This document shows positions 1 through 10,356 of a stretch of DNA of 10,356 nucleotides, piece by piece. Origin of the DNA: Asaia bogorensis (lineage in GTDB: Bacteria > Pseudomonadota > Alphaproteobacteria > Acetobacterales > Acetobacteraceae); assembly GCA_945871455.1 (NCBI GenBank), contig CAMBXJ010000103.1, positions 1 through 10,356 of the forward strand, in the 5' to 3' direction. Under the pieces are notes generated by a model. The model searched no databases. It saw nothing but the letters and a program-made list of their open reading frames with translations, and was not told where the DNA came from. Each line of letters begins with the position of its first letter. Positions within the stretch are counted from its first letter, which is position 1. Both the position numbers and the translations under genes were made by a program.

Positions 1-1654
1 GCCGCGGTTCGGCAAACGAGTCGAAACAATAGGGCAGCACCGCCTGCACCGGGGCACCCGGCTCCATCGCCAGGACCATCTCCACTTCCTCGACGGATGG
101 GTAAAGCACGGTGTCCATCCGCCGCCACAGGCCGCGCTCCAATTCCTCCATCCGATCGGCTGCCCGCAACATTGTTTCGTCGCGGGTCAGTTCGCCATGT
201 TGGCGCATCCGGCGGAAATGCAGGTCGTGCCCGTAATAGACCACGCGCGCCGCACTGAACTGGCGCACCACCGACAGGCAATCGTCGGCGACATCCGGCC
301 GGCTGAGCAGTACGGCGTCCAGCGCCTGTCCGTTGGCGCGCATCCAGTCACGGAACGGCATCTGGTCGGGACCGTGGAACACCTCCACCCCCAGATCCTG
401 CAACGCCTCGGTATAGCCGGGATGATAGGAGAGGTTGTGCGGCCAGAACTTGACTACGACATCGGCGGCCAGCAGCGCCTGGATGAAGCTGAGTATGGTG
501 CGGGATCCTGCATCGCGGTCCGGTTCCGGCATCCGATGATCGACGATCAGCACGACCATGCGATGGCGTGCACGATCGCGCGCGCGAAGGATGTCGGTGC
601 CGTTGGGATAGTGGTCCCGACTCAGGGGCGCCGCCCAGGTCCGCACGAAGGTCCGCAGGTTGGAGACCTGGTGGGACTTTACGCCGACCGCCAGGTCCCG
701 CCCATGCGAGACGCCCTCGAAATGCACGACCCGCGCGCGTGGCTGGTACAGGGTCTTCAGGCCCAGGCCGCGCAGCCGGAAGGACAGATCGGAATCCTCG
801 AAATAGGCCGGCGCGTAACGTTGGTCGAAGCCGCCCAGCCGCTGGAACAACGATCGCGGGACCATCAGAGCGGCACCGGAGCAGTAGTCCACCTCTCGCA
901 CATAGTTGTAGATCGGCTTATCGGGATTTTCATGCCGGCCGAAATTCCAGCCGCTGCCGTCCTGCCAGATGATACCGCCGGCTTCCTGCAACGTGCCGTC
1001 GGGATACAGCAGCTTGGCCCCGACCGCGCCCACGTCGTCGCGCAGGCGAAACAGTGCCAGCATCGTGTCGCACCAGCCGTCCAGCACCTGCGTGTCATTG
1101 TTCAGGAACAGCAGATATTGCCCGCGCGCCGTTTTCGCCGCCCGGTTGCAACTGCCGATGAAGCCCAGGTTCGCCTCGTTCCGTTGCAGGCGAATGCCCT
1201 TGACGCGGCCCAGTTCTGCCACCTCCTCGCCAGGGAATGCATCATCGATAACGATCACTTCCAGCAGCGCCGCCGGGGCGTGAGCGGCGATCGAGGCAAG
1301 ACAGCGCAGGGTGAACGGCACCTGTCCATAGGTGGGAATGATCACCGACACGATCGGCGAGTCAAAGCACGGCAGGATCAGCCGAGCGGGATCGATCGTG
1401 GCTTGCAGGTCCGGCGGCGTGACGGAAGCTGGAACCGCGCGTCGCAATGCCCGGGCCCGCAGCCAGAAGCGGAACTGGATGTGCAATTGCAGGGTCACGG
1501 TCCACCACAGGGCCAGGATCGTGCGTCGCAACGCCTCCCCGGCCCAGGGCGAGTGTTGGCGCAGCGCATGGGCAAGGCGCAATCCCCGCCACATGAGCGC
1601 ATCGGATATGGCCGCCACGCCGCCACGATCTGCTGAATGGGTCGATTGCCTCAC
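1..1654 (-). CDS. Two-domain glycosyltransferase (GT2 plus GT4-like), 3' end outside window
   Basis: Probable cytoplasmic glycosyltransferase that adds sugars to a surface or exopolysaccharide repeat unit. About 551 codons are visible and the stop lies beyond base 1. The GT2 domain starts near residue 100 with SVIIPTYGQ, continues with VIVIDDA and GFIGSCNRA, has LNNDTQ (D187) at the metal/nucleotide site, then VDYCSGAALMVPR near 254 and FEDSDLSFRLRG near 282. From about residue 366 a second Rossmann-like domain begins (MVVLIVDHRMPEPDRDAGSR), as in O-antigen-type proteins that join GT2 and GT4 modules; it is still open at the window edge. I chose the GTG at 1654 because GGAGG sits 6 bases upstream; an in-frame ATG 20 codons later has no such site. 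The first 100 residues are basic and rich in W and R, without a recognised domain. The acceptor and donor sugars cannot be told from the sequence; GDP-mannose is plausible given the ManC-type gene nearby. Confidence 0.85.
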   Translation of the reverse strand, partial: MRQSTHSADRGGVAAISDALMWRGLRLAHALRQHSPWAGEALRRTILALWWTVTLQLHIQFRFWLRARALRRAVPASVTPPDLQATIDPARLILPCFDSPIVSVIIPTYGQVPFTLRCLASIAAHAPAALLEVIVIDDAFPGEEVAELGRVKGIRLQRNEANLGFIGSCNRAAKTARGQYLLFLNNDTQVLDGWCDTMLALFRLRDDVGAVGAKLLYPDGTLQEAGGIIWQDGSGWNFGRHENPDKPIYNYVREVDYCSGAALMVPRSLFQRLGGFDQRYAPAYFEDSDLSFRLRGLGLKTLYQPRARVVHFEGVSHGRDLAVGVKSHQVSNLRTFVRTWAAPLSRDHYPNGTDILRARDRARHRMVVLIVDHRMPEPDRDAGSRTILSFIQALLAADVVVKFWPHNLSYHPGYTEALQDLGVEVFHGPDQMPFRDWMRANGQALDAVLLSRPDVADDCLSVVRQFSAARVVYYGHDLHFRRMRQHGELTRDETMLRAADRMEELERGLWRRMDTVLYPSVEEVEMVLAMEPGAPVQAVLPYCFDSFAEPR

Positions 1655-1660
1655 CGGGGG

Positions 1661-1665
1661 CCTCC
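1661..1665 (-). promoter_or_regulatory. Shine-Dalgarno GGAGG for the GTG-start glycosyltransferase
   Basis: On the minus strand GGAGG lies 6 bases before the GTG at 1654. It is the best ribosome binding site in the area and decides between the GTG and the later in-frame ATG. Confidence 0.7.
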
Positions 1666-1802
1666 GTCTCGGGCCGTCCCGGTAGGAAGTCGCCCGGGAT
1701 GCGTCCGACCCTTCTAGGCCCCGGAGTTTAAGGACCGCTTAACGGCGCGTGGGTTTGTCCGCCCCGATCGGCCGAACCGCACACGCGGGCCATTGCCGGA
1801 TG

Positions 1803-2021
1803 TCAGGCGATCACCGCCCGGATTTCGCTTTCGGTCGGAAACCGTCCGGTTGCCTTCTTCGAGTAGGCCAGTCGGCCTTCCACGGACACCTCGAATACGC
1901 CGCCACCGCCGCGCTTCATCAGGATGTCGGCCGTCGGGTGGGCTGCCAGGATCAGGTCACGGGCCGCACGGGCGCGTGGCTCATAACCTCACATGCCGCA
2001 GAATTCGATTTCGATTTGCAT
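1803..2021 (-). CDS. SelW-like selenoprotein (Rdx family, CxxU) with in-frame UGA as selenocysteine
   Basis: Small thioredoxin-fold redox protein of the SelT/SelW/SelH (Rdx) family. It has 72 residues when the TGA at 1989-1991 (codon 11) is read as selenocysteine. The N-terminus reads MQIEIEFCGMUGYEPRARAA: beta strand, then C8-G9-M10-U11-G12-Y13. This matches the vertebrate SelW active site (YCGAUGYK) in both position and sequence. After the UGA the frame stays open for 61 codons and continues the family pattern: a helix (AARDLILAAHP), GGGGVFEVSVEGRLAYSKK near residues 41-59, then GRFPTESEIRAVIA before the real stop. Start ATG 2021 has AGGGA about 8 bases upstream. The exact role of bacterial SelW proteins is not settled; thiol/selenol redox chemistry is inferred from the motif. 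The gene is divergent from the manC-type gene and lies 148 bp before the glycosyltransferase on the same strand. The alternative is a pseudogene with one nonsense mutation, but the stop falls exactly on the family's Sec site and is UGA. A standard gene caller would miss this gene. Confidence 0.85.
1955..1988 (-). promoter_or_regulatory. Candidate bacterial SECIS hairpin directly after the UGA codon
   Basis: The 34 bases after the UGA can fold as GGUUAUG paired with CGUGACC (7 pairs, two G-U), then GCC with GGC and ACG with CGU, with a single A and C opposed, a 2-base GC bulge and the apical loop CGCC. The loop starts 15 bases after the UGA and its second base is G. Bacterial SECIS elements lie inside the coding region just 3' of the UGA, with a short loop carrying G in the first two positions. 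This fold is roughly right, though the spacing is at the short end. High GC makes chance hairpins common, so the pairing alone is moderate evidence. Confidence 0.55.
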
Positions 2022-2049
2022 GTCGTGCTTCCCTATCCATCTGCGGTAG

Positions 2050-2075
2050 ATTGTATGCGTTCACCGCACGATCAA
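2050..2075 (-). promoter_or_regulatory. Possible promoter of the SelW-like gene
   Basis: On the minus strand TACAAT (2050-2055) matches the -10 consensus at 5 of 6 bases and lies 28 bases before the ATG at 2021. TTGATC (2070-2075) could be a -35 box, but the 14-base spacer is too short, so only the -10 is fairly convincing. The 92-bp gap is shared with the divergent manC-type gene. Confidence 0.35.
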
Positions 2076-2113
2076 GCTAGCGCCGCCCGCAAAAAAAGGC
2101 ATTCGACCCGCTC

Positions 2114-3550
2114 ATGACCGGCCAAACGACAGACACAACGATCGTCCCCGTCATCCTGTCCGGCGGATCGGGCACCAGATTATGGCCGGTCTCCCGAGAG
2201 AGCTTTCCGAAACAGCTTTGGCCGCTCGTATCCGAGCGCACCATGATCCAGGAAACCGCCGTTCGTGCGCTGGGGCCAGGGTTCCAGCCACCAATCGTGG
2301 TGTGCAACCAGGAGCATCGGTTCCTGATCGCCGAACAACTGCGCCAGGCCGGCATCGCCGGGGCGCGCATCCTGCTGGAGCCGGTGGGCCGCAACAGCGC
2401 CCCCGCCATCGCCGCGGCGGCCCTGTTGGCGGCCGAAGACGACCCGGACTCGGTGCTGTGGATGATGGCGGCCGATGCAGCGATCGCCGATGTCCCCGCC
2501 CTGCACAAGGCGCTCGCTATTGCCGCCCAGGTGGCGCGCACGGGTCGGATCGTCACCTTCGGCATGCGCCCGACCGCGCCCGAAACCGGCTATGGCTATA
2601 TCGAGACGGGGGAGCCTTTGGCCGATGGGCCGGGTGCATTCACCGTAGCGAAGTTCCTGGAAAAACCGGACCAGGCGACCGCCCAGCGCCTGGTGGCGGA
2701 TGGGCGGCATCTGTGGAATTCCGGCATGTTCGTGTTCACCGCGCGCACCTTGCTGCAGGAACTGGATAGCCACGCCCCCGATGTGCTGCCGGCGGTGCGT
2801 TCGGCGGTGGCGGGGCGCCGATCCGATCTGGATTTCATCCGCCTGGACGAAGCGGCGTTCGCGGCCTGCCCGTCGATCAGCCTGGACTATGCCGTCGCCG
2901 AACGCAGCAGCCGAGCGGCGGTGGTGCCGGCGGATATTGGCTGGTCGGATGTGGGCAGTTGGAATGCGCTGTGGGAACTCGGCGACAAGGACGCCAACGG
3001 CAACGTCGTGATTGGCGATGCGGTGCTGGAGGGGACGGAGAACTGCTATGTCCGGTCCGACACCATGCTGGTGGCGACCGTCGGGCTGAAAGACATCGTT
3101 CTGGTGGTGACCAACGACGCAGTGCTGGCGATGCATCGCGACCACGCCCAGGACGTGAAGGCGATCGTGGAGCGCCTGAAGGTGGCCGGCCGGTCCCAGG
3201 CCGTGGCGCATAATCGCACCTATCGGCCCTGGGGCTTCTACGAAAGCCTGATCCAGGGCGATCGGTTCCAGGTCAAGCGAATCGTCGTATCGCCGGGTCG
3301 TCAGTTGTCGCTGCAAAGCCATTTCCACCGGGCCGAACACTGGGTGGTGGTGAACGGCACCGCCCGCGTCACGCGCGATCAGGAAACCCTGATCCTGCGA
3401 GAGAACGAGAGCGTGTACCTCCCCCTGGGCTGCGTCCACCGGCTGGAAAATCCCGGCCGGATCCCGCTGACCCTGATCGAGGTGCAATCCGGCGCCTATC
3501 TGGGGGAGGACGATATCGTGCGGCTGGAGGACACTTACGGCAGGGTCTGA
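2114..3550 (+). CDS. manC: Mannose-1-phosphate guanylyltransferase / mannose-6-phosphate isomerase (bifunctional)
   Basis: Cytoplasmic enzyme of 478 residues, the usual length for the bifunctional ManC/CpsB/AlgA/XanB type. The N-terminal nucleotidyltransferase domain makes GDP-mannose from mannose-1-phosphate and GTP: VPVILSGGSGTRLWPVSRE at residues 11-29, FPKQLWPL just after with the conserved lysine K33, and FLEKPD at 181-186. The C-terminal type II phosphomannose isomerase domain is a cupin: RPWGFYESL, then LSLQSHFHRAEHWVVVNG near 398-415 with H403, H405, E408 and H409 as likely metal or active-site residues, and LPLGCVHRLENPG after it. The common form is Q-(M/Y)-H-x-H; here it is Q-S-H-F-H. 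The ATG at 2114 fits because the first core strand starts only ten residues in; the ribosome site is weak (AAAAAAAGG about 14 bases upstream). The gene converges on the PAP2-like gene. The product supplies GDP-mannose, and via it GDP-fucose or GDP-rhamnose, for polysaccharide assembly. Confidence 0.95.
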   Translation: MTGQTTDTTIVPVILSGGSGTRLWPVSRESFPKQLWPLVSERTMIQETAVRALGPGFQPPIVVCNQEHRFLIAEQLRQAGIAGARILLEPVGRNSAPAIAAAALLAAEDDPDSVLWMMAADAAIADVPALHKALAIAAQVARTGRIVTFGMRPTAPETGYGYIETGEPLADGPGAFTVAKFLEKPDQATAQRLVADGRHLWNSGMFVFTARTLLQELDSHAPDVLPAVRSAVAGRRSDLDFIRLDEAAFAACPSISLDYAVAERSSRAAVVPADIGWSDVGSWNALWELGDKDANGNVVIGDAVLEGTENCYVRSDTMLVATVGLKDIVLVVTNDAVLAMHRDHAQDVKAIVERLKVAGRSQAVAHNRTYRPWGFYESLIQGDRFQVKRIVVSPGRQLSLQSHFHRAEHWVVVNGTARVTRDQETLILRENESVYLPLGCVHRLENPGRIPLTLIEVQSGAYLGEDDIVRLEDTYGRV

Positions 3551-4224
3551 TCCACCGGACAGGGGTTCTCGTCCGCCACCAACGGTGATTCCGACCGCCT
3601 GCCACTTTGCGCATCCCACGCCAGCATCATCCTGCCCGCCAGCGACCCCGACATCGTCGGCGCTCGGCAGATCGGAACGAAGCCGGCGATCCGATGGGCC
3701 AGCGACCGGATTGCAACCTCGGCCGGCAGGCGTGCGCCATGCAGCAGCACAACCATGAAGACGACCCCCGCCACGATCGGTCGCGGGCGCAAGGCTGGCG
3801 GCGTCCCGGCCAGCCGGATCAGTGCAAACACCCCCACGAGACCGATGGCAATCGCCATTACGACCTCGGGCAAGGAGTGCACGCCCAGCGCCAGCCGCGT
3901 GGTGCCGATCACCGCACCCGCCAACAGGGCCGCCGTCAGGACAATGGCCGTCCGGGCGGTCATCAACGCGACCAGGCCACCGCTGAGCACGGTCGCGGCG
4001 GCGGCATGACCGCTGGGGCTGGACAGGCCGACTGGGCCGAACACCGGCGCGCAGGCCAGAAATCCGACCTTCAAGATGAAAACCATCCCGAATGTGCCGG
4101 CGACCGCGACCAACCATGCCGTGGCGCCGCGATACCAGCCCTGCAACGCCAATAAGGCCAGGACGACCGCGACAACCGGTAGAACCACCGCCTGATCGGC
4201 GAAATCGGTGACAAAATCCATCAT
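3535..4224 (-). CDS. PAP2-superfamily integral membrane phosphatase-like protein
   Basis: 229 residues with about six hydrophobic segments (near 9-30, 33-57, 73-90, 92-112, 117-137 and 148-165) and a polar C-terminal tail of about 60 residues. The PAP2 motifs are recognisable: SSPSGHAA with H73 (motif 2), and T109-R110-LALGV-H116-SLP-E120 (motif 3, normally SRx5Hx3D, so H116 is the expected nucleophile). Motif 1 (normally Kx6RP) reads K52-x6-A59-P60, so the usual arginine is an alanine, and the motif 3 aspartate is glutamate. Family members remove phosphate from lipids such as undecaprenyl or phosphatidic acid derivatives at the membrane; the substrate here is unknown. The start is fixed by an in-frame TAG three codons upstream; ATG 4224 or the adjacent ATG 4221 are both possible, and no clear Shine-Dalgarno is seen. 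It lies downstream of the leuCD-type genes on the same strand and its end overlaps the 3' end of the manC-type gene by 16 bp. Confidence 0.8.
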   Translation of the reverse strand: MMDFVTDFADQAVVLPVVAVVLALLALQGWYRGATAWLVAVAGTFGMVFILKVGFLACAPVFGPVGLSSPSGHAAAATVLSGGLVALMTARTAIVLTAALLAGAVIGTTRLALGVHSLPEVVMAIAIGLVGVFALIRLAGTPPALRPRPIVAGVVFMVVLLHGARLPAEVAIRSLAHRIAGFVPICRAPTMSGSLAGRMMLAWDAQSGRRSESPLVADENPCPVDQTLP

Positions 4225-4299
4225 CGGGATCTAGCGCGCATAGGCTAACGATTCGTTCACACCTGGGGGTCGGTCGACGCACGGATGGTCCACGCCGAA

Positions 4300-4322
4300 C
4301 CAGGTGGCGGCCAACCGCCTGG
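4300..4322 (-). terminator. Possible hairpin after leuD, without U-tract
   Basis: In the 121-bp gap between leuD and the PAP2-like gene, GGCGG-TTGG-CCGCC forms a 5-bp stem on the minus strand. An alternative longer stem uses CCAGG with CCTGG around CGG/CCG. No T-run follows, so a standard intrinsic terminator is doubtful. Confidence 0.3.
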
Positions 4323-4345
4323 GTGCGCCAGGGCCCGGAACCGGC

Positions 4346-4930
4346 TCAACCCGGCACCGACCAAGGCCGCATCGACGGGATATTGGCCTCGAAATTGTCG
4401 ATATCGTCGGCGCTTTCCAGGGTCAGCGCGATGTCGTCCACCCCGCGCAGCAGGCGCTGCTTGCGGAACGGGTCGATTTCGAAGCGGTATTCCGTGTTGG
4501 CGGCCCGCACATGCTGGCGGCGCAGATCGATCGTGATGTCGGCCCCCACGGCAACGGCATCCCGCACCGCGCCCCAGGCTTCCGGTGCCAGCACCACGGT
4601 CAACAGACCATTCCGGCTGGCGTTGGAGCCGAAAATATCCCCGAACCCGGGTGCGATCACGCACCGAACCCCCGCATCGACCAGGGCGTACACCGCGCCT
4701 TCCCGCGACGATCCGCAGCCGAAATTCTCACCGGCCACCAGGATTTCGGCATTGCCGTTGGCCGAGACCGGGAAATCCGCATCCGCCGCCCGCAAATCAT
4801 GGAACAGGAAATTGTTGTAGCCGTCCGCGCGGGGGCGGCGCAGGAACCGGGCGGGGATGATCTGGTCGGTGTCGATATTGGCCTGTTCCAGCAAAGCGGC
4901 GGGACCGGACAGGACGGTGAACGGAGTCAT
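4346..4930 (-). CDS. leuD: 3-isopropylmalate dehydratase small subunit (LeuD-type, divergent)
   Basis: 194 residues, close to the usual 200 for LeuD. It carries the swivel domain of the aconitase-like enzyme that interconverts 2- and 3-isopropylmalate in leucine synthesis, paired with the large subunit upstream. Family signatures: ANIDTDQIIPARFL near residue 17, GYNNFLFHDLR, then ENFGCGSSREGAVYAL, VIAPGFGDIFGSNASRNGLL and YRFEIDPFRKQRLLRGVDDI. The standard enzyme (for example E. coli) has SSREHAPWAL and SFADIFYGN at the corresponding places, so this is a divergent type. The ATG at 4930 overlaps the leuC stop as ATGA, which indicates translational coupling. Because of the divergence and the lack of an adjacent leuB, it may act on another 2-alkylmalate-like substrate; I use the symbol as the family name. 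Confidence 0.88.
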   Translation of the reverse strand: MTPFTVLSGPAALLEQANIDTDQIIPARFLRRPRADGYNNFLFHDLRAADADFPVSANGNAEILVAGENFGCGSSREGAVYALVDAGVRCVIAPGFGDIFGSNASRNGLLTVVLAPEAWGAVRDAVAVGADITIDLRRQHVRAANTEYRFEIDPFRKQRLLRGVDDIALTLESADDIDNFEANIPSMRPWSVPG

Positions 4931-6327
4931 GGCAGAATCCGCCTGACATCCTGCAAGGCGCCTGACAAGGCAGCGGCGGCGGCCATCGCCGGCGACATCA
5001 GATGGGTGCGCGAACCGGGGCCTTGCCGGCCCACGAAATTGCGGTTGGACGTAGCCGCGCATCGCTCCCCCGGCGGCACGACATCGCCGTTCATGCCGGT
5101 GCAGGACGAACAGCCCGGCTCCCCCCAGAGCAGCCCGGCGGCGGTGAAGATGCGATCCAACCCCTCCCGCTCCGCCTGGCGCTTGACGGGGCCTGAACCG
5201 GCGGTAACGAGCCCGGGGATGACGGCCTTCCGGTCGCGCAGGACGGCGGCGGCGGCGCGCAGGTCGTCGATGCGGCCATTGGTGCAGGAGCCGATGAAGA
5301 TCCGATCCACCTTGATGCCATCCAGTGCCTGGTTCGGCACCAGGCCCATATAGGCGATCTGCGACGCGGTGCGTTCGGCCGTCGCGCGGTCCGGCGCATC
5401 GTCCGGGTTGGGCACATGCCCGGTTATCGGCAGGCCGGTGTCCGGACTGGTTCCCCAGGTGACGGTGGGCGCGATGGCGTCCGCGTCCATCCAGACCTCC
5501 TGATCGAAGAACGCGTCCGGATCGGATCGCAGTCCCGACCAGGCATCGACCGCGTCGTCCCAATGTCTGCCGCGCGGCGCCCTGGGCCGGCCGCGCAGCC
5601 AGGCAAAGGTCGTGAGGTCGGGCGCTACCATCCCGGTGCGGCTGCCAGCCTCGATGGTCATGTTGCAGAGGGTCATGCGCGCTTCCATCGCCATGGCTTG
5701 CACCGCGGTGCCGGCGTATTCGATGGCATAGCCCGCTCCGCCCGCGGCGCCGATCCGCGCGATCACGGCCAGTATCGCATCCTTGGCGGATACATGCGGG
5801 CCGAAGCGGCCATCGATGATGACCCGCATCTGGCGTGGCTTGCGCTGCCACAGGGTCTGGGTCGCCAGCACATGAGCGGCCTCTGTCGCGCCGATCCCGA
5901 AGGCCAGGGCACCGAACGCGCCATGCGTCGCGGTATGGGAATCGCCGCAGACCAGGGTGACACCGGGCAGGGTCAGGCCCTGCTCCGGACCAACGACATG
6001 CACGATGCCCTGCCGCGGATCACCGATGCCCATAACGTCGAAACCGTGGCGCCGCGCGTTTTCCGTCAGATGACCCACCAGGCGAGCGGCATCTGGGTCC
6101 TCGATCGGTAGAGAGCGTGCATGGCTGGGGACGTAGTGGTCCGCGACGCCAAAGGTCAGGTCCGGCCGGCGCATCGTGCGCCCGTCCCGGTGCAGGATGC
6201 CGAAGGCATGGAAACTGCCATCATGCACAAGATGGCGGTCGATCCACAACAGATGTGTCCCGTCATCGCGGGCGACGATGACGTGGGCATTCCATATTTT
6301 ATCGAGCAGGGTCAGCGGTTGGACCAT
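4927..6327 (-). CDS. leuC: 3-isopropylmalate dehydratase large subunit (LeuC-type, divergent)
   Basis: Large, iron-sulfur-carrying subunit of an aconitase-family hydro-lyase. From the ATG at 6327 it has 466 residues, the same as E. coli LeuC, and begins MVQPLTLLDKIWNAHVI; a GTG 16 codons upstream is in frame but has no better ribosome site and would add an untypical extension. The three [4Fe-4S] ligands are present: C348 in IGSCTNGR, C406 and C409 in GCSSCTGMN. Other core motifs are IDRHLVH, VCGDSHTATHGAFGALAFG, EARMTLCNMTIEAGSR, and the C-terminal PPGERCAATSNRNFVGRQG. Normally conserved stretches differ: VHDGSFHAF where VHEVTSPQAF is usual, VADHYVPSHARS where TMDHNV is usual, and SSCTGMN where SMCLAMN is usual. 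It follows the UPF0149 gene by 72 bp and overlaps leuD by 4 bp, so it is probably the middle gene of an operon. Leucine synthesis is the default reading; a paralogous hydratase for another malate derivative is a real alternative. Confidence 0.88.
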   Translation of the reverse strand: MVQPLTLLDKIWNAHVIVARDDGTHLLWIDRHLVHDGSFHAFGILHRDGRTMRRPDLTFGVADHYVPSHARSLPIEDPDAARLVGHLTENARRHGFDVMGIGDPRQGIVHVVGPEQGLTLPGVTLVCGDSHTATHGAFGALAFGIGATEAAHVLATQTLWQRKPRQMRVIIDGRFGPHVSAKDAILAVIARIGAAGGAGYAIEYAGTAVQAMAMEARMTLCNMTIEAGSRTGMVAPDLTTFAWLRGRPRAPRGRHWDDAVDAWSGLRSDPDAFFDQEVWMDADAIAPTVTWGTSPDTGLPITGHVPNPDDAPDRATAERTASQIAYMGLVPNQALDGIKVDRIFIGSCTNGRIDDLRAAAAVLRDRKAVIPGLVTAGSGPVKRQAEREGLDRIFTAAGLLWGEPGCSSCTGMNGDVVPPGERCAATSNRNFVGRQGPGSRTHLMSPAMAAAAALSGALQDVRRILP

Positions 6328-6399
6328 CGGATCAGAATTGGCTTCAATCCCTCGGTTTGCAAGCCGTCGCCCCACAACTCTGCCGCGTGTCGGGGCGCG

Positions 6400-7008
6400 T
6401 CAGTGCGGCCGGCCGGTGGGAGCGTCCGGCATGGATGCTCCACCAACCCCACGTGCCCGCCAGTGTTCGCGCAATCCGATCACACAGGCTGGCAGGATGC
6501 TTTCGGCGTCCCGGATCAGCCGGTCCAGCATCTCCTCCGGCATGTCCAGGTCGCCGCCAGCGTCCGAGGGCAGGGCCAGTCCCGCGATCGCGGCGATCGG
6601 GATCAGCAGTGAGGCACTGTCGCCGGCCAGCACCGGATCCCAGGCCCGCGGGCGCAACGCAACCGCCTGCATGAAGCCGGCCGCCCAATCCTCGGCGATG
6701 GTGGTGCCGGTCACATCCTCCCAGAATACCGGCGCATAATCCGCGGGGGAGGCATCCAACCCCTGTGCGATTTCATGGAAACGTGCCGCGATCGTCGTCA
6801 GCACGATCTGACGCTGCTGCTCGGATGCAAACCGGGGCGTATCGCCGTCCCAGACCAGAGCGAGCCACTCATCGGTCTCGATCCCGGCCGGGCCGGCGAT
6901 CACGCCGGCCATGAAGCCATCCAGCTCCGACAGATCCATACAGCCTTCGGGCGCGTCCTCCGAGGAGAGATACGCGTCCAGGGGATCCAGATCGACCTCT
7001 GGTGTCAT
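6400..7008 (-). CDS. UPF0149 / YecA-YgfB family protein
   Basis: 202-residue soluble acidic protein of the YecA/YgfB (UPF0149) family, whose biochemical role is not firmly established. The N-terminal signature is clear: LDPLDAYLSSEDAPEGCMDL near residues 7-26, then SELDGFMAGVIAGP and EWLALVWDGDTPRF, followed by a helical middle part with PVFWEDV and EDWAAGFMQAV. The zinc-binding SEC-C tail (CxCGSGxxxxxCC) found at the end of some YecA proteins is absent. Start ATG 7008 is preceded by GGAAGG 9 bases upstream; a GTG 11 codons earlier is in frame but would place that Shine-Dalgarno inside the gene. It is the first gene of the run that continues into leuC and leuD; the pairing may be accidental. 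Confidence 0.82.
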   Translation of the reverse strand: MTPEVDLDPLDAYLSSEDAPEGCMDLSELDGFMAGVIAGPAGIETDEWLALVWDGDTPRFASEQQRQIVLTTIAARFHEIAQGLDASPADYAPVFWEDVTGTTIAEDWAAGFMQAVALRPRAWDPVLAGDSASLLIPIAAIAGLALPSDAGGDLDMPEEMLDRLIRDAESILPACVIGLREHWRARGVGGASMPDAPTGRPH

Positions 7009-7329
7009 GGGAAAATACCTTCCGGCCAGGTTCGCGGGCACGAGCTATACGGCAATTCGGCGCCGATACCCAGGTTCGCGTGCTGGCGGGTGTTGCGGAT
7101 GTGTTGCCGCCTTTGCCAGGTCGTTACAACAACAGAAATCTGGTTCCCGAACCCTCACGTTGAGATAAACTGTACCCGTCCCAAGATGTGGAATGCCGCG
7201 GGCTGGTCATTGCAACCCCGGTATGCGCCTGCTACCGTAAAAACGCACAAAAATTCAGTGCCGGCAAAAATGGTGCAACAATAAGAACGCCGAACGAACG
7301 TTGCACGTTCGGCTTTGTGGGAGCATGTG
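7009..7329. other. Intergenic region between divergent UPF0149 and di-haem cytochrome genes
   Basis: 321 bp without a convincing gene; it is less GC-rich than its surroundings, as expected of a divergent promoter region. It holds an 11-bp direct repeat CCAGGTTCGCG at 7027-7037 and 7071-7081. For the plus strand a weak promoter-like pair TTGCAA (7210-7215) and TACCGT (7233-7238), 17 bases apart, is visible but unconvincing. A perfect 8-bp hairpin lies close to the cytochrome start and is listed separately. Confidence 0.5.
7289..7313 (+). promoter_or_regulatory. Perfect 8-bp hairpin in the leader of the di-haem cytochrome gene
   Basis: GCCGAACG (7289-7296) pairs exactly with CGTTCGGC (7306-7313) around the 9-base loop AACGTTGCA. 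It is followed by TTT and ends 5 bases before the ribosome binding site GGGAG (7319-7323). It could be a weak terminator or attenuator, a transcript-stabilising 5' structure, or an operator for a dimeric regulator. The short T-run argues against an efficient terminator. Confidence 0.5.
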
Positions 7330-9225
7330 ATGAAACGGTTCCTCCGACCCCTGTTGCTTGTGGCCACCCTGAATTTCACTCTGGCTGGGCCGGGCATGAC
7401 CGCGCCGCCACCGTCCCCCGCCGGTGTGACCCATGCCCCCCAGGGGTGGAGCCCGGCGGAACGGGTCGCCTGGTACACCGCGACCCAAGGTTCCCGGCTG
7501 ATCCCGCTGGCCTGGTTGCGCGCGCTGGAGCAGCCGAACGGCACCGCCCCGTTCCTGGACCCGGAGCACATTCAGAAATTCCGCTACCTGCCCAATCCGA
7601 CGGCGGGCTTCACCACCATGGCCTGCGCGACCGACAAGTCCTTGCCGCTCGACAAGACACTGCCCTTGGGGTTCACCGTCGATTGCCAGTCGGACAAGCT
7701 ACTCAGCAACACCAAACTGCGCTGGAAATCCGGGCAATCCGATCGGGAGCCCTGGGTCGGCCTGAACTGTTCCGCCTGTCACACGAACGACATCACCTAT
7801 GGCGCCACGACCCTGCGGGTGGATGGGGCGCCAACCCTGGCCGACTTCCAGGGCATGAAGGAGGCGCTGGAGCTGGCGATGCGCCAGACCGCGTCCAACA
7901 AGGAGAAATTCGACCGGTTCGCGGCAAAGCTGTCCGCCGGAACGAAAACCACGCCAGACGATCCCAAATTGCTGGCGGCGTCGCTGAAACTCTGGAACGA
8001 CTGGTATGCCAAACTGGCGGTGCTGAACGATCCCGGCGATCTGCGCTACGGCTTCGGACGCCTGGATGCGATCGGGAATATCTTCAACAAGGTCTCGCTG
8101 ATCGCGACCCCGGACAATATCGACAATCAGATCGCCAATCCCTCGGACGCGCCCGTCAGCTATCCGTTCCTGTGGAATGTGCCCCAGTTGAACAAGGTGG
8201 AATGGAACGGCAGCGCCCCGAACATCGATGCGAACGACTTGCGCGCCGGCGCGCTGGTTCGCAACACCGGAGAGGTCATCGGTGTGTTCGCCGATATCGT
8301 CATCAAGCCAAAGGCCGGCCGGTTTGAAGGCTATGTCTCCAGCATCAACCTGCCGCACCTTGTCGGCATGGAAACCCGTCTGACCAAACTGCGCCCGCCT
8401 GCCTGGCCGGCGATGTTTCCGCCGATCGACAAGGCGCTCGCCGACGCCGGCCGCGGCCTGTTCAAGCGCGACTGCGCCGCCTGCCACACGATCCCGCGCT
8501 CCCCAGGCAGCCTGACGGAGAAGTTCACCGTCAACCTGCAACCCGTGATCAACGCGGTTGGCGGACAGCAACCGGTGGGGACCGACATGTGGATGGCCTG
8601 CAACGCCATCATGGCCACCGCGCTGAGCGGACGCTTCCAGGGGAACCTGGTCTCGTTCCTCAGTTGGTCCGAAACCTTCCCCGCCACGGCCGACAGCTTC
8701 ACCCTGACCGGCAATGCCGCGCTCGGCGCATTGCTCGGTCGGAAGACGCAGTTGGCCACCAATGCCATCACCGGGATCTTCGGCTTTGCCAAGGATCTGC
8801 CGCTGCCGGGGTCAGTGCCCATGGCGGCTGGGCTCGACAAGAAGCAGGCACGTGCACAGGCGTGCCGGGACTACCAGGAGGCCGACTCGGAGAACCTCAA
8901 GATGGTCTACAAAGGCCGTCCCTTGCAGGCAATCTGGGCCACCGCACCGTATATGCACAACGGGTCGGTCGCTAATCTTTGGGAACTGCTGCTGCCGCCG
9001 GCGCAGCGGATGAAGGAGTTCTACCTGGGCACGCGGGAGTTCGATCCAGTGCTCGTCGGGTTCAAATACGACAAGGCGACACCGGGCAATGACTTCAGGT
9101 TCCGCACCCAGGACGATGCCGGCGTGACGATCGAAGGCAACTCCAACGCCGGCCATGACTATGGCAATGCTCGTCTTACCGAACCGCAACGACGTGCCCT
9201 GGTCGAATATATGAAGACGCTCTGA
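7330..9225 (+). CDS. Secreted di-haem c-type cytochrome, RoxA / di-haem cytochrome c peroxidase-like
   Basis: 631 residues, exported and probably periplasmic or extracellular. The N-terminus MKRFLRPLLLVATLNFTLAG is a classic signal peptide. Two covalent haem c sites are present: C147-S-A-C150-H151 and C382-A-A-C385-H386. The 235-residue gap is longer than in classical CcpA/MauG peroxidases (about 150) and close to that of RoxA-type proteins. Other family hallmarks are QGWSPAERVAWYTATQGSRL near 38-57, VSYPFLWNVPQ near 276-286, LVRNTGEVIGVFADI near 309-323, and RPLQAIWATAPYMHNGSV near the C-terminus. RoxA and RoxB are rubber oxygenases that cleave poly(cis-1,4-isoprene), but most relatives are of unknown function, so the substrate is not assigned. 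Start ATG 7330 has GGGAG 6 bases upstream; an earlier TTG in frame (7315) would put that site inside the gene. It stands alone with long gaps on both sides, suggesting its own promoter. Confidence 0.85.
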   Translation: MKRFLRPLLLVATLNFTLAGPGMTAPPPSPAGVTHAPQGWSPAERVAWYTATQGSRLIPLAWLRALEQPNGTAPFLDPEHIQKFRYLPNPTAGFTTMACATDKSLPLDKTLPLGFTVDCQSDKLLSNTKLRWKSGQSDREPWVGLNCSACHTNDITYGATTLRVDGAPTLADFQGMKEALELAMRQTASNKEKFDRFAAKLSAGTKTTPDDPKLLAASLKLWNDWYAKLAVLNDPGDLRYGFGRLDAIGNIFNKVSLIATPDNIDNQIANPSDAPVSYPFLWNVPQLNKVEWNGSAPNIDANDLRAGALVRNTGEVIGVFADIVIKPKAGRFEGYVSSINLPHLVGMETRLTKLRPPAWPAMFPPIDKALADAGRGLFKRDCAACHTIPRSPGSLTEKFTVNLQPVINAVGGQQPVGTDMWMACNAIMATALSGRFQGNLVSFLSWSETFPATADSFTLTGNAALGALLGRKTQLATNAITGIFGFAKDLPLPGSVPMAAGLDKKQARAQACRDYQEADSENLKMVYKGRPLQAIWATAPYMHNGSVANLWELLLPPAQRMKEFYLGTREFDPVLVGFKYDKATPGNDFRFRTQDDAGVTIEGNSNAGHDYGNARLTEPQRRALVEYMKTL

Positions 9226-9361
9226 TCTCGACGTTCAGCGATTGCGCCGCCAGGCATGGCGTGTGGACAACGCGTTCCGACAACGCAGCCGGAATGTCCA
9301 CACGTTCATGTCCCTGCCGGGGCATCGAAAACCGCTGGCGTCCGAACTGCACGTCGCATGG

Positions 9362-9543
9362 CCGCAACTGATACCAACCGGGCGAAACAATGACCGATAC
9401 GCCGCCCTTTCCGTCATCGCCGCGGGGGCTAACCCGGCAACCCGCGCTTCAACGGCAGAGGGCGGGTTGCCGGATCAAGTTCAGCAACGACGATGAGGGG
9501 ACGCCTATGGGTCAACGTTTCGCCCAGTAGGAATGAGCCGCGG
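9362..9543. repeat. 39-bp imperfect inverted repeats enclosing a hairpin (MITE- or REP-like element)
   Basis: The left arm 9362-9400 and the reverse complement of the right arm 9505-9543 agree at 29 of 39 positions by my count. They share an uninterrupted GGGCGAAAC core followed two bases later by TGACC. The 104-bp interior contains a 12-bp perfect stem. The whole is about 180 bp with no coding capacity, which suits a miniature inverted-repeat element or a paired REP sequence. I see no clear target-site duplication, so mobility is unproven. Confidence 0.5.
9434..9473. terminator. Strong 12-bp hairpin, no U-tract
   Basis: CCGGCAACCCGC (9434-9445) pairs perfectly with GCGGGTTGCCGG (9462-9473) around a 16-base loop. 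It lies 209 bp after the cytochrome stop codon and inside the inverted repeat pair. No T-run follows on the plus strand, so it may be part of the repeat element or a transcript-end-stabilising structure more than a true intrinsic terminator. Confidence 0.4.
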
Positions 9544-9616
9544 AAGGTCGGGCCGGATTTTTGGCGCCAAACCGCCTGATGGGGGCTGAATCGCGGTATC
9601 CCGCATGGCCATCAGG

Positions 9617-9631
9617 ACACACACACACACA
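9617..9631 (+). repeat. (AC)7 dinucleotide tract
   Basis: Seven AC units plus one A, about 170 bp upstream of the flavoprotein start. Such tracts can vary in length by slippage; here it lies outside any convincing gene. Confidence 0.9.
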
Positions 9632-9798
9632 GCGCGACCGGCGAATACAGCCCGCGCAGGGCAGGCGTTGTGCACTATATGGCCAGGTCCTACCATCGTC
9701 TCCGCGTTTCGACACGGATGCCCCCGCACGTTATGGGATGCCGTTTCGATCCGCCGCGCTCGGAGTTTGCGAAGGGCCAATCTTGAGGAAGGAAAAAC

Positions 9799-10356
9799 AT
9801 GGCAACCAGGGTCATCGTGATCGGCGCCGGGGTCGTGGGTGCGTCGGTCGCCTACCGGTCGGCGCAGGCCGGCGCGGATGTACTGGTGCTGGAAGCTGGA
9901 AGGGTCGGTGGCGGCACGTCTGGCATCAGTTTCGCCTGGACCAACGCGCACAATAAGCCACCCAAAGCTTATCACGACCTGAACGTCCATGGGATGCGGG
10001 CGCACGCGGCCCTGCGCGATGAGTTTGGCACCACCCCCTGGTGGCACGCGGGCGGACACCTGGAATGGGTGGACCCGGACAAACGGCAGGCCCAGCGGGA
10101 CAATGTCGCCCAACTGCGCGCCTGGGGCTACGCGGCCGAATGGCTGACCCAGGCGCAGGTGCGGGAGTTGGAACCGGATATCGATCCCGCCGCGATCGGC
10201 GACGCTCCAGTGGCGTATTTCCCGGACGAGGGATGGCTCGACCCGGTCCCCTACCTGCATGCGATGCTGTCCGCCGCGGTCCGGCGCCATGGTGCTCGTC
10301 TGATCTCGGGCGCACGGGTGGTCGACCTGGTGGTGAAAGCCGACCGGGTGCGGGGC
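9799..10356 (+). CDS. FAD-dependent oxidoreductase (DAO family), 5' part only
   Basis: N-terminal 186 residues of a flavoprotein of the glycine/D-amino-acid oxidase (DAO) superfamily; the gene runs off the window end. The start MATRVIVIGAGVVGASVAYR holds the Rossmann GxGxxG at residues 9-14, and E32 at the end of the second strand (VLVLEAG) would bind the FAD ribose. GGGTSGISFAWTNAHNKPPKAY near 35-56 is the usual FAD pyrophosphate-binding and early substrate-domain region, and FPDEGWLDPVPYL near 143-155 is typical of the family. The ATG at 9799 has GAGGAAGG ending 6 bases upstream. These enzymes oxidise secondary or primary amines, amino acids or similar compounds; the substrate cannot be told, and the absence of a signal peptide suggests the cytoplasm. 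Confidence 0.85.
   Translation, partial: MATRVIVIGAGVVGASVAYRSAQAGADVLVLEAGRVGGGTSGISFAWTNAHNKPPKAYHDLNVHGMRAHAALRDEFGTTPWWHAGGHLEWVDPDKRQAQRDNVAQLRAWGYAAEWLTQAQVRELEPDIDPAAIGDAPVAYFPDEGWLDPVPYLHAMLSAAVRRHGARLISGARVVDLVVKADRVRG

Follow-up and report, generated by a model that had tools for sequence, protein, structure and literature searches.

A minus-strand reading frame interrupted by a single TGA raises the question of whether that codon is an error, a true stop or a codon for selenocysteine (Sec). The frame lies in a 10,356-nucleotide stretch of DNA from Asaia bogorensis, referred to here as the window, and the original prediction took it for an unannotated SelW-type selenoprotein of the Rdx family (SelW/SelT/SelH) with UGA at the CxxU site. 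Translation of the minus strand from 2021 to 1803 bore out the claimed frame: it has 72 codons, the eleventh of which is the sole internal TGA, in the context C-G-M-U, and runs from MQIEIEFCGM through the stop and GYEPRARAARD to a final RAVIA and stop. The Shine-Dalgarno sequence that had been claimed ahead of the ATG was present as well (Table 1).

Table 1. Features of the selW-like locus in the window, with the putative RNA elements numbered from the U of the UGA.
Feature	Position	Strand	Basis
selW-like gene (Rdx family), 72 codons plus TGA stop	1803..2021	-	PF10262, TIGR02174, predicted Rdx fold
In-frame UGA, codon 11, CxxU; putative Sec codon	1989..1991	-	TGA in 26/26 relatives; tracks tRNA-Sec/selB across genomes
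Terminal stop TGA of the selW-like frame	1805-1803	-	translation
Partner Cys codon (Cys8) of the CxxU motif	1998..2000	-	TGC in 33/33 unique related sequences
Shine-Dalgarno-like AGGGA, 8 nt 5' of the ATG	2030..2034	-	read from sequence
Putative bacterial SECIS hairpin, nt 13-35	1957..1979	-	isolated hairpin, synonymous constraint, loop common to relatives
Apical pentaloop CGUGC, nt 22-26, G23 U24 (putative)	1966..1970	-	39/58 sequences on a stem of at least 3 bp
manC (mannose-1-phosphate guanylyltransferase / mannose-6-phosphate isomerase), divergent neighbor	2114..3550	+	TIGR01479, 692.9 bits

With the TGA read as a residue, profile searches matched the frame to Rdx (PF10262) over residues 2-71 (62.7 bits, cut-off 22.6) and to TIGR02174 (53.2 bits, curated cut-off 34.2), and the portion after the TGA alone scored 40.8 bits against the Pfam Rdx profile. 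The scores above curated cut-offs, together with that of the post-TGA portion, mean that the frame is not due to chance; family-like sequence thus lies on both sides of the TGA, and the UGA occupies the CxxU/CxxC place of the family, as had been claimed. The Campylobacter SelTWH equivalog (NF041051) matched at 76.2 bits, under its curated cut-off of 88, so the window protein is not that equivalog. Structure prediction (pLDDT 93.9) gave a first strand at residues 2-8 and a helix at 13-27, with C8 and residue 11 between them. Against the PDB, the model had 23 matches at E <= 0.001 to eight entries, mouse SelW and MIEN1 included, and sequence search returned the same eight; the fold match was TMq 0.77 for mouse SelW (2npb) and 0.90 for the SelW-related 2p0g. 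The predicted fold is the thioredoxin-like one expected of an Rdx member, with the CxxC/CxxU motif between strand 1 and helix 1.

Relatives were sought with peptide patterns that skip codon 11, one genome per species being scanned, and this yielded 26 loci. Of these, 22 form a close set (L022-L043), mostly titled as Acetobacteraceae or other Alphaproteobacteria; by title, three are Chloroflexi and one is a planctomycete. All 26 carry TGA at the codon-11 position, among them the locus of a named strain, Rhodopila globiformis DSM 161 (L025). The dN/dS of the window frame 3' of the UGA was 0.20-0.36 against each of the six relatives tested, and codons 1-10 showed 0-2 amino-acid-changing differences from six relatives. 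Further decay of the frame had been named as a finding that would speak against a selenoprotein; instead, purifying selection acts on the two halves of the frame alike. Across the class, 385 genomes were sampled and gave 39 Rdx matches, 28 with one TGA, 10 stop-free and one with TAA, so that the in-frame stops are 28 TGA and one TAA (n = 29), and the 27 best matches are all TGA. The TAA stands in a weak Rdx match (G549:C179:1239-1445), possibly a decayed copy.

These comparisons bear on the possibility of a pseudogene or of a sequencing or assembly error, in which a Cys codon, TGC, was mutated to or misread as TGA. The window's genome is indeed a fragmented draft, one in which no selB was found (see below), but the identical TGA recurs in the 26 loci and in 22 genomes of a family survey (eight genomes being common to both), TGA accounts for 28 of the 29 stop-bearing matches in the class, and dN/dS past the UGA is low. 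As the same TGA stands in independent assemblies, including that of R. globiformis DSM 161, error or decay is refuted as an explanation, and we leave it hardly any probability.

The protein database held 24 matches to the window protein, six full-length and 18 of only 40-54 aa, and the seven short entries that were read (7/18) all begin past the UGA. Past the UGA, the next ATG is codon 35, with 38 residues remaining. The claim that annotation would truncate the gene therefore stood, save for the residue count, which had been put at about 37. The short entries could also reflect a two-part or regulated gene, in which translation truly ends at the UGA and a start further 3' yields a short C-terminal protein, the form annotated in the databases. 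Were that so, codons 1-10 would hardly be expected to differ so little among relatives, residues 2-8 would not supply strand 1 of the predicted fold, and the six full-length orthologues would not be continuous as one protein; we consider this explanation highly improbable. At the Sec site the six full-length orthologues (clusters) have Cys in five and Trp in one, although the source may have written C for U. The Trp entry, P0002, may reflect a genuine exchange, an error in sequencing or a gene call made under a TGA=Trp code. The proposed look at homologues for Cys or Sec at codon 11 thus came out in favor of the prediction for the TGA in 26/26 loci and the Cys in five of six orthologues, and against it for the one Trp. 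Judged from these alignments, the UGA appears to be either conserved or exchanged for Cys in orthologues, which is the pattern that a selenoprotein should leave.

The genome of the window is a draft of 520 contigs that is 84.9% complete. It contains selA (527 bits, split across two contig ends), a tRNA-Sec gene (anticodon TCA) about 70 nt past selA, and selD (309 bits). For selB, a profile search of this incomplete draft gave no match above the cut-off, and the best match was to a protein that we take from its translation to be EF-Tu. The machinery that the prediction had said to look for was accordingly found as regards selA, selD and tRNA-Sec, and selB was seen in relatives only: the two genus-mates with the TGA gene in a 200-genome sample, G099 and G156, have both selB and tRNA-Sec. 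In these two genomes selA adjoins tRNA-Sec, and no tRNA gene was present in the 10 kb fetched around selB, which is therefore located elsewhere. With selB elsewhere and the draft incomplete, its absence from the window's genome is little surprise, yet it remains a gap.

In the genomes of the 26 loci, tRNA-Sec was found in 23 and none was seen in three at E <= 1e-9, a threshold at which a control, Thermus composti, also matched; the weakest of the 23 best matches had 64.9 bits. Two of these genomes, G604 (locus L030) and G617 (locus L043), had two tRNA-Sec matches each. The family survey covered 200 genomes, 50 of which had an Rdx (TIGR02174) match: 22 with one TGA, 27 stop-free and one partial (G165), which leaves the site uncovered and was left out both of the contrast between the first two groups and of the 177 other genomes considered below. 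Among the 22 TGA-type genomes, tRNA-Sec was found in 20 (E <= 1e-10), a selB match in 21 (E <= 1e-60) and at least one of the two in all 22. Twenty of the 21 selB matches were above the curated cut-off, that of G097 being a contig-end fragment. Neither tRNA-Sec nor selB was found in any of the 27 genomes with a stop-free CxxC Rdx (Fisher p = 8e-12, relatedness not corrected), and tRNA-Sec was present in 45 of the 177 other genomes (p = 2.6e-9 against the TGA type, relatedness again not corrected). The 26-locus and 200-genome samples share eight genomes, recognized by identical downstream sequences, and the two counts are not independent; over the compared stretch, selW of G156 is identical to L024 (titled Acetobacteraceae) and that of G099 to L027 (titled Rhodopila sp.). 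G194 carries selW, selA and tRNA-Sec consecutively on the same strand of a single contig.

The 27 stop-free members (L048-L074) had been considered as Cys orthologues and were rejected on reading, as they have another motif type, CxxC followed by NW or HW in 27/27. They served as the co-occurrence contrast, which, given the other motif, is one between subgroups. Five genomes of the survey (G021, G077, G078, G144, G167) have two selB matches each at E <= 1e-60, possibly SelB paralogues for different SECIS loops.

Reading of the UGA as an amino acid other than Sec, such as Trp through a code change or near-cognate readthrough, is favored by the Trp at the site in P0002. Set against that single cluster, UGA is the ordinary stop of the adjacent manC, of leuC, of a UPF0149 gene and of a cytochrome gene, so there is no global recoding; moreover, the TGA type tracks tRNA-Sec and selB, five of the six full-length orthologues have Cys, and the UGA sits at the CxxU position. 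We give this alternative next to no credence and return to Sec as the decoded residue.

Synonymous codon choice was analyzed in 33 unique, related sequences (46 were found, 38 of them unique, and L044-L047 and L113 were left out; the search pattern missed L095, L110, L111 and L112). Counting the UGA as codon 1, codons 6-9 were synonymously skewed (naive P from 9e-5 to 1e-16), and codons 2-5 and 11-27 were near background, with no naive P < 0.01. The choices at codons 6-10 were CGC (26/33), GCC (29/33), CGT (21/26, background 0.11), GCG (25/25) and GCG (22/33), the bias at codon 10 being mild. Strong bias was seen off the hairpin also, with GAA in 30/30 at -4, TGC in 33/33 at -2 and GGC in 29/32 at 30. 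The skewed codons fold as a hairpin with the loop CGUGC at nt 22-26, placing G and U at nt 23 and 24. In the window this loop starts 18 nt after the UGA, and the stem of the putative hairpin consists of 3 bp, one mismatch and 4 bp. Isolated, the hairpin had a folding energy of -9.8 kcal/mol and a pair probability of 0.95 within nt 12-36; once the sequence was extended 5' to nt 4 or nt 1, a competing fold was preferred (-18.4 and -20.1 kcal/mol, respectively) that has no CGUGC loop.

CGUGC capped a stem of 3 bp or longer in 39 of 58 unique sequences, compared with a mean of 1.4 and a maximum of 7 in 2000 rounds of a synonymous null, for a motif that was picked after part of these sequences had been seen. 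In this count L095 and L110 were included, L111, L112 and L139 gave no frame, and 19 of the 58 were without CGUGC on such a stem. In a second set (A3), the CGUGC loop lies one codon further from the UGA, on a different stem. A3 was assembled once the shifted loop was known, its sole rule being CGT at the ninth codon (UGA = first), with stem pairing no criterion. Of the 24 qualifying sequences, L046 and L097 were dropped as near-duplicates of L044 and L077, and the 22 that were aligned include two Chloroflexi loci and two genomes from the window's family alongside other Alphaproteobacteria. The 5 bp stem of A3 was paired in 110/110 cells, with both sides changed in three of the five pairs; its covariation was 0.313 vs 0.069 when shuffled (0/500 shuffles), and RNAalifold recovered the stem unaided. 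For the window's own subgroup (A1), RNAalifold gave no consensus structure and covariation was weak, its score being reached in 31/500 shuffles; a covariation claim for A1 was dropped as RNAalifold found no structure there. Folding energies in sliding windows pointed to extra stability 3' of the UGA (z about -4.4 vs the synonymous null), and they were rejected as evidence, since an equal peak stood at codon offset 32 and there was no signal against a column shuffle.

An Rfam search of the window gave no match. The element with U17, G23 and U24, which we take to be the E. coli type, shares G23 and U24 with the window hairpin, in which U17 is absent and nt 17 is G. The loop positions G23 and U24 and the bulged U17 are named in the part of a SECIS review available to us (PMC8659212), and an upper stem of 4-16 bp belongs to the bSECIS consensus model as given in the accessible text of another source (PMC13188914). 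On the sequences compared, the RNA signals are consistent with a bacterial SECIS element, though A1 gave no consensus fold.

Formate dehydrogenase offers a second possible client of the Sec system. Among 20 genus members, a profile search at E <= 1e-40 recovered enzymes of the TIGR01553 type in four, all four with a TGA in frame, and none in the window's genome, G099, G156 or G199. At these four loci, where the Sec site was picked by its NQAR-x-U-H motif, nt 22-26 read AGUCU in three and AGUUU in one, with GU at 23-24. PF00384 matches were inspected in 27 genomes. An in-frame TGA was found, among the matches listed, in at least four of the 22 SelW-bearing genomes (G091, G002, G014, G094), and in all four of the other-genus genomes picked for having the machinery without SelW (G003, G011, G016, G020). 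No in-frame stop occurred in the PF00384 matches of G156 (6/6 listed) or the window's genome (2/2 listed), nor among the 8 of G099's 9 matches that were listed. Profile searches of the window's genome for a Sec formate dehydrogenase returned matches free of in-frame stops, or no match. In some genomes, therefore, the Sec system may have selW as a main client. A further genus-mate, G199, has selB at C37 and tRNA-Sec at C8, and showed no TIGR02174 match, no TIGR01553 formate dehydrogenase and no TGA among the 4 of its 5 PF00384 matches that were listed; machinery with neither gene suggests that the Sec system has other clients. We advance tentatively, and with more doubt than conviction, the wider proposal that in Acetobacteraceae and neighboring Alphaproteobacteria SelW, and not formate dehydrogenase, could be a main client keeping the Sec system in many genomes, served by a SECIS with a CGUGC pentaloop, a varying stem and a one-codon shift in spacing between subgroups.

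UGA conservation, co-occurrence with the machinery, exchange for Cys and constraint at the RNA level all support the original interpretation as a true selenoprotein. Resting on sequence comparison, our reading is that the gene almost certainly encodes a SelW-type Rdx selenoprotein, with the UGA at codon 11 decoded as Sec under guidance of a putative SECIS and a 72-residue Cys8-x-x-Sec11 product; for actual Sec insertion the comparative evidence argues strongly. SelA and SelD would charge tRNA-Sec, which SelB would deliver to the UGA under the direction of the hairpin just 3', with its CGUGC loop and GU at nt 23-24. The product would be thioredoxin-like, with its Cys and Sec on the loop that joins strand 1 to helix 1; its most likely role is that of a small thiol/selenol oxidoreductase, which would form a selenenylsulfide and be turned over by low-molecular-weight thiols. 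We infer both the binding of SelB to the window hairpin and the redox role, the redox cycle and partner thiols because of what is said of the Rdx/SelW family; an interaction with glutathione is noted in the accessible part of one report (PMC1088965).

Of the 22 loci L022-L043, 12 have the divergent manC next to selW. This neighbor is a common context and no part of the mechanism, and the back-to-back genes perhaps have a promoter region in common. One of these loci, L022 (CALQHT020000236.1), is titled Nitrosovibrio, and its SelW and ManC are 89% and 97.7% identical to those of the window; given this closeness, and since the loci next closest to the window are mostly titled Acetobacteraceae, the organism name of L022 looks wrong. 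Elsewhere in the window, 7330-9225 encodes a di-heme cytochrome c peroxidase-like protein (NF040606, 534 bits), with likeness to rubber dioxygenase far under the cut-offs.

Campylobacter is a distant host relative to the window's organism, and the NF041051 score given above separates the window protein from the equivalog of that group. SelW of Campylobacter jejuni (CJnc60) is likewise a small Rdx selenoprotein that went unannotated owing to its UGA, and its full-length translation is backed by Ribo-seq and proteomics, according to the available portion of the paper (PMC11955535). Descriptions of SelW-like selenoproteins in bacteria date from 2005-2008 (PMC1088965, PMC2398784, in the sections available), and reviews list SelW-like proteins with PF10262 and CxxU in the text accessible to us (PMC9312934, PMC13188914). 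The SelW-like proteins of the Sargasso Sea and GOS sets likewise combine Rdx, CxxU, a SECIS-like hairpin after the UGA and misannotation; these sets are marine metagenomes, however, and the available parts of both papers name no Acetobacteraceae or other Alphaproteobacteria (PMC1088965, PMC2398784). Mouse SelW (2npb) has the same fold and CxxU site as the window protein; the eukaryotic SECIS lies in the 3' UTR, as stated in an accessible passage (PMC1088965), whereas the putative SECIS of the window lies in the coding region. The stop-free CxxC Rdx proteins of the family and the solved structure 3dex belong to the same profile family or fold family as the window protein, but have a CxxC-[NH]W-type motif (CTQCRW in 3dex) in place of CxxU, and by their sequences they are apparently a subgroup separate from the TGA type.

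A literature search by titles and abstract openings, with paper supplements outside its scope, found nothing on SelW in Alphaproteobacteria, though a mention may sit in some table, and no paper on Rhodopila and a selenoprotein was found. The term SelW is absent from the available text of a 2021 study of alphaproteobacterial selB (PMC8124441), and a 2025 tool paper gives, in its accessible part, three known selenoprotein genes in Afipia without names (PMC12013277). A 2006 survey, as far as its available text goes, had Alphaproteobacteria with one selenoprotein family, FdhA being the sole selenoprotein (PMC1794560). The present loci extend SelW selenoproteins to many Alphaproteobacteria, for which that survey had formate dehydrogenase only, and this spread is a modest surprise against it (PMC1794560, same portion). 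They also point to a type of annotation error, seen in the truncation of 18 of the 24 database matches, provide a natural SECIS series of one loop, several covarying stems and two spacings for probing what SelB requires, and offer a small bacterial model for SelW function. The window protein itself is a new addition to a selenoprotein family already known, and one that apparently often goes unannotated or is annotated short.
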